64,000 bases of DNA, taken from positions 695,501-759,500 of the forward strand of contig NZ_CP043028.1 in NCBI RefSeq assembly GCF_008935055.1, in the 5' to 3' direction. The stretch is from Pseudobutyrivibrio xylanivorans (GTDB lineage Bacteria; Bacillota; Clostridia; Lachnospirales; Lachnospiraceae). Positions within the stretch are counted from its first letter, which is position 1. Each line of letters opens with the position of its first letter. The translations under genes were made by a program, and so were the position numbers. A model generated the notes under the pieces. That model saw only the letters and a list, made by a program, of their open reading frames with translations, ran no database searches and was not told where the DNA came from. Shown here piece after piece: positions 1-64,000 of the stretch.

Positions 1-1
1 C

Positions 2-121
2 CGCACAACAAATACTCTTGCTCCATATCTTTTACTGGACGAAGATCGGATGCGTATGTGCCCGCTATCGCTTTCAGAGACCGGACTGTTAATGAAAGGA
101 GGGCGCTATGACATCGTATAA
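2..121 (+). CDS. C-terminal end of an upstream tyrosine recombinase (partial)
   Basis: An open frame enters from the left edge and stops with TAA at 119-121, overlapping the next start by 14 bases. The readable tail contains DEDRMRMCPLSL, which resembles the region just after the catalytic tyrosine in clostridial site-specific recombinases. Such recombinases often come as three overlapping genes, and the next two are clearly recombinases. Only about 39 codons are visible and no catalytic residue is in view, so the call rests on context. A second open frame ending TGA at 109-111 is an alternative. Confidence 0.35.
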   Translation, partial: RTTNTLAPYLLLDEDRMRMCPLSLSETGLLMKGGRYDIV

Positions 122-1091
122 GGATTATGAATATCAGAGCGTTCTTGCACCATACATAAGGGATTTTATTTCACAGATGCGTGCTCTCGGTTTCATCTAT
201 AATGTAAAAGGTTATCAGCTTTATCGATTTGACAGGTATTGGGCAGACAAGGGCTTTGATGGCACAATGATTACTATTGAAAGGCTTGAAGACTGGTTAA
301 AGGCGCTGCCTCAGGAAAGCAAGAGCAGTCATACCAGCCGCATAAGCGCAGTACGATCCTTATCCATATACCTTAACACACTTGGAATCAAAAGCTATGT
401 TCCGGTTGAAAGCGTAGGTAAGGATTATAAGAAAGTACATATATTCAGCAAGTCGGAACTACAGGAGCTTTTCAATATCGTCGATTCTTATCTTCCGAAA
501 TCGTTTAAACCTTCTGATTTTAGGATGGCAAACGAATATCCGGTAATGTTCCGCCTGTATTATTGTTGTGGAATGAGAAACAGCGAGGTTTGCTTGCTTA
601 AAGGAAGTGATGTCGACATCGAAAGAGGTATCATAACCATATATGATGGAAAAAACAGGAGAGACCGTCTGATATATCTTTCAGAAGATATGCGTGTGCT
701 TATTGAAGATTACTGGAATTATATCAGGAACACCCTAGGACATGAGCCGGTATGGTTTTTCCCCGGAAGATATGCCGATGATCATATGAAGAACACATCG
801 GTAGACAAACGATTCCGAGAGTTTTGGCTAAAGACAGAGGCATCCTCCACTTGTGTAAAGACGCCTACCCCGCATTCACTCCGACATACTTTCGTAGTGG
901 ATAGGATCAACCAGTGGATCCTTGAGGGGAAAGACCTCAATACGATGCTCATTTACCTGAGCAAATATCTTGGCCATAAGAATCCGGATGAAAGCTTTTA
1001 TTATTACCACCTTGTGGATGATGCATTTAAGATACTGAAAAAATATGACAAACTCACCGACGAGGTGATCCCGGAGGTGAGGCGCATATGA
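108..1091 (+). CDS. Tyrosine recombinase / integrase, second of a recombinase set
   Basis: Site-specific DNA recombinase of the phage-integrase fold, 327 aa. An N-terminal SAM-like core-binding domain covers about residues 10-100. The catalytic domain shows Arg157 (in GMRNSEV), His256-x-x-Arg259 (HSLRH), His290 (LGHKN) and a tyrosine cluster at 298-300 as nucleophile. All catalytic positions are present, so it may be active. The start has AAAGGAGG 5 bases upstream. Its stop overlaps the next start as ATGA, so the two are translationally coupled. Overlapping recombinase genes of this kind (Tn554-like sets) usually move a larger element, and this pair may be the mobility module of the adjoining accessory region. 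Confidence 0.9.
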   Translation: MTSYKDYEYQSVLAPYIRDFISQMRALGFIYNVKGYQLYRFDRYWADKGFDGTMITIERLEDWLKALPQESKSSHTSRISAVRSLSIYLNTLGIKSYVPVESVGKDYKKVHIFSKSELQELFNIVDSYLPKSFKPSDFRMANEYPVMFRLYYCCGMRNSEVCLLKGSDVDIERGIITIYDGKNRRDRLIYLSEDMRVLIEDYWNYIRNTLGHEPVWFFPGRYADDHMKNTSVDKRFREFWLKTEASSTCVKTPTPHSLRHTFVVDRINQWILEGKDLNTMLIYLSKYLGHKNPDESFYYYHLVDDAFKILKKYDKLTDEVIPEVRRI

Positions 1092-2122
1092 GAAAACAGG
1101 GCATTTTAACGGAAAAACTTTTCTTTTCGATGACATGGGACTATTTGAATGTTTACCTTCCCACACAGCACAGTGACAGTCCCAAGACAGTCAAATCTTA
1201 TGAGGATGCGCTGACGGTTTTTAGGAGATATATAACGGATGTCAAAAAAATACCGATGGAGAAGTTTCAGTTTGAAGATTTGACATATGACTTCGTACTG
1301 GATTACAGGATTTATCTTGTAGAAAAAGATTATAAACCGGCAACCGTGAATCATAGATTGACTGTCATATCAGCATATATGAAGTATGCTGCCACCAGAA
1401 GGATCGACCTGTATCAGATATACTTGAATGTATCGGACGTTCCGTATGTAACAGTTCCTTCACGGGTGGGTGAAATAATAGAGTCGCCGGTAATCATAAA
1501 AGAATATCTGGCTTCACCGGGCTCTTCGATGAAGGGTATCAGGGATCAGGTGATTCTTGTTGTTTTATATGATACCGCTATAAGGGCCGACGAACTTATC
1601 GGATTGGATATATCAGATGTTATCTTAAATACAGATGAGCCGCACTTACTGGTCAAAGGTAAAGGCGACAAAGAACGGTTTGCTGCCCTTTCAGAAAAGG
1701 CGGTTCCTCTGATAAAACGTTACATTTCGATATATCATAAAGACTTGAGAAAAAGATCCGCGCCATTCATATATACTGTCATAAAAGGAGAAATGGGGCG
1801 GATGTCTGAAAGAAACGTAGAGCGAATTGTCAAAAAATATGCTGACAAGATAAGAGAAAAATATCCGGAAATTCCGAACGTTTATCCACATATGCTTCGA
1901 AGGACACGGGCTACCGGGTGGTACCGCGATGGCGTCCCTATTGAGACTATAGCTGTAATCCTAGGACATGCTGATGCAAAAACGACGAGAAAATCATATG
2001 CCAGTCCTTCTGTTGAAATGTTAAGGGAGCAAATGGAAAAGGGAACAGAATCGGAGCCTGAACCAGAAAAACCGTTATGGAAAAATGATGAAGAATTAGC
2101 CCACATTTGTGGGATAAGGTAG
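1088..2122 (+). CDS. Tyrosine recombinase / integrase, third of a recombinase set
   Basis: A 344-aa phage-integrase-family recombinase. Residues about 15-115 form the core-binding domain. The catalytic residues are Arg166 (TAIRADEL), His268-x-x-Arg271 (HMLRR), His294 (ILGHAD) and Tyr304 (KSYAS). The C-terminal tail after residue 310 is acidic. It starts inside the stop codon of the preceding recombinase (ATGA), with GGAGGTGAGG upstream. Only 6 bases separate its stop from the IS66 remnant on the other strand, so the IS66 right end and any terminator here have been lost or replaced. Confidence 0.9.
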   Translation: MRKQGILTEKLFFSMTWDYLNVYLPTQHSDSPKTVKSYEDALTVFRRYITDVKKIPMEKFQFEDLTYDFVLDYRIYLVEKDYKPATVNHRLTVISAYMKYAATRRIDLYQIYLNVSDVPYVTVPSRVGEIIESPVIIKEYLASPGSSMKGIRDQVILVVLYDTAIRADELIGLDISDVILNTDEPHLLVKGKGDKERFAALSEKAVPLIKRYISIYHKDLRKRSAPFIYTVIKGEMGRMSERNVERIVKKYADKIREKYPEIPNVYPHMLRRTRATGWYRDGVPIETIAVILGHADAKTTRKSYASPSVEMLREQMEKGTESEPEPEKPLWKNDEELAHICGIR

Positions 2123-2128
2123 CGATCA

Positions 2129-2572
2129 TTATGCGCAGCTTTTTTCTGTGAAGTCAGCATTTATAAGGCTTCCCAGAAAAAGCTGCGGATAAGTAATTCC
2201 TTCGGATAAAGCCAAGTTGTTATCCATAGGAACTTCGCCATCTTCAAGGAAGACCTTTAGATACTGTTCCTGGTTTATTGAATACTGTAATCCTTTATGA
2301 GTTTTGCTATTAGCTAATACATTTGGTTCAACTTTATGAACCCACGCAAAGTAGGCCTCAACCAGAGGCTTGACAGTAAACTGTCGATGTTCGTATCTTT
2401 CGGCCGGAGAAAGGTCACTTAGCTTTTTCTCCTCGCGATAGATAGCCTGAATCATCTTCAGAGCTTTATTCGCAGTGCAGGATTTTTGCTTGTCCTTTGG
2501 TGTAGCCTTTAGGGCTTCATCAAATCGGCGTCTCAAACAAGACCTTTTATCTTGGTTGCCTTTCTTCCGCAA
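2129..2572 (-). pseudogene. IS66 transposase (TnpC) C-terminal fragment
   Basis: The readable product has RRRFDEALKA, then AYFAWVHKVEPNVL and FLEDGEVPMDNNLA, which is the last third of an IS66 DDE transposase. The normal text after MDNNLA (catalytic Glu, then IRPF/IRSF) is out of frame: a neighbouring frame encodes LLIRSF, so a frameshift lies at about 2215. The DDE aspartates upstream are deleted. The first codons come from the tnpB junction and are not a real start. Confidence 0.85.
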
Positions 2573-2715
2573 AACAAAAACAGGGTATCCTTATCAAATG
2601 AATCCAAGTTGAATCGCAGCTTTACGAATGAGGCCAGTCCATCAATACCTTGTCGAAGGTCAGTATAACCTGTAGCGATGTAAACCTTTTTAAAACTGGT
2701 TGTGTCATTGAGCAT
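2533..2715 (-). pseudogene. IS66 Orf2 (TnpB), truncated
   Basis: The 60 codons include VYIATGYTDLRQGIDGLA and LFLFCGR, the signature of the IS66 accessory protein TnpB, usually about 115 aa. The frame runs to KIKGL, then hits a stop at the deletion junction with tnpC. The start overlaps the end of tnpA by 11 bases, as is usual in IS66, so only the 3' half is missing. Confidence 0.85.
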
Positions 2716-3085
2716 GGCTTATTGCTCCTATCAGTTTTAGTAGGAAGGCCTCTGAAATATCTTTCGATATTTCTATCCTCGAATTGCCACAAATGATTGA
2801 CGCTACACCATGTGTTACAGGCTTTGGTGCAGGAACTGGAGCTGGTAGTTCAACAAAAGCAGGTTCACTCACAACCATTTTGTTCGAGGCTTCTGAACTC
2901 TGAATTTGTCCAGCATAGTAATCTTGAACACGTCGCAAGTGATCATAAAAGGTTGGTGGTTTTATATTGTGAATGGCACACCATTCACGAACTGTCATAT
3001 CTTTGGGTCTGGCATTGAAGTCTTTAACTTCTTCAACCCATTGTTGATAGCGCATCTGTCTTTTTAAGGCAGCTGAATTTTTCAT
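2705..3085 (-). CDS. tnpA: IS66 Orf1 (TnpA), accessory transposition protein
   Basis: A 126-aa protein beginning MKNSAALKRQ. Residues 10-60 form a helix-turn-helix-like region (MTVREWCAIHNIKPPTFYDH) typical of IS66 TnpA. The C-terminus IICGNSRIEISKDISEAFL is also typical. I chose the start at 3085 because AGGAGG (3093-3098) sits 7 bases upstream. A longer reading to 3208 runs into the element end and has no ribosome site. TnpA, TnpB and TnpC are all needed for transposition, so this gene is probably no longer useful. Confidence 0.85.
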   Translation of the reverse strand: MKNSAALKRQMRYQQWVEEVKDFNARPKDMTVREWCAIHNIKPPTFYDHLRRVQDYYAGQIQSSEASNKMVVSEPAFVELPAPVPAPKPVTHGVASIICGNSRIEISKDISEAFLLKLIGAISHAQ

Positions 3086-3208
3086 ATGAGTTCCTCCTGT
3101 TGTTCGGTTTTTATGACTTGTATGAGAACTATGTCCATAGTTTCCATACAATCCATAGTTGTTATACAAAATTATCTCAAATCCGAACAAATGGAACGAG
3201 GTACTCAT

Positions 3209-3222
3209 GATTTACCGTTTAC
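3209..3222 (-). repeat. IS66-type terminal inverted repeat
   Basis: GATTTACCGTTTAC on the plus strand reads GTAAACGGTAAATC inward on the minus strand, directly outside tnpA. An exact inverted copy is at 5652-5665. Confidence 0.7.
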
Positions 3223-3269
3223 ACAATCCGGTAACGTATTACGAAGATGATGACTTCTGATATGAAAAT

Positions 3270-3440
3270 GGGGTCTGGCTTTCGCCAGACCCTCATGTTA
3301 TACCCTCAAGTTTGCCCCTCAAACCAGCCCCTCACGAAGAACCCTCAACAAGTAGCTTAAAACTAGTAGCCCCTCATGAAAGACCCTCAACAACTTTGGC
3401 AAACCCTCAAGAACTTAGATTATCCCTTTTTCGTTCGTAT
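3270..3440 (-). ncRNA. Candidate small RNA with GAGGG motifs every 13 nt
   Basis: The minus strand carries TGAGGG eight times. In plus coordinates (CCCTCA) the copies start at 3290, 3303, 3316, 3329, 3342, 3371, 3384 and 3404. The first five are exactly 13 bases apart. A TGGTATAAT extended -10 (3447-3455) lies upstream, and a 9-bp stem with a GAAA loop ending in CATTTTC lies downstream (3271-3292). Together these would give an RNA of about 170 nt. No coding frame on the minus strand fits. This is an inference from layout, and function is unknown. Confidence 0.4.
3271..3292 (-). terminator. Hairpin with GAAA tetraloop, possible terminator
   Basis: On the minus strand GGGTCTGGC-GAAA-GCCAGACCC is a perfect 9-bp stem with a GNRA loop, followed by CCATTTTCAT. 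The T-run is short, so termination strength is uncertain. It closes the repeat-bearing segment. Confidence 0.5.
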
Positions 3441-3446
3441 ATTCTT

Positions 3447-3455
3447 ATTATACCA
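3447..3455 (-). promoter_or_regulatory. Extended -10 promoter for the candidate small RNA
   Basis: The minus strand reads TGGTATAAT, an extended -10 with the full TATAAT hexamer. No good -35 is visible, which extended -10 promoters can tolerate. Confidence 0.4.
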
Positions 3456-3520
3456 TTCCTACCTAGGCCTCAGGCCCCGGTCTGCCCGAACTTCCCAGAC
3501 CACTCGCTAACGCAAGCAAG

Positions 3521-3557
3521 GAATAATTGTAATCGGCTCCGCCGATGAAACATCGGT
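3521..3557 (+). repeat. Left copy of direct repeat bounding the protease/GNAT cassette
   Basis: The 26 bases at 3521-3546 match 5621-5646 with two mismatches, exactly 2100 bases apart. The core ATCGGC-TCC-GCCGAT is a small hairpin. CCGATG-AAA-CATCGG follows in this copy. Beyond position 3546 the similarity continues as AAACATCGGT against AAAC(5-base insert)ATCGGT in the right copy. Confidence 0.75.
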
Positions 3558-3625
3558 AGTTACTTAACAAAATACATATTTTATATATTATACTTTCATA
3601 AGCAGCATTCACACTCTTCATCAAT

Positions 3626-3844
3626 TTAAAATAATATTTGATAGTTATTTATGCAAGATCTATATTGCAACTGCTTATTTTCTCCTGTCCTATTTGCATA
3701 ATATTCCTTCGGAACAGAATCCGAAATACTCTTCGCTCTGAATCCTCTAGAATCTACAATTGACAAACCGCAATCAGCCGATGATTCTGTCAAATAAACA
3801 TCTTCATTTGTCATCTTTTTTATTTCTTCAACTATGCTTTTCAA
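3626..3844 (-). CDS. Small hypothetical protein, 72 aa, last gene of the protease/GNAT cassette
   Basis: I do not recognise this family. The product is mixed charged and polar with no membrane segment. The start is TTG at 3844, supported by GGGAGGG about 7 bases upstream and by a TTGA overlap with the protease stop. That overlap indicates coupled translation and a shared job with the protease. The right copy of the flanking repeat is beyond the first gene and the left copy is 69 bases beyond this one, so it belongs to the repeat-bounded unit. It could be a protease partner or an immunity/antitoxin-like protein, but nothing in the sequence decides. Confidence 0.6.
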   Translation of the reverse strand: MKSIVEEIKKMTNEDVYLTESSADCGLSIVDSRGFRAKSISDSVPKEYYANRTGENKQLQYRSCINNYQILF

Positions 3845-4701
3845 ATTCGTCCCTCCCTAGTAAAGGTCATTCCACCCATATTACTTAATTGTTTGAACTC
3901 CCTCGCCATAGAATAAAACGACAATATATACTTTTCAGCATTTTCAATATCACTAAAATCATCAATTATTAATTTTAGATTTCTCAAAGTCTCTATATTA
4001 AGAGGCCGTCCATGTGCCTTCCATCGCTTATAATTTCCTAACCCTTCAGCTATCTCTTTAGCCCTGTTCTCCTTCTCTGATACACTTACTTCTTTTCCTG
4101 TAGATTTATGTTTAGTCCAGTCTTTAAACTTGTACTTTACTAGCCAATCTTTCAACAAATCAACAGTTAAATCTCTAGCTTGTTCATACAAACTAAGTTC
4201 TGCTAAATCAAAATCTTTCAAAATTAAAAACTCTGCTTGTGAAATAGATCCATCTCTTGCCGCTTCCAACAATGTATCTATCTTATCCAAATAACCTAAT
4301 GCAGGAACAAACCTTCCCTCCTTATTCTGAACCTGAGGATCAATTGGTCCTAATACAGAATTATAATTCATAAATATTTTATCTCCACTCATACACAAAA
4401 TCGTACCAGCACTATAGGCATAATCAGGTATAATAAAATACACTGTATCATAATTGTGTCTGAATACATTCACTAATCGCTCGGCCGAATTTGCATCTCC
4501 GCCATTTGTTGTTAACATAATACATAATTTACCATGTGTATCATACTTTCTTAAGAGGCCAATCTCATCAACAACAACACTATTGAGTTCAGCTGAAATA
4601 GGACCATCTATGTAAAGAAAATCTGCTTCAAATATACGTTCCAGCTCTGTAATATCATCAATCATTTTTTCATTAATTACTTTTCTTATTGTGTCATTCA
4701 T
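3841..4701 (-). CDS. SDH-type Clp-fold serine protease
   Basis: A 286-aa protein of the serine dehydrogenase proteinase (SppA/ClpP-fold) family. Evidence is TTNGGD at 64-69 (substrate and oxyanion strand), AYSAGT with the nucleophile Ser97, and LGPIDPQ at 117-123, the usual order in this family. There is no signal peptide, so it is cytosolic unless partnered. The C-terminal half (about 150-286) is helical and charged. The start lies 36 bases after the GNAT stop with GGGAAG upstream. Family members are known in phages and mobile islands but substrates are mostly unknown. Its role here is probably set by its GNAT neighbour. Confidence 0.8.
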   Translation of the reverse strand: MNDTIRKVINEKMIDDITELERIFEADFLYIDGPISAELNSVVVDEIGLLRKYDTHGKLCIMLTTNGGDANSAERLVNVFRHNYDTVYFIIPDYAYSAGTILCMSGDKIFMNYNSVLGPIDPQVQNKEGRFVPALGYLDKIDTLLEAARDGSISQAEFLILKDFDLAELSLYEQARDLTVDLLKDWLVKYKFKDWTKHKSTGKEVSVSEKENRAKEIAEGLGNYKRWKAHGRPLNIETLRNLKLIIDDFSDIENAEKYILSFYSMAREFKQLSNMGGMTFTREGRI

Positions 4702-4737
4702 AACTACTTCCCTTATTATTGCTTTAATTATCTATAT

Positions 4738-5313
4738 CTACTCAAAAATTCTTGTAATTGCATCCTCTGTTATTAGCGAAAAAATCAATGGTGTACAGTC
4801 CTTTATATTGAGCTTTTCCTCCTCATTCGGCAATATATATTCATCTGTTTTTACAAATCCAAATTTAATATATAACTTTAAACCTTTATCATTGGCATTT
4901 AACGTAACAGCACAAAATCCAATTGAATTCGTGGACATATAATATAATTCTTGCATTAAAGATTGGAAAACTTTATAACTGTATCTAATACCGTCAACAT
5001 CCGTAACACCGTCGCCCCTCAAACGTCTTGATACAGCAAACATGCGTATCTCAACGCAAGACAAATACTTGGCGTGCTCTGCTTTGTATAATAACCCTGT
5101 ACAGTTAATTGAAGCATATGCATATATTTTTGTTATATGATTTTCAGCATTTTCTTCACTATCAACTGCTACATAAGTTGCAGCGTATCCGTTATCCATC
5201 CAATTAAAAGACTTCTCTTGCAAAAAAATATTAAACTCATAATCCCCACAATCAAAATTTTTAATAACTTCTAATGGGACTTCGCGGATAGATTTCCACT
5301 CAAAATTATTCAT
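4738..5313 (-). CDS. GNAT-family N-acetyltransferase
   Basis: A 191-aa GNAT-fold protein. The N-terminus FDCGDYEFNIFLQE matches the start typical of toxin-type GNATs (F-x-CG-x-x-x-L-x-x-FL). The acetyl-CoA loop is RRLRGDG at 96-102 after strand EIRMFAV. It starts in an ATGA overlap with the 54-aa ORF before it. Toxin GNATs of the TacT/AtaT kind acetylate charged aminoacyl-tRNA and are paired with a small upstream antitoxin. The small upstream gene fits that layout, but it has no recognisable DNA-binding fold, so the toxin reading is an inference. Confidence 0.75.
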   Translation of the reverse strand: MNNFEWKSIREVPLEVIKNFDCGDYEFNIFLQEKSFNWMDNGYAATYVAVDSEENAENHITKIYAYASINCTGLLYKAEHAKYLSCVEIRMFAVSRRLRGDGVTDVDGIRYSYKVFQSLMQELYYMSTNSIGFCAVTLNANDKGLKLYIKFGFVKTDEYILPNEEEKLNIKDCTPLIFSLITEDAITRIFE

Positions 5314-5474
5314 CTATTTTCCCTGAATAAATCATCCAGTCTGCTTTTATCAATTATTCTAGACTCATTTTTAATTTTTTCCCACTCTTCTGTTTTCAGA
5401 GATGACGAATAAAATTTTTTCAAAAAATCCTCTTTTTTTTCAGGGTTTATGGTATATGCTATTTCTCTATACAT
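5310..5474 (-). CDS. Small 54-aa ORF coupled to the GNAT gene
   Basis: ATG at 5474 has AGGAGG 8 bases upstream (TAGGAGGTAATAGGT then ATG), and its TGA overlaps the GNAT start as ATGA. The product begins MYREIAYTIN, is highly charged and predicted helical, with many Lys and Glu, and ends DDLFRENR. I do not recognise the family. Position and size fit an antitoxin or small partner for the GNAT. The strong ribosome site and exact overlap make it very likely to be translated. Confidence 0.7.
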   Translation of the reverse strand: MYREIAYTINPEKKEDFLKKFYSSSLKTEEWEKIKNESRIIDKSRLDDLFRENR

Positions 5475-5521
5475 ACCTATTACCTCCTAAAAACACCATA
5501 AAAAAGCTTTTTTCTACTTTT

Positions 5522-5581
5522 TGTAAAATTATTATAACTTTTACATGTGACCATTTATTGTTCTTTCACAGAATTATAACA
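5522..5581 (-). promoter_or_regulatory. Promoter region of the 54-aa/GNAT/protease cassette
   Basis: The minus strand has TGTTATAAT (5573-5581), an extended -10. Downstream, a 7-base inverted repeat TGTAAAA/TTTTACA (5522-5528 and 5539-5545) surrounds a second TATAAT, as expected for an operator. No clear -35 is seen. Confidence 0.4.
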
Positions 5582-5620
5582 ATATTTACATATTTTTTCC
5601 ACAAATTGATTTTATTAAAA

Positions 5621-5669
5621 GAATGATTATAATCGGCTCCGCCGATAAGTCGTAAACGGTAAATCGGTT
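5621..5669 (+). repeat. Right copy of direct repeat bounding the protease/GNAT cassette
   Basis: Matches 3521-3546 with two mismatches over 26 bases, including ATCGGC-TCC-GCCGAT. It runs into GTAAACGGTAAATC at 5652-5665, which is the IS66-type end in inverted orientation to 3209-3222. The two repeats enclose the four small-cassette genes and nothing else. Confidence 0.75.
5652..5665 (+). repeat. Inverted copy of the IS66-type terminal repeat
   Basis: GTAAACGGTAAATC is an exact inverted match to 3209-3222. It directly abuts the ISL3 end at 5666. No other IS66 sequence remains beside it, so it is an orphan end or part of the cassette boundary. Confidence 0.6.
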
Positions 5670-6036
5670 CTTTCCAAACTTAGTTGAATTTATAGTATAA
5701 TTGCTCTTGCAACAATACTTTTGCCTTTAACAACTCAAAGCTGTTTCTCACATACATTACTCGCTTTATTACCTTTATCTTATTAACGCTGCCTTCTGCT
5801 AATCCATTATTATACTGAAGATCAATTTCATTTTTTACAGCATCTATATCTGTTCTAATTCCATTTACATATGTCTGCTATTCAGGAATATTGTAATCCT
5901 CAAGTCTAGATAACAATGCATCTAGTCTATCTGAATGCTTAGAGTATATAATCTCGTATAATTCCTTTACTGAAGCGTATAATTCAGCAATTATAGGATA
6001 TGTTTTCAACACCTGTTCATACTGCATTTCGTAATG
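5666..6036 (-). pseudogene. ISL3-family transposase, C-terminal fragment with element end
   Basis: The minus strand encodes a transposase tail with NNGLAEGSVNKIKVIKR and MYVRNSFELLKAKVLL, the conserved end of ISL3 DDE transposases (catalytic Glu in LAEG). It ends TAA at 5680-5682. An in-frame TAG at 5878-5880 interrupts it, and everything upstream of about YEQVLKTYP is missing. The outer end GGTTCTTTCC (5666-5675) is a typical ISL3 terminal repeat, lying just past the stop codon as in intact copies. Homology stops about 20 bases before the RES gene stop, so the junction cuts close to that gene. Confidence 0.75.
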
Positions 6037-6055
6037 GGGGCAGGTACCAATGTGG

Positions 6056-7279
6056 TCACAGTTTATAAAACTTTTGCTCACATAAATGATTCTCAAATCT
6101 ATAAAATCCCGTATTTTGATAAACAACATCTTTTCCTGATATTTTAACTCGATTTACACAACTATATAAATTTTGATTATCATCAAAGGTTTTAGCGAAA
6201 TAACTATTTTTGTTAAGACATTCTGCCGAACCCAATTCTAAGCTCAAGAACTCCTCATAATTGGCTGGTCTTGTAATTTGGATTTTTTCACAAATTTCCC
6301 CATATTTTTCGTTTACAGAAGACGATTCAAATGCAGGAAACGCTACATTCACCATTTGCGGAAGGACAATGTCTTCCTCACTACTCAATATTCGCTTAGA
6401 CAGATAAGCAACTCCATCAATTCCGAGTTTCTTTAAATTTAACATTATTAAGTGAGAAATAATATAATCTGAGCGAAATTTCCCTCTTGGAGATTTATTT
6501 CTTATGGATGTAGCTATAACCAATGGATATATCCTCAGCAGTGATTTTATTATAGACAGATTACTGTCCATATTATTCTCATCTCCTATTGGTGAATTTA
6601 ATCCTAAGAGCAAATAGGGGGTTGCCACTAAATTCAAAATCTGCATTTTCTTCCCCTTTTCAGTTAATTTTATTGCAGACACATTAAAGTCACTGTACGC
6701 TGGACGCCCCATTTCTAACCAAACATCATACACCGATGTTCCCAAATATAGGCATGGTATTCCTGGCACGCTAAAGCGTTCAGTTCCAACTAAATCTCGT
6801 TTATCCAAAGGTATATGGTACATTTCAGAATAATCGGTAAAATATTCTTTCCTAGCTCTGAAAAAAGTAAGTTCATTATCCAGCATCCTTTTTATCTGTT
6901 CGGAAGAAAGATTTATATTTAAAAATGGATAATTTGCACATAGCCTTGAACAATAATTCTTATCAATATCTGACTTAATAAAACCGTTTTTATCATCCAA
7001 TATAATTCTTTCTAATAACGAACCTATTCTTTTTGTCGCAGTTGCAATATCTCCAGCATAATAACGACTAATACAATTTTTTATTATTCCACCATCAGTT
7101 CGTATTGCATTTATAATTCTTTGTTTTTCTGTAATTGAAAGTTGAGTTGCTATACCATTCCTATCCTCAAATAATCCTGCAACCCACTTTTTATAAGTTC
7201 GCATACATTTATCAAATGCATTAATATAGTCGGCATCTGACCCTATTTCATATGGTAACCTTACTATTTCATAGTCCAT
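6056..7279 (-). CDS. RES-domain protein, probable NAD-degrading effector
   Basis: A 407-aa protein. Residues about 135-195 carry the RES core: FFRARKE with Arg141/Arg143, GTERFS at 165-170, CLYLGTS and the Glu of VWLEM at 189. RES enzymes such as the toxin of Xre-RES pairs degrade NAD+. The N-terminal 130 residues are helical and resemble the extra helical domain found in longer RES proteins. The C-terminal third is unassigned. The start has GGAGGGG 5 bases upstream. It lies 53 bases after an XRE regulator gene, most likely in one operon from the promoter at 7754-7782. The stop codon is almost at the ISL3 junction, but the protein appears complete. Confidence 0.7.
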   Translation of the reverse strand: MDYEIVRLPYEIGSDADYINAFDKCMRTYKKWVAGLFEDRNGIATQLSITEKQRIINAIRTDGGIIKNCISRYYAGDIATATKRIGSLLERIILDDKNGFIKSDIDKNYCSRLCANYPFLNINLSSEQIKRMLDNELTFFRARKEYFTDYSEMYHIPLDKRDLVGTERFSVPGIPCLYLGTSVYDVWLEMGRPAYSDFNVSAIKLTEKGKKMQILNLVATPYLLLGLNSPIGDENNMDSNLSIIKSLLRIYPLVIATSIRNKSPRGKFRSDYIISHLIMLNLKKLGIDGVAYLSKRILSSEEDIVLPQMVNVAFPAFESSSVNEKYGEICEKIQITRPANYEEFLSLELGSAECLNKNSYFAKTFDDNQNLYSCVNRVKISGKDVVYQNTGFYRFENHLCEQKFYKL

Positions 7280-7332
7280 AATTACCCCTCCATATTTGAG
7301 TGGAACTTTCTACAGGAAGCTCAGACTAAAAC

Positions 7333-7701
7333 CTATTTTTCTTTCTTATCAAGCATTCCAATATCCATTAAAGCTCTCACATATCCCATGACCCTGTCCC
7401 GCTGTGCATTATCAAGCTTAGAATAACCAGTAAGCAATTTCCCCATCTCAGATTCTTTACCAACTACATAATACTCTGGCTTATTTGCTCTGCCGCCATC
7501 CTCCTCTACACCTGATAATAACCACTCAGGTGTAACATTAAGAGTTTTACAGATAATCAGAATTTTATCCGAAGAAGGATTTGTGGCCTTCTTTCTCCAG
7601 TCACTGATTGTGCTCTGTGGAATACCTGTCCTTTCAGAAAACTCTTTCTGCGTCAGGTTAGATTCATCTATTAATCGAAGTATTCTCTCACTTACTGTCA
7701 T
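7333..7701 (-). CDS. XRE-family transcription regulator, possible antitoxin/autorepressor
   Basis: A 122-aa protein beginning MTVSERILRL. Residues about 5-62 form a Cro/CI helix-turn-helix (LTQKEFSERTGIPQSTISDW). The C-terminal half is helical and ends DKKEK. An upstream in-frame ATG at 7812 would place the promoter inside the gene, so the start at 7701 is preferred; GGGG lies upstream. The gene sits between its operator and the RES gene. Classic Xre-RES antitoxins carry a DUF2384-type domain, which I do not see here. An ordinary repressor controlling the RES gene is therefore as likely as a true antitoxin. Confidence 0.8.
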   Translation of the reverse strand: MTVSERILRLIDESNLTQKEFSERTGIPQSTISDWRKKATNPSSDKILIICKTLNVTPEWLLSGVEEDGGRANKPEYYVVGKESEMGKLLTGYSKLDNAQRDRVMGYVRALMDIGMLDKKEK

Positions 7702-7720
7702 CTTTTTCCCCTGTTTCCGG

Positions 7721-7782
7721 TTTGTGGAATATAAGATATTTACTATTTTACGTATTATATTCACAAAAAATATCGGTGTCAA
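7721..7782 (-). promoter_or_regulatory. Consensus promoter and inverted-repeat operator of the XRE-RES operon
   Basis: On the minus strand TTGACA (7777-7782), 17 bases, TATAAT (7754-7759): a perfect sigma-A consensus. Inverted repeats TTTGTGGAATATAA (7721-7734) and TTATATTCACAAA (7755-7767) overlap the -10 and the start region. This is the classical place for autorepression by the XRE protein. Confidence 0.8.
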
Positions 7783-7868
7783 CCCCAAATCGAACTTTTG
7801 TTTTTGCGACAATTTCGTAACGGGTCAGACACCAATGTGTAATGTGTAAAGGTGTAAAGGCCAACCTT

Positions 7869-8283
7869 TTATGGCTGACCAATCTCTCCATTCATTATAT
7901 GAAAAATACGTTGCTCATCCCATAACCCATTTGGAAATATAGATAATTCATCTTTATGCTTTCTGATAATTCTAACTGGCTTATCACCAGAATTATCATA
8001 AACGTGCAAAATGTCACATATGTTGAGCAATGTATTTATATTATTTAACGACTTCCAATACCTAGATATTATTTTATTTTTCTCAACATCATGTCCACCA
8101 CCTGCTACTCTGGACTTTATTCTAGCAACATTTATTTCCGGATTTGATGTTAGAACAAAAACCCCTTTGATAAAATATCCCTCACCCTTTGCCTTCTCCA
8201 ATATATCCAATTTGTACTTAGAAGATAAAACCGTTTCAAAAGTAAAATCTCGTTTGTAGTCAAAAGTATTACATATTTGCTTT
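7869..8283 (-). pseudogene. Zeta-toxin-type kinase, N-terminal part missing
   Basis: The readable part contains FTFETVLSS, GYFIKGVFVLTSNPEINVARI, RVAGGGHDV, RYWKSL and HVYDNS. These are the middle and end of a zeta toxin / UDP-GlcNAc kinase-like P-loop protein. The frame continues upstream of the ATG at 8210 without a start, as far as about 8283. The Walker A loop and the first 60 or so residues are gone. The IS21 element begins about 160 bases further on. It cannot bind ATP, and no epsilon antitoxin is present. Confidence 0.75.
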
Positions 8284-8439
8284 CCCTTTATTCGTTAGAT
8301 TAACAATTGATTTTTTTACAGCCAACCATAAAATAAAAATCAGGGTATCTACAATCACTCTCCCTGCTATTAAAACGAAATTATTCATAAAGTAAAATGC
8401 ACTTTCCTCGGAAAAATAGCAGCGATTCCAAATAGATGA
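8284..8439. other. Unassigned remnant between zeta fragment and IS21
   Basis: About 155 bases with a minus-strand open frame whose text includes VIVDTLIFILWLAVKK, a possible membrane helix. The frame runs out into the IS21 terminal repeats and lacks a credible start, so it may be the tail of a disrupted small membrane protein or chance. Confidence 0.3.
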
Positions 8440-8455
8440 TGATTCTTGCAATATT

Positions 8456-8549
8456 CGGACAGCATTACTGTAACTCCCGGACAGCGTTCCTATAACATTC
8501 GGACAAGCAATCCTATAACTCTCGGACAAGGTTCCTGAAACATCCGGAC
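8456..8549 (+). repeat. IS21 left-end multiple repeats
   Basis: Five CGGACA-type units spaced 22, 22, 23 and 22 bases, about two helical turns. These are expected to be transposase (IstA) binding sites. Confidence 0.8.
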
Positions 8550-8572
8550 AAATGACATCGCAATTCTACTCA

Positions 8573-8600
8573 CTTAGAATGTATGTAAATACATTCTAAG
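8573..8600 (+). promoter_or_regulatory. Perfect 12-bp hairpin at the istA ribosome site
   Basis: CTTAGAATGTAT-GTAA-ATACATTCTAAG. The right arm reaches into the AAGGAGGG ribosome site (8598-8605). It could hide the site when read-through RNA enters from outside, or be an operator. Confidence 0.6.
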
Positions 8601-8612
8601 GAGGGTAATGAA

Positions 8613-10178
8613 ATGAGGTGTCTACCAATGATGACTATTACTGAAATCCTTCGCTTGAAGGAAGAAATTCATCTAACTTGTCGTGAGATTGGAGAAGCAG
8701 CTGGCTGTTCAAAATCAACTGTTTCTGAAATTTTGTCACGCTGCAAAAAATGTGGGCTCACATACCAAGATGCTTTACAATTATCTCCTGCTAGAATTAA
8801 TGAGCTCATTTATCCTGACGCTTTTGGGCGTAAGCAATCCAAAGAAGAACCTGACTGGGAGGTTTATCACAAGGAGTTACTTGATAATCCAAGAAGAAAC
8901 CTCCAATACATTTGGCAGGAAGAATACCGTCCTGAGTATCCTGATGGATACAGTTACAGCAGATTCTGTGCCAAGTACAATGAGTGGAAAGACAACACTG
9001 GTAAAAATGTTGTCATGCCTCAGGAAAGAGAGCCAGGCAAGGAACTATTTATCGACTGGATTGGCGATACGCTCCCTTGTGTCGTGGATAACATCACAGG
9101 TGAAAAACATGAAGCTCATTTCTTTGTTACAACACTTGGTGACAGTTCGTATCCATTTGTTGAAGCTTTTCCTGATGAAACACAGCTTAACTGGAATCAG
9201 GCTCACATAGATGCCTTTGAGTGGTATGGTGGTTTGCCACGCATACTTGTTCCAGATAATTGCAAGACAGCTGTTGTGCATACAAACCTTTATGATCCAA
9301 AGATTAATGAGGCATACAATGCATTGGCTCGTCATTATCAGGTCGCTATTATTCCAGCAAGAGTGCGTAAGCCTCGTGATAAAGCCTCTGTTGAATCAGG
9401 TGTTGGCTGGCTTGAAACCTGGCTTCTTGAATGGCTTAAGGGACGAATCTATTACAGCTTTGAAGCTCTTAATCACGACATAAGAGAACGTGTCCTAGAG
9501 CTTGTTGAAGTAAAATTTAAGCATCGTCCTGGATCAAGAAGAAGTAACTTTATTGCTATAGATAAGCCAGCACTCAGGCCATTACCACAGGACCGTTTTG
9601 AAGCCTTTACAACTAGGAAAGTAAGCAAGGTGCCAAACAATTATCATGTAAAATTTGCTGATTTTTATTATTCTGTTCCGTATAGCTACTATAAGCGTAG
9701 TGTTGTAATTCATGCCTATGCTAAGAAGATTGAAATCTTCGATAGCGTTGGAAACAGAATCGCTATACACCAAAGAAGGTACGCAGGTCAGCGCTATGTA
9801 ACCACTACAGAGCATATGCCTGATAATCATAAAGCCATTGCTGAATTCAATGGATTAAATGGTACTTACTACAAGCAAAAGGCTTTTAGGATTGGTCCAA
9901 ACACCTTTAACTTTGTTGATAAGCTTTTAGCCTCTTATGAGTTTGAAGAGCAGGCTTATAAATCCTGCATGGCTGTAATAAACTTCAGCCATACTTATGG
10001 TGATACCAGAGTCGAGAATGCCTGTGAAAAAGCACTTAGTCTTAACTCTGTCACATATACAACCCTGAAAAACATTCTTAAGAATGGTCAGGATATGTTA
10101 CCAATTAAGCAAAGCAGTTCCGATGCGGACACTCCAACTCCACACCATGAAAATCTCCGTATCGGAGAATGGATGTAA
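8613..10178 (+). CDS. istA: IS21 transposase IstA
   Basis: A 521-aa DDE transposase. An N-terminal helix-turn-helix lies at about 22-45 (CREIGEAAGCSKSTVSEIL). The catalytic triad is Asp148 (FIDWIGDT), Asp215 (LVPDNCKTA) and Glu261 (KASVESGVGW), spaced as in IS21. A beta-barrel-like region follows at about 330-400. The start has AAGGAGGG 7 bases upstream; the ATG at 8608 is followed by a stop and is not used. istB follows with 14 bases between genes. All catalytic residues are present. Confidence 0.95.
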   Translation: MRCLPMMTITEILRLKEEIHLTCREIGEAAGCSKSTVSEILSRCKKCGLTYQDALQLSPARINELIYPDAFGRKQSKEEPDWEVYHKELLDNPRRNLQYIWQEEYRPEYPDGYSYSRFCAKYNEWKDNTGKNVVMPQEREPGKELFIDWIGDTLPCVVDNITGEKHEAHFFVTTLGDSSYPFVEAFPDETQLNWNQAHIDAFEWYGGLPRILVPDNCKTAVVHTNLYDPKINEAYNALARHYQVAIIPARVRKPRDKASVESGVGWLETWLLEWLKGRIYYSFEALNHDIRERVLELVEVKFKHRPGSRRSNFIAIDKPALRPLPQDRFEAFTTRKVSKVPNNYHVKFADFYYSVPYSYYKRSVVIHAYAKKIEIFDSVGNRIAIHQRRYAGQRYVTTTEHMPDNHKAIAEFNGLNGTYYKQKAFRIGPNTFNFVDKLLASYEFEEQAYKSCMAVINFSHTYGDTRVENACEKALSLNSVTYTTLKNILKNGQDMLPIKQSSSDADTPTPHHENLRIGEWM

Positions 10179-10192
10179 AGGAGGTGTCCATC

Positions 10193-10984
10193 ATGAATTA
10201 TCAAACTGCCGAGCAATTATCAGCCATGAAGCTGCATGCAATGCGTCTTGAGTATGCAAGACAGGATGAGTTACCAGCATCAGAAGATTTACCTTTTGAT
10301 GAGAGGATGGCAATGATTGTCACTGCTCAGTACGACGCAAGGCAACGGGCAAAAACTGACAGACTTATAAAACTAGCTTCTCTCAGAGAGCCAACGGCTA
10401 CGCTAGAGAACATCGATTTTGATCCCATCAGAAAACTCAAGAAAGCTGATGTGGCAAGGCTGTCTGATTGCCAGTGGATTAAAAATGGCAATAACCTAAT
10501 AATCACAGGCGCCACTGGTGTGGGTAAGACCTACTTGTTATCAGCCTTTGGTAGAGCGGCCTGCATCTTTGGCTATTCGGTTAGATGTTATAGAACTACA
10601 AGACTTCTAACTGACTTAACCATAGGCAAGGGCGATGGCTCCTACAATAAGCTGATGCGTGACTTGGTAAAACCTGATTTGCTCATTCTGGATGATTTTG
10701 GAATGAAACAACTGGACTTGCCAATGACTCAGGATTTCCTTGAGGTTGTAGAAGAACGTTACCATCATCAAAGAGCTATCGCTATTTCAGCACAGCTTCC
10801 AGTGAAGGAGTGGCCTTCGGTTTTCAAGGATCCAACTATTGCAGATGCGGTACTTGACAGAATCGTGCGAAACGCATATCGTTTCGACCTAAAAGGTCCA
10901 TCAAGAAGACCTACGGTGGAACATCAGCCAGCTGACGCTGGAGATGACAGTTCCAACGCAAACAATTATACTGAAGAAAAATAG
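10193..10984 (+). CDS. istB: IS21 helper ATPase IstB
   Basis: A 263-aa AAA+ ATPase of the IstB/DnaC type that assembles on DNA and directs IstA to the target. Walker A is GATGVGKT at about 106-113 and Walker B is LLILDDFG. The start MNYQTAEQ is chosen because AAAGGAGG lies 8 bases upstream; the upstream in-frame ATG at 10169 lies inside istA. The C-terminal tail is acidic and polar. Confidence 0.95.
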   Translation: MNYQTAEQLSAMKLHAMRLEYARQDELPASEDLPFDERMAMIVTAQYDARQRAKTDRLIKLASLREPTATLENIDFDPIRKLKKADVARLSDCQWIKNGNNLIITGATGVGKTYLLSAFGRAACIFGYSVRCYRTTRLLTDLTIGKGDGSYNKLMRDLVKPDLLILDDFGMKQLDLPMTQDFLEVVEERYHHQRAIAISAQLPVKEWPSVFKDPTIADAVLDRIVRNAYRFDLKGPSRRPTVEHQPADAGDDSSNANNYTEEK

Positions 10985-11016
10985 ATGTCATCTTGTCAAC
11001 TTGGTACAGGAATCCT

Positions 11017-11089
11017 GTCCGGATGTTATTAGAACCATTGTCCGGATAATACAGGAACCATTGTCCGAATGTTACAGGATGCTTGTACC
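11017..11089 (-). repeat. IS21 right-end multiple repeats
   Basis: TTGTCCG-type units start at 11017, 11040 and 11063 (23-base spacing), inverted relative to the left end, followed by a GTACC variant at 11085. Confidence 0.8.
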
Positions 11090-11122
11090 AAATTGGCAAG
11101 AATAATCAAAATAGGACTAAAA

Positions 11123-11605
11123 TTAATTGTCTAAATAATGTATATATAGCAAATCCAATGAATTTCGCCCTATGAAAGCAAATGCTTTTCCAGTTCTTAA
11201 CTCTTCTATTCCTTGTGATAACTGTATTATAACTACACATCCTAATAGAGCCACCAAAACACATATCATAGAGCAAGGTTACGAGCGTGAAGCAATTTCT
11301 ATGTAAATTCCTTTTCCAAAAACAAGGTATATCCAAAAGAAAAAGCAACACACCCCAGCACCTTTCCATGCCAATGATTCCATATCTATATTATTAGCAA
11401 GATAATTACCACATTCCATAAATAACATAATAAGTGGCACAATATCCAAATCTTGTGGTAACTGTAAAAATGTACCAAGCCACATTCCCCAAAATGCGGA
11501 CATCAATAAAATTACAAATCTATATTTTTTTTATTTGGCAGTCAAATACTCTATAGAACAACTTTCCCCAAAATAATGCTACCAAAAACCAAAGTATTCC
11601 AATTC
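11123..11605 (-). pseudogene. Membrane O-acyltransferase, frameshifted C-terminal remnant
   Basis: Three consecutive minus-strand frames join into one protein. GILWFLVALFWGKLFYR comes first. A break at an A-run near 11525 follows, then FVILLMSAFWGMWLGTFLQL to about 11290. After a second break near 11275 it continues SMICVLVALLGCVV and IGRNSLDLLYIH, ending at a TAA. The last motif is typical of the acyltransferase-3 fold. The N-terminal half with the catalytic histidine is missing. It was probably a glycan O-acetylase belonging to the polysaccharide locus and then cut by the mobile elements. Confidence 0.65.
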
Positions 11606-11669
11606 TATATATATACATTTAAATTGAAAAATGGTATATAATCTGCCACGTTCCCCCACAATAAAGAAC

Positions 11670-11828
11670 TTAATTGTATATATGTATTCTGCACAAAGGA
11701 ATTTTGTAAATGGTAGTTGATTTACCAAATCCATTAGGACCTGTTATAACAGTAATTCCACCACTATTAAGGACAAGCTCATAATCAAATCTACCAAACA
11801 ACCCATTGATTCGTATACATCTCAGCAT
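11670..11828 (-). pseudogene. N-terminal fragment of an AAA/ABC-type ATPase
   Basis: ATG at 11828 with AAGGAG 9 bases upstream begins MLRCIRINGLFGRFDYELVL and reaches Walker A GPNGFGKST at about residues 30-38, then ends after 52 codons. The start resembles AAA ATPases found in anti-phage or island genes. The rest of the protein (Walker B, signature) is absent; acyltransferase remnant sequence follows. The intact start and ribosome site suggest a recent 3' deletion. Confidence 0.65.
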
Positions 11829-12109
11829 AAGTATAATCTCCTTCACTTCAGAACATTAATACAATTATATAAAAGAATACAGCCATACCTTATATAAGCA
11901 AACTAGGCGACAACATTACTTGCAATAGATAATCTAAACATGTCTTATATATGACCACTTAACGCTTTTTCTTTAATCAATTTCTATGTATCTTTAAAGA
12001 ATTTTTGTACGCCCTCAATCTTTAAGATAAAATATATATAAGATACTCATTTTTACCATTTACTATTATACAGCACTATTGATGACATTTATCGCAATTT
12101 TTTGTGCTA
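11829..12109. other. AT-rich intergenic region, no gene seen
   Basis: Several TATAAT-like hexamers occur on the minus strand, for example near 11870 and 12060, which could drive the ATPase fragment. None has a good -35. No strong terminator follows the gene ending at 12110; I see only a weak 5-bp AGCAC/GTGCT pairing. Confidence 0.4.
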
Positions 12110-14689
12110 TTATTTATTAGCTGACACCTTTACAAAATATTTTTCATCACCCACCCAATAGCATAAATCATTCTTAACACCAAGCGTTTTATTATTATTA
12201 TCAACATGTAAATTAAGCTTTGATAGCGAACTAGCATCAAGCTTGTTTAAAGTATGATTATTACTATCGTATGAATTTATAACAATACTTTTAGCTTCCA
12301 TTGCCGCAATATCATGCTTTTTTTTGGAATCAAGATTGACAAAAGCCACACTATTTTCAATTCTACCAAAATTATATGCTGCAAAAGAGCCAGTTCGGTA
12401 TCCACTAAGCACACCATTAACATAGCAATTAAGTATCGTTCCATTCTCTGAAACTTTGTATGCAAAGCTTCCAACGGACTCACCTGAAATAGAACAGTTC
12501 AAAACATTAAGATTGCACACTACTCCATCTAATTCACCAAAAACTCCCATATTCTCATCATCATCAGACATTGAATAATAGTTAATCAAAGAATAGCCCT
12601 GTCCATCATAGTAGCCAGAAAACTTAGCTCTTCTTTGTGTCCACCCAATTGGATTAATCGATGTAACACCATCAAAAACTATGTTTGCCGTTTGGACAAA
12701 ATAAGCATTAGAAAAAGTTTCTCCTGAATTAGTTGCATCTACAAGATATAAAAAATCCTCGATACTACCTATTTCATATGGTTTATGTTCAGTCCCATTC
12801 CCACTAAATTTATATTCATTGCTATAAGTTCTATTAAGGTTAAAACTCGAGATACAGACAATTGCACAAAATATAAGTGCAAGCACACAAACATCAATTT
12901 TAAAATATAATTTTTCAAGATTGATTCTAATAACTCTATTCAATAATAATCTCAAAGTTATTCTAAAAACTATTGAAATAATAATAAAATACAATAGTAC
13001 AGTAGAAGCTGCCATCGGCATTTGTAGATTATCTGTAATAACACGGCTATCAACCCAACTCATATATGGTAAACCCAATGGTAACATCATGGTTCCCAAC
13101 ATAATGAGCTCATTTTTTCTTATTTCATCAGTATTTTTTAGTGCAGCAAATATAGCTGGGTAATAAAGTACTAAAACATATGTAAATGAAAAAGCTGGAT
13201 ACCACACACATGCAGTAGCGATTAAGAATAATGCCTCCCATTTTTTTTCACAAAAATAAGCTGTTAACAGCAACACTACTGTGATACATACCAAAAACAA
13301 GTTCGATGATGAAATGTTCGTTCCCATTAATAAATTAAGCAAAAGTCTAAGATTCTCAAGACTTAAATTTTGTCCCACACCTTGACTAGTCATAACTGTA
13401 CCTGCAGCGCTTAATCCATTTAGAAACTCCTTGAACGTCTCTATTCCATCAAATGCAAAAAAAGGAATTATAAACAATAAAAAACCTATAATAGCCAAAT
13501 GTATTGTCTCTTTATACCTTTTTTTCTTTAATGTCATAATCCCGAACAAAGCCGGATATACTTTTATACTTGCGGCAAATGCTAACGCTATATATGCAAT
13601 GTATCTTTTCTTCTTTTCCTCAGAATCAAAATATAAATAATATACCAATAAAAATACTAATGTCAGTAATATTATATTTCCTCTCTGAAAAGCAAACATA
13701 ATAGGACCAGATAACAAAATAGCCAATATGTATTTTTTTTCACCGTAATTACAAAGAATTTTTTCAAATAATGTAGCTAAAATATACAAGACAATTAGCG
13801 CTGTCAATACAAATAGAAACATCGCGATACTATTATTTCTCAATTCTAAGCCTGGTTCAATTTGCTGTATGTCTAATGGCATAAATAAGTGCAATATTTT
13901 TAGTAATAAAAAACATATAGCTGGATAACTCGCTTTTAAATAATAAGGATCTTTATTATTAAGCAAAGCAAGCATATTAAAATGATCCATAAAACAATCT
14001 GTTCTATTGGGAAAGAAATATGTTCCCCAATAATAGCCATTTGATAAAAACATCAACAGCCAGAAAATCACTTCACCCACTATTAAAAATTTTAGAAACA
14101 TTTCAACAGTAGTATCACACATATGAACTTCTAATAATCTCAAAAATAAGACTATTAATATAAATATAATGGTAAATATAACACCTAACGTCAGCACAAA
14201 TTTACAATTAAAACTTGTAGTCTGCCTAAACAAAGTTATATCTTCAATTATTATAGATTTGTTTAAATTACCCTCAAATCGTATTTTTACACGCGTAGTT
14301 TCTGTAGGAAGATTTATACTTATTTTGCCGTCTATATTTCTCAGATATTCATATTCATAATCAGCTCCATCTGAATAAAATAATTTAATCGCTAGATTAT
14401 TATTTCCCAGATTATCAACTGTAACTGTAATCCTATCTACATTCTCTATACTCGGTAAAACTATATACGCAAAGGAATCCTTTCGATAGTATTCTTGTCC
14501 AGTCACCTCATATCCATACGCATAAACTGAATTTCCGTCTTTATATTGAGCAATAATAGTTTCACTATCGCCGAAATGAAATGTACCTGAAGCAATCCAT
14601 TCGCAAAGAATAAATGCTGATATAAAAACCCCTAATAATACTAGTCTATAATTTTTTTTTATTAAATTTTTATCTATCAATTTGACCAT
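12110..14689 (-). CDS. GT87-like membrane glycosyltransferase with C-terminal GLUG-like repeat domain
   Basis: An 859-aa protein. A first membrane segment lies at about 14-32 and an outside domain at 35-155. About 10 membrane segments span 160-600, with the GT87/GT-C signature QRGN followed by IKVYPALFG. An outside repeat domain (630-859) has GNGTEHKPYEI, INPIGW, YDGQGYSL and NCYVNG, like GLUG beta-helix repeats. GT-C enzymes use polyprenyl-phosphate sugars and act outside the membrane. It is 50% larger than plain GT87 proteins because of the repeats. AAAAGG abuts the ATG; TTG at codon 4 (14680) would have better spacing. It is a close paralogue of the gene at 29534. Confidence 0.7.
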   Translation of the reverse strand: MVKLIDKNLIKKNYRLVLLGVFISAFILCEWIASGTFHFGDSETIIAQYKDGNSVYAYGYEVTGQEYYRKDSFAYIVLPSIENVDRITVTVDNLGNNNLAIKLFYSDGADYEYEYLRNIDGKISINLPTETTRVKIRFEGNLNKSIIIEDITLFRQTTSFNCKFVLTLGVIFTIIFILIVLFLRLLEVHMCDTTVEMFLKFLIVGEVIFWLLMFLSNGYYWGTYFFPNRTDCFMDHFNMLALLNNKDPYYLKASYPAICFLLLKILHLFMPLDIQQIEPGLELRNNSIAMFLFVLTALIVLYILATLFEKILCNYGEKKYILAILLSGPIMFAFQRGNIILLTLVFLLVYYLYFDSEEKKKRYIAYIALAFAASIKVYPALFGIMTLKKKRYKETIHLAIIGFLLFIIPFFAFDGIETFKEFLNGLSAAGTVMTSQGVGQNLSLENLRLLLNLLMGTNISSSNLFLVCITVVLLLTAYFCEKKWEALFLIATACVWYPAFSFTYVLVLYYPAIFAALKNTDEIRKNELIMLGTMMLPLGLPYMSWVDSRVITDNLQMPMAASTVLLYFIIISIVFRITLRLLLNRVIRINLEKLYFKIDVCVLALIFCAIVCISSFNLNRTYSNEYKFSGNGTEHKPYEIGSIEDFLYLVDATNSGETFSNAYFVQTANIVFDGVTSINPIGWTQRRAKFSGYYDGQGYSLINYYSMSDDDENMGVFGELDGVVCNLNVLNCSISGESVGSFAYKVSENGTILNCYVNGVLSGYRTGSFAAYNFGRIENSVAFVNLDSKKKHDIAAMEAKSIVINSYDSNNHTLNKLDASSLSKLNLHVDNNNKTLGVKNDLCYWVGDEKYFVKVSANK

Positions 14690-14723
14690 CCTTTTGGAAA
14701 CATAGTTTTAGTTTAGGTATCTT

Positions 14724-15803
14724 TTATGTAGAAATCTTCATAATAAGATTTTTATATACACTACAACTTTTAATCCATAAGCTTAACATCATAAGAATAA
14801 ATGAAACCCCAAACGCAACTACTATACTAATAATCTTCTGATTATTTCCTGTATACTTTAGAAGTGTTGCCAATTCCTTTGGATGTTGCACCCAGACAAA
14901 ATGACCAAAAAAAAGCGCTCCGCTATACTTACCTAACCAAATAGCTATTCTATTCTCTTTCAACAATGATCCTATTATAGAAATATCGCTTAATGATATA
15001 GTCAGACCTATAACCATCAAGATAACAGCCTGTTCATCAAAAATACTATTATCTGAAGTATACAAGTGCATATGCAAAAGAATCAATACATAGCAAACTA
15101 TTTCCAACAAGGTAAAAACTATTACCTTCTTCTTACTTAGTTTTTTTTCATTTAATGAAACCGCCTGTTCATATACAAAACATCCCAACGAAATAAAAGC
15201 TATACTTCTTAGATTACCCGTATTAATTATTCCAAATAAATACTCCGCTGGCACGTTAAGAGTTCCATAAGTATGTATGAGTATACCTAGTATTAACATA
15301 GACAAAATCGGAGCTATCAATTTACAATACTCTGTATAGTGTCTTCTGACAAATGGATATATTATAGATATACCAATAAACATTGAAGACAAATACCATA
15401 CTATGCCAGAAACACTGGCTACTGGCATTCCAAAACTTTGTAAAAAAAGGAAATCATTTAATACATGCCTAAAGTAATTATAACTATGAATATCAACAAC
15501 TCCTATTAAAACAAAAAATAGTAGTCCAATAAATGTAGAGATAATCAATTCTGGGAATATTGCTAATATTCTCTTATATAAATACGAATATGTTTTTTTT
15601 ACAGTGCTGTGAATATCCTCTGTGTATTCATGCTCACATTCTTTTTTACAACTCTTTGCTATAAATGCGCCGGTAAGTATGTAAAAAAACTCAACACTCA
15701 AAAATCCCCCCCACATTGCCATATAACCTTCAAGCATCGCATGATGTGCTACTATTGCAATCGCAAATACAAACCTCAAAAATTCGATATTGCCTGCTCT
15801 TTT
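14724..15803 (-). CDS. Acyltransferase-3 family membrane O-acyltransferase
   Basis: About 360 aa with some 10 membrane segments. The start NIEFLRFVFAIAIVAHHA holds the family R-x-x-A-x-x-x-x-x-x-H pattern, followed by FLSVEFFYILTGAFIA. Members move acetyl or other acyl groups across the membrane onto sugars (OafA type). The start is GTG (codon ending 15806) with CGGAGG 7 bases upstream. The entry uses the stretch from the codon after it. It lies between the flippase and a GT87-like gene, so the target is probably this cell-surface glycan. Confidence 0.85.
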   Translation of the reverse strand, partial: KRAGNIEFLRFVFAIAIVAHHAMLEGYMAMWGGFLSVEFFYILTGAFIAKSCKKECEHEYTEDIHSTVKKTYSYLYKRILAIFPELIISTFIGLLFFVLIGVVDIHSYNYFRHVLNDFLFLQSFGMPVASVSGIVWYLSSMFIGISIIYPFVRRHYTEYCKLIAPILSMLILGILIHTYGTLNVPAEYLFGIINTGNLRSIAFISLGCFVYEQAVSLNEKKLSKKKVIVFTLLEIVCYVLILLHMHLYTSDNSIFDEQAVILMVIGLTISLSDISIIGSLLKENRIAIWLGKYSGALFFGHFVWVQHPKELATLLKYTGNNQKIISIVVAFGVSFILMMLSLWIKSCSVYKNLIMKIST

Positions 15804-15854
15804 CACGTATTATCCTCCGAAACATTTCTAAAAAGCACCTATAATTTATAAGCT

Positions 15855-17132
15855 TTAACAATCTAAATCTTTATTTTTACATTTAGTAAACTCAATCAAA
15901 ATACAAAACAAAAAAATAACAGTCAAGGCAACCATTAAGCCTACATACATCCATGTTGCGCCATTGATGCCATATAACTGAACTATATTCCCTGTAGTTA
16001 TATATGCTATTGCAGCCACAAAGCTATATCCCAACAATATTCTAAATTGTTGCCTCTGTATAGTCAGTATTACCGAGAAAAAATTATTCATTGCCAGGAA
16101 ACATCCACCTATTAACAAAATAATGAGGTAATATTTATATTCTCGCATATCTGTATTATACATTATAGAAAGAATAGGAACACCTATCACCCATGCCCCA
16201 AGTATCGATAATACCGAGATACCTATTATAATCCACACTTGAAAAAAAAACCTTTTAAGAAATAAATCTACATTGCTTTCGCTCCAATAGGTAGCCATTT
16301 TATGAATAATCGGGTGAAAAATCATACTACTAAAAAGACCTATAACAAAAACTGGCATTGCTATGAATCCATAGCAAGCCTGTATCTCATCTGAAAGGTA
16401 TAAATCTATGGCATACTTTGGTGCATTAACAATATACTGAGAAAAAAAACCTGATAAAAATAATGGAAAACATTGTATTAGTATTCTTTTTATTCCAGAA
16501 CATTTTACTTTTCCACTCAAATCAAATAATTGCGATGTATTTCTCAATAAAATGTACATAGTCACAAATGAAATTATGTTTGAAACCAGCAAAGATAATA
16601 ATAAATTCTCCGTAAGTATAACTACAACTGCCATAGTAACTATTGCTAATAGCAACCTTATGGTCATACATTTTGAGGCAATATCCAGTCTACCTTTTTT
16701 TTGATATTCTCCGTAATATACATCTTCAAATGCATCTGGAATTTTATATATGCACATTAGCATAATTATCATCGCTTTGTGATATGTATATTCACCATCT
16801 AAAATAAACCTCAATACATATAATATTGAAGCTATGCACATGGTAGTAACGGTTATATATCTAGCAATCAAATAGTCACAAAAGTTTGAGCCATTCTTAA
16901 TATCTGATACTTGATAATTTCTCACGCCATATTTACCAATATATAAGAATAAAATTGCGTTTGCGGTAGCAATTGTAAATATTCCAGATTCCTCCAACGA
17001 CAGAACTCTTGTAAGAACAATTAATATAATTACAGATTGAAAAGCCGATAGAAAATTCGAAATCATATTCCATATATAGCTATCCTTTGTAATTCTATCA
17101 TCTCTTAATAAGAATTTTTTTATTATGTCCAT
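15855..17132 (-). CDS. Polysaccharide repeat-unit flippase (Wzx-type)
   Basis: A 425-aa protein with about 12 membrane segments, of the oligosaccharide flippase family in the MOP superfamily. The N-terminal pattern SYIWNMISNFLSAFQSVIIL and LTRVLSLEESGIFTIA is typical. It should turn the lipid-linked repeat unit to the outer face. AAGGAAG precedes the ATG. A second MOP-type flippase is at 52925, so two lipid-linked products may be exported. Confidence 0.85.
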   Translation of the reverse strand: MDIIKKFLLRDDRITKDSYIWNMISNFLSAFQSVIILIVLTRVLSLEESGIFTIATANAILFLYIGKYGVRNYQVSDIKNGSNFCDYLIARYITVTTMCIASILYVLRFILDGEYTYHKAMIIMLMCIYKIPDAFEDVYYGEYQKKGRLDIASKCMTIRLLLAIVTMAVVVILTENLLLSLLVSNIISFVTMYILLRNTSQLFDLSGKVKCSGIKRILIQCFPLFLSGFFSQYIVNAPKYAIDLYLSDEIQACYGFIAMPVFVIGLFSSMIFHPIIHKMATYWSESNVDLFLKRFFFQVWIIIGISVLSILGAWVIGVPILSIMYNTDMREYKYYLIILLIGGCFLAMNNFFSVILTIQRQQFRILLGYSFVAAIAYITTGNIVQLYGINGATWMYVGLMVALTVIFLFCILIEFTKCKNKDLDC

Positions 17133-17158
17133 CTGTTCTTCCTTGATTAAGATTCTTT

Positions 17159-20100
17159 TTATTCACTACTAGTACATTCTACAGACTTTATTTTAAATAC
17201 AGAATCAAAAAACAAAAGAGAAATTAATAACAATGCCCCTATTGGAGATACTATAGAATATAAACTAAAGTCATTATTGAAATAATAAATTGGAGTGAAG
17301 GAAATCATGCATATAATGATTCCGTTATAAATATAATCGATTTTTTCTAAATCATCTTTGTTGTATATTTGTAAAAAAGAAGGAATGAAGAAAATCAATG
17401 TATAAAAACTAGATAAATTTGGAACACCACATAAAAGGCAAGCCGCAACTATTGTTTTCTTATATTCTTCTTTCACAAAAACAATCACTAATATAGCGAT
17501 TAAAAAAACATACGCATATAAAATCCAACTGAATTTTTGGGCACAGTTTTCATTAAAGAACAATCTAAACAGATTGTAAAAATTAACACTCAAACCTCTA
17601 AAATAATTTAATCTCGTCGCTGTACTAAAGTCCAATGTTCCCCTCTGCAATCCAACGACATTTGAAAATATTCCTTTAACTGCACTCCATCCGCCATAAG
17701 GTATTGTTGATAATGTCGTAATTACTATACTGTAGATAAATACCCTCAAAATTTTATTTATACTATTTTTTTTCTTATTCAAATCAATTAAAAGTATACA
17801 GAAAAAAACTGGATATATCTTTAAACAAATTGAAAAAGCTAGCGATAATAACGCACACTCTCTCTTGGCGGAATCCGAATTTTTATAATAAATTAAAAAA
17901 CACATTACTAGGAGAAATGAGAGTACTAGACTATTACCTCTTTCAATAGCATAAAGCATAGGTGCCGACAAAAAGCTTATAATCGCAATCAGACTTTTTG
18001 AAATTGAATTTCCAACTATATATTTTCGTAATAAAACAAACACTATTGATACTTCAAGAGCTATTGCCAAAAAAATAATAGTAGCTATTTGATTATCATT
18101 CAAAATATGTGACTGAAAATACGAAAACCTATTTTCAATATATCCACCGCAATAAAAGCTCAATAACCAATACAACAAATTATTTAAAGGCGGATAAAAT
18201 GATTCTGATAATATATATCTATCTGATGCCATATCACTAGCAAAGTAAATCATTGATAAACGATCAGTAAACGCATCTCCATTTGAATAATTATAATATA
18301 ATCTGTCAAAACCTATTCCATTTTCAATCAAATTATAAATTACAAATAATACAAGCAATGATAAAGCTATAGAAACAAAAATAATTCGATGCCTACGAGC
18401 TTCAGATATCGATATTATAATTTTATTTTTTAATATCCCAATTTTATTTTTATTAAATATTAAAACTAAAATAAATAAACCAGTAATGAGCAGCAAATCC
18501 ACTATCTTATAAATTATTCGCGAACTATGTTGATCAGAAAGCTTTAATGTTGAGCTAGTCTCCCATAGATTCAAATCTGTACTCCTTACATACCTTACTG
18601 AACTATGTTGATTAATATACTTGTTTAATGTTTTAACCAAAGAACCATCTATAACTAAATCACTAATTATTTTTCCTGTTACAGACTCAGCACAAAGAAC
18701 ATTTTTTTCAATTATTGGTTTATTAGAAAAACAATCATATGCATAACAATTAATTATATATTTCGCGTCACATGCACAAATAAATGACTCTTTCGGCGCA
18801 TTAACAGATGTACTATTATCTACGACACATAAAATTATATCTCCATTACCAAAATTATCAGCTATACCTCCTGCCCTTGTCACTCCCGTTATATTACTTC
18901 CTGAACAAATGCAATTAATAATTTGTGGTCGAGAAAGATAATAGCTATGACTTGCAATTCCGCCAACGCAGTTTCCGTTTATATGGCAATTTTCTAAACT
19001 AACGTTAAGTACAGTGCCTGCCAAAACTCCAAACAATCCACAATTATCTTCCCTGTCCATATTAAGGTTACTTATTGAGTATGAATTCCCATTATAAACT
19101 CCCCAAAAATATTTAGCAGAATCAAAAATTCCTATTGGGTTTATTTCATCTATACCTACTAAATCAATGTTATTTTTCTGCTTAAAATATACGCCTTTAA
19201 AATCAATCCCTGAATTTACTAAATCCGTAAAAAGTAAAAAATCGTCAACGTCCTGAATCAAATATGGAATATGGTATGTTCCCTTTCCATTTATTCCGCG
19301 TATAATATCTCGTTTAAGTGTATTTCCTGTGAAAAAAATCTTTGAATCTTGTAAGAAATTAATTTCTGAAAATTTATTAAAGTTTGTAGTTCCTAGTGAA
19401 AAAAAACTATTTATAACATCAACCAAATAATCTGAAGTACCTGAAATAAAATAACTATATCCTGTAAATGTTTCCGGCATAATAATTTCATCGCCAGACA
19501 TATTTATACTAATAAGTTCTCCTACGTTGAATGCAGAAATATCGTTAACTATTTCACCTTGTATTTCACCAAAATTATAACAAAAGTTGATTTTCCCCTT
19601 CGAAAAATCGTCAGCAATACCTGATGAACGTATTTCACCATGTATTGTAGCGTAATTATAACAATTTGAAATAATTGCCTGAGAAGAAACTGCTTTAACC
19701 GCAAACCCAGCTGCGTAATTTCCTGATATCTTTCCGCTAGCCACAACTAAGTTCTTTATTTGACCACCTAAACCCAAAAACAGTGCGCCCTCTTCCTCCT
19801 CTATTACAATATTATTAATAGAGTGACCACCACCATCATATATCCCCTGAAAAGAATAGTCTTCATTTCCTATAGGATTAAATAATCCTATACTTTCCAT
19901 ATCAATATCTACAGTCTGCTCTATATACTCTTTTTCAAAAGTATACCCTGAATCAACTAGTTTACCTAAATATACTAAATCGCTAGAGGAAGATATTTTA
20001 TAAGGATTAACAATAGTACCAGCACCTCGCAATCCCATTTGTTCGGTAGATACTCTATAAATATAAATGGATAAAGCAACAATAATAATACTAAAAATAA

Positions 20101-20164
20101 AAAAAACACTATATATAATCCTTGGTATTTTACTTTTTTTTGACTGCTTATTATTTTTGTCCAT
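17159..20164 (-). CDS. Large membrane protein: two GLUG-like domains followed by a GT87-like domain
   Basis: 1001 aa from the preferred start MDKNNKQSKK (GGGGGAAAG upstream; the longer start at 20188 has no ribosome site). One membrane segment at about 15-38 anchors it. Two outside repeat domains of about 230 residues each begin GAGTIVNPYKI and GKGTYHIPYLI, with FNPIG/INPIG, YDGGGHSI and NCYNY/NCICSG units. A multi-pass region from about 580 shows IERGN and CLKIYPVFF, the same motif as the other GT87-like proteins. Domain order is the reverse of the paralogues at 12110 and 29534. Function is inferred: outside glycan transfer. Confidence 0.65.
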   Translation of the reverse strand: MDKNNKQSKKSKIPRIIYSVFFIFSIIIVALSIYIYRVSTEQMGLRGAGTIVNPYKISSSSDLVYLGKLVDSGYTFEKEYIEQTVDIDMESIGLFNPIGNEDYSFQGIYDGGGHSINNIVIEEEEGALFLGLGGQIKNLVVASGKISGNYAAGFAVKAVSSQAIISNCYNYATIHGEIRSSGIADDFSKGKINFCYNFGEIQGEIVNDISAFNVGELISINMSGDEIIMPETFTGYSYFISGTSDYLVDVINSFFSLGTTNFNKFSEINFLQDSKIFFTGNTLKRDIIRGINGKGTYHIPYLIQDVDDFLLFTDLVNSGIDFKGVYFKQKNNIDLVGIDEINPIGIFDSAKYFWGVYNGNSYSISNLNMDREDNCGLFGVLAGTVLNVSLENCHINGNCVGGIASHSYYLSRPQIINCICSGSNITGVTRAGGIADNFGNGDIILCVVDNSTSVNAPKESFICACDAKYIINCYAYDCFSNKPIIEKNVLCAESVTGKIISDLVIDGSLVKTLNKYINQHSSVRYVRSTDLNLWETSSTLKLSDQHSSRIIYKIVDLLLITGLFILVLIFNKNKIGILKNKIIISISEARRHRIIFVSIALSLLVLFVIYNLIENGIGFDRLYYNYSNGDAFTDRLSMIYFASDMASDRYILSESFYPPLNNLLYWLLSFYCGGYIENRFSYFQSHILNDNQIATIIFLAIALEVSIVFVLLRKYIVGNSISKSLIAIISFLSAPMLYAIERGNSLVLSFLLVMCFLIYYKNSDSAKRECALLSLAFSICLKIYPVFFCILLIDLNKKKNSINKILRVFIYSIVITTLSTIPYGGWSAVKGIFSNVVGLQRGTLDFSTATRLNYFRGLSVNFYNLFRLFFNENCAQKFSWILYAYVFLIAILVIVFVKEEYKKTIVAACLLCGVPNLSSFYTLIFFIPSFLQIYNKDDLEKIDYIYNGIIICMISFTPIYYFNNDFSLYSIVSPIGALLLISLLFFDSVFKIKSVECTSSE

Positions 20165-20198
20165 CTTTCCCCCAAAGTTAAACTGCATTAAAACATCA

Positions 20199-21224
20199 TC
20201 ATTTTTCTATTACTGTGAATCTTACCAAAAGTTTTAATCTGATAAATCTAGCTAGTTTTGGACTAATTCTATTAATTCTATAATACATCTTTGTCATAAA
20301 AGGTGACTCATACTGTACTCGTTTTCTTTTATCATAATAAATATCAAGCTTTTTCATCTCTTGACTCAAATCATTTATATGCCAGCCTTCTGAGGATACT
20401 TTTTTATTAATCATGCTTTTTGCTACATCCATGATTAATAATTTTATTTCATCAACATCAACCGGCTCTACATCCCAGTTGATTTCCGATAGTTCCTCTA
20501 CTAAATATGGTTTAACATATTTTTCTACAAACCCATATCTATCATCGTAATATTTTCTTACTAGAACAACAGGAATCCCCATGGCCAGACAAGGCACGAG
20601 ACAATGTAGTCGACTTGTTACAACCAATCTTGCTTTCCTTCTGTATTCGTCATATATTTTCCTAGACTCATCTTCTGGATTCTTGCTATTAAAAATTTCA
20701 TGGGTCACTTTATGTACGTGCCCGGCATATGCAGAAGGTATATACTTATTAATTTCATGCGGTACATCAACTAAATACAACTCCGTATAATCGCCTATTT
20801 CCGGTCTCTTAGGAAGCGTAAGTGTTAAACACCCGCTAATAAATGCATTATATCCAAGAGATTTAAACATAATACATGTAGCTTCATCTCGACAGCCAAT
20901 TATCTCAGTAAATCTATCTATACTATTTAAGATATGTTTTTTTTCTGTTCTATGAATTCCCAAATATACCGGCACAATATCATCAGAAAGTGGAAAAAAA
21001 TCTCTTCTATCCAGCTGCCTACAGTCTGCTTGAATTACAACGAGTAGTTTTTCCCCTTTATACGTTGGCAATTCACTTCTATTGATATCAATGATATCCG
21101 ATTTGCTAACACCAAGCTTCTCATATAGATTATCAATAGCAAATGTTTGACACCAATCACCTATATTCGTGTACTCTGTTAGTTCGCTATTAACATCATA
21201 ATATGTAATTCTGCCGTACTTCAC
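20199..21224 (-). CDS. Polysaccharide pyruvyl transferase family protein
   Basis: 341 aa. Features are NIGDWCQTFAI near the start, GCRDEAT at about 110, and RLVVTSRLHCLVPCLAMGIPVV at about 195-215, the conserved SRLH region of the PS_pyruv_trans fold. Members put pyruvate ketals on sugars from PEP, giving a negative charge; some relatives do other transfers. GTG start, with AAGGAT upstream. It sits 22 bases after a HAD phosphatase and before the GLUG protein. Confidence 0.8.
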   Translation of the reverse strand: MKYGRITYYDVNSELTEYTNIGDWCQTFAIDNLYEKLGVSKSDIIDINRSELPTYKGEKLLVVIQADCRQLDRRDFFPLSDDIVPVYLGIHRTEKKHILNSIDRFTEIIGCRDEATCIMFKSLGYNAFISGCLTLTLPKRPEIGDYTELYLVDVPHEINKYIPSAYAGHVHKVTHEIFNSKNPEDESRKIYDEYRRKARLVVTSRLHCLVPCLAMGIPVVLVRKYYDDRYGFVEKYVKPYLVEELSEINWDVEPVDVDEIKLLIMDVAKSMINKKVSSEGWHINDLSQEMKKLDIYYDKRKRVQYESPFMTKMYYRINRISPKLARFIRLKLLVRFTVIEK

Positions 21225-21246
21225 CTTGTCACATATCCTTCCAAAT

Positions 21247-21894
21247 TTATCCTAGCAGTTCATTCCTAAGTCCCTCGACACAAGATACAGAAACAACATC
21301 ATCAAAATCCCCATCAAAATCCCCCTGACCCCATGTCACAAACACACATGGAATCCCAGCATTAATTGCTGTATTAACATCGCTCATGCCATCACCAATG
21401 TAAATGGCATCAGAGATATCTCCACCACATTCTTCGCATATCATTTTTACACCATATGGATCTGGCTTTGAAGGTCTACTCTCCAGATATCCAACAACAG
21501 AATCAAACATTCCCTCTGGAAAAAGTTCAGCTGTCAAATCATCAACAAGCTTCTGACCTTTATTTGTGTTAATCGCTAATTTCCATCCAGCATCCTTTAA
21601 ATCCTGAAGAAGCCCCATAATCCCATCATAAGGCTTTGTATTTTCCTTAGGACTGGTACCATAGATTTCTCTATAAGTAAATTTAACCTTGTCAATATTC
21701 TCATCAGAGATGGCATCCTTAGGAAGCATCCTTGAAACTACTGTTTCAAGATTGCCTCCTACAAATCCATCAAAGGCTTCCATTGGATGGGTTGGAAACC
21801 CATGGGTTTCCAACGCCTTATTAAATGATAACGCAACATCCGTTATCGTATTTACGATAGTTCCGTCAAAATCAAAAATTGCTATCTTAGCCAT
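21247..21894 (-). CDS. HAD-superfamily phosphatase (phosphoglycolate-phosphatase-like)
   Basis: 215 aa. Motif I FDFDGTIVNT at 7-16 has the nucleophile Asp. A helical cap spans about 18-85. Motif II is INTNKG, and motif IV is IYIGDGMSDVNTAINAG. It starts one base after the stop of the thiamine enzyme (TAA-T-ATG), so it is translated with it. It probably removes phosphate from a sugar or keto-acid intermediate of that pathway. The true substrate cannot be read from sequence. Confidence 0.8.
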   Translation of the reverse strand: MAKIAIFDFDGTIVNTITDVALSFNKALETHGFPTHPMEAFDGFVGGNLETVVSRMLPKDAISDENIDKVKFTYREIYGTSPKENTKPYDGIMGLLQDLKDAGWKLAINTNKGQKLVDDLTAELFPEGMFDSVVGYLESRPSKPDPYGVKMICEECGGDISDAIYIGDGMSDVNTAINAGIPCVFVTWGQGDFDGDFDDVVSVSCVEGLRNELLG

Positions 21895-21895
21895 A

Positions 21896-23704
21896 TTATC
21901 TCAAATACCTGTTACTTTCATATTCATCTCTAGGAAGGAATGGGAACATGTCATCCATAGATGGAGAAACAATGCTTCCATCTGGCATTACCTTACTAGA
22001 AAGCTTTGGAACAAAGTTCTGATCTGGATCTACAATTACGTTTACAAGAACTGGTCCCTCTGCTGCTAAAGCTGACTCAATAGTTGCTCTAACATCAGGC
22101 TCATTATTTACCTCAAAATACTTAAATCCAAAAGCATCTGCAAGCTTATCAAACTCTGGGAAGCCTACACCTGTTGAAGGATCTAATCCAATAAGAGGTG
22201 GCTTAAACAGATTTCTCTGAGTCTGTCTGATTGAATGGTATCCATTGTTATTTAATACAAAGAGCTTAACATTGCACTTGTTGTAAGCAATTGTAGCCAG
22301 CTCCTGAAGATTCATCATTAAGCTACCGTCACCATCAACGCAAACAACTCTTCCGTTATTTGCTTCTGTAGCGATGGCTGCACCAAGAGCAGCTGGCATA
22401 CCATAACCCATGGCAGCACAACCAGAGTTTGTAAACATTCTCTGTCCCTGCTTAATCTTTGCACCAGCAAATGGCATTACGCACGCACTACCATTACCAA
22501 GTGTCATTACATCCTTTGCATCCATGCAATCGAAAAGTGTATCTACAAATACGTAAGGATTTAATAATTCATCCTTTGAATCATGATGATACTCTGGCAA
22601 ACAAGCTGGATACTTCTCTACCATTGTTCTACACCACTTCACCCAATCCTTGTGGGAATCCTGTGGCTCATAATCCATCTTAAGCATTCTCTCGATGAAC
22701 TCATGAACATCTGCATTGATTGGCATATCAGGAGTAAATGTTGGCTTCTTTAACTCCTCATTATCAATATCAACCATGATCTTGTAAGCATTCTTTGCGA
22801 AGTCATGCTTATTATATGTGATAGTTCTAATATTCATGCGGCTTCCAAGTACAAGAAGCAAATCACAGTTCTGAACAATAAAGCTGCTGCCACGTGTACC
22901 TTCTCTACTTGGTGAACCAGCATAGAAAGGATTATCATAAGCTACTAAATCTCCTGAATTCCATGCTACTGCCACTGGAATCTGAAGCTTCTTAATAAGC
23001 TCTAATAAAAGCTCTGATGAATCTGATAATCTAACACCATATCCAGCAAAAATAAGAGGAGCCTTAGCCGACTTAATCTTTTCAATAATATCTGCAAGCT
23101 GAGCATCAGAAACTGTGTCTAATGATAACTCTAAGCCTTCTGCTGCTGCATCAAAATGTCTGAGCTCTAAATCATCAATCTTAGCACCCTGCACATCAAG
23201 AGGAATATCAAGCCAAACTGGTCCTTTACGTCCTGTATTAGCTAAATACCATGCCTTCTCTAAATGATATGCAATATCAGCAGGCTCTGTAAGCATAACA
23301 GCATACTTTGTCATATTTGAAACAGAGTTGATGATATCAAACTCCTGGTCTCCAAGCTGACGAAGCTTAAGCTCTGGTACAGACCAAAGTGTTGTCTCTC
23401 TCTTAACCTGACCTGATAAAACAAACATAGGGATAGAGTCAAGCCATCCACCCATTACACCCGTAATAGCATTAGTTCCACCAGGACCACTTGTAACGCA
23501 CACGCTGGCAATCTTGCCAGTTACACGTGTATAAGCCTCTGCTGCAATTGAACATCCCTGCTCATTGTGATTGAAAATATTTTTAATTTCTGCCTTGTGT
23601 CCCAATGCATCATCAAGCTGCATTGCGCCACCACCAGTTACCATAAAGTTATGAGTAACACCTTTTTCTACTAAAAAGTCAGCTATATAATCTACTACTC
23701 TCAT
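21896..23704 (-). CDS. Thiamine-diphosphate enzyme, acetolactate-synthase-like, sugar pathway
   Basis: 602 aa with the three-domain ThDP layout. The PYR domain has catalytic Glu48 (NHNEQGCSIAAEAYTR), a middle domain spans about 190-330, and the PP domain has GDGSLMMNLQE to LNNNGYHS as the ThDP motif. There is no regulatory subunit and it lies among sugar genes, so it is unlikely to make branched-chain amino acids. A close logic is YerE of yersiniose synthesis, which adds a two-carbon unit from pyruvate to a CDP-4-keto-3,6-dideoxy sugar. RfbH and RfbF nearby support that. The aldolase beside it is not part of the YerE route, so another product is possible. Confidence 0.75.
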   Translation of the reverse strand: MRVVDYIADFLVEKGVTHNFMVTGGGAMQLDDALGHKAEIKNIFNHNEQGCSIAAEAYTRVTGKIASVCVTSGPGGTNAITGVMGGWLDSIPMFVLSGQVKRETTLWSVPELKLRQLGDQEFDIINSVSNMTKYAVMLTEPADIAYHLEKAWYLANTGRKGPVWLDIPLDVQGAKIDDLELRHFDAAAEGLELSLDTVSDAQLADIIEKIKSAKAPLIFAGYGVRLSDSSELLLELIKKLQIPVAVAWNSGDLVAYDNPFYAGSPSREGTRGSSFIVQNCDLLLVLGSRMNIRTITYNKHDFAKNAYKIMVDIDNEELKKPTFTPDMPINADVHEFIERMLKMDYEPQDSHKDWVKWCRTMVEKYPACLPEYHHDSKDELLNPYVFVDTLFDCMDAKDVMTLGNGSACVMPFAGAKIKQGQRMFTNSGCAAMGYGMPAALGAAIATEANNGRVVCVDGDGSLMMNLQELATIAYNKCNVKLFVLNNNGYHSIRQTQRNLFKPPLIGLDPSTGVGFPEFDKLADAFGFKYFEVNNEPDVRATIESALAAEGPVLVNVIVDPDQNFVPKLSSKVMPDGSIVSPSMDDMFPFLPRDEYESNRYLR

Positions 23705-23723
23705 CTTTTAGACTCCAATCAAA

Positions 23724-25352
23724 TTAAAATGCTGCATCGTGGCTGTCTTCAACATCCATGTAATGTGAATAAGTCACAAATTCAATATCCATATCCGCAT
23801 ATGTCTCATTGAGAACTTCTCTGATATGGTTATTTAAGTGTCTTGCTTCCTGCTTAACGAATGAGTACTCCATCTTAGGATTGAAATAGTTATCCTCTTT
23901 ATCTGAGTATCCATCAAAGCCAGCACAAGCAAGATTCTTAATTCCACACTCCTTAAGAATCTTTAAAAGCATAAGGAATGAATTATCCACAATGCTCTCA
24001 TTCTTTTCAAGCAACTTTTCGCGAGTGAATGAGCACATAAACTCATCGCCTCTTGCTGTCACATTACTTGTTGCAATAACCTTAAGGTCTCTATTTTTAA
24101 TCTCAAGCAAATCATCAGACATATCACAATATCTGTTTGTCTTTGTGATAAACACATAGTCCACATCAATTGCACCTGGAATATAGTTAATAGAAATAAC
24201 TACAGGTTCCTTATCTGCAAGATATTTTTCCACTCTGTTCTTCTGAAGCTGAATATTCTTTCCAGGACCTACAAGAAGAATATCTCTTCCCTTGAGTGCC
24301 TCTTCAAGCTTTACATAATCCTTAGAATCGTCAAGCTGAGTTTTTTCAAATTCAGCATATAATTCCTCTGCAACAGCCTTATCGTAAAGAAGCTTTGTAT
24401 CCTCTGGCTCAATCTTGCCAAGTAAATCATTAATATCTGAAATAGAAAGACTTGGCTTGCCCTGCATCTGAGATACATAATTTGGATGAACTCTGTTATA
24501 AGCAGAAAGATAGAAGTATGTCTTGTAGCCCCATGGAGTTTTCTTGAAGAAATCCATAACGCTTTCGTCAATTCCCTCTAACATCTGGTTAATGTTATAG
24601 TTCTTTCCATAGTTCTGATTCATGTACATTCCAACAAGCTCTAATGGTGCATTTCCTGCACTCTTGCCCATTCCGAACAATGTACCATCAACAATGATAT
24701 CTCTGTCTGTTTCCTTGTTTAGGAATGCTCTACTGTTTGCATAAGCAAGCTGGAAATTATTATGTGCATGGAAGCCAATAGCTACTGATTTGTCCACATG
24801 CTCATCAAGTAGGTCATAGTAATGTAACATCCACTCTGGATCAAGCAATCCATATGTATCTACCATACTTACAGCATATGGTTTCACCTCATTAACAAGG
24901 CTTATAAGCTCCATAAGCTCTTCATCGCTATAGCTTGTGATTGATACAAGCTGTGAGCACACCTTATAGCCAAGCTTTTTAAGCTCGGCACAATATGCCA
25001 TAGCCTCATGCATAATATGCTTTTTGAAAATTACTCGTATACCATCAATATAGCTTTCGCTACATGGCTGAATGTTTTCAAGAGCACATGTACCATAATC
25101 AATCATACCTACCACCATAGGAGGTCTTTTCTTTATGTTTCCATAAATTGCCTCTATAGATTTAGTATCAGGTATGATACTTCTGTTGATATCAAAAGGT
25201 CTTCTGTCATCGATAAACCCAATCTCGATGATATCCACATTTGTCTCAACTAAACGTTCAAAAATTGCGCATATATTATGGTGTCCAAACTCCCAATCAT
25301 TAACATAACCACCATCTCTAAGTGTACAATCAAGTATCTTAATATTTCGCAT
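23724..25352 (-). CDS. DRE-TIM (HMGL-like) aldolase fused to a Rossmann-like C-terminal domain
   Basis: 542 aa. Residues 1-300 form a TIM barrel of the 4-hydroxy-2-oxovalerate aldolase / isopropylmalate synthase type: CTLRDGG at 9-15 and metal-binding HAHNN at 195-199. From about 355 a second domain begins with ILLVGPGKNIQ and contains VVISINY, VDYVFITKTNRY and NLACAGFDGYS, resembling DUF115-like nucleotide-binding proteins. Such aldolases join pyruvate-type enolates to an aldehyde or cleave them. Plain family members are 340-400 aa, so the extension is unusual. It is a paralogue of the gene at 54491. Confidence 0.7.
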   Translation of the reverse strand: MRNIKILDCTLRDGGYVNDWEFGHHNICAIFERLVETNVDIIEIGFIDDRRPFDINRSIIPDTKSIEAIYGNIKKRPPMVVGMIDYGTCALENIQPCSESYIDGIRVIFKKHIMHEAMAYCAELKKLGYKVCSQLVSITSYSDEELMELISLVNEVKPYAVSMVDTYGLLDPEWMLHYYDLLDEHVDKSVAIGFHAHNNFQLAYANSRAFLNKETDRDIIVDGTLFGMGKSAGNAPLELVGMYMNQNYGKNYNINQMLEGIDESVMDFFKKTPWGYKTYFYLSAYNRVHPNYVSQMQGKPSLSISDINDLLGKIEPEDTKLLYDKAVAEELYAEFEKTQLDDSKDYVKLEEALKGRDILLVGPGKNIQLQKNRVEKYLADKEPVVISINYIPGAIDVDYVFITKTNRYCDMSDDLLEIKNRDLKVIATSNVTARGDEFMCSFTREKLLEKNESIVDNSFLMLLKILKECGIKNLACAGFDGYSDKEDNYFNPKMEYSFVKQEARHLNNHIREVLNETYADMDIEFVTYSHYMDVEDSHDAAF

Positions 25353-25367
25353 ATTTAAAACTCCTAA

Positions 25368-26726
25368 CTACTGATTAACAGCCTCTGTAATTACCTGTGC
25401 CATGTAATCAATCATTTCATCTGTCATTCCTGGATATACACCTACCCAGAATGTATTGTTCATAATGTATTCTGTGTTCTCAAGCTCACCAACTACTCTG
25501 TAAGCATCTGTGTCACGAATTTGGTCGAAGCAAGGATGCTTAATAAGGTTTCCAGAGAAGAGAAGTCTTGTCTGAACATTATGATCCTCGATGTATTTTG
25601 TTACATCGTTTCTCTTAACACCACTCTCAGGCTTTACTGAGATAAGGAAACCAAACCAGCTTGGCTCTGAATTCTCGGCTGGAGCTGGAAGAATAAGCTT
25701 ATCTGCTGCTGAGCTGTTTGCAAGTGCATCGTGAAGTCTAGCCCAGTTGTGACGACGTCTCTCGATGAAGCTTGGGAACTTCTTAAGCTGCTCAACACCC
25801 ACTGCTGCCTGAAGGTCTGTAACCTTAAGGTTGTATCCAAAGTGGCTATATACATACTTGTGATCATAGCCCTGTGGAAGCTGACCATACTGTCCATCAT
25901 ATCTGTGGCCACAGAAATTATCCTGACCTGAAGGGCAGATGCAATCACGACCCCAGTCACGGTATGAGAGGATAAGTCTGTTAAGCTGTGCGTTATTAGT
26001 GTAAACGCATCCGCCTTCACCCATTGTCATGTGGTGTGGTGGATAGAATGATGATGTACCAATATCTCCCCATGTACCTGAGAATCTTGTCTCACCATCA
26101 ATTGTGTACTTAGTTCCGAGGGCATCACAGTTGTCCTCTACAAGCCATAAATTATGCTTCTCACAGAAAGCCTTTACAGCCTTTAAGTCAAATGGATTTC
26201 CAAGAGTATGAGCAATCATTACTGCCTTTGTCTTTGGGCTAAGTGCTGCCTCAAGCTTTGTAACATCAATGTTGTACTGTGGAACAGTAACATCAACAAA
26301 TACTGGAACTGCACCATACTGAATCATAGGTGTAACAGTTGTAGGGAAGCCTGCTGCAACAGTGATAACCTCATCGCCTCTCTTAATCTGTCTGTCACCA
26401 AGCTCTGGTGCTGTAAGTGTCATAAATGCAATAAGATTTGCTGAAGAGCCTGAATTTACAAGGTGCGCAAACTTAACACCAATCCACTGAGCGAACTCCT
26501 TTTCAAACTGATCTGAGAAACGACCTGTTGTAAGCCAGAAATCAAGCATTGCATCTGTAAGAGACTGCATTTCCTTCTCATCATAAACTCGGCTTGCATA
26601 GCTAATTCTATCGCCTGGCTTAAAGTTAGCCTTCGACTCCTTTGGCTCCTTAAAATCATGATAAAAATCTGCTACAAGCGCCTTAATTTGTTCACGTGCC
26701 TCTGCTTCATTTTTCCAATTTGACAT
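25368..26726 (-). CDS. rfbH: CDP-4-dehydro-6-deoxyglucose 3-dehydratase (RfbH / AscC, E1)
   Basis: 452 aa, fold-I PMP enzyme that removes the 3-hydroxyl of CDP-4-keto-6-deoxyglucose on the way to 3,6-dideoxy sugars. FYPPHHMTMGEGG places His231/His232 where aminotransferases have the PLP lysine, the hallmark of E1. Cys262, Cys264 and Cys272 (CICPSGQDNFC) match the [2Fe-2S] site. The length fits the family (about 437). The usual partners, CDP-glucose 4,6-dehydratase and an E3 reductase, are not in the window. The first gene of the pathway (rfbF) is two genes upstream. Confidence 0.9.
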   Translation of the reverse strand: MSNWKNEAEAREQIKALVADFYHDFKEPKESKANFKPGDRISYASRVYDEKEMQSLTDAMLDFWLTTGRFSDQFEKEFAQWIGVKFAHLVNSGSSANLIAFMTLTAPELGDRQIKRGDEVITVAAGFPTTVTPMIQYGAVPVFVDVTVPQYNIDVTKLEAALSPKTKAVMIAHTLGNPFDLKAVKAFCEKHNLWLVEDNCDALGTKYTIDGETRFSGTWGDIGTSSFYPPHHMTMGEGGCVYTNNAQLNRLILSYRDWGRDCICPSGQDNFCGHRYDGQYGQLPQGYDHKYVYSHFGYNLKVTDLQAAVGVEQLKKFPSFIERRRHNWARLHDALANSSAADKLILPAPAENSEPSWFGFLISVKPESGVKRNDVTKYIEDHNVQTRLLFSGNLIKHPCFDQIRDTDAYRVVGELENTEYIMNNTFWVGVYPGMTDEMIDYMAQVITEAVNQ

Positions 26727-26752
26727 AAAATACCTCTTATCTTTCTACTGTG

Positions 26753-28657
26753 TTATTCATATCTTCTAAATTCATTTATATCAATGTTCTCTCCCTCGAA
26801 TTTTCTGGTCCTTGTCAAATGATTACTATGTAGCATATCTGCCAAATCTATTCCATCATTCGCATTTATATAGACTATATCCGATTCAGAAAGAACTTTG
26901 TCAACATATGTATAATCCCACATATCTGACCAATCAGTCATGGCAGATTGTGAATCCCCTCCATCGAAGTAATAAAGTTCTGGAACTCCTACTCCCATAG
27001 AAACAACGCCTTCTTCTCTCCACTCTTTGAAATTAGAAGCATCTCTTTCCAATGATTCTATTTCCCAAACAGTTGCAATACGATTATCAATAGTTCTACC
27101 AATAGATACAACACACTCAACAGACATTGCACAAATCAAAAGCAATGCAATAGTGTCCGCAGAAATCAGATTATCTTCTTTTGTAAAATATCTATTTGCC
27201 ATGACAGCCAATACTATAACCAACTGTACATAACTTATAGTGACATTATTAAATGCCTGACGATTGATAAAATACAAAAGAACCAACAATCCGGAAATAT
27301 CAACTGAAATAACTATTTTTTCCTCTAATGAGAAACTGTATTTTTCATCAAAAAACTGTCTGGAGATTATAGGGAACAGCGTACATGTAAACACAAATAC
27401 ATATAACACATACCAATACACTGGAGACTGCATTGGTGTCCGTAAAAATCCATCCATATAGCTTGTGGTAGCCAATGGGAAAATATAAGTCCCTACATCC
27501 AGCCATTCTCCACCAACGGCAATATTGTATAAATTTGTAAAGCAATACGATAATGCAAAGCAAACGGCTATCTCTGCCAAAAACAAACATAGCCTTTTAA
27601 CAATCACAAGTATTTTCCATTGCCATTCTTCAAATAAATCGATGGCTATAATAGAAACAATTGCAAACACACCTGTCTCTATATTCCACATTATTGCTAA
27701 TGCTCCAAGCAAAATCTCCAATGGATACTTGAAAACACCCAGCTGTTTTTTATTCTTTAATATCACCCATCCTATAGCGACTATTGGAAACAACACTCTG
27801 TGAGGAAATACCTGGAAATAATTTCCACCAGCTCTGTAGACTGTTTCATTTGCAAGAACAGCAACACCAGCAACGAAAAATAGTAAATCATTTTTTACCA
27901 CTGTATTTATGATAAGCATTGCAACCAATGTAGTTAAAAAAACTATAAGAGACACCGTAAGCATCACAGCTTTCAAATCATCTCCAAATAGCTTCACTAA
28001 TGGAAGGTACAATATTCCATAGTGCCCATAAATAGATTGAGCATTATTGCTATAAGGAACACCATGAGCAACATTTATTATGGAATTGACATATGCATGA
28101 ATATGCCACAAACCACCAGCCTCATCTTTAAAAATGTTCAACGAATATGACAGCCATGCCGTCACAAACGCAACTAGGAGCGAAACAAAGGCTCTAAAAA
28201 CATTTTTTCTATCTGAAATTGTCTTTTCATTTATAGACTTCATAAGGTAAATCATCAAACCAGCACATCCCAAAAGAAGTAAACTGTATACCTTATGGTC
28301 AATCAGGTCTCTTAATAAATTATCATTTCCGCCTGCAATGATATTAGCCTCTTCTCTATACATAATGAAAATGTATAGCAAAGAAAAAAACATAGCGGCT
28401 ATTCCTATAACTCCATTAAGCCTTTTTCCAAATGAACATTTAGACAATAAAACATAAATAATAAACGAAATGAGCAAGGTGAAAAAATAGGAAAAATAAT
28501 TATAATTAAATCCTAATATTTCCCCTGCCTCATTCCATTTACTTTTGTATGCAACCAAGAATAAAGCTCCGAGTATTTCCAATAACAACAGTCCAGCTAA
28601 ATCCACGTTGTTCTTGTCAATAATGCCATTTGCTATATTCTTTATTTTATCTTTCAT
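26753..28657 (-). CDS. Multi-pass membrane protein, GT-C-like
   Basis: 634 aa from ATG at 28657, one base after the rfbF stop. A longer reading to 28750 runs antisense-like into rfbF sequence and is rejected. About 12 membrane segments lie between 15 and 520. An outside loop after the first helices holds DEAGGLWHIHAYVNSI and PYSNNAQSIYGHYG, the usual site of GT-C catalysis. A soluble tail of about 100 residues ends NEFRRYE. No named family is certain. The place between rfbF and rfbH suggests it uses or polymerises the sugar they make. Confidence 0.6.
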   Translation of the reverse strand: MKDKIKNIANGIIDKNNVDLAGLLLLEILGALFLVAYKSKWNEAGEILGFNYNYFSYFFTLLISFIIYVLLSKCSFGKRLNGVIGIAAMFFSLLYIFIMYREEANIIAGGNDNLLRDLIDHKVYSLLLLGCAGLMIYLMKSINEKTISDRKNVFRAFVSLLVAFVTAWLSYSLNIFKDEAGGLWHIHAYVNSIINVAHGVPYSNNAQSIYGHYGILYLPLVKLFGDDLKAVMLTVSLIVFLTTLVAMLIINTVVKNDLLFFVAGVAVLANETVYRAGGNYFQVFPHRVLFPIVAIGWVILKNKKQLGVFKYPLEILLGALAIMWNIETGVFAIVSIIAIDLFEEWQWKILVIVKRLCLFLAEIAVCFALSYCFTNLYNIAVGGEWLDVGTYIFPLATTSYMDGFLRTPMQSPVYWYVLYVFVFTCTLFPIISRQFFDEKYSFSLEEKIVISVDISGLLVLLYFINRQAFNNVTISYVQLVIVLAVMANRYFTKEDNLISADTIALLLICAMSVECVVSIGRTIDNRIATVWEIESLERDASNFKEWREEGVVSMGVGVPELYYFDGGDSQSAMTDWSDMWDYTYVDKVLSESDIVYINANDGIDLADMLHSNHLTRTRKFEGENIDINEFRRYE

Positions 28658-28658
28658 T

Positions 28659-29435
28659 CTACCAAACCTTCCATGGTGCCTTTCCAGTGGCAAGCATTTC
28701 ATCCAGCTTTTCCATTTCGTGTTTTGTATCCATACACTGCCAGAAGCCATCGTAGGTAAAGCTCATAAGCTCGCCCTTTGCAGCGAGCATTTCAAGCGGT
28801 TCGCGCTCAAATACAGTGCTGTCATCCTTGATGTAATCAAAGATTTCTGGCTGAAGAACCATATATCCAGCATTGATAGGTACTCCGTCAGATGCCTTCT
28901 TCTCACGGAACTTTCTAACCGCATTATCACCACCGATATCAAGAACTCCCTTTGATTGATCCTGACGAACAGCAGTAAGTGTGGCAATTTTTCCATGAGA
29001 CTTGTGGAACTCAACAAGTTCATTGATATTTACATCGCAAACGCCATCACCATAGGTCATCATAAATGGTTCATCACCAATATACTTCTGTATACGTTTA
29101 ATACGTCCACCTGTCATAGTATTAAGTCCTGTATCTACAACGGTGACCTTCCACTTATCAAGATACTGGTCATGAACAATGATGTTCCTTTCTCCATTTG
29201 TGTAATCAAATGTGATATCACTGTTATGTAAGAAATAATCAGCAAACCACTCCTTGATTACATGCTGCATATAGCCTGCGCAAATTACAAACTCATTGTA
29301 TCCGTAGTGTGAATACTCCTTCATAATGTGCCAAAGAATTGGCTTTCCTCCAATTTCAATCATTGGCTTTGGTTTGTATTGAGATTCTTCGGAAATACGT
29401 GTCCCGAATCCACCTGCTAAAAGAACTACTTTCAA
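28659..29435 (-). CDS. rfbF: Glucose-1-phosphate cytidylyltransferase
   Basis: 258 aa. It joins CTP and glucose-1-phosphate to CDP-glucose, the entry step to CDP-dideoxy sugars. LLAGGFGTRISEES at 5-18 and KPKPMIEIGGKPILWHIM at 22-39 are diagnostic; YGDGVCDVNI holds the metal Asp. The length matches RfbF (257). TTG start at 29435 with AAGGAG 8 bases upstream. It begins a new transcription unit, given the extended -10 at 29491-29499 and a hairpin upstream. Confidence 0.92.
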   Translation of the reverse strand: MKVVLLAGGFGTRISEESQYKPKPMIEIGGKPILWHIMKEYSHYGYNEFVICAGYMQHVIKEWFADYFLHNSDITFDYTNGERNIIVHDQYLDKWKVTVVDTGLNTMTGGRIKRIQKYIGDEPFMMTYGDGVCDVNINELVEFHKSHGKIATLTAVRQDQSKGVLDIGGDNAVRKFREKKASDGVPINAGYMVLQPEIFDYIKDDSTVFEREPLEMLAAKGELMSFTYDGFWQCMDTKHEMEKLDEMLATGKAPWKVW

Positions 29436-29490
29436 AATAATTTCTCCTTTGTATTATTTTCTATTCTCAAAAATGTCCATATGCTTAACC

Positions 29491-29528
29491 ATTGTAGCAC
29501 ATCATTGCTTGTTATTACAGCAATAATG
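29491..29528 (-). promoter_or_regulatory. Hairpin and extended -10 promoter before rfbF
   Basis: Minus strand: CATTATTGCT (29519-29528) pairs with AGCAATGATG (29500-29509) over 10 bp with one G-T. It is followed by TGCTACAAT (29491-29499), an extended -10. The hairpin has no T-run, so it is more a regulatory or attenuating element than a clean terminator. Confidence 0.4.
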
Positions 29529-29533
29529 ACTTT

Positions 29534-32128
29534 TCACATATTTTTCACAATCTTAAACATGCCGCCATCAATAAGCCACGGTAAAAATTTTTGTCTTGCA
29601 TTGATTGTTTTATTGTTTAGTTCAATGTAGTTATTAACCCTTGAAAGGGTATTTTCATCTATCAAACTTCCACTACCCGTTTTAATAACTTCATTTGTGA
29701 AGCAGTTTTCCGTTTTTCCGCCATAGTCAGCTGCCACACCATATTTATTTGCACCTTCCATATTTACAAATGCAACACAGTTTTCTATGGTTCCACTGTT
29801 CATGGCTGCTATACCTCCAACCCTATAGCCATATAAAAGGCCATTTACATAGCAATTGGATATTATGCCTGTTCCAGAAACATCATATGCAATTCCACCT
29901 ACGATAGAACCAGCGATATTACAATTCTCCAAATTTACATTGTAAATCTGACCGCTAAGTCTTCCGAAGAGTCCCATATTTTCATCATTGTCAGATAGTG
30001 AATAATAATTTTTTATGCTATAGCCCTGTCCATCATAAACACCATCAAATTTCACATTATTTCTTCCCCATCCAACAGGATTAACCGAAGTCACTCCATC
30101 AAACTCTATGTCTGCTGTCTGAATAAAATGCACACCTGAAACAGAATTGCCAGAATTAACTATCTGCTGTAGTTTTCTCCAGTCTTCAACTGAAGCTATC
30201 TGATAAGGATTGCAACTACTTCCCTTCCCAGCGAAACTATCTTCCAAACCATATGAACGGTTAATCGTTCCGAATATCACAACAATCACCGCTGCAGCTA
30301 TGCAGACAATTTGAACTTCTAATGTTCTCCTAATTCTTCCTTCAAAAATCGAACCAACCAATATTTTAAATACTATAATTACAATCACAGTATTTAAAAC
30401 AAATGTTGTAACATTCATAGGACAATCGAGATTTTTCCTTTTACTAAAGGAATCAACCCATGACCACATTGGTAATATCAAAATAGCCTGCAACAATCCA
30501 AGTAAAAATGCATCTATCTCCGCCTTTTCTTCGTCACTTTGATTCATATATACCACTGCAGCTGGAATATAAAGCATTAATGTATAAGTAAATGAAAAAT
30601 ATGGGAACCAAATACATGCTGTAGCAATCAAAAATAGTCTTTCCCACTCTCTTTTACAAAATAGTGCAGCGACCAAAAGGACAACTAACATTACAGCAGG
30701 AATCCATCCATAAAGCTCACCTTTGACACCTAACATGGTTCCAAGTATTGTTGTAAAATTTCTGATAGAGTAATTTCCACCTACACCATTACTTGTCAGG
30801 ACATCATTGGCAGCTGACATGCCACCTAGCCATTTTATAATAGTTACTACTCCATCAAAATAGAAGTATGGAATAACAAATGTAAAAAATCCCATAACCG
30901 CCAAAGCAACTGTCTCTTTCCATTTCTTCCTTCTTAGAGTAAGTAAACCAAACAATGCTGGGTAAAGCTTGATACTGGCTGATAAACTCAATGCAAAAAA
31001 AGCTATATATCTAAGCCTTTTATCCTCAGCATTATATAATGCCAAGTACACCATAAGAAATGCAAAAGAAACCATGATAAGATTTCCTCTTTCTACTGTG
31101 CACAATATTGGTCCTGACAACAAAAGTAACAATATATTTTTCCTGTCACTTTCACTATTAAGAATTGATTTTACAGAGTATGCAATCAAAATAAAACATG
31201 CTACAAAGATTAAGACAAATCCCATCATAGCTATTTCATTGTCTCGTAGATTAATTGCATTTTCCCCTAACATGACAGCATTGTTAATTGGCATTCCAGG
31301 ATTACTAATAAATGCTTTCATAGCTGACAGGATAACAAAACACATTGCTGGCCAGTTTGCCTTCAAAATATATACATCATCCGCAAATGTCAAACTAAGC
31401 ATGTTAAAATAATCCATGAAAACATCATCCAGATTCTTATGGAAATAACCAGCTAGATAATAACTTTTTGTCACACCCATAATTATCACTGAACAAATTC
31501 CTGTGACAAATAAAGTCTTCCAAAATATGCTGTTCTTATTTCTCCCAAATAGATTTGAGGCAATCCACAAGAGTGTGTACATAACACCTACTAAAGCAAT
31601 CCATGCTACAAAACTCTTAACCAAAAATCTCTTTGAAAAAAGCAGCTTTCCATTACCAAATTCAATTCTATTTAAAGTGAAATCCGCATAACCATCTTCT
31701 GCTCCGATAAACTGAAGCTTCACCGCACCAACATGTTTGTCACTTTTAAATTCAATTGTTGTATCATCCTGTGAAACTATAAGCTTCTTTGAATAATTAG
31801 CTGAAAACCCCTCTTCATATGGATAATATGCCCTCACAATAATTTTTTCAGCATCTTCAGGCTTCATATTAATTCGTATAGACGTATATGAGCTGTTCAT
31901 CGGTACGACGATATACGAATTAGCTCCTGTGGAATGAAAGTCATTACCTTCAATCGATAAATTGTTAACTAGGATTTCATCCCACTGCTCATAGGTTTGC
32001 ATAGGAATGATTGTCTGAAAAAAAATGTTTCCAGAATAAACAATCTCTAAAAGCATAATAGTAGCAATTATACTTGCTACTATTACCCCCTTTATATTCA
32101 CTTTTTTTAGCAATTCTTTTATCTGCAT
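29534..32128 (-). CDS. GT87-like membrane glycosyltransferase with C-terminal GLUG-like repeat domain
   Basis: 864 aa, same layout as the gene at 12110. An anchor helix lies at about 15-33, an outside beta domain at 35-160, and about 10 membrane segments at 165-610 with VERGN and IKLYPALFG. A repeat domain from about 635 has GKGSSCNPYQI, VNPVGWG, YDGQGYSI, NCNIAGS and NCYVNGLLYG. GAGGACGAAG precedes the ATG. Likely an outside transferase using a polyprenyl-phosphate sugar; the repeat domain may bind the glycan or wall. The two paralogues differ enough to be old duplicates. Confidence 0.7.
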   Translation of the reverse strand: MQIKELLKKVNIKGVIVASIIATIMLLEIVYSGNIFFQTIIPMQTYEQWDEILVNNLSIEGNDFHSTGANSYIVVPMNSSYTSIRINMKPEDAEKIIVRAYYPYEEGFSANYSKKLIVSQDDTTIEFKSDKHVGAVKLQFIGAEDGYADFTLNRIEFGNGKLLFSKRFLVKSFVAWIALVGVMYTLLWIASNLFGRNKNSIFWKTLFVTGICSVIIMGVTKSYYLAGYFHKNLDDVFMDYFNMLSLTFADDVYILKANWPAMCFVILSAMKAFISNPGMPINNAVMLGENAINLRDNEIAMMGFVLIFVACFILIAYSVKSILNSESDRKNILLLLLSGPILCTVERGNLIMVSFAFLMVYLALYNAEDKRLRYIAFFALSLSASIKLYPALFGLLTLRRKKWKETVALAVMGFFTFVIPYFYFDGVVTIIKWLGGMSAANDVLTSNGVGGNYSIRNFTTILGTMLGVKGELYGWIPAVMLVVLLVAALFCKREWERLFLIATACIWFPYFSFTYTLMLYIPAAVVYMNQSDEEKAEIDAFLLGLLQAILILPMWSWVDSFSKRKNLDCPMNVTTFVLNTVIVIIVFKILVGSIFEGRIRRTLEVQIVCIAAAVIVVIFGTINRSYGLEDSFAGKGSSCNPYQIASVEDWRKLQQIVNSGNSVSGVHFIQTADIEFDGVTSVNPVGWGRNNVKFDGVYDGQGYSIKNYYSLSDNDENMGLFGRLSGQIYNVNLENCNIAGSIVGGIAYDVSGTGIISNCYVNGLLYGYRVGGIAAMNSGTIENCVAFVNMEGANKYGVAADYGGKTENCFTNEVIKTGSGSLIDENTLSRVNNYIELNNKTINARQKFLPWLIDGGMFKIVKNM

Positions 32129-32155
32129 CTTCGTCCTCTACGCATGTTCAATCAT

Positions 32156-34138
32156 CTACTGCTTTTCGATAGTAATATTATAAAACTCTGCTGTCTCCTC
32201 AGTGCCATTTGTAAGATAGAACTGAATATCTTCCACTGTATTTGTGATAATTAAATCTATAACTTTACAATCTTCGCTTTCTGACACCACCTGCGCAGCA
32301 ATATTACCCTGCGCCTGCTCTGAGCTCACATCAGTTCCACATACATTCAAATTCTTTCCATTAATCCTAACTGTATAATGACCAGCCTGCAATGAATCAT
32401 AAGGTCCATGAATTATAGCGCCCAACGTAAGATAAATAACATCTGGAGTTCTAACACCTAAATCATTAAAATCCATTTCTCTAGGAACAAGTACTCCATC
32501 GTGTGTGCCATCCAGTAACGTATCAGCTACGTCATCATTTTCAAACACATATACCACTAAATTAGTTGTATAGTATTTATCTATATCGTTATCAAAAAGA
32601 TATGCATCGTTTATAACAAATCGTTCGTATGGAAGTCCAATTATTCTATCAATAGGATCACCAGAATAATAGTCTAAAACCAAACCATTATCCTCTGCCT
32701 CTGTTAATAGCAAACAAGTCTTTCCCTCTTTCTTCTCAAAAACATGCTCATCTACATGCCAGTAATATTTCATCAACCCCAGCTTAGCAGGACTAACTCC
32801 AGCCACAGTTAATTTCCCATCAGAATATATCTCCAATGGATACCCAGGCCAATATGTAGCATAGACTTTAGTAACTCCCTTGTCTAAAAGCTGTTGGCAA
32901 ACTGACTCCTGTGCATTCAGCTTATCCTTCCAACCAACAGTAACTTTTAGAAGATTTAATGAATACGTCATCGTAATCAGAAAAAGTGCTACAACAATAA
33001 AAATATTTATCACGATTTTCTTTTTAGTAAATACTCTATATAAGTAGCACCCTGAGAGCACGATACAAACATATACTACGCTTAACACATATCGTTCTGA
33101 TGTCTGCGAACAAAGTATCACCGCTGCAAGCATAATTGCGTTATGCAAAAAACCAAACAGAACATACAGACACTCAAACTTCTCCATGTTCTTGAAGTAA
33201 CATAAAAGCATTAACGGAAAAACAACGCAAATCAACCCCGTAGCAATAATAGCCATGGCATTGAATGTAGCATTTCCATCGGCTCTATATCCAAAAATAG
33301 TAATTGCATTTCGAACTGTCAGCTTAATATTCAATATGATGCTTTCTGGATTAAGTGATATTGTAAACTTACTATTTCCATTTGCACTCATATTTCTGGA
33401 AATATTTATATATCGGTTCAATAAAAAACCTAACGCGAACGGTACTATTATCATTGCTGTCGCCACACCATACTTATGTGTCAGATCTTTTGTTGTATAT
33501 CTTTTATCTTTTGAAATTATGTAAAGAATAAATTCCATTCCTAAAACAAACATCATAGGAAGGAAATACTCTGCAATAAATCTTTTTCCACCTGTAAGCA
33601 TTAGCAATAAAAGTATAAAATGAACTGCCCACCATTTTTTACTCTTGAGCTCATCAGACCATAATCCCAAGAAGATTCCCACAACAAAAGTAAGTGCAAC
33701 CATCTGTGGGCAATAAGCTGCCTGGTACAAATTCATATCTCTGGCATTATCACTGCTAATAAACACACAGAACACAGGCAGCATAAATGCCCATGAATTA
33801 TTCTTAAACAGCTTTTTTGAAAGCCATATCATACCGCTGCCAGCCAGTACAAAGGATATAGCTGATGATAATGCTCTGGCAAAAGGCTTATTCTTTATAA
33901 TAGTCATCATCAACAAACTTATTGGTAAAGTATTAAACGTATATACTTCACCATTTACGCCATTCCATGACTTTGGATACAAATTACCTGTTGCCTTCAC
34001 TGCATTTAAAAAACGAATGGATATTGCACTATCGCCATGTATATACGTCTGACCATATGTCATTATCGTATATATAGCCGATACTGCTGCAATAAAAGCA
34101 GCAAAATATATAAACATCCAACTTCTATTTTTCTTCAT
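32156..34138 (-). CDS. Multi-pass membrane protein, GT-C-like, with outside C-terminal domain (copy A)
   Basis: 660 aa. The first outside loop has TYIHGDSAISIRFLNA, with an Asp as in GT-C catalytic loops. About 10 membrane segments reach residue 400. The outside tail (430-660) ends in two beta-rich modules with GAIIHGPYDSLQAGHY and FYNITIEK. It is a tandem paralogue of the next gene upstream (34165), matching throughout (QTxIHxDSAI, GGVRYIAEY/GGKRFIAEY, RHNAI/IHNMA). Donor and acceptor are unknown. Confidence 0.6.
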   Translation of the reverse strand: MKKNRSWMFIYFAAFIAAVSAIYTIMTYGQTYIHGDSAISIRFLNAVKATGNLYPKSWNGVNGEVYTFNTLPISLLMMTIIKNKPFARALSSAISFVLAGSGMIWLSKKLFKNNSWAFMLPVFCVFISSDNARDMNLYQAAYCPQMVALTFVVGIFLGLWSDELKSKKWWAVHFILLLLMLTGGKRFIAEYFLPMMFVLGMEFILYIISKDKRYTTKDLTHKYGVATAMIIVPFALGFLLNRYINISRNMSANGNSKFTISLNPESIILNIKLTVRNAITIFGYRADGNATFNAMAIIATGLICVVFPLMLLCYFKNMEKFECLYVLFGFLHNAIMLAAVILCSQTSERYVLSVVYVCIVLSGCYLYRVFTKKKIVINIFIVVALFLITMTYSLNLLKVTVGWKDKLNAQESVCQQLLDKGVTKVYATYWPGYPLEIYSDGKLTVAGVSPAKLGLMKYYWHVDEHVFEKKEGKTCLLLTEAEDNGLVLDYYSGDPIDRIIGLPYERFVINDAYLFDNDIDKYYTTNLVVYVFENDDVADTLLDGTHDGVLVPREMDFNDLGVRTPDVIYLTLGAIIHGPYDSLQAGHYTVRINGKNLNVCGTDVSSEQAQGNIAAQVVSESEDCKVIDLIITNTVEDIQFYLTNGTEETAEFYNITIEKQ

Positions 34139-34164
34139 AACTATTTATCCTTTGAATATTTCTA

Positions 34165-36135
34165 TTACTGCACAATGGTAATATTATAAAATTCCGCTTT
34201 GCCATCCATATTGTTCATGACATAAAACTGTATATCATTGATATATTTTTTTATCGTTAAATCCATAACTGCCTGCTCATCAGATACAGACAAAAGAGTA
34301 TATTCAATATCCTCGTTTTGCTGCTGCGAATATATATCAAATTCACATATATTTAAGTTTTTGCCATTCACAGTAACAATATAATGACCTGGTGAAATGT
34401 TAAGATATGGACCATGTACTATTCCACCCTGTGTGATATAAATTACATCCTCTTCCCAGACACCACCGTAGTTAAAGTCAAGCTCTCTTGGATTTAGGAT
34501 TCCATCATCAAGTCCGTTTGTAAATCTGTCGGCAATATCATTCTTATAAACATAAACAAATACTCTTACAGAGCCATCATATAAATCACCTAATTCCAAT
34601 CCGTCGATAACATAGACCTCTGCTGGCTCGCCAACTAATCTTGTTGCAGGATCAGAACCATATACTCGCATCTGCTCATTGTATTCGTTTTCGGTAAATA
34701 TAAGACCACAACGCCCCTCAGTAGGCTCGAATGCATCACTATCTACCTGAGCTACGATCTCACCAAGCGAAGCTCCAAATACCTTATAGGCACCAGATCT
34801 TATCTGCCCATTTGAATATACTTCATTTGGATATCCAACCCAATATGTTCCATACACCTTTGTAATTCCATGAGCAGAAAGTTCCTCAACAAAATGTTCT
34901 CTAGTTGCCAGCCTTTCTCGCCAGCCAATTGTCATTTTGCTGTACCCATATGAAAGTCTCAAAGTAGCTAAAACAAATAAAAATACTATTAAATAGCGAA
35001 GTATTTCCCTATCGTTAGCTATCACATGATAAATATAATTTGCTGAAATAATAAGAAATACTACAACTGTTCCATACAGATATCTCTCCTCAGTCTTATG
35101 TGACAGCACAATAACACCTATTAAAGCCATATTATGGATAGCACCAAAAGATAAATATCCCTGCTCATTATCACTGAGGTTCTTTATTCTTACCAACTGC
35201 AAAACTGGAAATACCACACAAATCAAAAGTGTTATAAGAATGCTTATCCAATTTGTAAGTCTGCTTCCGTTCTCTGTATAACCAAATATAATACAAGCAT
35301 TCACAATAGTATTTTTGATACTCTCTATTATTCTGGCAACAGAAAAATCAAGCTGCAAAGAACTATTATCACCAAAATTCATATTATGGTGGCTGCATAT
35401 AATCTTATACACTATGTGTCCCAACAATGCTGGTGCAAGCAATGTAGTCGAAGTTCTCTTTACGATTTCGACATAATCTTTTCTTTTTTTCAAAAAAACA
35501 AAAATCGCTAGTGCCAATAATAATGGGAGTATATATTCTGCAATATATCTAACCCCGCATGTAAGCATCATAAACACTAGAATACTGTGAATCACAAGTA
35601 CTCTCTTAGGTATTTCTTTGCTATTAATTACATAGAAAAACAGACCAGCACAAATTGTAACTGCTATAACTGGTCCGTCATAACCACCTTGTATAAGTAA
35701 CAAAAATCTCGCCATACCACTGCACAAAAAAGCACTGTACAATGGAATAGCGATAAGCCATGCATCATTTTTAAAGAATTTCTTAAACAGCCAGAAGAAG
35801 CCAACACAAAGAATAAGGTACACTGTAGTGTATGCTACCGAGCATGCAACAGAAGCTTTACCTATAAGGAAATTACATATAATTACAAACGGTAATACCG
35901 AAAAAGTATATACCTCACCATTCCCCGTATTCCATGTAGATGGATATAATTCATGTGTTTTCTCAACTGATTTAAAATATCTATATGCAATTGCTGAGTC
36001 AGAATGAATTACCGTTTGCCCATAAGTTAAATTTACATATACTACTACAAAAGCAGAGACTACGACTGCAATCATAAGAACTAGCTTAGTGTAAAATAAA
36101 CGTTTAGACATATTCCCCTCATCAAAAAAATTCAT
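34165..36135 (-). CDS. Multi-pass membrane protein, GT-C-like, with outside C-terminal domain (copy B)
   Basis: 656 aa and the same fold as copy A, starting 26 bases before it. The catalytic-type loop is TVIHSDSAIAYRYFKS. The C-terminal beta modules have GGIVHGPYLNISPGHY and FYNITIVQ. Two starts are possible: ATG 36135 (GAGGATAAGAC upstream) or ATG 36111 (GAGGGGAAT upstream). Copies A and B probably add related sugars to the same glycan. Confidence 0.6.
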   Translation of the reverse strand: MNFFDEGNMSKRLFYTKLVLMIAVVVSAFVVVYVNLTYGQTVIHSDSAIAYRYFKSVEKTHELYPSTWNTGNGEVYTFSVLPFVIICNFLIGKASVACSVAYTTVYLILCVGFFWLFKKFFKNDAWLIAIPLYSAFLCSGMARFLLLIQGGYDGPVIAVTICAGLFFYVINSKEIPKRVLVIHSILVFMMLTCGVRYIAEYILPLLLALAIFVFLKKRKDYVEIVKRTSTTLLAPALLGHIVYKIICSHHNMNFGDNSSLQLDFSVARIIESIKNTIVNACIIFGYTENGSRLTNWISILITLLICVVFPVLQLVRIKNLSDNEQGYLSFGAIHNMALIGVIVLSHKTEERYLYGTVVVFLIISANYIYHVIANDREILRYLIVFLFVLATLRLSYGYSKMTIGWRERLATREHFVEELSAHGITKVYGTYWVGYPNEVYSNGQIRSGAYKVFGASLGEIVAQVDSDAFEPTEGRCGLIFTENEYNEQMRVYGSDPATRLVGEPAEVYVIDGLELGDLYDGSVRVFVYVYKNDIADRFTNGLDDGILNPRELDFNYGGVWEEDVIYITQGGIVHGPYLNISPGHYIVTVNGKNLNICEFDIYSQQQNEDIEYTLLSVSDEQAVMDLTIKKYINDIQFYVMNNMDGKAEFYNITIVQ

Positions 36136-36152
36136 GTCTTATCCTCGCAATT

Positions 36153-37640
36153 CTACTGATTTATATAAACTCTCACCGATTTCTTCCCATACCACATAGC
36201 CGCACACTGGTTTGTTCCACCATAATAGCCTCTAGCCCATTCTGGCACGAAGTTTGTTCCCTCATCAATACCTACTGGGTATGAGAATCTGGTCCATGGA
36301 ACATTTTCTCTCTTCACTTCTACATCCATTTCTGGGGATTGTTCTATCTCTTCGATAATGCCTTCCCAGGTATAGTAAATAGTCTTAATCTGCTCGCGCT
36401 GTCTGATGATATCATATGGCACAATGTACATAAGTGTACCCATAAGCTTTGCTGCTCCAAGTGCTACAACTAATACTACTGCTGCAACCGAAACAGACAC
36501 CTTCAGCTCAAGTGTTTTATTAAACTTATACGCCAAAGCCTGACCTAGCTGGAATGCTACAAACGCCATACCGACAAACATAACATAGTCAGCTGCGATA
36601 AGTGCTCTAGGTGTAATTTCCTCACCCAGCTTCTTTCTCTCACCAGCAACATATGGGAAGAGCGCACCAAACGCCGCAATGAAAGTTAATACAAAGCCTG
36701 CAATTACGTTCACAAATTTAGGATTATCCTTAGCCTTAATTGTAAGGCTGATTAAAATAATTGCTACAAATAGACCAAGTGTCCATGGATACTTTATAAG
36801 AGTCTCCACCATTCTCTTACCCAATGTATAAAGAGTAATATAAGCACCCTTAATAAGATTCATCTCACCCTTGTTATGGCTGTCAACTCTCTTATAGTTT
36901 CCTGGTGCAATTACAGTTATAACACCACTGATTACATAACAAATTAAAGGAAGAGCTTTCTTCCAGAAACCATCAGGATTATCGTTTTTACGAATAAATA
37001 CAACATACAGGAAAAACAATCCCATAGGGACACAGTTCATCAAACCTGTACAAACGATAACACCCTCGATAATAGAAATAACATAGCTCTTCTGATCCTG
37101 AGTCTGAACATATTTAACGATGTGACTATAGCAGAAGAACATAAGCATCAGCATAAATGAATATCCTGGCACACCTGTCCACCAGTTATATACATCTGCA
37201 TAATAATAGGTTGTGAAGATAAGAGTGATAACACAGAATGTGAAAGCACTCTTGATGAATGTATTCTCAATCTGTAAAAAACATCCAGCAAGCTTTCTCA
37301 CTGCAAAAATCATTCCAATAGCTATAGCAAGAAATACGATAATCATACAGATTCCAAAGGAATGACCTGCATCATTAAACCAATATAATGGGTTAAATAA
37401 AATCTGAATAAGAACAGCAAATACGCCTGACTGTCCAAACCAGTTCATATAGTTCCAGGCAACTCTGTTAAAGGCTTCCACGATTCTATTAGATGAAAAC
37501 CACTCTATTGCCCAGGCAAAGTCGTCTGTAGCCGGCATGGAATAATATACCGAATAAACAAATGGAGCAAACAAACATATGTAGAGAAATACAAATAATA
37601 TTTTGCTCACCTTTTCATTAAATAACGTCTTATTATGCAT
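36153..37640 (-). CDS. DUF6056-like multi-pass membrane protein (copy A)
   Basis: 495 aa with about 11 membrane segments. The first loop after the N-terminal helix has YSMPATDDFAWAIEW, with paired Asp as in GT-C catalytic loops. A mid-protein segment has YYADVYNWWTGVPGYSFML. The outside tail has DIIRQREQIKTIYYTW. It matches the next gene (37659) along its length. This is the kind of protein catalogued as DUF6056 in Lachnospiraceae polysaccharide loci. Function unproven; outside glycosyl transfer is the best guess. Confidence 0.6.
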   Translation of the reverse strand: MHNKTLFNEKVSKILFVFLYICLFAPFVYSVYYSMPATDDFAWAIEWFSSNRIVEAFNRVAWNYMNWFGQSGVFAVLIQILFNPLYWFNDAGHSFGICMIIVFLAIAIGMIFAVRKLAGCFLQIENTFIKSAFTFCVITLIFTTYYYADVYNWWTGVPGYSFMLMLMFFCYSHIVKYVQTQDQKSYVISIIEGVIVCTGLMNCVPMGLFFLYVVFIRKNDNPDGFWKKALPLICYVISGVITVIAPGNYKRVDSHNKGEMNLIKGAYITLYTLGKRMVETLIKYPWTLGLFVAIILISLTIKAKDNPKFVNVIAGFVLTFIAAFGALFPYVAGERKKLGEEITPRALIAADYVMFVGMAFVAFQLGQALAYKFNKTLELKVSVSVAAVVLVVALGAAKLMGTLMYIVPYDIIRQREQIKTIYYTWEGIIEEIEQSPEMDVEVKRENVPWTRFSYPVGIDEGTNFVPEWARGYYGGTNQCAAMWYGKKSVRVYINQ

Positions 37641-37658
37641 TTTTATACTCCCAAAAAC

Positions 37659-39110
37659 TTACTCAATCACATACTTGATCGACTTCTTCTGATAATAAAC
37701 ATTAGGCATAATCGTGCCATCCACAAAAATAGAATCCAAAGGAAGGTCGTAGGAATCCTCCTCCACTAATCCCATATACAGAAAATATGGAGACCAGGCT
37801 GGCTCCTCTGTTCTTGTGATTACCACATCATCCTCAGCCGAATTTTCGATTTCAAGAATAACACCATTCCAGTAATCGTAGCTCTGTGTTATCAAATCTC
37901 TTTTGCTAATAATATCTGTCTGGATAACAGGCTTTGTGCCACCGCGTACTACAAATGCCGCTGTAGCAAGTACACATAATGCGGCGAGCCCGATAACTAC
38001 CTTGCCATTTCTAAATAATCTTCCAAGTCTTATGCATCCAATACCAATTCCGATGAAAAGAAGATAATCAAACAGATACTGCATTCTTACATCAAGATAA
38101 GTTGTAGTCATGGCTCTTCCATACACATATGGAAATACTGCGCCAAAGACAGTGATAAAAGTCATCACTGCAGTAAGAATAATATTATTACCATCCTTAA
38201 ATGAAGCATGACCTGCTTTGAAGCCGAGAATGATAAGTCCCATAAAAAGCAGTACAGCTACTGGATGATAGAAAACCACATCCTTAACTCTAACAACAAT
38301 ATCAATCACAATCTGCTTTACAGCCATAGGCACGCTAGGCTCAATCTCATATGTATCCTGTCTGGCAAAATTACCTGGTGCAAATACAGTAGTTATTCCA
38401 CCAATCATGAATACGATAAGTGGAATCAGTCTATTTATAAGAGTTTTCTTATTCTTGTAATCGCAGCGGCAAACATAAAAGACCACATACAAATACAGCA
38501 CACCAAGTGGTACATCAAAGAACTCATTTGTAGCAGGAATAAGTCCGGCTAAAATCGTACCCACATAAAACTTCTTCTGTAATGTCTCTTCATATCTCAC
38601 CGCAAATGTAAGTGTCAGCAAGAAACATGCAAAAGGTACTGTGTAGGCAGTAGCGCCAATGTACCAATTATATGCCTCAGAATAATAGAAGGTTGTAAAG
38701 CATACAGCCACAATCAAAAATATTGCCACATTAAGCAATGTTCCCTCAAGCTTCAGAAGTCTGTTTAACAAAACTCTGAAGGTATAAAGAATTACAGCAA
38801 ACACGATAAGAAAAACAATGATGTCACAGATACCGTAAAATCTTCCCATATGTCTTTGAATGTTTAGCGGATTAATGAGCTTTTGGAAGAAAAATGTAAG
38901 CCATCTTCCACTATGGTATTTCCAGCTCCATAAACTGTAGCCTGCTGCATCCACCAAAAGGTTATCTGAGATAGATCTTGTTCCAAAGGAAAAATCATCA
39001 CATGCAGGCACTGAATTATACATTGAAAACGCCATAGGAATAATCATTACCACGTAGAGAATTCCCATTACGCAATTAACTATCTTTTCACTTAATGATT
39101 TATTCATCAA
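37659..39110 (-). CDS. DUF6056-like multi-pass membrane protein (copy B)
   Basis: 483 aa, tandem paralogue of the gene at 36153, 18 bases apart. Shared marks are YNSVPACDDFSFG, YYSEAYNWYIGATAYTVP and the tail DIISKRDLITQSYDYW. It lies downstream of a cytosolic GT4 in the same operon. Confidence 0.6.
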   Translation of the reverse strand: MMNKSLSEKIVNCVMGILYVVMIIPMAFSMYNSVPACDDFSFGTRSISDNLLVDAAGYSLWSWKYHSGRWLTFFFQKLINPLNIQRHMGRFYGICDIIVFLIVFAVILYTFRVLLNRLLKLEGTLLNVAIFLIVAVCFTTFYYSEAYNWYIGATAYTVPFACFLLTLTFAVRYEETLQKKFYVGTILAGLIPATNEFFDVPLGVLYLYVVFYVCRCDYKNKKTLINRLIPLIVFMIGGITTVFAPGNFARQDTYEIEPSVPMAVKQIVIDIVVRVKDVVFYHPVAVLLFMGLIILGFKAGHASFKDGNNIILTAVMTFITVFGAVFPYVYGRAMTTTYLDVRMQYLFDYLLFIGIGIGCIRLGRLFRNGKVVIGLAALCVLATAAFVVRGGTKPVIQTDIISKRDLITQSYDYWNGVILEIENSAEDDVVITRTEEPAWSPYFLYMGLVEEDSYDLPLDSIFVDGTIMPNVYYQKKSIKYVIE

Positions 39111-39129
39111 AATCCTCCGCTTTTATAGT

Positions 39130-40344
39130 CTATTTATTTTTGCAAAGCTCATCAAAAAGCCCGTTGTACTTGTCATACATTTTCTTTTTCTCAAAATAAT
39201 GAGCCTTCTCAATGCAAGCCTTTGAGCGTTCCTCGTTCTTTGCGCCCATAGACTTTATCCCCGCAATAAGCCCTTCCTTGTCGTACTTATCCACAAGAAT
39301 TCCGCAGCTCTCGTTGATTTCTTCCCTGCATCCACCAGTATCATAGGTGACTACAGGAGTGCCGCAAGCCAATGACTCTAAAATAACTGTTGGGAAATTA
39401 TCCTCTATAGAAGCATTTACAAACACATCTGCCTCTGAATAAATCTCAATCAGCTGCTGCACATTATTGGTACGAGTGATAGGAATGATTTCCTTTGGTA
39501 CCTCTGCCACCTGCTCAGGCTGTAGGCCTACAATAACAAGCTTGTAGTCATCTGGTAGGTTTTGTCCTATATATTTAATATCCTCAAAGCCCTTTCGAAC
39601 CGTCCACTCTGAGGCAAGGGCAAGAACCATCTTCTTATCTTCTATGCCATGAGATTTTTTAAATTCTCCCTTGGAAGGCTTAAATAAATCCAAATCAATT
39701 CCGTTGTTAATAACTTCTATTCTGCACTCCTTAAGAAATGACTCCCTTGCCAAATCTCCAAGCCATGCTGAAGGTGCTACAAGGGTAAGGTTCTTACTGA
39801 TACCAGCAAAGAGCTCCTTCTTTAATTCGTAATTACGTTTTGACTTGTCCAGCCAGATTGATTTTGGATATCTCCTAAGCTCTGGACAATGATGACAGCC
39901 TGTCTTCCATTTATCACAACCTGCCAAATCAAAATATGGGCAATGTCCAGTGAATGGCCAGCAATCATGAAGTGTCCAAACCACAGGAATATCGGCTTCC
40001 TTAAGGTACTCAAATAAAATCTTATAATTACAAAAATAGCCATGGATGTTGTGGAGATTCACAATATCTGGCTGAAATTCCTTAAGTCTCTTTACCAGCT
40101 TTTTAGTGGCTATCACAGAGCCAAGGCCATGAGCATCAAACAATCTGGTAATAACCAAATGCCATGCCAAATAAAATTTATTTCCAATCTTATAGCGGTT
40201 CACACCATCGCCTTCGTTTGCTTGTCTGGCCCAGCACGCCAAGCCCTCGTTTCCAGCCGCTATATAGTTTTTATATATGTCATCACAGATAGTGGCTGGC
40301 CCGCCGCCTTTTCCACTTTCCGCATTGATTACCGCAAGCTTCAT
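39130..40344 (-). CDS. Glycosyltransferase family 4 (cytosolic GT-B)
   Basis: 404 aa GT-B enzyme. N-terminal glycine-rich GKGGGPAT at 10-17; NLHNIHGYFCNY and TLHDCWPFTGHCPYFDLAGCDKW at about 96-140, typical of the WcaL/GumH-like group with a Cys-rich stretch. NNGIDLDLFKP opens the nucleotide-sugar domain, and ANASIEDNFPTVILESLACG-like text (VNASIEDNFPTVILES) holds the E-x7-E motif. It is one of very few cytosolic transferases here, so it may build the core of the lipid-linked unit. Confidence 0.88.
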   Translation of the reverse strand: MKLAVINAESGKGGGPATICDDIYKNYIAAGNEGLACWARQANEGDGVNRYKIGNKFYLAWHLVITRLFDAHGLGSVIATKKLVKRLKEFQPDIVNLHNIHGYFCNYKILFEYLKEADIPVVWTLHDCWPFTGHCPYFDLAGCDKWKTGCHHCPELRRYPKSIWLDKSKRNYELKKELFAGISKNLTLVAPSAWLGDLARESFLKECRIEVINNGIDLDLFKPSKGEFKKSHGIEDKKMVLALASEWTVRKGFEDIKYIGQNLPDDYKLVIVGLQPEQVAEVPKEIIPITRTNNVQQLIEIYSEADVFVNASIEDNFPTVILESLACGTPVVTYDTGGCREEINESCGILVDKYDKEGLIAGIKSMGAKNEERSKACIEKAHYFEKKKMYDKYNGLFDELCKNK

Positions 40345-40369
40345 TTTATAATTCTCTCTTACTAATCTG

Positions 40370-41302
40370 TTATTTAAGGTATTTACGTGGAATCATGTAC
40401 ACAAGCTTTCCCTTTTTAGAAAGCTCAATAAGCACATCCATCATCTTCTTGCAATCCTCTACAATACCAAGATTGCAGCCTCCGATATAGGTCTCATCAA
40501 GAACTCCAGCTTCCTTGAGCATTCCAGAGGTGCGCTCCTCCATGCAGTACTGAGCCCACTTATCCGCCTGCACTCTTACAAGCTTCTCAGATACCTCTCC
40601 GTCTATACGAACCTTATAGTATCTCTCCTCATACCAGTCCTTTACAGGCCAATCCTCGCCCATTAAATCCGGAACCATATGAGAGCCCATTGTGTTGCTG
40701 CTACTTGCCTTCACACCTGCAAAGAGCAGCTTAGCACGATTCTCGTAGCAATACTGCCATGCACTTGTCTTATCATAAACCGATGTTGCTTCCATATCAT
40801 GCGCCATCATCTCTTTTGCCTTTGGTCCCATGGCTGCAAGTGAATTATATGGGAAGGCTGTACGAATCACATCCGGCTCGCACAAAAACTTATTTGGAAG
40901 CATTCCTGTCCAACAGATAGTCTTCTTTGGGTCGTACGGTCTGCTCTTTTCTGTAGGAGCTGTAAGATTTGTGGTTGGAAAGCAAGGAAGCACAAAGGTA
41001 ATACCATTTTCCTTCACCTGCTTTTTCATAAAGTCGATAAACTCTTCAGCAGTGATACCGATAGTTTTGAGTCCATCCATAGAAGAATGAATGAGAACAA
41101 TATCTTCAGGCTCTAAAACTGCCAATACTCTCTCGAAAAACATTGCCTTGAGATTCGGATCAATCTCTTCTGCCACTACTGTTCCATGACTTTTCTTAGC
41201 TCTTATTTTCTTTGCAGTTTGTTTAAGCTTTGGAAATTTTCCAAGAATAACTCTTGAGCCAACCTCGATAATTCCAAATCGCTCTAAAAGAGAAAGCTCC
41301 AT
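40370..41302 (-). CDS. AAC(3)-like N-acyltransferase in polysaccharide locus
   Basis: 310 aa of the aminoglycoside 3-N-acetyltransferase family. IVLIHSSMDGLKTIG at about 72-86, FVLPCFPTTN, and ASSSNTMGSHMVPDL with His near the C-terminal third are family marks. In polysaccharide clusters these enzymes acylate an amino sugar rather than confer drug resistance. It lies 4 bases after the beta-propeller gene and before the GT4, so glycan acylation is the likely job. The acyl donor might be acetyl-CoA or a carrier-bound group from the 44637-48415 module. Confidence 0.75.
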   Translation of the reverse strand: MELSLLERFGIIEVGSRVILGKFPKLKQTAKKIRAKKSHGTVVAEEIDPNLKAMFFERVLAVLEPEDIVLIHSSMDGLKTIGITAEEFIDFMKKQVKENGITFVLPCFPTTNLTAPTEKSRPYDPKKTICWTGMLPNKFLCEPDVIRTAFPYNSLAAMGPKAKEMMAHDMEATSVYDKTSAWQYCYENRAKLLFAGVKASSSNTMGSHMVPDLMGEDWPVKDWYEERYYKVRIDGEVSEKLVRVQADKWAQYCMEERTSGMLKEAGVLDETYIGGCNLGIVEDCKKMMDVLIELSKKGKLVYMIPRKYLK

Positions 41303-41306
41303 TTAA

Positions 41307-42389
41307 CTAAACTCCTAATTCATCTATAAGAATTGTCTTGTTATCGTATTTGCGAAGTGCCTGACCAGTCATAAATATCTTTCCGACTCCATTAGGAAAC
41401 ATGATAGTTCCGAACTGCCCTGCTCCCATCGGAATAATATCCTTTTTACCTGAGAAGATTTCCTTTGCCTCAGCCTTTCCATCAACCCACTTAACATAGT
41501 AAACGTGGCTGACTCTATCCTTTACGCCTAGTCCAAGCTTATATGTAAACTGATATTTTAATCCTGTAATGCGGCTATCCGGCTCTACCGATGTAGAAAA
41601 AATCATTTCATCTTCCGAAATCGCCTGACCATAGATGCAAGGTCCGGCAATAGGCATTACAGCCGTTATATCTTTAGTATCAAAATCCAACTGATACAAA
41701 TAATTCTGTTCTAATGGTGTGTCTGTGGTATACAAAAGACCATTTTCTATATGAAGCGCCACGCAAGCTCTGTAGGCCTGCTTACCGCTGACTATCACCT
41801 TTACTTCACTGAAATCATTTTTAGCTTCGTAGATTCCTGACTCTTCATCCTTATCTCCAGTAAGGATGTAAACACAATCCTTCTGTGGGCATGGCACAAG
41901 CCCATGTATGTGATATATGCTTCCTGCCGGGAAGGTGTATACCACCTGCCAGCTTCCATCTAAATTTCTTCTATGGATATTTACTTCAGCACCTTCATGG
42001 TTTAAAAAGTACTCACCATAATATATGCCATCTGTAAAACCTGTCACGCCTTCTATCTTTGTAAAGCAAAGAGGATTGTTCATTTCTGAACGGAAGCTGT
42101 GTTCCTCTGTAATTTCACCAGTGCCACAATTCACTCTAAAAATTGCACCATGATACGAAACAAGTGCCACATGATCATTCACGAAGACACCGCACCTTGG
42201 CTCCAATCTCAGTGCTCGAGAAAACAACCTAATAGAACCAATGGTTCTCTTTACAGATGAGATAGGCAGCGCCACAATCTTTCTCCTGCTACAGCTAATA
42301 TCTTCAGATATAAAAAGCTTTGGCCCCTTACTAAATAAATAGTATTTATTTGAAAAACAAATCAGCTTGTTTTTATAAATATTCATCAT
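41307..42389 (-). CDS. Hypothetical beta-propeller-like protein
   Basis: 360 aa, no signal peptide and no membrane helix. It has repeated beta-strand units with aromatic-glycine turns (HGLVPCPQKDCVYILTGD, NGLLYTTDTPLEQNYLYQL), which suggests a propeller. I do not recognise a named family. Its start overlaps the YfhO stop (TAATG), so it is coupled to that gene. It might be a lyase-like or binding protein for the glycan, but no catalytic set is visible. Confidence 0.55.
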   Translation of the reverse strand: MMNIYKNKLICFSNKYYLFSKGPKLFISEDISCSRRKIVALPISSVKRTIGSIRLFSRALRLEPRCGVFVNDHVALVSYHGAIFRVNCGTGEITEEHSFRSEMNNPLCFTKIEGVTGFTDGIYYGEYFLNHEGAEVNIHRRNLDGSWQVVYTFPAGSIYHIHGLVPCPQKDCVYILTGDKDEESGIYEAKNDFSEVKVIVSGKQAYRACVALHIENGLLYTTDTPLEQNYLYQLDFDTKDITAVMPIAGPCIYGQAISEDEMIFSTSVEPDSRITGLKYQFTYKLGLGVKDRVSHVYYVKWVDGKAEAKEIFSGKKDIIPMGAGQFGTIMFPNGVGKIFMTGQALRKYDNKTILIDELGV

Positions 42390-44653
42390 TAGATTTTACC
42401 ATTTCTCTTATGTAATGTAAAAAACAGGAAGATTATCCAACACACTGCGGAAATAGCTTCACCCGCTCTAAGCCCTGGTGTCACATAATCGAATACCACC
42501 TTGTGTTCTCCGGCAGGTACCTTTATAAGCATCATGCCACCGGACACAATGATGTCTGTCTCCTGCCCGTCCACTGTAGCTGTCCAGCCAGCGTCATAAG
42601 GAACACTAAAATATACATAAGTGTCCTTATCATATCCAGTGACACACTTCATGCCATGGCCATCCTTTTCAAAACCAAGAACAGCTCCATAGGTGTGTTC
42701 CACCACATAGTCATTTACTGATGTTTCAAAATCAATATTCTCAGCCTTCTTCTCAGGCAAATCACCTGCCACCTGAGCATACTGCTCCTTAGAAACCTCG
42801 TCTTCACTGATAACCACGCTATCCAAAAGAGCAATGGCTCTCTGATTTACATCAAGCCTTCTCAGCTCTTCTTCAGTGATGTAAGAATCCGCTGCAAAAC
42901 CAATTGGACATGCTCCACGCTCCATGAGATACATAGTCTCAAGGTTTGTAGGATACTCTGCTATACATGTTCCAGTTGGATCAAAGGACAGATAATACTT
43001 ACCTGCCAACAGCTCAGCCAGTCCTGGGATTTCATTCTTGGGCATAGCCGATTCCTGAGAATAATAATCAAATAAATCCTCAAAATCACGAATGCTGTTT
43101 GTATCTGTAGAAGACTGATTTGTAAAGCCTGCTACATGTGCAGTCATGCTGATAAGATTCATAGTATCGTTTAGTCTGTACTGATTATTAGGAAGCTCCA
43201 ACTGAGTTCCAACAAGAAATCTCTGCTTATAGGCCTGATATCCCATCCAGGCACTTCCTCTGTAGAAAAACATCACAGAAGCAAGAAGTACAAGAGCACA
43301 TGCTGATGTACCTGCAAACATTCTCTTATAAACCTGACTATCGTTGATTACAAAAATAGCTGTGAGAATAGCTCCACCAACAGCTATGGTAATCCATGCA
43401 AATAATTTTATATATGAATTAATCCATACTCTGTCTCCCACCTGGCCTGCATTGAAAGCAAATAGTACTGCAATAAATATAGCGATAAAACAGATATAGA
43501 TTCCCGTACCAAGCTTCACAGCTTTAGCATCTGGTTCCTCCAGCATTCTAATAGATGCAAGTACAGCCATAAGTGCAAACATATACCACCATCGCATCTG
43601 AGCCGCACTGTATAAATAAAACAAATCACTGAGAAGTGGAATAAAGCATGCCACTGCACAGCAAATAATAATCTTTGACAGCCAGTCTCTCTTCTTGATC
43701 AGATAAGCAATAACCATCCCAAGACCTATCATTGGAAAGTAGAAACCATGGCTTGAAAATCTTGTCTCATAGATAGAACTCATTACAGTCATAGGTTCTC
43801 CTGGCAGCAACAGGTTCCTAATGATGTACATGTACTCGCTAAGGTCTGTTGTCAGCATTGACAGAAAGCCCTTGAAATTACCTGTACGTGGATTCCCTGA
43901 TACAAAAATAATATTAGGCACAAATATGATTGCAGCCATACCCACGCCAAAGATTCCGCAACCTACACACTTTATGGCATCCATTGCCATTGCTTTGATA
44001 TCGCGGCTTCCAAATCTGCAAATATAATAAATTACAAGGAAAACTACTTCTCCTACGAAGAAGAAATAATTAACTATGCAATTTAAAAATATCGTAAAGA
44101 CGAAGAACTTATAATCCTTTTTCTCCTTGTAACGCTCCAGTCCTATCAGAAGAAGCGGGAAGAAACAGATCGCTTCGTGGAAATGATAATAAACCATGTT
44201 TACAAGTGAATAGCCACAGAATGCATAGAGCACTGAGCCAAGCACTGCCCACTTACTGTCATTTACAAATCTTCTAAGGTATAGGCAGGAGAAAACACCT
44301 GCAAAAGAAAACTTAAGCATGAATATCCAGGCTACGATATATGGGAAAGCGTTTGCTGGGAACAGCATACTAAGCCAGAAGAATGGGCTTCCAAGCTCAT
44401 AAAAGCTGAATCCATCCATTGTAGATGTACCAAGATCAATATCCCAGCTAAAACCACTGATACCACTATCTAAAAGTGCATTGTGCAAGCCAATGGTAAA
44501 TGGGATTTGCTGGTCGTTAAAATCGTTTGTTAACACAAAAAAGCCTTCTCCCTTAATTACAAAAGGTAAAAAAGAGAGAAAAGCTATTATAAAACAAATT
44601 ATTCCGGATTTTACAAAATCCTTTTTAAAGAAGTCTTTAATTTTCGTACTCAT
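42389..44653 (-). CDS. YfhO-family membrane protein (GT-C, glycosylation of surface polymer)
   Basis: 754 aa with about 13 membrane segments. The start has GIICFIIAFLSFLPFVIKG, then NDFNDQQIPFTIGLHNAL with the Asp pair and DIDLGTSTMDGFSFYELGSPFFW, a YfhO hallmark. The C-terminal outside part ends YDAGWTATVDGQETDI and VPAGEHKVVFDY before a last helix, also typical. YfhO proteins glycosylate lipoteichoic acid or other wall polymers with lipid-linked sugars. The first 17 bases overlap the end of the PLP decarboxylase gene. Confidence 0.85.
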   Translation of the reverse strand: MSTKIKDFFKKDFVKSGIICFIIAFLSFLPFVIKGEGFFVLTNDFNDQQIPFTIGLHNALLDSGISGFSWDIDLGTSTMDGFSFYELGSPFFWLSMLFPANAFPYIVAWIFMLKFSFAGVFSCLYLRRFVNDSKWAVLGSVLYAFCGYSLVNMVYYHFHEAICFFPLLLIGLERYKEKKDYKFFVFTIFLNCIVNYFFFVGEVVFLVIYYICRFGSRDIKAMAMDAIKCVGCGIFGVGMAAIIFVPNIIFVSGNPRTGNFKGFLSMLTTDLSEYMYIIRNLLLPGEPMTVMSSIYETRFSSHGFYFPMIGLGMVIAYLIKKRDWLSKIIICCAVACFIPLLSDLFYLYSAAQMRWWYMFALMAVLASIRMLEEPDAKAVKLGTGIYICFIAIFIAVLFAFNAGQVGDRVWINSYIKLFAWITIAVGGAILTAIFVINDSQVYKRMFAGTSACALVLLASVMFFYRGSAWMGYQAYKQRFLVGTQLELPNNQYRLNDTMNLISMTAHVAGFTNQSSTDTNSIRDFEDLFDYYSQESAMPKNEIPGLAELLAGKYYLSFDPTGTCIAEYPTNLETMYLMERGACPIGFAADSYITEEELRRLDVNQRAIALLDSVVISEDEVSKEQYAQVAGDLPEKKAENIDFETSVNDYVVEHTYGAVLGFEKDGHGMKCVTGYDKDTYVYFSVPYDAGWTATVDGQETDIIVSGGMMLIKVPAGEHKVVFDYVTPGLRAGEAISAVCWIIFLFFTLHKRNGKI

Positions 44654-45770
44654 TATTAAATCGATATGACTCCATTCCTTCTCTTAAAAGTTTGAGACCC
44701 ATATCCTTGCTCTCTGCATAAACGCAAGGCATACGACGGGACAGGAATAGATTTGGCGCCTCAGTAATAGAATAAGCACCACATCTATTAAAGGTAAGCA
44801 CATCACCCTCTTCTAAAGAAGGAAGCTCAACCTCGCGAACAAGCACATCTGCAGTAGTACAAAGGCTACCAACAATACAATACTTATCCTTTGCTGGTCT
44901 TGTAGTGCTAACGGAAATCTCAGGAATCTTCATACCCTGAATCTGACCAAAATAATTCAGATGATGGATACCACCATCCACGATTACATAGTTAACACCC
45001 TTTGATGGCTTAATCTCCTTGACTGTAGTCTCAAAACGTCCACAGGTGCTGGCGATAAATCTGCCCATTTCTATACCAAGCTTAACAGATTCCTTGAAAT
45101 CTGTGATAGCTTCCATGGCAACTGCGAAATTCTCAAAATCCTTATCATCAGAAGGTGAATCGAAATACTCGATACCTGCTCCAGGACCAAACTCTAGGAA
45201 ATCTATGCTGATACCAAGCTCCTTTGCAGCATCAAAAAGCCCATGAACATTAGCCCTATCTGCCTCGAACTTAGCACTACGCACCTTCTGTGTGCCTGAG
45301 AAATAGTGAATGCCTGCAAAATCCACGTGTGGATACTCTGAAAGAGTCTTCAATAATTCAACAACTGTGTCCTGATCCATACCAAACTGATTTCCACTGG
45401 TAAGACGAAGAAGTACCTTTGCATGGCAATCCTTTTCAGCGCATACCTTTTCAATAAGGCGAAGCTGACGAGGGCTCTCGGCAGTGATAATATCCACGCC
45501 GTACTCAACAGCCTCTGTGATATCCCATTCTTCCTTTAAAAGACCTGAATAAATAATCTTTACAGGTGGAACAGAAGCGGCCTTACAAATAGAAAGCTCG
45601 CCAGGAGAACAAACCTCCAAATGACGAACCATATCAATAATATAAGGCACCAAAAAAGGGTTAGCCTTTATTGAATAGGTTAACTCTATTTCTGGGATGA
45701 GGGACTTAATTCTGTCCACTCTCTCCTGCAATATATCGATGTTAAAAATATATGCTGGTGTATTAATCAT
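44637..45770 (-). CDS. Fold-III PLP decarboxylase, probably acting on carrier-bound amino acid (BtrK-like)
   Basis: 377 aa of the ornithine/DAP/arginine decarboxylase family. Lys35 in YSIKANPFL is the PLP lysine. HYFSGTQ, EFGPGAGIEY and FNRCGAYS complete the site. It starts on the stop of the carrier-protein gene (TAATG). With a carrier protein and an adenylating ligase beside it, the closest known logic is BtrK, which decarboxylates glutamyl-carrier to the aminobutyryl form in butirosin synthesis. Free-substrate diaminopimelate or ornithine decarboxylation is the alternative, but the exact gene linkage argues against it. Confidence 0.75.
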   Translation of the reverse strand: MINTPAYIFNIDILQERVDRIKSLIPEIELTYSIKANPFLVPYIIDMVRHLEVCSPGELSICKAASVPPVKIIYSGLLKEEWDITEAVEYGVDIITAESPRQLRLIEKVCAEKDCHAKVLLRLTSGNQFGMDQDTVVELLKTLSEYPHVDFAGIHYFSGTQKVRSAKFEADRANVHGLFDAAKELGISIDFLEFGPGAGIEYFDSPSDDKDFENFAVAMEAITDFKESVKLGIEMGRFIASTCGRFETTVKEIKPSKGVNYVIVDGGIHHLNYFGQIQGMKIPEISVSTTRPAKDKYCIVGSLCTTADVLVREVELPSLEEGDVLTFNRCGAYSITEAPNLFLSRRMPCVYAESKDMGLKLLREGMESYRFNNEYEN

Positions 45771-45997
45771 TATTTCTTTAATGTCTCCACTAATGAAACC
45801 ATAGCATCAAGCGAATTAAAGTGTGCTGCTGTAAGATACTGTGGCTCAACCTCAATATCAAACTCTGACTCAAACTGTGCAATAATTGCAACGATGTCGA
45901 AAGACTCTAAAACACCGCCGTCTACTAAATTATCCTCTGTAGCGTAATCAATGTCTGGCCTTACGCCCTCTAAAATATCAAGAACTTTATCCTTCAT
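45770..45997 (-). CDS. Acyl/aminoacyl carrier protein
   Basis: 75 aa starting MKDKVLDILE, with AAAGGA 9 bases upstream; the ATG six codons earlier lies within the ligase gene. GGVLESFDIVAIIAQFE holds Ser32, the expected phosphopantetheine site, in an ESFD context close to DltC. The start overlaps the ligase end by 11 bases and the stop overlaps the decarboxylase start. The tight coupling says ligase, carrier and decarboxylase work in sequence. Confidence 0.85.
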   Translation of the reverse strand: MKDKVLDILEGVRPDIDYATEDNLVDGGVLESFDIVAIIAQFESEFDIEVEPQYLTAAHFNSLDAMVSLVETLKK

Positions 45998-47513
45998 TAC
46001 TATACATCCTTTCAAGTTCCTTTAAATCTATTTTACTATTTGGCAACTTTGGAAGGGCTTCTAAATTAATCATTTTTCTAGGCACCATAAAACCTGGAAT
46101 GATTCCTCTTAAGCCCGCAGAAAGCTCCTTAATTGTTGCCTCGCCAACATAGTATAGCACAAGAACTTCATTTTTTGCATCATAAATTACAGCGTTCTCT
46201 CCAACGCCGGCTATATTAGATGCTGCTGCCTCGATTTCATCAAGCTCTACACGATGTCCCATATGCTTAATCTGGCGATCCTTACGTCCGTGGAACTCAA
46301 TATTTCCATCAGGAAGAATCCTGCCCACATCACCAGTCTTGTAAATCAGCTCTCTATATCTGTTATTGAGCGGATTCTGAATGAAATCCTGATTTGTTCG
46401 CTCTAAATTCTTGTAGTAACCAAGTGCGAGTGTTGGACCTGTAACACAGATTTCACCAAGCTCACCTGCTGCTGGCTCCTTACCATCCTCATCGATAAGG
46501 ATGATTTTATAATCATCATAAGCCTTTCCGATTGGAACACTTTCGTAATCCATTGTATGCTCATCTACCACATAGTATGTGCAAGAAGCTGTAGCCTCTG
46601 TAGGACCATACTGATTTACAAAAAGTGCATTTGGAAGATTGCTTATCCAGTATTCAAGAACTGGCTTTGTCATAACTGAGCCTGAGAAGCACACCTTATT
46701 TACAGTTTTAAGTGTGTCGTTCTTGAAGGCATGGAGTGTATCCAAAAGTGTCATTGATGATGATGTCCATCCGATTGATGTGACACCCGCGTTATTTAAT
46801 GCATCAAAAAGCTTATTAGGCTGCATAAAGAATTCCTTTGGGGTAAGGAATGATGATGCGCCTGTATATAATGGAATGTAGATATCTCTGATTGCTGCGA
46901 TGTAATCAAGTGGCGACTGATTGCCAAGAATATCTTCATTTGTGATTCCCATAACCTTTACATAGGCTCTGATGTAGCAGATTACGTTTCGGTGGCTTGC
47001 AATAACGCCCTTTGGTACTCCGCTTGAACCTGATGTGTAGATGATGTAAAGAGGATCTAACTCTGTCATCTTCTCTCTTACTTCATCAAGCTTTGGCTGA
47101 TCAACAGGTGCCTTTTCAAGCTCCTCCACTGTGAGAACCTTCACATCTGCCTTGCCTACCTGCTCTAAGATTCCCTGAACCTTTTCCTTTAAAGCCTCGC
47201 TTGTTACTACAGCCTGTGGCTCAAGATTTGTAAAGATTGAATCTAGTCTCTTGATAGGAAGTGTAACATCCACAGGAGCATAAATTCTTCCTGAGTATGC
47301 CACACCAAGATAACTGGCAATCATCTTTGGCTCCTTGCCCATCACTACTGCAATTGGACCCTCTGGAAGATTAGCATTTAAAATCGCAGAGCCAACACTC
47401 TTTGCAATGTCGCTAACCTGTGAAAATGTAAGACTGTAGTCTAAATTTGAATATACTGTTTTTTCTGGATATTTTTCTGTGCTATTTTCTAGCCATTCTA
47501 ATATATTTTTCAT
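45987..47513 (-). CDS. AMP-forming amino acid ligase (DltA / NRPS A-domain type)
   Basis: 508 aa starting MKNILEWLENS; the longer frame to 47738 is antisense-like text from the next gene. YIIYTSGSSGVPKGV is the P-loop (A3). QYGPTEATASC, YKTGDVGRILPDGNIEFHGRKDRQIK and a C-terminal lysine-bearing segment (LPNSKIDLKEL) follow in order. It activates an amino or hydroxy acid with ATP and loads it on the carrier protein at 45770. Substrate pocket residues cannot be assigned by eye. Confidence 0.85.
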   Translation of the reverse strand: MKNILEWLENSTEKYPEKTVYSNLDYSLTFSQVSDIAKSVGSAILNANLPEGPIAVVMGKEPKMIASYLGVAYSGRIYAPVDVTLPIKRLDSIFTNLEPQAVVTSEALKEKVQGILEQVGKADVKVLTVEELEKAPVDQPKLDEVREKMTELDPLYIIYTSGSSGVPKGVIASHRNVICYIRAYVKVMGITNEDILGNQSPLDYIAAIRDIYIPLYTGASSFLTPKEFFMQPNKLFDALNNAGVTSIGWTSSSMTLLDTLHAFKNDTLKTVNKVCFSGSVMTKPVLEYWISNLPNALFVNQYGPTEATASCTYYVVDEHTMDYESVPIGKAYDDYKIILIDEDGKEPAAGELGEICVTGPTLALGYYKNLERTNQDFIQNPLNNRYRELIYKTGDVGRILPDGNIEFHGRKDRQIKHMGHRVELDEIEAAASNIAGVGENAVIYDAKNEVLVLYYVGEATIKELSAGLRGIIPGFMVPRKMINLEALPKLPNSKIDLKELERMYSNEG

Positions 47514-47521
47514 TTTCTTTC

Positions 47522-48415
47522 CTACTTCTGAAAACTCTTCTTTAAAATTGGAATAGGCTTTGCCAAATTTCCAAATACTGTTTCGCCATCTTTTACTGCT
47601 CGTCCAACAACTGAGCCCATACCAACTGTAACATTCTTTCCAATATTGATACGATTCTTTACGTTGGCGCCTACGCCGATAAATGTGTTCTCTCCAACAT
47701 CTACGAAACCTGCAAGTGTAGCCTGTGCAGCCATACATACATTTTTATGAAGGACAGATTCATGTCCAATACTAACAAGGTTATCAAGCTTTACATTGTC
47801 CCCAATAACTGTATCACCACAAGTAGCAAGCTCAATAACATCGCAAGCGCCAAGCTCTACGTTGTTTCCAATAACAACTCGTCCAAGTGAAGGCATAGAA
47901 ATCAAATCACCATTTGGATCCTTAGCCTTTGTGAAGGAATTACATCCTACAACAACGTTTTCATTGCAAAGGAAGTTGTCACCGATTGTAGCATGCTTAA
48001 TCTTTGAACCAGGAAGAATAAGTGCATTGTTTCCAATATGTACGTTAGGTCCGATAAAGCAGCCCGGGTAAATTGTGCAGTTCTCGCCAATGGTAGAATC
48101 TGAAGTGATGTAGTAGCCTTCTTCTTCAAAGAACTCTGGAAGAGGCATTCTCACATCTCTGTACTCCATAGCAAATAACGCATATTCGTACTGAGGATAC
48201 TCACAGAACACCACGTGATTATTCTCAAGAATCTCCTTTGAAAAAGTGATATTGTCTTCTGCAAAAACAAGACAATCCTTATGTCCCTCTAGGAAAGCTC
48301 CAAGGTGTTCAACCTGCTTCTTGATAAACATAAATGTGTTATCAACTGGCTCTCCGACATAAGAAGTGCCGTTCAGGGTTTCTATAAACTTTGCTTTTTC
48401 TTCTGCTGTTAACAT
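47522..48415 (-). CDS. LpxD-like hexapeptide-repeat N-acyltransferase
   Basis: 297 aa. An N-terminal alpha/beta domain (1-100) is followed by left-handed beta-helix repeats from about 105: IGENCTIYPGCFIGPNVHIGNN, IGDNFLCNENVVVGC and others. LVSIGHESVLHKN carries the usual His, and a C-terminal helix ends it. LpxD enzymes take acyl groups from acyl-carrier protein to amino sugars. It lies 8 bases before the ligase gene. The natural reading is that it puts the carrier-bound group made by the next three genes on an amino sugar. It is the only acyltransferase in the set. Confidence 0.8.
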   Translation of the reverse strand: MLTAEEKAKFIETLNGTSYVGEPVDNTFMFIKKQVEHLGAFLEGHKDCLVFAEDNITFSKEILENNHVVFCEYPQYEYALFAMEYRDVRMPLPEFFEEEGYYITSDSTIGENCTIYPGCFIGPNVHIGNNALILPGSKIKHATIGDNFLCNENVVVGCNSFTKAKDPNGDLISMPSLGRVVIGNNVELGACDVIELATCGDTVIGDNVKLDNLVSIGHESVLHKNVCMAAQATLAGFVDVGENTFIGVGANVKNRINIGKNVTVGMGSVVGRAVKDGETVFGNLAKPIPILKKSFQK

Positions 48416-48446
48416 AATCTTACCTCATTTAAAAAGTTGATTATAC

Positions 48447-50324
48447 CTATCTATATAATTCCAATTTACCAGCATCCTTATTATATGTATAAATGGAACC
48501 TGATAAAATATTGCCTTCTTCAAAAAGCTCCATGTAGTTTGTTGTCAGACATTCATTTATATCATACACAGCCACATAATCAAACTCTGAAGTGATAATT
48601 GCCTGAAGATCATCCACACTAATAATAGAACTTCCATCCTCAGGTGTATTGTTTGGGAAATATCCATTACTCTGATCAATTACCCTTGGCTTTGAAAATG
48701 TATTTAACATGGCTGGAATAATATCCTGACCATCATTTATAACCACAAGGATTCTGGCATTATCCTCACAGTTCTCATTAATCTTTGACGCAAGCAAATC
48801 AACATTGTATCTATATTTCTGAGAATCTTCAACTGATTGTTTGCTGGTATAGTAAACTATATTGTCCTTTTGGCTGTGATAAACACTTGTAAGCATTCCC
48901 AAAGCAAGTACAACAGGAATCACCTTGCCATCTGCATCTATAAGCATATCCCTAAGCGTCCAGAACATCAGAAGTATTCCAGTTAAAAACATGATTCCAC
49001 AATATCTGTCAAAGGAAGCAAGGTTCAGTGCCTCATCCTCTGCAAATCTTGAAATATAAAGTGGAAACATTGAAAGAATGTAAAATACAATTACAACTCC
49101 GGGAATAACTGCTCCCGAAACAGCAGCTGACTTATTTAACTGCTTGCGCTTATAAAGACTCACATGCAAACAGATAAATCCAATCACAAATAGTGTCATT
49201 ATCGCTGCGTAATTAAAGCCTAGTCTCTCATAATATACGTATCTGTATGTGAGAGCATTTCTGAAATTCGTATATACGGTAGTGCAGAATTCATTTCCGT
49301 TTCCCTGAATTGTTTCAATGGTGCCCTTTAAATTAAAAGGCTGGCTGAACTTCTGCCCTGTATTTGAAACCTTCAACTCCAGTTTCCAAAGAAGCTTTGC
49401 TGCAGCCATAGCAATAATCGGCGCAAGTGGCCACACCAGCTGCTTCTTTCCAAATCCCTCTCGGGAAATGTAATCAACAAAATAATACAAGCCAATAAAC
49501 ATGGCAAGGTATATTCCAACATCCTTTGATAATACAAGCACTGCTGCAAGCATGGTCATGTAGACATTGTAAACCCAGTCCTTTTTCTTTGTAATGGAAA
49601 CAGCAGCAAAGCCACATCCACCAAGCACTCCAAGGAACGGATCAATATAAAGGGATGAATAAACATCCTTGAAAAACTGCAATGGTAAAATCAGACATAC
49701 CGGCCAGCTTATTACAATAACAAGCTTCTGCACCAGACTTCTGTCCTTCATCTTCAAAAATGGAAGCATGACAATTACTGCCAATAGCTGATAAGCAAAA
49801 TATGCTTTCCATTCTGAGAAGTCACCTGTGACCGTCATGTTTATCTTTTCCAAAAGATACTGAAAAAGTGACATGGCAGGTGGATAAGATGGGAATATTG
49901 CTCCGGAACCTTCTGCCGTTCCAAAGGCATCCATCCTTGTCATTATAACCACTGTGTCAAGCCAGTGGGAAAACTCATCAGTATGTATCGCCAATCTGTC
50001 CTGATTGTAATAAGCAATCATGGCTGAAATAATGGCAAATACAACAAATCCCGGAGTAACCAGATTAAATATCGAATCCTTTATCGAAACCTCTGACTTG
50101 CCCCGTATAATCCAGTAAATAGTGTAGCCGTACAAAACAGCTGCTACCAGACAAACGATAATCCAGCCAGCGCCAAGGATATTTATCATTCCTGTTAAAA
50201 ATAAAATCAGAATGATTCCCATTGCCAAAAGAGGCAGAGTCTCCTCAAAGGTTCTATTCAGTTTAAATGCTGCAAAAAAACTAAAGCTACAGATTACAGC
50301 TATAAACAATACAACTGCTACCAC
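48447..50324 (-). CDS. Multi-pass membrane protein, GT-C-like
   Basis: 625 aa, about 13 membrane segments. An outside loop after helix 4 has NQDRLAIHTDEFSHWLDTVV and SYPPAMSLFQYL, the DE pair being typical of GT-C catalytic loops. The outside tail (about 500-625) holds ILVVINDGQDIIPAML. It is 3 bases downstream of a GT2-GtrA gene, which may make its lipid-linked donor. Confidence 0.6.
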   Translation of the reverse strand: MVAVVLFIAVICSFSFFAAFKLNRTFEETLPLLAMGIILILFLTGMINILGAGWIIVCLVAAVLYGYTIYWIIRGKSEVSIKDSIFNLVTPGFVVFAIISAMIAYYNQDRLAIHTDEFSHWLDTVVIMTRMDAFGTAEGSGAIFPSYPPAMSLFQYLLEKINMTVTGDFSEWKAYFAYQLLAVIVMLPFLKMKDRSLVQKLVIVISWPVCLILPLQFFKDVYSSLYIDPFLGVLGGCGFAAVSITKKKDWVYNVYMTMLAAVLVLSKDVGIYLAMFIGLYYFVDYISREGFGKKQLVWPLAPIIAMAAAKLLWKLELKVSNTGQKFSQPFNLKGTIETIQGNGNEFCTTVYTNFRNALTYRYVYYERLGFNYAAIMTLFVIGFICLHVSLYKRKQLNKSAAVSGAVIPGVVIVFYILSMFPLYISRFAEDEALNLASFDRYCGIMFLTGILLMFWTLRDMLIDADGKVIPVVLALGMLTSVYHSQKDNIVYYTSKQSVEDSQKYRYNVDLLASKINENCEDNARILVVINDGQDIIPAMLNTFSKPRVIDQSNGYFPNNTPEDGSSIISVDDLQAIITSEFDYVAVYDINECLTTNYMELFEEGNILSGSIYTYNKDAGKLELYR

Positions 50325-50327
50325 TTT

Positions 50328-51365
50328 TTACTCCTTGGATTTAAAGATAATAGTTCTCTGAACAGTGTAGTTAAAGAGATACAAAATGATTTCAACTGGA
50401 ACCTTAATGATTACTGGTGCAATCATAGGAAGCATTGCTGAAAGATTAGTAACAGCCCAGCCTGAGATTGTTCCTGAAATCACTACAAGCACCAAATACT
50501 TTGCCAGCTCCACTGCTGTGTTGCCCTCGCCCTTAAACACCATCTTCTTATTCAAAGAGAAGTTTACAAGACATGAGCAGGCTCTTGCTATGTAAGTAGC
50601 AAGCATGATCTTTGCGCCACATGAGTGAGCAATGATAAATACAATATAATCAATCAATGCTGAAAACAGCGATGAGAATGAATATTTGATAATAATACTG
50701 TATATACGAATTGAATCCTTAACTGGATTGAAATGAGAAGACTCATTATTGTTCTCATATACAGTCTGGATTGTAACCTCCTGAACACCAATGCCATTTG
50801 CTTTCATGTCGAGGAACATGTTTGTCTCGTATTCGTATTTTTCTCCCTCGCACTTTGCTGCGATTTCAAGGAAGCTAAATGGAAGCCCGCGAAGTCCTGT
50901 CTGTGTATCGCTTACATCGATACCACAAGCCCACTTATATACCTTTCGGGAAATGCCATTTCCCATACGGCTTCTCCAAGGCACATTTCCTGTATCAAAC
51001 TTTCTACAGCCAAGCACCACATCATCTGGGTGCTGCTCCATGCAGTCTGCCACCTTTACAATATCCTCTGGACGATGCTGTCCATCAGCATCCACGGTGA
51101 TAATACCAGCCTTTACAAGCTCAGGATTAAGAAGTCCATAATTAATTGCAGATTTTAAGGCTCTGCCTTTTCCCTGATTAACAGCATGTGTGACAACAAT
51201 CGCTCCCATCTCCTTAAGCTTATTAAAGATAGGTGCATACTTTTCCTTGCCGCCATCATCTATTACCAAAACGTTCTCAAAAAGTGTAAGAATCTCCTCT
51301 GTGAGAGGCACAAGGCTCTCCAAAGGCTGATACGCTGGTATAACTATTAACTGTTGTTTCTTCAT
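50328..51365 (-). CDS. GT2 glycosyltransferase fused to GtrA-type flippase domain
   Basis: 345 aa. Residues 1-215 form a GT2 domain: VIPAYQPLESLV, VLVIDDGG, and VDADGQHRPED with the DxD. Residues 225-345 hold four membrane segments of the GtrA fold (YSFSSLFSALIDYIVFI, NFSLNKKMVFKG). This is the usual bifunctional enzyme that loads a sugar on undecaprenyl phosphate and may move it across the membrane. The short gaps to genes on both sides suggest it feeds their GT-C products. Confidence 0.9.
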   Translation of the reverse strand: MKKQQLIVIPAYQPLESLVPLTEEILTLFENVLVIDDGGKEKYAPIFNKLKEMGAIVVTHAVNQGKGRALKSAINYGLLNPELVKAGIITVDADGQHRPEDIVKVADCMEQHPDDVVLGCRKFDTGNVPWRSRMGNGISRKVYKWACGIDVSDTQTGLRGLPFSFLEIAAKCEGEKYEYETNMFLDMKANGIGVQEVTIQTVYENNNESSHFNPVKDSIRIYSIIIKYSFSSLFSALIDYIVFIIAHSCGAKIMLATYIARACSCLVNFSLNKKMVFKGEGNTAVELAKYLVLVVISGTISGWAVTNLSAMLPMIAPVIIKVPVEIILYLFNYTVQRTIIFKSKE

Positions 51366-51370
51366 TCTAT

Positions 51371-52837
51371 TTATTCTCCATTACTATCTAACTCTTCTAA
51401 AAGCTCCATCTCTTCCTCATATGTGAAGAAATCCTGCTCCTCAAGAGCAATTCCTTGTACGTCTCCTCTGGTAGTGTAGTACATAGGCTTAAATACATGT
51501 GAAAAACTACCGTTGCCATTTGCTACCCATATACCATTAAAGAAGATGCTTAACAGAAGCAATATTGTAATCAATCCTCTGTATTCCACTTCTTCCTTTG
51601 CAAAAAGAAGTATCATAATCATCACTACATAAAGCGCCATGTGACCACTTACAGCCACACCGTCTTCAGCAAAAAATGCCCAAATCAACTGTGCAACCGC
51701 TGAAAATATAAAGATAGTCCAAAGAATCACCTTTGTTTCAGCGCCTGCGTTTCTGTAAGAACCAATTCTTGTATAGCTGCTAACTTCCTTCTCTCTCATA
51801 AAATATGGGAACCAGAAAAAGATAATCAGACAACCTGGCACTAATTGGCTTGCTCCAATTCCATCTGTTTTATAAAGGAAAGTAGCACCCATAAATACTA
51901 TAAAGTATAAAGTGAAAAGTGCTCTTTCTGTTTCCTCTGAAATTCCTTTAAGTCTGTCCCAGATTCTTATGATGCAAACTGGAAGATATGCGATAACAGC
52001 AAGACACAGGTAGTTAACCATTGTCTGCCCAAAACGTATATACATAGGTTCTGGATTATCCTTGTTTATCATGGCTGGAAGCTGAGTTAGGATATCTCCC
52101 CAGCTTACAGTGAATTGTAAGTATAAAACCACTGCAATTCCAAGCAGGATACAAATAATCATGTAACTGATGAAGGTGCTTCTTGGAGCCTCATCCTTTA
52201 TACACATAAGCAACCAATACGCGCCTAAAAATACTGCCATAATAAGCATAGGTGGATATGCCACCACAGTAATGCTTGCTGTCAGTGCTGTAAGCGCAGC
52301 ATATACCGGTTTTCTATTATCATAAAATCTCATGATAAAACAGATGATGAGCATCATTCCAAAATCACAGAAGGTGTGATGTGAAAAATCCTTCCAGCCT
52401 AAGATGAAGGTAAAATATAAAAGCGCCGCTGGAAATGCTCCATCCTCAAAATCACTATTTCTGAAAGTACAGAATACGTATATCGCCACGATAAGCCTTA
52501 CAAGGATGTAGCAATATCTCATAAAAAGCACCAAGCCTATATTTAAGGATAAATCCGCAAAAAGAGGCTGAAGAACCTGATAATAAAGCGCAATAAGTGG
52601 ATATGTGAGAAGACCTCCTGTCTGTACTGACTCCCAGCCATCCACAAGGCCATGCTGTCCCTGATAGATGCTCTTATAAAGGGCCATAAGGCCTCTCTCC
52701 TCTGCGGGCAAGCCGTACTGAAGTGTGACCACCGTCCACACCAAAATAACCGCTGCAATCAGGAAATGTATTATGCCCTTTTTCTCTTCAAATAATTCTC
52801 CCATTGTGCCCTCATTTTTGTTTATATTACTTTCCAT
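51371..52837 (-). CDS. Multi-pass membrane protein, GT-C-like or polymerase
   Basis: 488 aa with about 11 membrane segments. The first loop has YGLPAEERGLMALYKSIYQGQHGL and the second GGLLTYPLIALYYQVL, again a GT-C-type layout. It ends in an acidic cytoplasmic-like tail. The ATG at 52837 has no ribosome site; ATG at 52804 has GAGGG just upstream and is an equal candidate. It is the first gene of the minus-strand block and is divergent from the MurJ-type gene. Confidence 0.55.
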   Translation of the reverse strand: MESNINKNEGTMGELFEEKKGIIHFLIAAVILVWTVVTLQYGLPAEERGLMALYKSIYQGQHGLVDGWESVQTGGLLTYPLIALYYQVLQPLFADLSLNIGLVLFMRYCYILVRLIVAIYVFCTFRNSDFEDGAFPAALLYFTFILGWKDFSHHTFCDFGMMLIICFIMRFYDNRKPVYAALTALTASITVVAYPPMLIMAVFLGAYWLLMCIKDEAPRSTFISYMIICILLGIAVVLYLQFTVSWGDILTQLPAMINKDNPEPMYIRFGQTMVNYLCLAVIAYLPVCIIRIWDRLKGISEETERALFTLYFIVFMGATFLYKTDGIGASQLVPGCLIIFFWFPYFMREKEVSSYTRIGSYRNAGAETKVILWTIFIFSAVAQLIWAFFAEDGVAVSGHMALYVVMIMILLFAKEEVEYRGLITILLLLSIFFNGIWVANGNGSFSHVFKPMYYTTRGDVQGIALEEQDFFTYEEEMELLEELDSNGE

Positions 52838-52864
52838 AGTCCATTTTATTTTATACTATTATCT

Positions 52865-52893
52865 TTGCTTATGCTAGTATCTAAGTGTATAAT
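52865..52893 (+). promoter_or_regulatory. Promoter of the MurJ-type flippase gene
   Basis: TTGCTT (52865-52870), 17 bases, TATAAT (52888-52893), then CGGAGGA ahead of the ATG at 52925. Confidence 0.65.
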
Positions 52894-52924
52894 TAGCCTT
52901 AATGAAAATTAATCGGAGGACGAA

Positions 52925-54457
52925 ATGACTAAGAAAAAACAAAGCATCATCGCCACTACCGCGGTGATTTCTGCTCTTACCCTCTGTTTCAAGGCTCTTG
53001 GCTTTGTAAAGCAGGCTGTTATTGCCTACTACTTCGGCACCACCTTTGAGACAGATATATATAACGTAGCCTTTAATTTCGTAGGAATGTTGGGTTCTGC
53101 ATTTATCAAATCCATCACCCTTTCCATTATCAGTATTTACACACATACGCTTGTAAATAAAGGTAAAGAGGCTGCTTCAAAGCTTATCTCCGCCTGTCTG
53201 GAGATTTTGCTTCCGGTAGTTTTGGTAGTAATGCTTCTTTCATATGGGCTTACACCTTATATTGCAAAGATGCTTGCGCCTTCCTACACACCTTCGGAAT
53301 CACTTTTATTACAGCATTATCTTCATATTTGTTATCCATTTTTTATCTTTGCTGTAATCACCCTTATTTGGACATCCCTGATGGATTCCAACAAGGATTT
53401 CGTTGTTAGCCGTACTGAATCATTTATCACCAGCACGGTAACAATTATTTCCTGTGTCCTTTTATATCGAACACTTGCTGTTTCATCACTGGTTGTTGCT
53501 CAGTACATCAGCTACATTATATTTGGTTCACTGCTTCTCATCCGTGGACGCAGATATTTTAAATTTACTATCACAAAAATATCTGAGGTGCCCGAGGTTA
53601 AAACAGTTCTTCTTACTGCTTTGCCAATCTGTATTGGAGGATCAGTAAACCAGATTAATAAGATTGTAGATAATTCAATTTGTACCGGTCTTGCCTTCGG
53701 TGCTGCCACAGCCCTTACACTTGCTGTTTCACTTGAAGATTTCGTATGTAATGTACTTATCAATAACGTTGTAGATATCCTTTATGTGAACTTTTCAAAT
53801 TACACTGCTGAGGGTAATAAAGAAAAGCTAAACTCTACAATGAGATTTGCCGTAAACTCCATGATTTGCATCATGATTCCAATTACAATCATCACCTGTA
53901 TGTGCTCCCGTGAGATTGTTGCAATTGCTTATCGCAGAGGAAACTTTGATGAACGTTCACTTGTTATGACCTCTGCCGCACTTATCGGTTACGCAGTCGG
54001 TTTTACCAGCTCTGGTGTCAGAGACATCATCATCCGCGTTTTATATTCCTTCAAGGATACAAAGCGTCCTATGATTACCGGATTCTTCGCCGTAGCTGCC
54101 AATATCCTCGCCAGTATCATCCTTTCCAGATACATCGGTATTATGGGTGTTTCAATTGCCAGCTCGATTTCCCTTACCGTGAATTTCTTCATTAATTCAC
54201 ACATGGTTAAGACGCACATTCCTGATTACAACGTTCATCAGTTTTTACCTACACTGCTTAAACAGATTCCTGGATCCCTTGTACTGATGCTAATCATTTA
54301 TGAAATTAAGCACTTCTTTACAGGCAACCTTGTAATCTTCCTTTTGTCGACATTTATTGGTTTATCTGTTTACGGAGTGATTTTACTTGGATTAAAAATT
54401 GAAGAAGTTAATATGATCAAACAAAGAGTATTAGCTAAGATAAAAAAGAATGGTTAG
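52925..54457 (+). CDS. MurJ/MviN-family lipid-linked glycan flippase
   Basis: 510 aa with about 14 membrane segments, MOP superfamily, MurJ type. Marks are LCFKALGFVKQAVIAYYFGTT near the start, IYTHTLVNKGKEAA, and a central LTALPICIGGSVNQINKIVDN region with ARG-type charges; SREIVAIAYRRGNFDERS at about 330-347 matches the MurJ signature. It may flip a lipid-linked repeat unit rather than lipid II, because of its place in this locus. It is the only plus-strand gene here, has its own promoter, and ends at a bidirectional terminator. Confidence 0.85.
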   Translation: MTKKKQSIIATTAVISALTLCFKALGFVKQAVIAYYFGTTFETDIYNVAFNFVGMLGSAFIKSITLSIISIYTHTLVNKGKEAASKLISACLEILLPVVLVVMLLSYGLTPYIAKMLAPSYTPSESLLLQHYLHICYPFFIFAVITLIWTSLMDSNKDFVVSRTESFITSTVTIISCVLLYRTLAVSSLVVAQYISYIIFGSLLLIRGRRYFKFTITKISEVPEVKTVLLTALPICIGGSVNQINKIVDNSICTGLAFGAATALTLAVSLEDFVCNVLINNVVDILYVNFSNYTAEGNKEKLNSTMRFAVNSMICIMIPITIITCMCSREIVAIAYRRGNFDERSLVMTSAALIGYAVGFTSSGVRDIIIRVLYSFKDTKRPMITGFFAVAANILASIILSRYIGIMGVSIASSISLTVNFFINSHMVKTHIPDYNVHQFLPTLLKQIPGSLVLMLIIYEIKHFFTGNLVIFLLSTFIGLSVYGVILLGLKIEEVNMIKQRVLAKIKKNG

Positions 54458-54475
54458 GGTTTTGCCCCTAACCAT
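54450..54475. terminator. Bidirectional terminator between convergent genes
   Basis: ATGGTTAGGG-TTTTGC-CCCTAACCAT, a perfect 10-bp stem, includes the flippase stop codon. TTTTCTTT follows on the plus strand and TTCTTTTTTA on the minus strand, so it can end both genes. Confidence 0.85.
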
Positions 54476-54490
54476 TTTCTTTACTCATTT

Positions 54491-56077
54491 TTATTCGTAC
54501 TTAGAAGGTGTGATAAATGTAAGCTTAACGCCCTCTTCCTTTACTTTTCCAAATAATTCCTTATGATACTGATTTCTCTTCTGCGCCTCCTCGGCATTGT
54601 ATGGATGTCTCATGGAAGCATCGAAATAGTTCTCATTAATATCAACTGAGAAACCGTCAAAGCCTGCAAGAAGAATTTCCTTTACCTCGCAATTCTTGAG
54701 AAGATTGAGTGAAATTACTGTCGCAGAATCTCTGGCCTGCTCATCCACGTTAATCCACTTGCTGTAATCAAGTACCTTTACGTTTCCGCGTCCACCCTTG
54801 GAAATATTTGAAGGTACGATAACATTTTTATTTCCTGCTACAGCTGCGCTGTAAGCCTCTGTTCTTGTTGTAAGAAGATAATCAAAAGCTATGTCAATAT
54901 TGCTGTTAAGACCGATTGAGAATACATCATCGTCTGCCACAAGCTCTTTAATCTTATCTGCTGCGTCCTTGATACTTCTACCTGGAGCAACAAGAAGTAC
55001 CTTCTTGCCTCCGATCTGGTTCTTAATATCCTCAACAGCCTGTGTATCATCAACAGTCTTGCTCTTGTTGTACTCAATGTATACCTGCTCTGCATAAGCC
55101 TTATCGAAGGAAATTTTCTTTTCCTCAGCAAGCATATTTAAAAGCTCGCTTACCTGGTCGATTGGAAGCATATGCTTGTTGAAATAGTAGCTAGCATAGC
55201 TTGGTGTACAGTGATTAGCTGATGATAAGTAATACTCTGGTGCATAGCCCCAGTAAAACTCGTCGTGAAGCTGGTTGATAACCTTATCAATAACATCTAA
55301 AAGTGGCTGGATAACATACTCACCACCGTAGAAAAGATTAAGGTGCTCAAGTAAAAGCTCTGTGTTAAGGTTTCCTGCCCCCTTACCCATTCCCATGATA
55401 GAGCTGTCTACCATGATAGTTCTTGTAGTAGGGAACTGGAGCATTGAAATAGCATTTGAATATGAAAGCTGTAAGTTGTTATGTGAGTGGAAACCAAGCA
55501 TCATATTTCTGTCAAGGTTGTAATCCACAAGGTTTAACATACGCTCCATATCGTTTGGACGCATCTCTCCAAAGCTATCTACAATGTAAAATCCCTTAGC
55601 GTTTGGTATTTCTTTATTTACTGTCTCAATTAGTTCTAAAAGCTCAGCGTCTGAATATCTCATTGTAATCATTGGCTGAATATAGAAATCATATCCCTTG
55701 GACATGATGATTCTAGCTTTCTCAAGCATATTAAAACGGTCCTTCTTGTGGAAAGCCATTCTAATACCATCGATTGTATCTTCTCCTCTAGGTGCAAGAT
55801 TGTTTACATCGAATTTACCATAATCAATCATTGCAACATACTGGAGACCAGGCTTCTTAGACTTAAGGATTGCCTCCTTGATAAATGTGTCGTTAATGAA
55901 TTTTGTTCTGCCGTTCTCAGAACCATCCTTGTCATCGATATATCCCATTTCGATGATATCGATATTTGCTGCTTCCTGAGCTGCAAGAATCTTCTCCATA
56001 TAGTCTGTGCCAAAATTGAAATCATTGACACATCCACCGTCACGTAATGTTACATCTAAAACCTTAATTCTGTTCAT
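54491..56077 (-). CDS. DRE-TIM (HMGL-like) aldolase fused to a Rossmann-like C-terminal domain, second copy
   Basis: 528 aa, same two-domain build as the gene at 23724. VTLRDGG at 9-15 and HSHNN near 195 are the active-site marks. From about 345, KVLLVAPGRSIKD, SIGLNSNIDIAFDYLLTTRTEAY and EILLAGFDGFSV form the second domain. It is followed downstream only by the terminator, and preceded by a CMP-sugar-type cytidylyltransferase 16 bases away. That pairing suggests the aldolase makes a 2-keto acid sugar which the next enzyme activates with CTP. Catalytic direction and substrate are not shown by sequence. Confidence 0.7.
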   Translation of the reverse strand: MNRIKVLDVTLRDGGCVNDFNFGTDYMEKILAAQEAANIDIIEMGYIDDKDGSENGRTKFINDTFIKEAILKSKKPGLQYVAMIDYGKFDVNNLAPRGEDTIDGIRMAFHKKDRFNMLEKARIIMSKGYDFYIQPMITMRYSDAELLELIETVNKEIPNAKGFYIVDSFGEMRPNDMERMLNLVDYNLDRNMMLGFHSHNNLQLSYSNAISMLQFPTTRTIMVDSSIMGMGKGAGNLNTELLLEHLNLFYGGEYVIQPLLDVIDKVINQLHDEFYWGYAPEYYLSSANHCTPSYASYYFNKHMLPIDQVSELLNMLAEEKKISFDKAYAEQVYIEYNKSKTVDDTQAVEDIKNQIGGKKVLLVAPGRSIKDAADKIKELVADDDVFSIGLNSNIDIAFDYLLTTRTEAYSAAVAGNKNVIVPSNISKGGRGNVKVLDYSKWINVDEQARDSATVISLNLLKNCEVKEILLAGFDGFSVDINENYFDASMRHPYNAEEAQKRNQYHKELFGKVKEEGVKLTFITPSKYE

Positions 56078-56093
56078 TTAAAATCCTCCGAAA

Positions 56094-56738
56094 TTATAGC
56101 TCTAAGTCTACAATTTTTTCTGCAAGTGTGAAGTCCTCTGGATTATCAATATCCACGGCTTCTTTAAAGGAAACCTCGCTTACATATGGGTGGTCTCCAA
56201 TTCTGCGATGCTTCTTTTCAAATACTTCCTTCGTAAATACGTATACACCGGATGTCTCCTGATATATAGGCTTTAAATCCTGTGTTCTTGGAACATTTGT
56301 AGCATCAAAGTTTAATGGCTCGCCATCCTGCCATAAGTAATCCTGAAGCTTAAGTGCGCAGAATGCCGAATCGTATTCTCCTGACTTAACTGCATTGATA
56401 CAGTTTTCCATTGTCTCCTTTGTGATGAAAGGAGCTGTGGCATGTGCATAAACATAAATATCTGCATCTACAGTGTTCATAAAGGTCTCAAAGATCTGAG
56501 AGAAGTTTGATGTTGGTAAATCAAGCACCTCTGGGCGCTTAACAAAATTTACCCCTTCAGGAAGAAATGGAACAACATCCTCTGAGCTACAGTATACATT
56601 GATGCTGTCGCAAAGGCCTGTAGACTTCAGGCTGTCCAGCTCGTGCTGTAAAAGAGGCTTTCCGCCAAGAAGTCTTGTGTTCTTACCTGGACATCTCTCA
56701 TTTATTAATTTGATTGGCATGATTGCAACTATCTTCAT
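56094..56738 (-). CDS. CMP-sugar-type (acylneuraminate-like) cytidylyltransferase
   Basis: 214 aa. NERCPGKNTRLLGGKPLLQHEL at about 13-34 is the CTP-binding loop of NeuA/KdsB-like enzymes. DADIYVYAHATAPFITKETM follows, and AVDIDNPEDFTLAEKIV is a typical end. These enzymes make CMP-activated 2-keto sugars such as sialic, legionaminic or KDO acids. None of the usual synthases (NeuB, KdsA) is in the window, which points to the fused aldolase next to it as source of the sugar. Confidence 0.85.
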   Translation of the reverse strand: MKIVAIMPIKLINERCPGKNTRLLGGKPLLQHELDSLKSTGLCDSINVYCSSEDVVPFLPEGVNFVKRPEVLDLPTSNFSQIFETFMNTVDADIYVYAHATAPFITKETMENCINAVKSGEYDSAFCALKLQDYLWQDGEPLNFDATNVPRTQDLKPIYQETSGVYVFTKEVFEKKHRRIGDHPYVSEVSFKEAVDIDNPEDFTLAEKIVDLEL

Positions 56739-56788
56739 TTTCCTATCTCCAATTCTATATGTTAGCTAGCAAAAATTATAACTAATTC

Positions 56789-58195
56789 TTATATATATTC
56801 TTTAATAAAATTACAAATATTAGCCATAGCATTTGGTTCAAAAATACTATCAGGGTCAACATAAGTAACTTTATCGTTCTTAATGAGGTCTACAATTGCA
56901 TCTGGATCGTTAACGCAAGTAACGCCCTCTTCCTTGATGAGGAATGCCATATCCTTTGCAACCTCTCTGATATCCAGAAGAATAGATCCGCATCCAAAGC
57001 CTATAGACTCCCATACTGAGGCAGACACTGTACTGATAGCCACCTTGCTTTCAGCAAGATATCTGAAGATGTGATTATCAAGAGTATCTATGATATCAAC
57101 CTTCTTATCCAAAAGCCATGGATACTTCTCCTTATAGAAGCTAAACTCCTTTGGATGAAGCTTATAGATGATATGATATTCATCACCGATTTTATCAGCT
57201 ACAGCTGCTGCAATCTTACTGATTTCCACGCCCTCGCGCTCAGTAGACATAAAGCAGATGGTTTTATCATCCTTTGGATACTTTGCTTTATATTTTGCTC
57301 TCTCCCTCTCAAAAAATGGGAAGCCCACTGTAAGCACCTTCACATTAGAAGGCATATGTACAACATCCTCCTGGGTACGTGAATATACCAGATGATAGTC
57401 AGGTAACACTTCAGAGTTATCCTCTGGATTAAACTGCACTGGTGTCCATGAAGGGAATGAAAAGCCGTGGGCATATTCAGCTGTAGGAATGCCTCTTTCC
57501 TTTCCAAGTGCACTATAGGCAAAGCTTTCCATTGAGAAATAGCAAAGCTCCATAATCAGCTTAGGCTGGACCCTGTCTAAGATTTTACCACAGAACTTCT
57601 TATTAATCTCATAATAATACATTCTGTCGACAAATCCCTCCACAAGCTCATCATATACATCTGGTCCAAAGGTTGTCTCTATGGCTTTGAAAATCTCACC
57701 ATAGTTCTCCTCAACCGCCTTGGTATAAGCCTGTCTCTTCTTTGTATTGAACTTAGTTGAAAGCTTTACAGCGATGTTGGTGTAGAAGGAAACTCTGTCT
57801 GTAAAAAACACATTATCCATTCCATTTGGCTGCAAATGAGTGTGATTATCTGGATGTTCCAGTAGAATACTGTTAAATTTCTTCGACACTTCGTCAAAGA
57901 AAATATTCTCATACACGCCAGTATCTATATTTCTGTTACGTCTTCCATCTGCAACAAAAATAACATCTACCTTTTTTCTAGGAAGAGGCTTAAGCGCATT
58001 AAGTGCCATCGCAAAGAGCTCGCTTTTTTTGAAAGGAGTCTGGCTACCTTCGCCCTTTCCTATTGTGTATTTTTTTATTGTATTATGAACCTCGTAACGA
58101 TAAAGTGTCCAAACCGGAATATCGTATATACGTATGCTGTTGCACTTATACTTTCGTTCGAATTCGAGGAAATTTTCTATAGTTGGAGATAACAT
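56789..58195 (-). CDS. Capsule-type glycosyltransferase (GT-B, CMP-sugar user?)
   Basis: 468 aa. VDVIFVADGRRNRN begins the first Rossmann domain. YHIIYKLHPKEFSFY at about 345-360 and KVAISTVSASVWESIGFGCG at about 390-410 are like the HP and S-x-x-x-E motifs of capsule polysaccharide and polysialyl/KDO-type transferases. There is no membrane segment. It follows the cytidylyltransferase, fitting use of a CMP-linked sugar. The sequence match to a known family is loose. Confidence 0.65.
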   Translation of the reverse strand: MLSPTIENFLEFERKYKCNSIRIYDIPVWTLYRYEVHNTIKKYTIGKGEGSQTPFKKSELFAMALNALKPLPRKKVDVIFVADGRRNRNIDTGVYENIFFDEVSKKFNSILLEHPDNHTHLQPNGMDNVFFTDRVSFYTNIAVKLSTKFNTKKRQAYTKAVEENYGEIFKAIETTFGPDVYDELVEGFVDRMYYYEINKKFCGKILDRVQPKLIMELCYFSMESFAYSALGKERGIPTAEYAHGFSFPSWTPVQFNPEDNSEVLPDYHLVYSRTQEDVVHMPSNVKVLTVGFPFFERERAKYKAKYPKDDKTICFMSTEREGVEISKIAAAVADKIGDEYHIIYKLHPKEFSFYKEKYPWLLDKKVDIIDTLDNHIFRYLAESKVAISTVSASVWESIGFGCGSILLDIREVAKDMAFLIKEEGVTCVNDPDAIVDLIKNDKVTYVDPDSIFEPNAMANICNFIKEYI

Positions 58196-58225
58196 TAGTC
58201 TAACCTTTCTGTTCTACGTAAAAAT

Positions 58226-58253
58226 GGGGTTTGACAGCGCAGTGCCAAACCCC
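58226..58253 (-). terminator. Terminator after the small secreted-protein gene
   Basis: GGGGTTTG pairs with CAAACCCC (8 bp) and on the minus strand is followed by ATTTTTACG. Confidence 0.8.
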
Positions 58254-58271
58254 TTCTTATCATAATTAGTT

Positions 58272-58802
58272 TTAGAGTACAATACCTGGATGATAATCAG
58301 GTGCTAATACTGGAGCAACACCCTTCTGTGGTCCAACCTGTCCCTGAACGAAATCATAAACGCTGTAAATCTTGAAACCAGCTCTGAGTGCATCTGCAGG
58401 AGCAGGAACTCTTCTGTACTCATTTGTTGTAGCATAGTGCATGTAGTAAGCAATGATATCATTTCCAAATGCACTCTGCAAATCATAGTTCTCGCTAGCG
58501 TAAACATCTACATTAAATGCTACACTTGGCTGTCTCTCTTCCCAAATACCGTTAGTGATAAAGTGAGTAAATAATACCTCCTCATCTTCACCTAATACCT
58601 TAACTACATCTGGATAGTATGCTGCATACTGATCAGCCTTAAACATCGGTCTGATAGCTGCAATCTCTTCTGCTGTGAGCTCACGCTGCTGCTCTGCTGC
58701 TGCACTGTGAACCTTTGCCTCACTACCAACTGTGAATGTAGATACCGCAAAAACAACCGCCAATACAACCGAAAGTACTTTTGTTACCTTAAATTTCTTC
58801 AT
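58272..58802 (-). CDS. Secreted protein with two tandem DVYA-type repeats
   Basis: 176 aa from MKKFKVTKVL, chosen because AGGTGGAG is just upstream. A signal peptide has a hydrophobic core LSVVLAVVFAVSTF, cleaved near SEA. Two related repeats follow: FKADQYAAYYPDVVKVLG-FTHFITNGIWEERQPS and FNVDVYASENYDLQSAFG-YYMHYATTNEYRRV. Such repeats are common in Lachnospiraceae surface proteins. It has its own terminator and a separate upstream gap. It may be a wall-associated partner of the glycan; no enzyme motif. Confidence 0.75.
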   Translation of the reverse strand: MKKFKVTKVLSVVLAVVFAVSTFTVGSEAKVHSAAAEQQRELTAEEIAAIRPMFKADQYAAYYPDVVKVLGEDEEVLFTHFITNGIWEERQPSVAFNVDVYASENYDLQSAFGNDIIAYYMHYATTNEYRRVPAPADALRAGFKIYSVYDFVQGQVGPQKGVAPVLAPDYHPGIVL

Positions 58803-58919
58803 AATCTCCACCTTTCCCAATAGTCTAAACTTTAAGCCGCACACCATTGTCATTGTTACATTTGAGTCTATATTAAACTTGTGTCCAAATCAAGATTTTT
58901 GTATGAAAAATCTATAATA
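58803..58919 (-). promoter_or_regulatory. Intergenic region ahead of the secreted-protein gene, weak promoter candidate
   Basis: The minus strand has TTGATT and TATAGA 15 bases apart, a poor match. No other signal is visible. Confidence 0.25.
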
Positions 58920-60743
58920 TTAATACGTTATACCATTAATTTCCAGCAAGTGATTTAGAAATACTAACATACCCTCATCGTATTCCTTATCAGCCTTAAT
59001 ATGTGCAATGTCTAACATACTCTCGTTTGTGTATGGTTGTACCCATGTGGCCAGGTATTCATTGTATAAATTATCATCTGAAGTAAGACATCCCTCGCCG
59101 CATTTTTTATATGCGATACATACACTTATTAGGCATACACAGCATACTAATTCTCTTATAATAACCATTCTGTCCAGGACTTCAGAACCATTAACTTTTA
59201 TGCCATCTAAATGATCTATTAATCTTTCAAATCCCATAACAGCGCATGGTAAAAGCATAATCGTATATACGATAGAATATTGTGTCTTGGCCTCCCAAAA
59301 AACATGAAAAATAAATCCACCTAGAAATGTTAGCATAAAAAAGGAGCGAGTATTGAAATCCTCTTTTGACTCAAATATTAACCAAAGTAATGAGCCCAAA
59401 TAGATTAATGTTTGAATGTAGTCCAAAATATCAGCAGCCTTAGTATAGTTTTCTGCACTAAAGGCATTTGTCATCTTGTCTGAATAAGTGACCCTATGAT
59501 TTCTAATTTGGTTAATCCAGTAACACTGGTATGTTGGTTCTGCCCACATTGAGGCTAATTTTTTTGAGAAAAATCTTACGGCGTAGGCTTTGTCATTAGC
59601 GAATTTTTTCAGCTTATTCTCTATTTCTTTCTTTGCTAAAACAGCTTGTTTATCTGTATAACATCCAACACGTTCATAGGTTTGATTGTTATATCCATTC
59701 CACCAACCAGGAGGATATTCTTCCTCGCTTTCCTGCAGTCCCATGGCAATAAATGCCCAACTACTTACGCCCTGATTTAATACATAACCTGTAAGCTTTT
59801 CGATATAGTATGCTGGCAATTTAGCTACCATAATGCTTACAGACAATATAAATATAATATAAAAAGATTTTTTCAATCTATTATCATCATTATTAACAAT
59901 GCTCAATAATAAATATATCAATATAGCCACACAGAAAATCCAGGCATTATTCTTTACCTGTACAGCTAAAGCCATAGTGACTGCGGAGATCAATATCCTC
60001 CACCACTTACTGTCTTTTAAATATTTCACCACATTATAAAAGGCAACCATTGACAGTGTCATATGCCAAATCGTGCCATATACAAATGATGTGTACATTA
60101 AAAATGGGAAAAATACTATTCCACTTACTAGTAATTCAATCTGTGTAAGTCTTGACACTTTATTTTCTTCCAAGACTTCTACAATCATCTTGTAAAGCAA
60201 TGTTAATCCAACAACATTTAACACCTGAAAGGCTGTGATATTAAAATATCCCCAAAATTTAGATAAAAAATAATTTATAAGAACAAGACCAATTTGGTTA
60301 GTCCACCTATCTAAATATCCTCCTGGATCCAACATATTATATTCACCTGCATGCAGCTTGTAAGCGCAATCAATTACGTCAAGCTGATCAGAACCTGGAA
60401 GAAATTGGGTAACCAAAACCCATACAATACATATCAAAAAAATAACTCTTAGCATATATTTTTTTGCCTGATTGTAAAATGCGTCATCATTCAACTTTGA
60501 TTTAAATTTTTGCAGTGGAGATAGCTTATGAACAACATAATATAGAACTAAAAATACTAAAATAAAAATAATGTTTTTAATCTTGGAGTCCCTGCAAAAG
60601 TATGTTATCTCTCTGCTGTCGCTTGCTCTATAGCAGGTGGAAATTAAACTAAAAAAGAAAATTACAGATAAAGAGACAGTGGATAAAAACACCACTGTCC
60701 TTTGATAAATTTCGTTAATAAACACTCTAACACAATTAATCAC
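58920..60743 (-). CDS. Multi-pass membrane glycosyltransferase (GT39/PMT-like)
   Basis: 607 aa with about 12 membrane segments. The outside loop after helix 4 has LPGSDQLDVIDCAYKLHAGEY and LDPGGYLDRWTNQIGLVL; the Asp residues and the YLDRWTNQ stretch fit Firmicute GT39-type proteins. A soluble outside loop at about 330-420 includes WWNGYNNQTYERVGCY. GTG start, AAGGAG 11 bases upstream. The GT2 just upstream can make its lipid-linked donor. Confidence 0.65.
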   Translation of the reverse strand: MINCVRVFINEIYQRTVVFLSTVSLSVIFFFSLISTCYRASDSREITYFCRDSKIKNIIFILVFLVLYYVVHKLSPLQKFKSKLNDDAFYNQAKKYMLRVIFLICIVWVLVTQFLPGSDQLDVIDCAYKLHAGEYNMLDPGGYLDRWTNQIGLVLINYFLSKFWGYFNITAFQVLNVVGLTLLYKMIVEVLEENKVSRLTQIELLVSGIVFFPFLMYTSFVYGTIWHMTLSMVAFYNVVKYLKDSKWWRILISAVTMALAVQVKNNAWIFCVAILIYLLLSIVNNDDNRLKKSFYIIFILSVSIMVAKLPAYYIEKLTGYVLNQGVSSWAFIAMGLQESEEEYPPGWWNGYNNQTYERVGCYTDKQAVLAKKEIENKLKKFANDKAYAVRFFSKKLASMWAEPTYQCYWINQIRNHRVTYSDKMTNAFSAENYTKAADILDYIQTLIYLGSLLWLIFESKEDFNTRSFFMLTFLGGFIFHVFWEAKTQYSIVYTIMLLPCAVMGFERLIDHLDGIKVNGSEVLDRMVIIRELVCCVCLISVCIAYKKCGEGCLTSDDNLYNEYLATWVQPYTNESMLDIAHIKADKEYDEGMLVFLNHLLEINGITY

Positions 60744-60816
60744 TATTTCAGCTTCTCCTTCTTAAACGACTAATTATTCTAAAATGCCTTATTACTACTT
60801 ATACTCTTTTAATACC

Positions 60817-61770
60817 CTATTCCTTATCGTAGGTTCTTTCGCTGATGATATAGCGAGGTCTCTGCTTTGTCTCCATGTATGTTTTTCCCACATATTCTCC
60901 AATTACTCCAAGAGAAATAAGCTGAATACCACCAAGGAAGCATACCGCAATCATTGTACTTGTCCAGCCACCTAAAGTATTTCCGGCGAAGTGCTGAACT
61001 ATTGAATAAATGATAAGAATCAAACTTATAAATGCGACGAAAATACCCATTCCAGTAATCACTCTGATAGGCTTGATGCTAAGTGATGTAATGCCATCAA
61101 AAGCAAGGCTAAGCATCTTTGAAAGTGGATAATGACTCTCGCCTGCAATACGCTCGTTTCGCTCATAATAAACGCTGGTGCTCTTGAAGCCTACAAGTGG
61201 GAACATTCCTCTAAGGAAGATATTTACCTCCTTGTAATTTGCAAATTCATTAAGGACTCGGCTTGATACAAGTCGATAATCAGCATGATTGTAAACGACC
61301 TCAGCCCCCATGCTGTTAAGAAGCTTGTAAAAGCTTTCAGCTGTAAATCTCTTAAAGAATGTATCTGTATCTCTCTTACTACGAACGCCGTAAACTACCT
61401 CGCATCCATCAGCGTAGGCATCTACCATCTCGTTCATAGCGTTAATATCATCCTGTCCATCGCAGTCGATAGAGATTGTAATATCGCAGAGCTCCTTTGC
61501 TTCCATAAGCCCTGCAAGAACTGCATTCTGATGACCACGGTTACGGCTCTGAGTGATACCAACATAATGCTCATCCTGCTTAGCAAGATCCTTGATGATG
61601 TTCCATGTGTTATCCTTTGAACCATCATTGACGAACATTACACGTGAGTTATCTGAAATCTTATCAAGTTCAACAAGTTCCTTAACTTTATCTAAGAATA
61701 AAGGAGCTGTAATCGGCAACACCTCTTCTTCGTTATAGCAAGGAATAACTATGTATAAAGTTGGTTTCAT
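60817..61770 (-). CDS. GtrB/ArnC-type GT2 polyprenyl-phosphate glycosyltransferase
   Basis: 317 aa. VIPCYNEEEVLP at 8-19, MFVNDGSKDNTW, DCDGQDD (DxD) and GVRSKRDTD are the polyprenyl-P transferase signature. Two C-terminal membrane helices (about 232-255 and 268-290) follow. It loads a sugar on undecaprenyl phosphate. It lies one base from the epimerase gene. Confidence 0.9.
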   Translation of the reverse strand: MKPTLYIVIPCYNEEEVLPITAPLFLDKVKELVELDKISDNSRVMFVNDGSKDNTWNIIKDLAKQDEHYVGITQSRNRGHQNAVLAGLMEAKELCDITISIDCDGQDDINAMNEMVDAYADGCEVVYGVRSKRDTDTFFKRFTAESFYKLLNSMGAEVVYNHADYRLVSSRVLNEFANYKEVNIFLRGMFPLVGFKSTSVYYERNERIAGESHYPLSKMLSLAFDGITSLSIKPIRVITGMGIFVAFISLILIIYSIVQHFAGNTLGGWTSTMIAVCFLGGIQLISLGVIGEYVGKTYMETKQRPRYIISERTYDKE

Positions 61771-61771
61771 A

Positions 61772-62602
61772 CTATCTCCAATTCATTAAAATCTTATCTA
61801 TTTTACGCGAGTCACCCCAAACTGCCTTTGAATCATATGGTCTGTCTGGGAATGTGCCATAAGCAAGACTAATGCTGTAGCCATTATCCGTAATGAATTT
61901 CTCCACACGATCAGCAAGCTTCATTGGCTTACCTGTACAGCACTCAATAATTCCAAGAACCTCATCCTGCATACATGCCTTTGCCACCTGCTCGCAGAAT
62001 AAATCATAGTCAGTAAAATCAAACTGGTTCTGACCTGTTGTAAATGGGAAGGTCTCATCTCCCGCCTCGGCAGCTGCTGTAAGCTTAGAAAAAATGCTGC
62101 AGCCTCTGTGAGTATTTCCCACGATATAGTAACCACGAAGCCACTGAAGCTTCACGTTGTTTTCCTTACAAATAAGCATGGTAGCCTGACGCAGAGCATT
62201 CTTAGCTATGCCATAAAGAGACTGTGGAGCACATGGAGTATCTGATTTGATACAGCCCTCCATAAATCCAATCTCATGCATTGTACCCATGACGCACATC
62301 TTACGGATACCTGCCTTACACATCTTATCAATAAACGCATAATGGTTTGGCAAATCCTTCATGTGATTCTCTGATGCGTGACGAAAACCATCTCGCCATG
62401 CCAAATGAATAACCACATCTGGCTTTTCAAAATAGCCATATGGATCGTCTAAAGTGAAGAGATCTGCATCGATGCGTCTGGCACGCTCATCCACCTCGTC
62501 TGTGTGGAAATCTGTAGCTACTACCTCTGCACCAAGATCCAGCATAGTCTTTACTACACCCTGACCAATATAACCATTTGCACCGGTAACTAAATATTTC
62601 AT
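61772..62602 (-). CDS. NAD-dependent sugar epimerase/dehydratase
   Basis: 276 aa short-chain dehydrogenase of the extended type. GANGYIGQGVV at 7-17 binds NAD, VVIHLAW is the second strand, and YGIAKNALRQ holds the YxxxK pair. It is shorter than CDP-glucose 4,6-dehydratase (about 360), so it is not an obvious replacement for the missing rfbG. It may reduce or epimerise a 4-keto sugar (abequose/tyvelose-synthase-like). Overlap-type spacing to both neighbours shows one operon. Confidence 0.8.
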   Translation of the reverse strand: MKYLVTGANGYIGQGVVKTMLDLGAEVVATDFHTDEVDERARRIDADLFTLDDPYGYFEKPDVVIHLAWRDGFRHASENHMKDLPNHYAFIDKMCKAGIRKMCVMGTMHEIGFMEGCIKSDTPCAPQSLYGIAKNALRQATMLICKENNVKLQWLRGYYIVGNTHRGCSIFSKLTAAAEAGDETFPFTTGQNQFDFTDYDLFCEQVAKACMQDEVLGIIECCTGKPMKLADRVEKFITDNGYSISLAYGTFPDRPYDSKAVWGDSRKIDKILMNWR

Positions 62603-62604
62603 AT

Positions 62605-63669
62605 TTATACCTCAAATAAATTGTCTATCCATGAATGAATACTATATTTCTTACGAACGTCTTCGTTCTCCGCGTACGGCTGATCCAGCCACTCATCGCC
62701 TGGAAGACAGAATGCACTGTAATCACCTGTGCGCTCAGCTTCCTCAGCCTTTGCCGCAAGATTAGAGAGAATTATATCGTTATTATCATTATAAAACTCA
62801 TACTCACGTAAATATATGTTGTTTGTAACTAGTTTTCTTTTAATTCCCAAAGTTTCCATTGTGCGCATTGTCAGACCTTGTTGCTTCTCGTGTGCAAGAT
62901 CGAGCACTGCTTTGGAATTTTTCACCTTGTCGCGAATTTCAGCTGGTGAAAATGGTTCAAAGCTAATGATATCCATATCCAAATCCTTAACCAGCTTTGG
63001 GTCCTTTAGCTTCTTTCCGCGGTAAACGCTTGGCGCAAGATAAAGCTTTAAGCACATCTTTTTATCAGGATTAGCTTTCTTGAAAGCCTTAAAATACTGA
63101 TATCTGAATGGAAAAAATGCTGATATGCTGACATAATCATAAATCTCATCAGATTTTTCACTTTCAGGAATCTTCTCCGCATCAAACTCATCTGAATAAA
63201 ACAAAGGTAACAGCTTATAATCAAGCTCAGACTCCTTTGCATTTACAGAATCAAAGGTTCCTCTCCAGTCAAAAAGACGTCCCAGTTCTCCCTTATGACG
63301 CATATTCTCAAAGGAATCCCATGCGTAGTAAATCGACTTGCCTGTAGATTTTAACGCCTTGTTTTTAAGCTCATGGATGGTCTGCTCTGTTAGGACATTA
63401 CCTCTTATTACCAGAAGGTAATCATAGCCACCATCTGGCATCTCAGAGAAAATCTGATTCCTAAGCTTTTTATTGAAGCCATCGAACACATTCTTCTTGT
63501 GGAAGATTGCTTCGAGGTTCTTTAAAATTAAGAATTTGGTCTTCTCAGGCTCCTCATCGTAAAAATGAGGATGTGCACCTCTTGCCTCAAAATCTGCCTG
63601 CATCTTAGATTGGTAGGCATAGAATTTTGGCATTATTATTAAAATATTTTTATCTTTTAAATTTCTCAT
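62605..63669 (-). CDS. Cytosolic glycosyltransferase-like protein (CgeB/GT-B type)
   Basis: 354 aa, no membrane segment. ILIIMPKFYAYQSKM opens a Rossmann-like domain. KSIYYAWDSFENM, KMCLKLYLAP and AVLDLAHEKQQGLTMRTMETLG follow; the last resembles the acceptor-side motif of CgeB-like transferases. The start overlaps the stop of the gene before it (ATGA). The substrate is unknown. Confidence 0.6.
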   Translation of the reverse strand: MRNLKDKNILIIMPKFYAYQSKMQADFEARGAHPHFYDEEPEKTKFLILKNLEAIFHKKNVFDGFNKKLRNQIFSEMPDGGYDYLLVIRGNVLTEQTIHELKNKALKSTGKSIYYAWDSFENMRHKGELGRLFDWRGTFDSVNAKESELDYKLLPLFYSDEFDAEKIPESEKSDEIYDYVSISAFFPFRYQYFKAFKKANPDKKMCLKLYLAPSVYRGKKLKDPKLVKDLDMDIISFEPFSPAEIRDKVKNSKAVLDLAHEKQQGLTMRTMETLGIKRKLVTNNIYLREYEFYNDNNDIILSNLAAKAEEAERTGDYSAFCLPGDEWLDQPYAENEDVRKKYSIHSWIDNLFEV

Positions 63670-64000
63670 AGTGTATATATTCTTCTTGATATCACAGCAT
63701 AGTCAAAGTTAAGACGAGCGAAGGAGAAGGACTTAGCCTTTGCCTGCTCAAGTATCTGAACATTTTCCTTGATATCCCTGAATACTTTCTCGATATCCTC
63801 TTCTGTTTCTACAAAGAAGTAATTCTCATGATTGCAGTCTGTGTATGTGTCGTCTGTATAGCTGTCGAATGGATAAGCCATATTTACACAACCACAACAC
63901 ATAGCTGTTTCAAAGGTAGAAGACTGACTTCCTGGCTGGCAGTATAAATCCACACCTGCAAGGAACTCCTCGATTTCTTTGTTTACCTTCCAGCCCATGA
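63666..64000 (-). CDS. GT-B glycosyltransferase, C-terminal part (cut by window edge)
   Basis: The frame is open to the right edge; the ATG at 63998 is probably internal. EIEEFLAGVDLYCQPGSQSSTFETAMCCG shows the E-type donor-site loop of GT4-like enzymes, so about 110 C-terminal residues are visible. Confidence 0.6.
   Translation of the reverse strand, partial: MGWKVNKEIEEFLAGVDLYCQPGSQSSTFETAMCCGCVNMAYPFDSYTDDTYTDCNHENYFFVETEEDIEKVFRDIKENVQILEQAKAKSFSFARLNFDYAVISRRIYTL

Follow-up and report, generated by a model that had tools for sequence, protein, structure and literature searches.

The rexAB genes of phage lambda lie downstream of the repressor gene cI and make up an accessory module, which differs from phage to phage. 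In the ImmA/ImmR pair, ImmA cleaves the repressor ImmR or helps to cleave it, and the GNAT toxin-antitoxin modules of the TacAT/AtaRT type contain an antitoxin of the RHH type. The attC sites of integrons are characterized by the core boxes GTTRRRY and RYYYAAC. According to two reports, PD-T4-9 is the CmdTAC system; its toxin contains an ADP-ribosyltransferase domain, and ClpP degrades its antitoxin when T4 infects the cell (PMC9519451, PMC11618068).

The locus described here belongs to Pseudobutyrivibrio xylanivorans MA3014, for which the genome report gives replicons of 3,412,851 and 88,942 bases and a total of 3,584,491 bases (PMC7523725). It is located in a window of 64,000 nucleotides (the whole stretch of DNA that was analyzed, to which all window coordinates refer), where the first-pass annotation had delineated four genes between two direct repeats as one coupled operon that looked like a unit acquired by site-specific or transposon-type insertion. 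The scenario that we favor, with a probability of roughly one half, is that two independent two-gene conflict modules were brought together in a fluid accessory region, that one of them, a protease and its small partner, is a phage-exclusion module, and that the repeats are copies of an exchange element. The idea of a mobile unit is partly right, but what was learned about the protease pair and its prophage location is of more value.

The layout of the repeats and genes is largely as originally delineated. Direct comparison confirms two mismatches between the 26-mers (3521-3546 and 5621-5646) and a spacing of exactly 2100 bases; the repeats enclose four ORFs with two 4-nucleotide overlaps, ATGA and TTGA. 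The repeats can be extended to 3518-3546 and 5618-5646, both read on the plus strand, with 26 of the 29 positions identical and the same start-to-start distance; the 18-nucleotide core, with up to three mismatches allowed, occurs twice in the window, and none of 100 shuffles matched. All four ORFs are on the minus strand. A 54-aa ORF (5310..5474), the putative partner of the acetyltransferase, overlaps by ATGA the gene for a 191-aa GNAT-like acetyltransferase (4738..5313; match to PHROG 1758, acetyltransferase, at 4.8e-11, with Pfam GNAT matches below the cut-off only). The gene for a 286-aa predicted ClpP-fold serine protease of the SDH type (3841..4701; match to PF01972) overlaps by TTGA a 72-aa ORF (3626..3844), which is probably a divergent partner of the protease, as judged from its position, the overlap and the partner HMM described below. 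Because a gap of 36 nucleotides separates the GNAT gene from the protease gene, these genes form two overlapping pairs (the 54-aa ORF with the GNAT, and the protease with the 72-aa ORF) rather than one four-gene chain. Just to the right of the short repeat copy, a motif on the plus strand (5652..5665) is identical in all 14 positions to an IS66-type element end at 3209-3222, and locus L073 has an end, GTAAACGGTAAA, that resembles this motif.

The left repeat corresponds to the 3'-terminal part of a structured element of approximately 105 nucleotides (3445..3549; covariance model R1 match of 103 bits), and the right repeat (5618..5646) contains only the last 29 nucleotides of this element, with 27 bits from the same model. 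A covariance model built from 26 element copies (alignment A2, 26 of the 30 copies kept, after 3 poor ones had been removed earlier) produced 67 matches in 20 of the 29 Pseudobutyrivibrio genomes, and BLAST detected the element in 22 of the 29; further copies in the source genome are located at approximately 3.24-3.27 Mb, and a weak copy (44 bits) is present on the 88.9-kb replicon. No counterpart of the element was detected in any other genus: 2 of the 299 genomes of the family match, both Pseudobutyrivibrio, and 7 of the 295 genomes of the order, searched with the stricter filters of Infernal, all belong to this one of 129 genera. The element is structured and specific to Pseudobutyrivibrio. 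Among the 26 copies, 35 cells changed on both sides of a stem compared with a shuffled mean of 10.0 (sd 2.2), a comparison in which kinship alone can push sequences above shuffles; the fraction of paired cells is 91.2% in the element structure and 32.5-41.8% when the structure is slid, the structure tested being the consensus fold, which favors it over the slid versions. The left and right cores tend to co-vary as direct repeats (8 sites were skipped, along with all those shorter than 90 nucleotides). Locus L007 has no Rfam match at the gathering score, and loci L001-L005 yielded two weak matches, both outside the element; an exact 25-nucleotide element pattern was absent from viral contigs, and plasmid records had no match either. 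Read in antisense, the element often has a sequence resembling an extended -10 box at its left edge, and at 14 of the 36 copies with an antisense left neighbor the gene starts within 40 nucleotides, according to simple ORF calls; a promoter role of this edge is possible. Beside or near the element there is also another repeat, up to approximately 170 nucleotides long and starting near AAGTGCTGCTGAGCAAGCCCAGCAGC, namely at the right flanks of L059:11808, L077:10041 and L077:8443 and within the right flank of L083:9350.

Comparison of the 100-nucleotide flanks of 55 of the 67 sites (identity thresholds of 0.72 and 0.62, with intermediate pairs uncounted) revealed no pair with both flanks kept and 16 pairs with one flank kept, 7 of these on the left only (one within the same genome) and 9 on the right only. 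Among the alignments listed, the loci that contain the element are mosaics of modules of 0.3-2.5 kb. Exchange of neighboring DNA at the element is supported by the one-sided flanks. The gain of the four genes by insertion is retained in part: the repeat belongs to an element with one-sided flank differences between genomes, and a self-contained transposon or integron is not supported. Insertion with target duplication was considered and rejected, since no clean empty site with a single repeat copy of the kind anticipated in the first-pass annotation was found; the nearest case, L083/L075, which is also the only two-sided pair at elements, is an untidy replacement. More generally, the accessory regions of the genus are mosaics in which different species share reshuffled gene-sized modules of 93-100% identity, and several of the breakpoints carry short palindromes of other kinds; the mosaics were compared for L057 with L059, for L021, L053, L054, L064 and L076, and for L075 with L083.

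The alternative that survives best, and to which we assign somewhat less than even odds, is that the element is only a dispersed structured repeat, which either serves RecA-type exchange as a short stretch of homology or is carried along inertly in a plastic region, the bounding of the four genes being partly a coincidence. The right copy in the window consists of just 29 nucleotides, the near-empty site is untidy, and segments shared between loci can extend 28-104 nucleotides past the element, all of which is compatible with this scenario. Furthermore, 403 element-free intergenic points gave 318 pairs, of which 284 were one-sided and 34 two-sided. Elements are nevertheless one-sided more often than these controls, in 70 of 71 pairs with a single two-sided case (Fisher p 0.010, where pairs are not independent and the element side used 57 copies), although the excess is modest because the element-free points are mostly one-sided as well. 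More difficult to reconcile with a passenger is the sharp divergence at the right edge: in five groups with a common left flank, the right flanks part within approximately 3 nucleotides of the end of the terminal hairpin.

This sharp edge, together with the absence of pairs with both flanks kept and the covarying structure, could also indicate that the bounded cassette is integron-like and is recombined at the element by some integrase that would cross over immediately beyond the terminal hairpin. We regard this possibility as doubtful. The pair L021/L088 is still alike approximately 27 nucleotides beyond the hairpin, and partial copies of the element found elsewhere, of left-only and right-only kinds, break at many places. 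The integron integrase TIGR02249 is over the cut-off in none of the 29 genomes, although each of them, like each of the 14 controls, has matches below it; inspection of the A2 consensus found no attC core box on either strand; and the orientation of the genes around 51 copies, by simple ORF calls that left out 6 weak copies and matches with end minus start below 90, is mixed (27 -/-, 10 +/+, 9 -/+ and 5 +/-). A canonical integron is rejected, given that no integrase is over the cut-off. With four tyrosine recombinases as phmmer queries against 940 ORFs near elements, the only matches other than the queries themselves were one each in L086 and L088, so relatives of these enzymes do not recur near elements. 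Thus, exchange at the element is regarded as supported and an integron is not; the searches found no integron integrase over the cut-off, no Y1 transposase that tracks the element and no recurrent relative of the four tyrosine recombinases near the copies.

Mobilization of the RAYT/IS200-like type was weakened as a candidate, though it may have acted in the past, with Y1_Tnp detected in only 10 of the 29 genomes and missing from several element-rich ones such as G301, G303, G320 and G325. Near the left end of the window (1-2209), as in L006:3476-7710, three tyrosine recombinase genes (for proteins of 659, 327 and 344 aa) constitute a trio element of approximately 4.2 kb with inverted-repeat ends. 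The recombinases at 108-2122 are part of this trio element, which lies within an IS66 stretch that is uninterrupted at this place in L073, and because they belong to a separate element nothing indicates an action of these enzymes on the repeats. Two other recombinase genes were observed: at L086:13588-15668, 5 kb from an element, the gene for a 282-aa XerC-like integrase adjoins that for a distant SDH protease of 364 aa, and in L021:5370-6356 a tyrosine recombinase gene is located between genes that on inspection look like hsdS of a type I restriction locus, an arrangement known from phase-variable systems.

The protease of the window matches the Pfam family SDH_protease (PF01972) with 62.7 bits, above the curated cut-off of 31.3, and the NCBIfam equivalog NF047768 with 64 bits, below the cut-off of 250; the predicted model of the protein has a ClpP fold. 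S97 and K140 are invariant across the 25 sequences of alignment A4 and probably form a catalytic Ser-Lys dyad as in NfeD-type proteases. The family comprises 4830 proteins from many phyla, and matches to the protease were found in 3 records of the phage collection and 28 of the plasmid collection. A small ORF on the same strand directly follows the protease gene in 66 of 78 loci compared with 17 of 256 control genes (2 of the 80 loci were left out, for a contig edge and for lack of an ORF, and at L157, counted among the 66, the ORF is other than the one picked by the HMM). An HMM built from half of the partner set recovered 30 of the 33 held-out partners, although not the 72-aa ORF of the window, and gave 6 matches among 1468 other ORFs; all 6 sit at the 3' end of a protease gene and are therefore probably missed partners. 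With the full partner HMM, run on a small set of 43 sequences, the 72-aa ORF has a full-sequence E-value of 3.3e-4 and a best-domain value of 0.019, and so it is probably a divergent member of the partner family. In PHROGs, the protease and the E. coli partner correspond to entries of unknown function and the 72-aa ORF has no match; in PADLOC, the four genes of the window have no match at E 1, and none was obtained at 0.01 for the pair from E. coli or for two further proteases. Among the matches listed for the 134 of 221 proteins scanned in the neighborhoods of chromosomal copies, each of 25 families is represented by at most 5 proteins. On Rhizobium plasmids (L200 and L206), the pair follows multiubiquitin, ThiF and DUF6527 genes. 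Among the matches listed for the open-licence PMC literature, no title or abstract describes the protease pair, or integrons in Pseudobutyrivibrio; one listed paper checked for a ClpP-like protein deals with a different one.

In E. coli, at least 80% of the protease pair is present in 17 of the 5426 complete genomes. All 13 inspected records among these 17 (12 chromosomes and the plasmid pSM107_MCR, on which lambdoid prophage genes surround the pair) encode a cI-type repressor upstream on the same strand, the call resting on annotation as a LexA-family or helix-turn-helix regulator. There is nothing between this gene and the pair in 9 records, a small transmembrane gene in 3 and an insertion sequence in 1; one E. 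coli record has the protease broken up into two ORFs. The E. coli pair thus occupies the rexAB position behind a cI-type repressor. In IMG/VR, relatives of the protease were found at 54 loci, and Peptidase_S24, the repressor type, was identified in 28 of the 46 (out of 53) upstream same-strand proteins scanned at positions -1 to -3. The viral loci, like those of E. coli, include near-identical copies and are not independent. That the protease pair governs lysogeny, cleaving the adjacent repressor or helping to cleave it in the manner of ImmA/ImmR, with no role in defense, is a reading favored by these S24-type and cI-type neighbors, but we consider it unlikely, since one and the same protease, WP_021518647, follows repressors of five different accessions, which fits a module that can be exchanged, and since no repressor adjoins the pair in the window or precedes it in the Rhizobium and Methylosinus copies that were inspected. 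The protease pair most likely acts as a phage-exclusion module.

Relatives of the GNAT are rare, with 15 proteins, itself included, among the matches listed by a word-based search. The nearest relatives of the GNAT (P0122, 84% identity) and of the protease (P0002, 88%) each have a longest contig of 5616 nucleotides, which suggests that the linkage of the two recurs in these relatives. The two genes also occur apart: three GNAT relatives in 397 genomes of the family (L262, L263 and L264) are preceded by a small ORF but lack a protease gene within 1.5 kb, and among the genes up to three positions from the protease in 79 loci, no GNAT relative scored better than E 0.16. The 54-aa ORF has no Pfam match up to E 5, a search of low power for so short an ORF, and accordingly no RHH antitoxin domain is seen. 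By analogy, we infer that the GNAT and its small 5' partner are a toxin-antitoxin-like pair. To the right of the repeats, at 6056-7279, the window encodes a 407-aa protein with a sub-threshold RES-domain match only, adjacent to a gene for a helix-turn-helix protein.

The same four-gene plan, with an ADP-ribosyltransferase-like gene in place of the GNAT, is found in Pseudobutyrivibrio sp. RUI201 (L119), which encodes a 62-aa ORF, a 197-aa ADP-ribosyltransferase-like protein, a protease 72% identical to that of the window, and a 67-aa ORF. The enzyme matches PARP at 9e-4 (19.2 bits, below the Pfam cut-off of 26.7) and the PADLOC model PD-T4-9_A, which presumably represents the CmdTAC toxin, at 4.4e-10. 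The coordinates of this protease are those of the match in genome G316, in which the element has no match. There is no chaperone match for the protease and the 72-aa ORF of the window; in L119, the scan covered the two genes before the protease.

The L119 enzyme, combined with the degradation of the CmdTAC antitoxin, leads us to propose protease-gated toxin release. The small partner would hold or aim the SDH-type protease, phage infection would alter this state, and the protease would then cleave a host or phage protein. Where a toxin-antitoxin-like pair sits in front, the protease would cleave the antitoxin, the loss of which would free the GNAT or the ADP-ribosyltransferase and abort the infection. 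At most of the loci inspected, the protease pair is not preceded by a toxin-like pair. Release of a toxin therefore cannot be how it generally works, and the pair must also work alone; beside cI, the protease could instead act on the repressor. A much bolder version, which we deem quite improbable as a whole, would be a kit for protease-gated immunity in which a dedicated protease and a small sensor or adaptor are combined with exchangeable toxin pairs (GNAT here, CmdT-like in the sister species), are found alone in prophages at the rexAB position, and are shuffled in Pseudobutyrivibrio via a new structured recombination site. A two-gene module that spans many phyla and occupies a classical phage-exclusion site has no PADLOC model. 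If it excludes phages, a ClpP-fold protease joins phage-encoded immunity, and proteolytic toxin release becomes directly testable. The structured repeat makes gene exchange testable in an important rumen genus.

Like REP/BIME sequences mobilized by RAYT (Y1) proteins, the element is a dispersed intergenic hairpin repeat, but the patchy distribution of Y1_Tnp, which several element-rich genomes lack, sets it apart. With integron cassettes and their attC sites it shares a foldable structured site at the junctions of exchanged genes, and it differs in the lack of an integrase over the cut-off, in the absence of the core box from the consensus and in the mixed orientation of the genes. The GNAT pair resembles the TacAT/AtaRT-type modules in that a small ORF overlaps the start of a GNAT-like enzyme, the difference being that no RHH domain is seen in the short 54-aa query. 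The protease pair is comparable to lambda rexAB and other lysogenic exclusion genes in its position downstream of a cI-type repressor, whereas its components are an SDH-type ClpP-fold protease and a small protein. The parallel with CmdTAC is a toxin-antitoxin-like pair, the release of which could depend on a ClpP-fold protease, with a PD-T4-9_A-like gene preceding the protease in L119; however, CmdTAC employs the host ClpP and a SecB-like chaperone, whereas the loci described here encode a dedicated SDH-type protease and its small partner, joined in the window by a GNAT.
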